DNA of 10,084 bases, taken from NCBI GenBank assembly GCA_020024985.1, contig JAHHSW010000020.1:1-10084 (forward strand), in the 5' to 3' direction. Under the pieces are notes generated by a model, which saw nothing but the letters and a program-made list of their open reading frames with translations, searched no databases and was not told where the DNA came from. Positions 1-10,084 of this stretch are shown here, one piece after another; positions within the stretch are counted from its first letter, which is position 1, and each line of letters starts with the position of its first letter. A program made the translations under genes and the position numbers. The stretch comes from Anaeroplasmataceae bacterium (GTDB lineage Bacteria > Bacillota_I > Bacilli_A > Acholeplasmatales > Anaeroplasmataceae).

Positions 1-311
1 ATATTCAGGGAATTAAAATTCACTCCCTACTAATTCTTAAAAATACTAAAATGGCTTTAGAATATGCAGTAGAAAAATGGCCAATGCTTTCCTTAGAGGA
101 ATATGTTGATATTACAGTTGAACAAATTTGTAGGCTAAAGCCCACAATTATAATTCATAGGCTAGCTGCTGATAGCATAAAGGATAATCTTATTACTCCT
201 CTTTGGACTAGACGTAAGCTTGTTGTTATGAATGAAATAGACAAAAAAATGAGAGCTAATAAGCTATATCAGGGTATTTACTACCATGATAAGCCTATAG
301 ACTCTCATTAA
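1..311 (+). CDS. Radical SAM protein, TIGR01212/YhcC-like, C-terminal fragment
   Basis: The reading frame is open from the left edge (first whole codon at base 3) to TAA at 309-311, so only about the last 102 residues are visible. The ATG at 51 is internal, because the preceding codons continue the family pattern (GIKIHSLLILKNTKMA). Recognisable C-terminal signatures are LSLEEYVD, IHRLAADS and the closing stretch PLWTRRKLVVMNEIDKKM followed by YQGIYY; these are typical of the TIGR01212 radical SAM family (E. coli YhcC). The catalytic CxxxCxxC cluster lies outside the window, so activity cannot be judged. The substrate of this family is not known to me. The gene ends inside the 3' end of the convergent LeuRS-like gene, a 17-bp tail-to-tail overlap. 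The family call rests on remembered C-terminal motifs. Confidence 0.8.
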   Translation, partial: IQGIKIHSLLILKNTKMALEYAVEKWPMLSLEEYVDITVEQICRLKPTIIIHRLAADSIKDNLITPLWTRRKLVVMNEIDKKMRANKLYQGIYYHDKPIDSH

Positions 312-2292
312 TTATTGAATATTTACTATTAAAAAGCTTTTTATAAACCTCATCAGCCAAAAATGGCATAATTGGTGAAATAGCCTTTATAAACAATAGA
401 CACTGCTTTTTAGATATTGACTCCTCAAGGCAAACATTTTTAATGAATTCCTCAAGTACCCTTGTATAGCCTAAAACATCATCCTTATCAAGCTTACTCT
501 TAACCTCACTTATAAGTCTATAGAAATAAAAATCTAGCTTAGGATTTAAAGCATCTGTCGCCGCTAATAATCTTTCCTCTAGGGAATGAACCATTTCATC
601 AATCTCTAAAAGCTTATCCCTATCTATAGCTATAGGAGTATTTAAATCAGCTCCCATTACATAAAATCTAATTGAATCTGAATAATAGCTACTTAAATAT
701 CTATTAAAATCTACTAAATTATTATTAGCTCTTTTTAAATCCCTATGATCAATATCAATAGCCTTAGAAATAGGTACTACTCCCTTAATTAATGGTGGTA
801 GGCTAGCGCCTATTTCTTTTTTTATTATATTAGAAAAAATTATTGGCATTAAAAGCTGACTTATGACCTCATCACTATCAATAACCATTTCTCTAATAGT
901 TCCCCAGGCCTTATATTCATTAGCTGAGTTAGCTGAAAATATAGATTCAGTTTGACTTACATCATCATAAATAATAGAGATAATTGGAGTCATACCATCT
1001 ACATATAGGCTATTCATAGTTCCACTCATAGGCTCACCTAAAACATCAACATTATTATTAAGCTGAGGACGGAACTGAGCTGAAAAATTATATGGTAAAA
1101 ATTGCTTTAAAGGATTTAGCCTTACTCCCCTTTCAATTAGGAATGGGAATAAAGGACCAAAGCCATCTAATGATGATAATAAAATTTCCTTTTTATCATA
1201 GCTTATCTCACTAGTAGCAATCTCAGCATCAATAAAGGCCTCAAATATTTTTTCATCCGCAAGCTTTTCATCAATTCCATCAAGCAGGTCTGAATTAATC
1301 ATTTTATTATTCTTAATTATTGGAATTATTTCAAAGCCATTATTATTAGCTATTTCCATAGCCTCCTTAGAAGCAGCAGGTATTCCTAAATAGCAGGCCT
1401 CATTAAATTTAGTTGAAATAAAAATAGGTATTTTATTAGCTGTTAGTGGGTTAATGGCATATATTCCACTATACGCAAATTCATTTAAGCCATTTTCTAA
1501 ATAATCCATAACCCCATAATACTCATCTATTCCAACATATGAGGTAATATCTATATATTCTGGGTTTAAAAAAATAAAGGAAATTCCTCCCATATAGCTA
1601 GGCCTATCCATTTCTACCATTAGGGTATTATTATTAGATAGGCTTAGGCTTAGATGCATAATTCTTCTTGGCATTAAGGCATTTAAAAGCTCTTGCCTAA
1701 TATTTTCATCACATACTAAATTATTAATATCCTCTAATACATTATCTAATACATCAGCAATTTTTAGGGTAAAGGCCTTTGTTGAAATTAAAGGCAAATC
1801 CCTTGATGGAGTATTAATAGAATCATATATTTTATTATTATCCTTATCAAAATAAACCATTGTATCCTTATAGCCTATATAGCCTCTTTCATAAAGCTCT
1901 ATAAAGGATAGCTGTAGGCTACTTACAAATTCATCTGATCTCATATCTATAAGCTTATAGGGATTAATACCTATACCAAGCTCTAGCATTTGCTTATAAA
2001 ATATTTTTTGAATTTTATCATCAAGAACATTAGAATTTCTTTTACTTTCTATGAAGGATGAATTACCAAGTGAATGAAAGCCTACTGGAAATAAAACATT
2101 TCTATCCCTCATTCTTAAATATCTAGCTAAAACATCCGCATAAACAAGCTTTCTAATTTGAAGAGACTGAAAGCCGTACTGATTCATTTTAGGAAATGGA
2201 GAAAAGACATAGGCCTTCTCCTTTAATATATCATTTTCAATAATAAAGCTTTTATCATTTTGCCACTTCTTATACCACTCAGATCTACCCAT
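295..2292 (-). CDS. Leucyl-tRNA synthetase paralogue with degenerate catalytic and editing motifs
   Basis: The 665-residue protein follows the class I LeuRS layout: N-terminal Rossmann half (27-80), editing-like CP1 insertion (about 210-325), second Rossmann half (about 370-550) and a helical anticodon-binding remnant (about 560-656). Family traces are ADVLARYLRMRDRNVLFPVG near 52-71, YSGIYAINP with KIPIFI at 274-292, SDSIRFYVMGAD at 538-549 and ISPIMPFLADEVY at 638-650. The functional motifs are gone: the HMGH position reads QSLQ (42-45), the KMSKS region reads LKRANNNL (519-526), and the editing VPAHDxRD stretch reads IPAASKEA (304-311). It stops just after the helical domain, shorter than the roughly 800 or more residues of true LeuRS, so the C-terminal tRNA-binding domain is missing. 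The uninterrupted 2-kb frame argues for a maintained pseudoenzyme rather than decay. The start is set by AAGGAGGTG at 2298-2306. It lies downstream of acpP, separated by a terminator. Function unknown; ordinary leucylation is unlikely. Confidence 0.8.
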   Translation of the reverse strand: MGRSEWYKKWQNDKSFIIENDILKEKAYVFSPFPKMNQYGFQSLQIRKLVYADVLARYLRMRDRNVLFPVGFHSLGNSSFIESKRNSNVLDDKIQKIFYKQMLELGIGINPYKLIDMRSDEFVSSLQLSFIELYERGYIGYKDTMVYFDKDNNKIYDSINTPSRDLPLISTKAFTLKIADVLDNVLEDINNLVCDENIRQELLNALMPRRIMHLSLSLSNNNTLMVEMDRPSYMGGISFIFLNPEYIDITSYVGIDEYYGVMDYLENGLNEFAYSGIYAINPLTANKIPIFISTKFNEACYLGIPAASKEAMEIANNNGFEIIPIIKNNKMINSDLLDGIDEKLADEKIFEAFIDAEIATSEISYDKKEILLSSLDGFGPLFPFLIERGVRLNPLKQFLPYNFSAQFRPQLNNNVDVLGEPMSGTMNSLYVDGMTPIISIIYDDVSQTESIFSANSANEYKAWGTIREMVIDSDEVISQLLMPIIFSNIIKKEIGASLPPLIKGVVPISKAIDIDHRDLKRANNNLVDFNRYLSSYYSDSIRFYVMGADLNTPIAIDRDKLLEIDEMVHSLEERLLAATDALNPKLDFYFYRLISEVKSKLDKDDVLGYTRVLEEFIKNVCLEESISKKQCLLFIKAISPIMPFLADEVYKKLFNSKYSIINESL

Positions 2293-2313
2293 GCCTTCAC
2301 CTCCTTAAGGGAC

Positions 2314-2340
2314 AAAAAAAGGCTACGCAGATGCGTAACC
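2314..2340 (-). terminator. Intrinsic terminator/attenuator between acpP and the LeuRS-like gene
   Basis: Read leftward, GGTTACGC and GCGTAGCC pair over eight positions with one U-G wobble around a four-base loop (2321-2340), followed immediately by seven T (2314-2320). It begins nine bases after the ACP stop codon and ends about 20 bases before the LeuRS-like start. There is no room for a promoter after it, so expression of the downstream gene probably depends on read-through. Confidence 0.88.
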
Positions 2341-2349
2341 TAATGCTTG

Positions 2350-2580
2350 TTAGATTAATGACTTAATATAGTCTACTAAGTTACCTACTGTTGAGATAGA
2401 ATCGGCATTATCTGCCTCAATAAAAATATTAAAAGCATCCTCTAGATCCATGACGATTTGAACTGCATCAATACTATCAGCACCTAAATCCTCCTTAAGA
2501 TTTGCCTCTAAAGTAACCTTCTCAGGAGCACAATTTAATTCTTCAATTATGATCTCCTTAACTTTATTAAAAATATCCAT
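2350..2580 (-). CDS. acpP: Acyl carrier protein
   Basis: The 76-residue acidic protein is the standard ACP length. The phosphopantetheine site is LGADSID, with Ser36 as the modified residue. The rest of the family pattern is present: LKEDLGADS, VMDLEDAF and the closing STVGNLVDYI. It is a cytoplasmic carrier of acyl chains for fatty-acid or phospholipid synthesis, or for a dedicated pathway. I chose the start at 2580 because AAGGAGG sits eight bases upstream of it; an in-frame ATG seven codons earlier (2601) would place that ribosome binding site inside the coding sequence. A strong promoter lies just upstream and a terminator just downstream, so ACP is mainly a single-gene transcript. No other fatty-acid synthesis gene is visible. 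Its partner gene by position is the unusual LeuRS-like protein. Confidence 0.95.
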   Translation of the reverse strand: MDIFNKVKEIIIEELNCAPEKVTLEANLKEDLGADSIDAVQIVMDLEDAFNIFIEADNADSISTVGNLVDYIKSLI

Positions 2581-2588
2581 TTTGATAT

Positions 2589-2595
2589 CCTCCTT
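2589..2595 (-). promoter_or_regulatory. Ribosome binding site of acpP (decides the start)
   Basis: AAGGAGG on the minus strand with eight bases to the ATG at 2580. It excludes the longer in-frame start at 2601. Confidence 0.85.
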
Positions 2596-2610
2596 AAACA
2601 TTTCATTCCG

Positions 2611-2639
2611 ATTATAGCAAATTTAAGACTTTTTGTAAA
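2611..2639 (-). promoter_or_regulatory. Predicted sigma-A promoter of acpP
   Basis: The -35 element is TTTACA (2634-2639) and the -10 is a consensus TATAAT (2611-2616), with a 17-bp spacer. Transcription would start near 2604, giving a leader of roughly 24 bases that contains the ribosome binding site. I do not see a convincing FapR-type operator here. Confidence 0.8.
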
Positions 2640-2738
2640 CCTTAATTAGGAAAGATAGCCAAAAATGACAGATTCGGTATTTAATAGCTCATTAAAGCAT
2701 TAACAATTATTTCTTTATTTTTATGCTAATAAGCTATA

Positions 2739-3167
2739 TTACTCTACTGCTACTAATAGGACATCAATGACTATCTTTTGAGCCTTAAGCTCATTAATTA
2801 GCCCCTGAATAGACATATTAGCATCTAATATTTGAATTGTTAGGGTAACAAAGGCAATATTATGGATTGGTACCTCCTGATTAATAGCTAATATATTTGC
2901 ATTTCTTGAGGCTATTTCATTTAAAATATTTGATAGCGCTCCTGGCTCATCTACAAGCTTTAAGGATAAGATTATTCTCTTGCCAGCTCTCATAGATGGT
3001 CTATCAACATAATCCTTATATTTATAGAAGGTAGATCTTGATAAGCCTACCTGCTTACAGGCATCAGAAATATTAACTCCTCTACCTACAATTTCCTTTA
3101 TTTCAATAACCTTTTCAAAATAATCAGGTAATACCTTCTTATGAATTATAAAATAATCATCTGTCAT
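2739..3167 (-). CDS. pheB: PheB-like ACT-domain protein (UPF0735)
   Basis: The 142-residue protein matches the layout of Bacillus PheB/UPF0735. A short N-terminal segment (FIIHKKVLPDYFEKVIEIK) is followed by a helix-turn-helix-like stretch, ISDACKQVGLSRSTFYKYKD (33-52). A C-terminal ACT domain of about 75 residues begins at RIILSLKLVDEPGALSNIL; its LxDxPGALS turn is the usual amino-acid ligand site. Known relatives lie beside phenylalanine or threonine/homoserine genes and are thought to be regulatory, although the biochemical role is not settled. Here it is alone, with its own consensus promoter and AAGGAGG ribosome binding site (3174-3180). An amino-acid-sensing role is inferred from the fold only. 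I see no strong terminator after it. Confidence 0.88.
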   Translation of the reverse strand: MTDDYFIIHKKVLPDYFEKVIEIKEIVGRGVNISDACKQVGLSRSTFYKYKDYVDRPSMRAGKRIILSLKLVDEPGALSNILNEIASRNANILAINQEVPIHNIAFVTLTIQILDANMSIQGLINELKAQKIVIDVLLVAVE

Positions 3168-3221
3168 ATTAATCCTCCTTTATTGCTATAGCATTTTTAA
3201 GAAGCTAAAGCTATTTAATAT

Positions 3222-3250
3222 ATTATAATATGTTTAAGACTTTAAAACAA
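3222..3250 (-). promoter_or_regulatory. Predicted sigma-A promoter of the PheB-like gene
   Basis: TTGTTT (3245-3250), a 17-bp spacer and TATAAT (3222-3227). The -35 lies within a short inverted repeat, AAAACA-AG-TGTTTT (3244-3257, plus-strand reading), a possible but weak operator candidate. The leader would be about 48 bases. Confidence 0.72.
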
Positions 3251-3306
3251 GTGTTTTTCTATGTAAAACATTATTAAATTTTAAAATTAGCTATAGACCA
3301 CAAGCC

Positions 3307-4278
3307 TTATTCCATTGGATATTTAATTTTATTTATCGCTCTTATTCTATCTAGTGTCTTCATAACAAATAGACTTTCAGATAAAGGCATAGAAATACTT
3401 TCTGTAAGTCCCTTTTTTAAGCACTCATTACACTCTAAAAGCTGATATTCATAGCCTGTAACCTGCTGAGGTACAGTTATATCCTTAAGCATACGATAAT
3501 TTCTATCATATACTCTAATATTATGAGGATTATTAACATTATCTACTCTTATATAGCCATTATCTCCATAAATATAGCCTCTTCTATCAGTTATAGCTGA
3601 CATTGTACAGTGTAGATGGGCAACCCTATCCTTATAATAAAGAGTATAATCATCCTCCCTATCTACCCCAAGCTCAGTTTTAAGAGCGCTGGCCTCTATT
3701 CTTAGATAATCATCACCAAAAACCATTAGGGCAAAATTAAGTGGATAAATACCAACATCCATTAAGGCACCTCCACATAATTCTGGCCTTAAAAGCCTCT
3801 CGACCTTCCTTAAATTATAGCCTAAATTAGCGCTTAGGCTTGAAATTTCACCAATTATATTACTCTTTACTAAATCATTAACAATCCTTCTTGAGGGCAT
3901 AAAGCGTGTCCAAATAGCCTCAACCAATAAAAGCTTATGCTCCCTTGCAAAGCTTATACAGGCCTCTGCCTCCTCCTCATTAACCATAAAGGCCTTTTCA
4001 CATAAAACGGCCTTATTATGAGTTAGGGCTAGCATTGTATGCCTATAATGATGAGAATGTGGGGTTGCTACATAAACTAAATCTACATTAGGATCCTCAC
4101 ATAGCTCCTCATAGCTACCATAGGCAACCACACCTCCATACTCCCTTTTAAACTCCTCTGCTTTATTAATATCTCTTGCTGAAACTGCATAAAGCTCTAT
4201 TTCACTATTATGCATTTCTCTAATAGTAATAGCCATAGTTTTAGCTATACTACCACAGCCTATAAAACCAATTTTCAT
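3307..4278 (-). CDS. Gfo/Idh/MocA-family NAD(P)-dependent oxidoreductase
   Basis: The 323-residue protein is the normal length for the family. The N-terminal Rossmann fold starts at the first residue with MKIGFIGCGSIAKTM (GxGxxA dinucleotide loop, 7-12). Next come VDLVYVATPHSHHY (65-78) and the catalytic CEKAF with Lys95. The C-terminal substrate domain carries GGALMDVGIYPL (169-180), equivalent to the D-x-G-x-Y active-site pattern. It most resembles the dihydrodiol-dehydrogenase/deoxyhexose type that oxidises sugars, inositols or similar polyols; the actual substrate cannot be read. I chose the ATG at 4278 because AGAGGTGA lies just before it; the GTG three codons upstream (4287) sits inside that ribosome binding site. 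It follows the terminator of the dehydratase-like operon and appears to have its own promoter, so a functional tie to that operon is uncertain. Confidence 0.88.
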   Translation of the reverse strand: MKIGFIGCGSIAKTMAITIREMHNSEIELYAVSARDINKAEEFKREYGGVVAYGSYEELCEDPNVDLVYVATPHSHHYRHTMLALTHNKAVLCEKAFMVNEEEAEACISFAREHKLLLVEAIWTRFMPSRRIVNDLVKSNIIGEISSLSANLGYNLRKVERLLRPELCGGALMDVGIYPLNFALMVFGDDYLRIEASALKTELGVDREDDYTLYYKDRVAHLHCTMSAITDRRGYIYGDNGYIRVDNVNNPHNIRVYDRNYRMLKDITVPQQVTGYEYQLLECNECLKKGLTESISMPLSESLFVMKTLDRIRAINKIKYPME

Positions 4279-4283
4279 AAACG

Positions 4284-4291
4284 TCACCTCT
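4284..4291 (-). promoter_or_regulatory. Ribosome binding site of the Gfo/Idh gene (decides the start)
   Basis: AGAGGTGA on the minus strand, five bases before the ATG at 4278. The alternative GTG start (4285-4287) is part of this motif and is therefore unlikely. Confidence 0.75.
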
Positions 4292-4298
4292 ATTTATA

Positions 4299-4327
4299 AT
4301 TTTAAAGCATTTCTTCTCTTCTTTCAA
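4299..4327 (-). promoter_or_regulatory. Predicted promoter of the Gfo/Idh gene
   Basis: TTGAAA (4322-4327), a 17-bp spacer and TAAAAT (4299-4304) on the minus strand. Transcription would start near 4292, leaving a very short leader that just includes the ribosome binding site. Its position directly after the upstream terminator supports a separate unit, but the short leader makes this less certain. Confidence 0.5.
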
Positions 4328-4340
4328 GAAAGCAAAGCCA

Positions 4341-4370
4341 AAAAAAGAGCCTAAAAGCTTTTAGACTCTT
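4341..4370 (-). terminator. Intrinsic terminator of the six-gene operon
   Basis: Read leftward, arms AAGAG-T-CTAAA and TTTAG-G-CTCTT pair almost perfectly (one U-G) around a small AGCT loop, followed by a T tract (plus-strand A run 4341-4346). It lies about ten bases after the stop codon of the acetyl-CoA-synthase-like gene and marks the end of the operon that starts at 9682. Confidence 0.87.
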
Positions 4371-4379
4371 CCTAGCTAA

Positions 4380-5123
4380 TTATTTTTTCTTATCATTTAA
4401 AGCCTTATCTCTTTCAGCAATTTGCTTAAAGTGAAGCTCTCTTAGCTCCTCTATATCCTCACAAATTGCCTTTAAGGGACAGGCCTCACAATCTAGAATA
4501 ACATTTTTTAAAACATGATCAAAGTTATCAGTAACCTCATCTACATACTTACTAAGCTTACAAAGCTCAGGGTTAAAATCATAGTCTCCAACAATAAAGA
4601 CTATAATAGCGTTATTAACTCCCTCCAGCTTCTTATAATGATTAATATATAGATTACCAAGTATTTCAAATGATAATCCCTTCTTTATTGCCTTTTTACT
4701 TACTCTAATGTTTTCTCTATTTTCAAAGCTACTAGATAAAATCATATAGCCCTCAGGAATCATTTTATATCTTTGATAATCAAGCTTCTTTACCCCTATA
4801 TAGGCCTTATTTTGATTTTCAATATCATCAATATTTAAAAAGACAATTCTTGAGAAATTAGTGTTTTCCTTTATATCCTTTAAATCCTTACCAATAAGAA
4901 TAATTCTATCCTCATTAACTAGCTCCTTAGTTGAGGTAGGGCAGGTATAAACACTACAAGGCTTAAAGCGGTCTCCAAGCTCAAAGGCAACCTCACGCTG
5001 CATAATAAATTCATTAGTATCTAATAAATTCCAGCTAACGTCCTTATTCACCCTAAGCTCCCTATAGCTAACATCCTTTAAAATGTCCCTTGTCATTCTA
5101 ATTAGTCCATCATATACATTCAT
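4380..5123 (-). CDS. Stand-alone acetyl-CoA synthase middle-domain-like protein with C-terminal CxxCx5C
   Basis: The 247-residue protein resembles the central domain of the bacterial acetyl-CoA synthase (AcsB/CdhC) and nothing else in that enzyme. Traces are FELGDRFKPCSVY (47-59, compare the VEMGG...PAFELV segment), DRIILIGKDLKDIKE (72-86, compare KIEVIGPDIDQIPEG), MIPEGYMIL (121-129) and NIRVSKKAIKKGLSFEILG (138-156, compare NWLRVSKDAVAKGFRFKNYG), followed by a strand ending IVGD. The A-cluster domain and the CO-dehydrogenase-contacting N-terminus are absent. A C-terminal motif Cys212-x2-Cys215-x5-Cys221, followed by EELRELHF, plus Cys56, Cys61 and Cys188 could bind a metal cluster. In acetyl-CoA synthase this middle domain has been linked to CoA binding, so a CoA or partner-docking role is inferred. 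It is the last gene of the operon. No clear ribosome binding site precedes its ATG, which suggests translational coupling to the small gene seven bases upstream. Confidence 0.72.
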   Translation of the reverse strand: MNVYDGLIRMTRDILKDVSYRELRVNKDVSWNLLDTNEFIMQREVAFELGDRFKPCSVYTCPTSTKELVNEDRIILIGKDLKDIKENTNFSRIVFLNIDDIENQNKAYIGVKKLDYQRYKMIPEGYMILSSSFENRENIRVSKKAIKKGLSFEILGNLYINHYKKLEGVNNAIIVFIVGDYDFNPELCKLSKYVDEVTDNFDHVLKNVILDCEACPLKAICEDIEELRELHFKQIAERDKALNDKKK

Positions 5124-5130
5124 AGGCTAA

Positions 5131-5298
5131 TTAAATCTTTCCCTCTTTCTTTTTCTTATCATGATACCTAATAAGAATATCATATACCTTCTCAAGCATC
5201 TTATTATCACCATTAGTTAAATAAAGAATCCAGCTTAATAAATATAAAGCTATCGGAAGCGATACTAGTACAATTAATAATATCCAATACCAAGCCAT
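5131..5298 (-). CDS. Small single-pass membrane protein (55 residues)
   Basis: The frame from ATG at 5298 to TAA at 5131 encodes 55 residues. A hydrophobic segment of about 24 residues (3-26: WYWILLIVLVSLPIALYLLS then WILYL) is followed by a polar tail ending in DKKKKEGKI. The positive tail predicts the N-terminus outside and the C-terminus in the cytoplasm. A strong ribosome binding site, AAGGAGGAG (5303-5311), overlaps the end of the activator gene, and the next gene starts seven bases after the stop, so it sits tightly within the operon. I do not recognise a family. It may anchor operon proteins at the membrane, or be a small accessory subunit; that is inference from position and topology only. 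Confidence 0.75.
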   Translation of the reverse strand: MAWYWILLIVLVSLPIALYLLSWILYLTNGDNKMLEKVYDILIRYHDKKKKEGKI

Positions 5299-5309
5299 AC
5301 TACTCCTCC

Positions 5310-6101
5310 TTATTCATCTAAGCCCTTTTGACGAGCATATTCTGCTGCACCTAGAGCACCCATTAATTGTGGGTCAGTCTTTAAATCGATCACCTTAATA
5401 TGTAATACCTTTTCAATAGCCTTCTTTAAGCCAATATTCTTAGCACAGCCTCCAGTTAGAGTGATTGAATCACGAGCTCCAGCCTTCTTAGCCATAATGA
5501 AGCATCTCTTAGCTACTGATTGCTGAATACCTGCCGCAATCTCATTCTTTGGCTTACCCTCACCTACTAAAGTGATTACCTCAGACTCAGCAAATACTGT
5601 ACATTGAGAGGTAATAGGAATTACATTCTCTGCAGTTAATGAAAGCTCTGCAAAGCCGTCTAGAGTAGTTTCAAAGGCATTAGCCATTGCCTCAAAGAAT
5701 CTACCAGTACCAGCAGCACACTTATCGTTCATAGCGAATGATAATACTGTACCATCCTTATCGATAGAAATACCCTTTACGTCCTGTCCACCGATATCAA
5801 TAATTGCCTTAACATTAGGATCAGTTACATGTACACCCATAGCGTGGCAGGAAATCTCTGAAATATTCTCATCTGCCTGTGGTACCTTGTTACGTCCGTA
5901 ACCTGTACCTACTAAATAGGTTAAATCCTCTATGCTATTTAAGCCTGCCTTCTTAACAGTCTCAGCTAAGGCTTCCTTAGCTGAAACCTCAGCATTAATC
6001 TTACTTCTAATTGTAGTTGTTGCTACAATCTTGCCATTTTCATCTATAATGACACACTTTGTGTATGTTGAACCAACATCACAGCCACCAAACATTTTCA
6101 T
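5310..6101 (-). CDS. 2-hydroxyacyl-CoA dehydratase activator / component A ATPase (HgdC/BcrAD/BadFG family)
   Basis: The 263-residue protein is the usual length for the archerase activators. ASKHA-fold nucleotide motifs are present: CDVGSTYTK (7-15), DIGGQDVKG (102-110) and LTGGCAKN (215-222). The bridging [4Fe-4S] cluster of the homodimer is held by one pair of cysteines per subunit, seen here as NDKCAAGTGRF (Cys128) and TSQCTVFAESEV (Cys167). It uses ATP hydrolysis to pass one low-potential electron to its partner reductase, very likely the two subunits encoded just upstream. I chose the ATG at 6101 (MKMFGGCDVG) because GGAGG lies eight bases before it; the longest open frame (from 6146) would overlap the preceding gene and add a non-homologous leader. 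A single copy suggests a homodimer, as in HgdC, rather than the two distinct ATPase subunits of benzoyl-CoA reductase. Confidence 0.93.
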   Translation of the reverse strand: MKMFGGCDVGSTYTKCVIIDENGKIVATTTIRSKINAEVSAKEALAETVKKAGLNSIEDLTYLVGTGYGRNKVPQADENISEISCHAMGVHVTDPNVKAIIDIGGQDVKGISIDKDGTVLSFAMNDKCAAGTGRFFEAMANAFETTLDGFAELSLTAENVIPITSQCTVFAESEVITLVGEGKPKNEIAAGIQQSVAKRCFIMAKKAGARDSITLTGGCAKNIGLKKAIEKVLHIKVIDLKTDPQLMGALGAAEYARQKGLDE

Positions 6102-6109
6102 CTCTATAT

Positions 6110-6114
6110 CCTCC
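6110..6114 (-). promoter_or_regulatory. Ribosome binding site of the activator gene (decides the start)
   Basis: GGAGG on the minus strand in the 16-base gap after the preceding stop codon, eight bases before the ATG at 6101. It rejects the longer in-frame start at 6146. Confidence 0.8.
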
Positions 6115-6117
6115 AAA

Positions 6118-7686
6118 TTACCAAGCCTTTTGATCCTCATAATCAACTAGTGTTGGATCAAGTGGCTCCTCTCTAAATACATTTACCATGTACTTATTTA
6201 AAGCCTCTCTCATTTCACGACGAGAAACAGTACGTGAATCCATTAAATCATGAGGAATCCAAATCATATGAATACCACGCTCACGAGCCTGGTCCTCATA
6301 TAAGCCATGTAAGCCACCAACATTCTTACAAGAAACGTGGTCAAACATAATAACTATATTTACATTGAATTTCTCACACATTCTCCAGCATTCATCAAGT
6401 GAATTTTGGTATCCTCCATTAGTATGACTACGCATCATCATCTTTTCATATAATAATGCTAAATCAACCATAGCCTGTTCCTTATCACCAATGTGAATAA
6501 AGTGATGGCTTAGCATACATTCCATATCTACTACGGTCTTAATACCCCAGCAGTGCTGAGCCCAGTAGGTAAAGTTTGTATAATAATGTGCAGGACATGC
6601 CCAAACAATAGCTCTATGACGATATGGCTTATTATCATTAGCCTTATCCTCCATATAGCCCTTACTCATCATCTTATCAATCTTCTTATCAACCTTTAGC
6701 ATATATGGGTCAAGACAGCCTGCCCCCATAAACTCATATTCTCTTTGATAAGCTAGGGCCCCATTACATACCTGTGGATAAGCTGTAGCATTTACGTCCC
6801 ACTTATTAAGCATAAATTGACAGGTTTCATTATATTCCTTACTCTTCCTCCAGAAGGCATCCCAGTCCCACTTAACATTATAATTATCCTCAATAAACTT
6901 AATACAATTCTTTAAATTCTTTACAGCATAGTCCTGAACCTCAGGCTCTAAGAATCTTTGTGGCGGAGTAACCTGGAACATTGGTAAATCCTTCATTACC
7001 CTGGCCATAAAGGCAATTTGTCCGATTGAGCCATCACAAGGCATTGATGAGGTGATAAAGGTCTTACCAACAAGTGGATAATCATTAGCTACCGCAACAC
7101 CACATTCAGTTTCTGGGAATGGGCAAATATCTGGGGCTAAGCCAAACTCCTCAACCACATCAATATAATATGGATTAGCCATTTGATCAATTTCAGATGG
7201 CATACCAACAGCTAGCATACAAATATCAATCCACTTAAGGGTTGGGAAGCCCGCCATAATAAACTTTGGAATCATTTCATCAAACATTACAGTCTTATTA
7301 CGTAGTTTCTCAGCACGCTTACTCCTAGGACGTAGATTCTTATCTCTTAAAAGCATAAGCTGAACTGTATCAATAGATGAATGCACCATTGAATAGAACT
7401 GCTCATGAGTATATCTTAAATCCTTACCACGTAAGCCAATAGTATGCTTATCAATTGTATAAACAGCAGTTAAATAAGATACCAGCCAACGATATCTTAG
7501 CATCGCCTTTAGCATTAAAATTGGATGGGTACCAAGACGTAGCGCCATATAGCTTAAAAGCTTAAGCCAACGCCAGTGATCATAAACTGTATCCCTAAAT
7601 CCCTTCCACTCTCTATGCTTGAAGGTCTTCATTTCCTTATCGAAATAGCTACCTATTCCCTTTTTTGTCTTAGGATTATATGCCAT
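6118..7686 (-). CDS. 2-hydroxyacyl-CoA dehydratase/benzoyl-CoA reductase-type subunit, long (HgdA-like position)
   Basis: This 522-residue protein belongs to the FldBC/HgdAB/BcrBC superfamily. Supporting segments are FITSSMPCDGSIGQ (210-223), VVDMECMLSHHF (385-396), VNIVIMFDHVSCKNVGGL (442-459) and the C-terminal HDLMDSRTVSRREMREALNK (479-498), which matches the usual D-x-R-x-S-x2-Q-x-R-T-R-x-E region. Likely iron-sulfur ligands are among Cys188, Cys195, Cys217, Cys390 and Cys453; the exact set cannot be fixed by eye. It is longer than typical subunits (about 380-480). The first 110 or so residues form an extra basic and hydrophobic region, including LKLLSYMALRLGTHPILMLK (41-60). The gene starts one base after the preceding stop codon, with GGGGAGGT upstream. 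The partner is the 406-residue subunit; electrons should come from the downstream activator. Substrate unknown; dehydration, ring reduction or another low-potential reduction are all possible. Confidence 0.85.
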   Translation of the reverse strand: MAYNPKTKKGIGSYFDKEMKTFKHREWKGFRDTVYDHWRWLKLLSYMALRLGTHPILMLKAMLRYRWLVSYLTAVYTIDKHTIGLRGKDLRYTHEQFYSMVHSSIDTVQLMLLRDKNLRPRSKRAEKLRNKTVMFDEMIPKFIMAGFPTLKWIDICMLAVGMPSEIDQMANPYYIDVVEEFGLAPDICPFPETECGVAVANDYPLVGKTFITSSMPCDGSIGQIAFMARVMKDLPMFQVTPPQRFLEPEVQDYAVKNLKNCIKFIEDNYNVKWDWDAFWRKSKEYNETCQFMLNKWDVNATAYPQVCNGALAYQREYEFMGAGCLDPYMLKVDKKIDKMMSKGYMEDKANDNKPYRHRAIVWACPAHYYTNFTYWAQHCWGIKTVVDMECMLSHHFIHIGDKEQAMVDLALLYEKMMMRSHTNGGYQNSLDECWRMCEKFNVNIVIMFDHVSCKNVGGLHGLYEDQARERGIHMIWIPHDLMDSRTVSRREMREALNKYMVNVFREEPLDPTLVDYEDQKAW

Positions 7687-7687
7687 T

Positions 7688-8908
7688 TTACTTACCTCCC
7701 CTAGCCTTTTTCTCTCTATTAGCCTTAATCTTCTTTATCTCAAGGCTCTCAACAAAGGCTTGAACACGTGTTCTTAGCTGACCAGATGATGACTTAGCGC
7801 TATATGGTCTATCTAGTGATAATACATTAACACCATACTCCTCTGGCATAATATGAGCGGCAAGAGTTCTTTCATAGCTCCAATAGGTACAGAACTTCAT
7901 CTGCTCATAAATAGCTCCATCCGCATGATAATAATCAACAAGCTCCTTAATATGCTCACGTCTACCATTAATCTTATGAATAGCACAGTGACGTGGACAC
8001 TCAGTATCATGTAAATTCTTTCTAATAACCTGAGTTAAGGCATCCTCATCATCATTAAGCTCTATAACAGATCTACCTGGAATTGAGCCGTAGCAGAAAC
8101 GATCTCCTACTACTAAGGCACCACTATCCTCAATTAGCTCAATCATGGCAGAATCATCAATCTCACTACCAACTACAACTACTCTAGCTCTAGAGCCAGG
8201 ATGCTTATCAGGCTCACGAGTCTTAAGCTCCTCTAGGGTCTCACGTAGGTATGGTAATATTTCATCCTTAGGACAAACATAGGTACATAAAACAATTTTA
8301 TGGAATTCACTACCAGTAATTACTGGGTTCTCGCTTCTTCTCATTTCACCCATTTCAGTAATTATAGAGCACATTTCATTAAATGATCTTACAGCCTCTC
8401 TAATAGCCTTATCAGAGATATCCACTCCATATTTTTCATGTAGTGGCTCTAAAACCTTACGAGTTAGCTGCTCACGAGCATGAATTACACAGTCCTCATC
8501 ATCTGAATATGGCATATCTAAATATGTTCTAAAGTAATTCTTATTTTCAGTATTATAAAGCTTAAGAATTTCAATATTCTCCATACATCTATTCATTGGC
8601 TCACATACATCTACTCCAAGTAGGGCATCTAAGAAATTATAGTTACCCTCAAAGGCTCTTTCAAGTAAGGCTCTTGAATACTCACAAGCGCTTTGAGCCA
8701 TATAATAGGTAGCAATTTCTGTACCTGCAGTATGTGGAGCTCTTAGCCTAACTGAAAAGCAATTTCCTAGGTTCATTAAAACCTCAGGAACATGGAAGCA
8801 GGTATAGCCTAGGCAGACCCTACCATTATCCTTAGCCTTCTTAACTAGCTCATTATGAGCATCCTCAAGTAGGCTTTCAAAATATATCATATGCTTTAAA
8901 TCCTTCAT
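7688..8908 (-). CDS. 2-hydroxyacyl-CoA dehydratase/benzoyl-CoA reductase-type subunit, short (HgdB/BcrC-like)
   Basis: The 406-residue protein has the standard subunit length and clearer family signatures than its partner. They are GYTCFHVPEVLMNLG (34-48, Cys37), SACEYSRALLERA (73-85, Cys75), VCEPMNRCMENI (101-112), RVVVVGSEIDD (242-252), GDRFCYGSIPGRS (268-280, Cys272), GAIYEQMKFC (331-340, Cys340) and the closing LSLDRPYSAKSSSGQLRTRV (363-382). Cys75, Cys272 and Cys340 are the most plausible cluster ligands by position; whether the cluster is a single [4Fe-4S] or a double-cubane [8Fe-9S] cannot be told from sequence alone. Extra cysteines occur at 102, 108, 208, 212, 304 and 308. The C-terminal tail is strongly basic (KKIKANREKKARGGK). 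It starts three bases after the ATPase gene stops, which indicates co-translation. Catalysis would be radical chemistry driven by the activator; the substrate is not determined. Confidence 0.88.
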   Translation of the reverse strand: MKDLKHMIYFESLLEDAHNELVKKAKDNGRVCLGYTCFHVPEVLMNLGNCFSVRLRAPHTAGTEIATYYMAQSACEYSRALLERAFEGNYNFLDALLGVDVCEPMNRCMENIEILKLYNTENKNYFRTYLDMPYSDDEDCVIHAREQLTRKVLEPLHEKYGVDISDKAIREAVRSFNEMCSIITEMGEMRRSENPVITGSEFHKIVLCTYVCPKDEILPYLRETLEELKTREPDKHPGSRARVVVVGSEIDDSAMIELIEDSGALVVGDRFCYGSIPGRSVIELNDDEDALTQVIRKNLHDTECPRHCAIHKINGRREHIKELVDYYHADGAIYEQMKFCTYWSYERTLAAHIMPEEYGVNVLSLDRPYSAKSSSGQLRTRVQAFVESLEIKKIKANREKKARGGK

Positions 8909-8911
8909 ATG

Positions 8912-9682
8912 CTACTCTCCCTCATTAATTACACCAAAATTTACAAGTATTTCAGATAGCTTAACAACGGCCTTACTGTCCATAGGAAGCTCCATAAAGC
9001 TTCTAGCATCAGCATCATACTCCATAACATTCATATCACTAGGAATAACTCCTAAAACTGGAATATTATCAAGCTTAACATTTCTTAATAGCCTCTCATC
9101 CTCAATACGATTAAATATTAAGCCTACCTTATCATAGTTAACTACTCTATCAGCCACCTCATCAATAGTCTTAATAACCTCAATACCCTTACGGCTAGCA
9201 TCACTTACTAAAAGTAAATGAGTAACCTTCTCCATAACCCTACGGTTAATCTGCTCAATACCAGCCTCACCATCGATTACTACATAATCAAATTGGCTAC
9301 TAACCATTTCAATTACATTCTTTAAATATGAGTTAATTCTACAGTAGCAGCCCTCTGATTCTGGTCTACCTATTGCCAAAAAGGCAAACCCATCATTCTC
9401 TACTATAGCCTCAAAAATCTTATAGCGTGACTCACTAACAAGCTCTAAAGCACTCTTAGTATCTCCACCCTCTACCTTAGAAATAATATCATTTCTAATA
9501 TCATCTAGAGTCATATGAGGCCTAACTCCTAGGGCTGTAGCTAGTCCTACAGCTGGATCTGCGTCAATTGCAAGAATTCTCTTATCAGGGAATTTCTTAG
9601 TAAGAAGCTTAACAATTAATGCAGAAAGACTTGTTTTACCTACTCCACCCTTACCAGTAAGGGCAATAATTGTTGGTTGCAT
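8912..9682 (-). CDS. CooC/AcsF-type MinD-family ATPase with CxC motif
   Basis: The 256-residue protein is a SIMIBI P-loop ATPase with a deviant Walker A, GKGGVGKT (10-17), including the signature lysine at 11. LAIDADPAVGLATALG (37-52) gives the switch I region and VVIDGEAGIEQINRR (134-148) the Walker B/switch II region. FLAIGRPESEGCYC (101-114) carries the Cys112-x-Cys114 pair that binds nickel in CooC dimers. In known systems CooC inserts nickel into CO dehydrogenase, and AcsF does so for acetyl-CoA synthase. Here the gene leads an operon of dehydratase-type proteins plus an acetyl-CoA-synthase-like domain, so its client is probably one of these; the metal is not proven. The start has a very strong ribosome binding site, AAGGAGGAG (9686-9694), and an 80-base leader from the predicted promoter. 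A soluble cytoplasmic protein is expected. Confidence 0.9.
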   Translation of the reverse strand: MQPTIIALTGKGGVGKTSLSALIVKLLTKKFPDKRILAIDADPAVGLATALGVRPHMTLDDIRNDIISKVEGGDTKSALELVSESRYKIFEAIVENDGFAFLAIGRPESEGCYCRINSYLKNVIEMVSSQFDYVVIDGEAGIEQINRRVMEKVTHLLLVSDASRKGIEVIKTIDEVADRVVNYDKVGLIFNRIEDERLLRNVKLDNIPVLGVIPSDMNVMEYDADARSFMELPMDSKAVVKLSEILVNFGVINEGE

Positions 9683-9763
9683 GCTCTCCTCCTTATTTTT
9701 TTATACTAATTTTTCATTTTAAAACCGATTACTAAATTACATTTCACCGAACGTAATTCACCA
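9683..9763 (-). other. 5' leader of the six-gene operon
   Basis: About 80 bases lie between the predicted start of transcription and the first ATG. Read leftward it holds two GGTGAA copies 14 bases apart (plus-strand TTCACC at 9743-9748 and 9757-9762), an AT-rich stretch and the AAGGAGGAG ribosome binding site. I see no stable hairpin and no recognised riboswitch. Confidence 0.45.
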
Positions 9764-9766
9764 AAA

Positions 9767-9796
9767 GACATTGTACAATGTATACATTTTAATGTC
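9767..9796. promoter_or_regulatory. Overlapping palindromes, candidate TetR-family operator
   Basis: Four half-sites alternate: ACATT (9768-9772), AATGT (9777-9781), ACATT (9784-9788) and AATGT (9791-9795). They form a perfect 14-bp palindrome, ACATTGTACAATGT; an overlapping perfect 12-bp palindrome, AATGTATACATT; and ACATT-TT-AATGT. The outer flanks are GACATT and AATGTC. The array spans the -10, the spacer and the edge of the -35 of the leftward promoter, and the neighbouring divergent gene encodes a TetR-family regulator. Operator function is inferred. Confidence 0.72.
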
Positions 9797-9798
9797 AA
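9770..9798 (-). promoter_or_regulatory. Main promoter of the six-gene operon
   Basis: A perfect -35 TTGACA (9793-9798) and TACAAT -10 (9770-9775), separated by 17 bp, read leftward. Transcription should start near 9763, leaving a leader of about 80 bases. Both elements are covered by the palindromes described separately, so repression by a dimeric regulator is expected. Confidence 0.85.
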
Positions 9799-9816
9799 CA
9801 TAATATCCTTTAATCC

Positions 9817-9829
9817 GACATTTTTTGTC
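9817..9829. promoter_or_regulatory. Third inverted repeat with the same half-site
   Basis: GACA and TGTC arms flank five T, repeating the GACAT half-site of the main operator about 20 bp further toward the regulator gene. It could be an auxiliary binding site affecting both divergent promoters. Short and AT-rich, so chance is possible. Confidence 0.4.
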
Positions 9830-9875
9830 ATATTTTATAATTAATTGTTTTTTTATTTTTTAATTACGCTTTTTA

Positions 9876-9884
9876 TGCTAAAAT
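9876..9884 (+). promoter_or_regulatory. Extended -10 promoter of the TetR-family gene
   Basis: TG-C-TAAAAT is an extended -10 element about 29 bases before the GTG start. I see no good -35 at the right distance; the upstream region is a T-rich run. A weak promoter fits a regulator gene. Confidence 0.5.
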
Positions 9885-9912
9885 ATATCTTAGTGAAACG
9901 GAGTGATTCAAG

Positions 9913-10084
9913 GTGAAGGAGCTTAATCAACGTCAGCTACAGGCTATAAAAACAAAATCTAAAATAACAAAGGCAGCTATGACCCTCTTAAAATCACAGC
10001 CTTATGACAATATAAAAGTAAGTGATATTTGTAAGCTAGCTGGTATTTCTATTGGAGGCTTCTATCATTATTATGATTCAAAGG
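9913..10084 (+). CDS. TetR-family transcriptional regulator, N-terminal fragment
   Basis: Only the first 57 residues are inside the window. They contain the TetR-type DNA-binding domain: helix 1 (about KTKSKITKAAMTLLKS), then the helix-turn-helix IKVSDICKLAGISIGGFYHY (38-57) with YDSK following, the classic V-x-D-I-x2-x-A-G-(I/V)-S-x-G-x-F-Y-x-Y-F/Y-x-S-K pattern. The start codon is GTG at 9913, preceded by GGAG (9900-9903) at nine bases. The ligand-binding domain lies outside, so the inducer cannot be guessed; acyl-CoA ligands are common in this family near acyl-CoA genes. It diverges from the six-gene operon with a 230-bp shared intergenic region containing the palindrome array, so it is the likely local regulator of that operon. 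Confidence 0.9.
   Translation, partial: MKELNQRQLQAIKTKSKITKAAMTLLKSQPYDNIKVSDICKLAGISIGGFYHYYDSK

Follow-up and report, generated by a model that had tools for sequence, protein, structure and literature searches.

Class I benzoyl-CoA reductase of the bzd type (BzdNO with BzdPQ) is a heterodimer of a six-cysteine subunit for an [8Fe-9S] cluster and a three-cysteine subunit for a [4Fe-4S] cluster, served by an ATP-driven activase, and the known activases receive their electrons directly from ferredoxin or flavodoxin. Within the same superfamily, the plasmalogen synthase PlsA/Ger is a lipid ester reductase in which activase and dehydratase are fused into one multidomain protein, a precedent for lipid substrates. 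In a separate branch of anaerobic metallobiochemistry, AcsF loads metal into acetyl-CoA synthase (ACS), and CooC-family ATPases are also able to carry Fe-S clusters or zinc. Few enzymes with double-cubane clusters have been described and their chemistry is poorly understood; one of them, DCCP, is homodimeric (PMC11971306). Finally, a report on Acetobacterium wieringae describes a putative isoprene reductase operon (isr) whose reductase gene is cotranscribed with nickel-insertion genes, with no known nickel enzyme there that needs them (PMC10134865).

Within the window, that is the whole analysed stretch of 10,084 nucleotides, six open reading frames run along the minus strand from 9682 to 4380. 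Their identity and order (cooC, subC, subB, act, tm55, acsA2-like) are as the earlier note had read them, with agreement from the open reading frame list and the Pfam/NCBIfam searches. The features are as follows.

9913..10083, plus strand: beginning of a divergently oriented gene, by eye for a TetR-type regulator, running off the window
9770..9798, minus strand: best promoter-like site before cooC (11/12 match)
8912..9682, minus strand: cooC, CooC/AcsF-type metal-insertion ATPase, 256 aa, with a GKGGVGKT P-loop and C112-x-C114
7688..8908, minus strand: subC, BzdN/DCCP-like subunit, 406 aa, with C37, C75, C102, C272, C304 and C340
6118..7686, minus strand: subB, BzdO/HadB-like subunit, 522 aa, with putative cluster cysteines C188, C217 and C453
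5310..6101, minus strand: act, ATP-dependent activase (BcrAD_BadFG), with two conserved cysteines 39 residues apart
5131..5298, minus strand: tm55, 55 aa, single-helix membrane protein by hydropathy, likely a tether
4380..5123, minus strand: acsA2-like, ACS middle domain, 247 aa, plus C212-x2-C215-x5-C221
4342..4373, minus strand: terminator-like stem-loop and T-run after the last gene, of a class whose number is not above shuffles

The near-zero spacing first claimed holds, with gaps of 1-16 nt, given an act start at the ATG at 6101, which has GGAGG ahead of it; begun at the TTG given in the list (6146), act would run into the gene before it. As for the single promoter and single terminator also proposed, candidate sites are present, but neither class exceeds its number in shuffled sequence (17 versus 23.5 for promoter-like and 3 versus 2.9 for terminator-like sites), and we therefore infer a single transcript for the six genes from their spacing and conserved order. 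The palindrome ACATTGTACAATGT overlaps the promoter-like site and was rejected as an operator, an equally good one having arisen in 239/1000 Markov-resampled sequences, so that it is not evidence. TetR-like genes also adjoin the operon at locus L055 (NCBIfam matches below cut-offs) and, by eye, at L007, L008, L010 and L011. Scans of the window for tRNAs and Rfam families returned none at the thresholds used.

The locus resembles the bzd type in the ligands of both subunits, the six cysteines of the N-type subunit and the three of the O-type subunit all being found, and differs from it in having one activase gene in the window and extra CooC, ACS-like and membrane proteins. Both subC and subB match HGD-D (PF06050), and the six cysteines of subC, a likeness shared with DCCP, each occur in 73/73 aligned rows, window included; by sequence, subC has every ligand that an [8Fe-9S] double cubane requires. 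A HadC-type reduced ligand set was not found, as the subC family keeps C37 and C272 where HadC has P and A. Compared with PDB sequences, subC comes closest to BzdN (E 9.8e-20), yet its score against the bzd-type family model (78.9 bits) does not pass the curated cut-off of 453.8, nor does its top NCBIfam score, for DCCP (NF040772), pass there (133 versus 350 bits). Among the residues around the distal cluster of BzdN, R53 is kept, and R267, R290 and H330 are replaced by I, D and W. In a tree covering the 406-aa subunit, with one BzdN representing the bzd type, the family falls outside BzdN, DCCP, HadC and MbdN on a branch of 2.8 changes per site with a support of 100/100. For subC, this goes against placement inside a characterised dehydratase clade; the separate branch and the two-subunit operon also set the window apart from the homodimeric DCCP. 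An extra metal site at the family-specific C180/C212 of subC was considered and dropped: both are Ser in a locus that retains cooC and the ACS-like gene (L086), and other residues stand there in the 15 spirochaete rows.

The candidate [4Fe-4S] ligands of subB are nearly as constant, with C188 and C217 in 80/80 sequences and C453 in 79/80, and by sequence subB has three cysteines for such an active site. By hand count in the alignments, C188 pairs with Cys95 of BzdO and C453 with Cys380 of BzdO, the latter in an alignment stretch of no significance, and C217 aligns to a cysteine of MbdO and DCCP, but to Cys129 of BzdO, one off the ligand Cys128. Residues 1-47 of subB are covered by 0/10 good structural matches and residues 48-85 by DCCP only; a transmembrane N-terminus was rejected, since hydropathy maxima were 0.37-1.42 in 31 sequences. 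A plasmid search using subB gave no match. The activase, judged by its conserved cysteines, shows the usual two-cysteine ATPase layout, and its gene is separate from those of the subunits, unlike the fused PlsA/Ger. The small tm55 product has one strong hydrophobic stretch (2.6 over 19 aa, Kyte-Doolittle) and no Pfam or NCBIfam match over cut-off; phmmer found it in 37/52 full loci, and a small hydrophobic open reading frame lies at its position in 62/66 loci, a count without a chance control. It likely tethers the reductase to the membrane.

The two remaining genes are those that set the operon apart. The cooC product matches the CooC-like P-loop ATPases and has both the deviant Walker A and the dimer-interface C-x-C of CooC/AcsF, aligned and numbered as in C. 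hydrogenoformans CooC1, with C112 and C114 kept in 64/64 aligned open reading frames. The ACS-like protein passes the Pfam cut-off for the CdhC domain (29.5 versus 24 bits), falls far under the NCBIfam ACS cut-offs and has the ACS middle-domain fold in its structure model. Profile-profile comparison with two ACS slices was weaker than this fold match (46% probability, E 2e-4, 138 columns) and ended before the cysteines. C212, C215 and C221 occur in 67/67 aligned rows and sit in the A-cluster stretch of the ACS alignment, although the ACS counterparts of the first two shift with alignment mode and the loop is of low confidence in the structure model. Like AcsB/CdhC, the protein also has Arg140, common to the ACS rows. 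Unlike AcsB/CdhC, it is 247 aa long without the CO dehydrogenase-binding domain, has three cubane cysteines rather than four, at least one A-cluster cysteine being missing, and lacks the CGC motif of the second nickel, ending 26 residues after its cysteines, whereas CGC lies 89 residues past the motif start in 7/7 ACS rows. A search of viral contigs with the ACS-like alignment found none.

The operon genes adjoin one another in 49-52 of the 52 loci that have enough sequence to either side, which goes against their being rarely neighbours in other genomes. Core genes are missing in three of these (cooC, act and the ACS-like gene in L002; cooC and the ACS-like gene in L017; cooC and act in L048), and the genomes of L002 and L017 carry an ACS-like gene elsewhere. 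Where other genes are rearranged, cooC and the ACS-like gene are the pair that holds together; the metal-insertion-type accessory pair first proposed is supported. The subC/subB genes co-occur strictly with the ACS-like gene; paralogous subC/subB pairs without a cooC or ACS-like gene of their own occur at L088, L060 and L073. Several relatives bear the automatic name 2-hydroxyacyl-CoA dehydratase, which, with the PF06050 match, would fit an ordinary (R)-2-hydroxyacyl-CoA dehydratase beside accidental neighbours. We give that reading almost no credence: strict co-occurrence with the ACS-like gene contradicts accidental neighbours, and the six double-cubane cysteines and the tree position argue against the enzyme class and put the automatic label in question. 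The "dehydratase/reductase" module of the earlier note is narrowed to a reductase of the double-cubane type, in preference to a dehydratase.

What the accessory pair does is weighed differently by two further readings. CooC and the ACS-like protein could be Fe-S assembly factors only, building [8Fe-9S] from [4Fe-4S] units without nickel, which we consider rather unlikely. CooC belongs to the MinD/NUBPL/NifH fold group, cluster carriers included, a [4Fe-4S] cluster could sit on the three cysteines invariant in the ACS-like protein, and the module accompanies double-cubane subunits in two phyla; yet we know of no need for CooC or such a module in the double cubanes of BzdN and DCCP, and Clostridium algidicarnis (L104) has a DCCP-type protein (519 bits versus a 350 cut-off) while the sole ACS-like gene found in its genome is that of the operon. 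Strongly His-rich proteins near some copies also fit nickel better, in a small family outside the window of which only 6/15 members have at least 10 His in 30 residues. Alternatively, the ACS-like protein may be an electron-transfer or docking subunit with a plain [4Fe-4S] cluster from CooC, linking ferredoxin, activase and reductase. Its three cysteines would allow this, and in the commonest order (54/80 loci) its gene comes after that of the activase, separated from it by the tm gene or by nothing; the direct service of known activases by ferredoxin or flavodoxin, and Arg140, kept in 11/11 spirochaete copies (Lys in L003) and suggestive of more than a wire, make it improbable.

The hosts are oxygen-avoiding bacteria of gut, rumen and environment, including Lachnospiraceae and spirochaetes; Clostridium algidicarnis DSM 15099 and Butyrivibrio sp. 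XPD2006 (L055/L073) are among them. A Lachnospiraceae acetogen, 'Ca. Galacturonibacter soehngenii', is described as having CO dehydrogenase activity and acetate carboxyl labelling yet no CODH/ACS genes (PMC7000372), and an operon with ACS-type parts that occurs in Lachnospiraceae might encode another enzyme of the Wood-Ljungdahl kind, converting CO2/CO where CO dehydrogenase/ACS is lacking. This is very unlikely: acetyl-CoA synthesis requires the corrinoid Fe-S protein, for which only 5/37 operon genomes (G005, G006, G009, G024, G217) give strong matches (115-266 bits), and the other six of the 11/37 over the Pfam cut-off are partial matches of 24.1-32.6 bits in open reading frames of 778-883 aa. 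CO dehydrogenase passes its cut-off in 4/33 operon genomes, a setting that differs from that of CooC/AcsF; FTHFS is present in 34/37, a count with no comparison set. The CO dehydrogenase and corrinoid counts, from genomes that may be incomplete, do not support as a rule the one-carbon role first suggested or a role in the acetyl-CoA pathway, and a general replacement for CODH/ACS was dropped on the corrinoid counts. No aromatic-degradation genes were recognised by eye near the operon in 15 listed loci.

We lean, with modest confidence, towards the operon as a self-contained anaerobic metalloenzyme, a double-cubane reductase with a CooC-loaded ACS-like partner. By analogy with characterised relatives, the activase would spend ATP to drive ferredoxin electrons into the double cubane of subC, which would hold at least two electrons and pass them to the substrate-bound cluster of subB. 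With this route of storage and feeding the enzyme would be a low-potential reductase, as originally proposed, and not a dehydratase. Like AcsF with acetyl-CoA synthase, CooC would supply the ACS-like protein with a metal, nickel being the likeliest; the loaded protein might then be a third working subunit or a carrier completing the reductase, and tm55 would anchor the enzyme to the membrane. The flavoenzymes encoded beside the operon suggest that the substrate or product is unsaturated, perhaps hydrophobic. The conjugated linoleic acid reductase of Butyrivibrio, which is membrane-bound, iron-containing and about 60 kDa, was considered as an identity and dropped when a limited search of partly available literature gave nothing bearing on it.

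The isr operon is alike in joining a reductase to metal-insertion genes without a known nickel client, and differs in its flavoprotein reductase with HypA/HypB, the available parts of its report describing no CooC-ACS pair (PMC10134865). In literature judged largely by titles and the starts of abstracts, with subscription journals thinly covered, we recognised no description of this gene set. A bolder and, in our judgement, doubtful proposal is that the benzoyl-CoA-reductase/dehydratase superfamily here has its first member linked to nickel, a membrane-tethered, ATP-driven double-cubane reductase. Its working partner would be a small A-cluster protein, loaded by CooC and derived from acetyl-CoA synthase, and together they would perform a multi-electron reduction for which no enzyme is known. 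What has emerged is a clade of likely double-cubane reductases that in one genome after another is linked to a part of acetyl-CoA synthase and its metal loader. Should the metal prove to be nickel, two lines of anaerobic metallobiochemistry that are otherwise separate would be joined, and CooC and the ACS fold would gain a new, directly testable role.

Six genes lie on the minus strand of the window, from 9682 to 4380:

cooC, gene 1 of six (-): CooC-type ATPase
subC, gene 2 of six, 7688-8908 (-): HGD-D subunit, 406 aa
subB, gene 3 of six (-): HGD-D subunit, 522 aa
act, gene 4 of six (-): activase
tm55, gene 5 of six (-): membrane protein, 55 aa
ACS-like, gene 6 of six (-): acetyl-CoA-synthase (ACS) middle domain, 247 aa

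Gene order, families and spacing confirm the six-gene operon of the earlier note, which joined a dehydratase/reductase module to nickel-CO-dehydrogenase-type accessory parts. With act beginning at its most likely start codon (ATG at 6101), intergenic gaps are 1 to 16 nt throughout. A good promoter-like site lies 5' of the first gene and a stem-loop with a T-run 3' of the last, both of kinds not commoner than in shuffles. All proteins in which a domain was recognised fall into known superfamilies; the best-supported reading of the operon is an ATP-driven double-cubane reductase with an ACS-like partner metallated by CooC.

The gene set is conserved. Genome contigs were scanned with a 31-sequence alignment made up of the window's subB and 30 relatives, which gave at least 583 stretches encoding a relative, and all locus counts from this search refer to the best 80 of these. 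In 52 of them the contig leaves enough space on either side of the operon; subC and subB occur in all 52, the activase and ACS-like genes in 50 each, and cooC in 49. All five core genes were present except in three of these loci, namely L002 (lacking cooC, act and ACS-like), L017 (cooC and ACS-like) and L048 (cooC and act). The short, diverged tm55 gene had a phmmer match in 37/52, and in 62/66 loci act is followed, before the next gene, by a short ORF whose product has 19 consecutive residues of strong hydrophobicity (a raw count, uncorrected for chance). Across the 80 loci, the order cooC-subC-subB-act-ACS-like is commonest (54), subC-subB-act-cooC-ACS-like occurs in four, and 22 lack one or more core genes.

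The ACS-like protein and subB also co-occur across genomes, although these are related by descent and their counts are not independent events. Of 291 genomes sampled evenly across the class that includes C. algidicarnis, five encoded subB (E <= 1e-60, a threshold set to exclude other PF06050 proteins) and six the ACS-like protein (E <= 1e-3). Five genomes were common to both sets, each with the two genes on one contig; the remaining ACS-like match (G313, E 3.4e-4) falls in a true ACS. A second draw, of 250 genomes belonging to the same family as Butyrivibrio sp. XPD2006 (G032, locus L073), found each protein in the identical 21 genomes (ACS-like E <= 1e-10), with the subB match on the ACS-like contig in 18. 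One genome, G235, was common to both draws, leaving 25 distinct genomes with both proteins. Moreover, all 33 genomes reached via 34 of the 80 loci encode the ACS-like protein, including G002, G008, G010 and G013, whose fetched locus was cut or without that gene.

Larger clusters occur in Spirochaetota, where 10/198 genomes encode the ACS-like protein, nine in diverged form. In ten regions from these nine (L117-L126), an ACS-like copy always adjoins cooC, accompanied by subC/subB-type pairs, usually two neighbouring activases and, in some, a further subC-subB-act set. In L117, another ACS-like copy lies apart from cooC. A GMC-type flavoprotein was confirmed in both regions scanned for it (L120, L124) and is apparent by eye in others, and L120 has an additional CrtI-like flavoprotein. 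A protein of ~490 aa recurs by eye; the two copies scanned, in L119 and L124, matched nothing in Pfam.

Conservation in the spirochaete regions extends to individual residues: the six double-cubane cysteines of subC (C37, C75, C102, C272, C304, C340) and three of subB (C188, C217, C453) are kept in 15/15 spirochaete rows, the CooC C-x-C (C112/C114) in 10/10 copies, and ACS-like C212, C215, C221 and Arg140 in 11/11, Arg140 being Lys in clostridial L003. Not kept across these regions are subC C50, C180 and C212 and ACS-like H231. C180 and C212 are family-specific, each present in 73/73 aligned rows and both Ser in L086; other homologs have Arg and another residue there.

The double-cubane cysteines and tree position of subC count against a plain dehydratase, and a corrinoid-protein survey of operon genomes against a one-carbon enzyme, so that both are disfavoured. 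In the preferred reading, CooC would load metal into the ACS-like partner of the ATP-driven reductase. That metal would most likely be nickel, given that nickel pathways are where CooC, ACS and the His-rich proteins of CooJ-like type belong; cluster assembly without nickel and an electron-transfer subunit are rival explanations. Our literature search recognised no paper describing this gene set; the nearest published parallel found is an operon for a putative isoprene reductase that also includes nickel chaperones (PMC10134865).

Paralogous subC/subB pairs occur in several loci (L060, L066, L069, L070, L072, L073, L075, L076, L078, L087; L071, L002), in Lachnospiraceae often oriented divergently to the operon; a further pair, with its own tm55-like gene, lies elsewhere (L088, 8003-10951). 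All six double-cubane cysteines are kept in 11/11 aligned paralog subC rows, and the pairs may share the operon's activase. The C. algidicarnis genome encodes a separate DCCP-type protein (L104; 519 bits versus a cut-off of 350) alongside the operon, and the two double-cubane families are therefore distinct within one genome.

Neighbouring genes offer hints of function. An old-yellow-enzyme-type flavoprotein occurs in 19 of the best 80 clostridial-search loci, on the operon's strand and within 1 kb in 16; three scanned scored best against BaiCD and bilirubin reductase, under those cut-offs. A weak hint of an unsaturated, hydrophobic substrate comes from the membrane protein and from the nearby flavoenzymes, which resemble enoate reductases in Clostridia and GMC or CrtI types in spirochaetes. 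Profile searches placed a small protein family close to the operon in 15 of the best 80 loci (L042, L045, L049, L050, L054, L060, L065, L069-L075, L078), with a further member recognised by eye only (L089, 6835-7266). It has a conserved helical end. Of the 15, six are strongly His-rich (at least 10 His within 30 residues), five that are encoded upstream of subC carry just a short run of His, and in two the tail is missing altogether. The two members scanned had no NCBIfam match.

Other genes of the window are:

295-2292 (-): 665-aa leucyl-tRNA-synthetase-like protein, 101 bits versus the leuS cut-off of 548
2350-2601 (-): acyl carrier protein gene, adjoining the former
9913-10083 (+): divergent regulator gene adjoining cooC, TetR-type by eye

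The synthetase-like protein could be a paralog serving a different role, e.g., carrier-protein loading. Regulators similar to the divergent gene adjoin the operon in several relatives, making it a candidate controller, whose ligand would be a clue to the operon's substrate.
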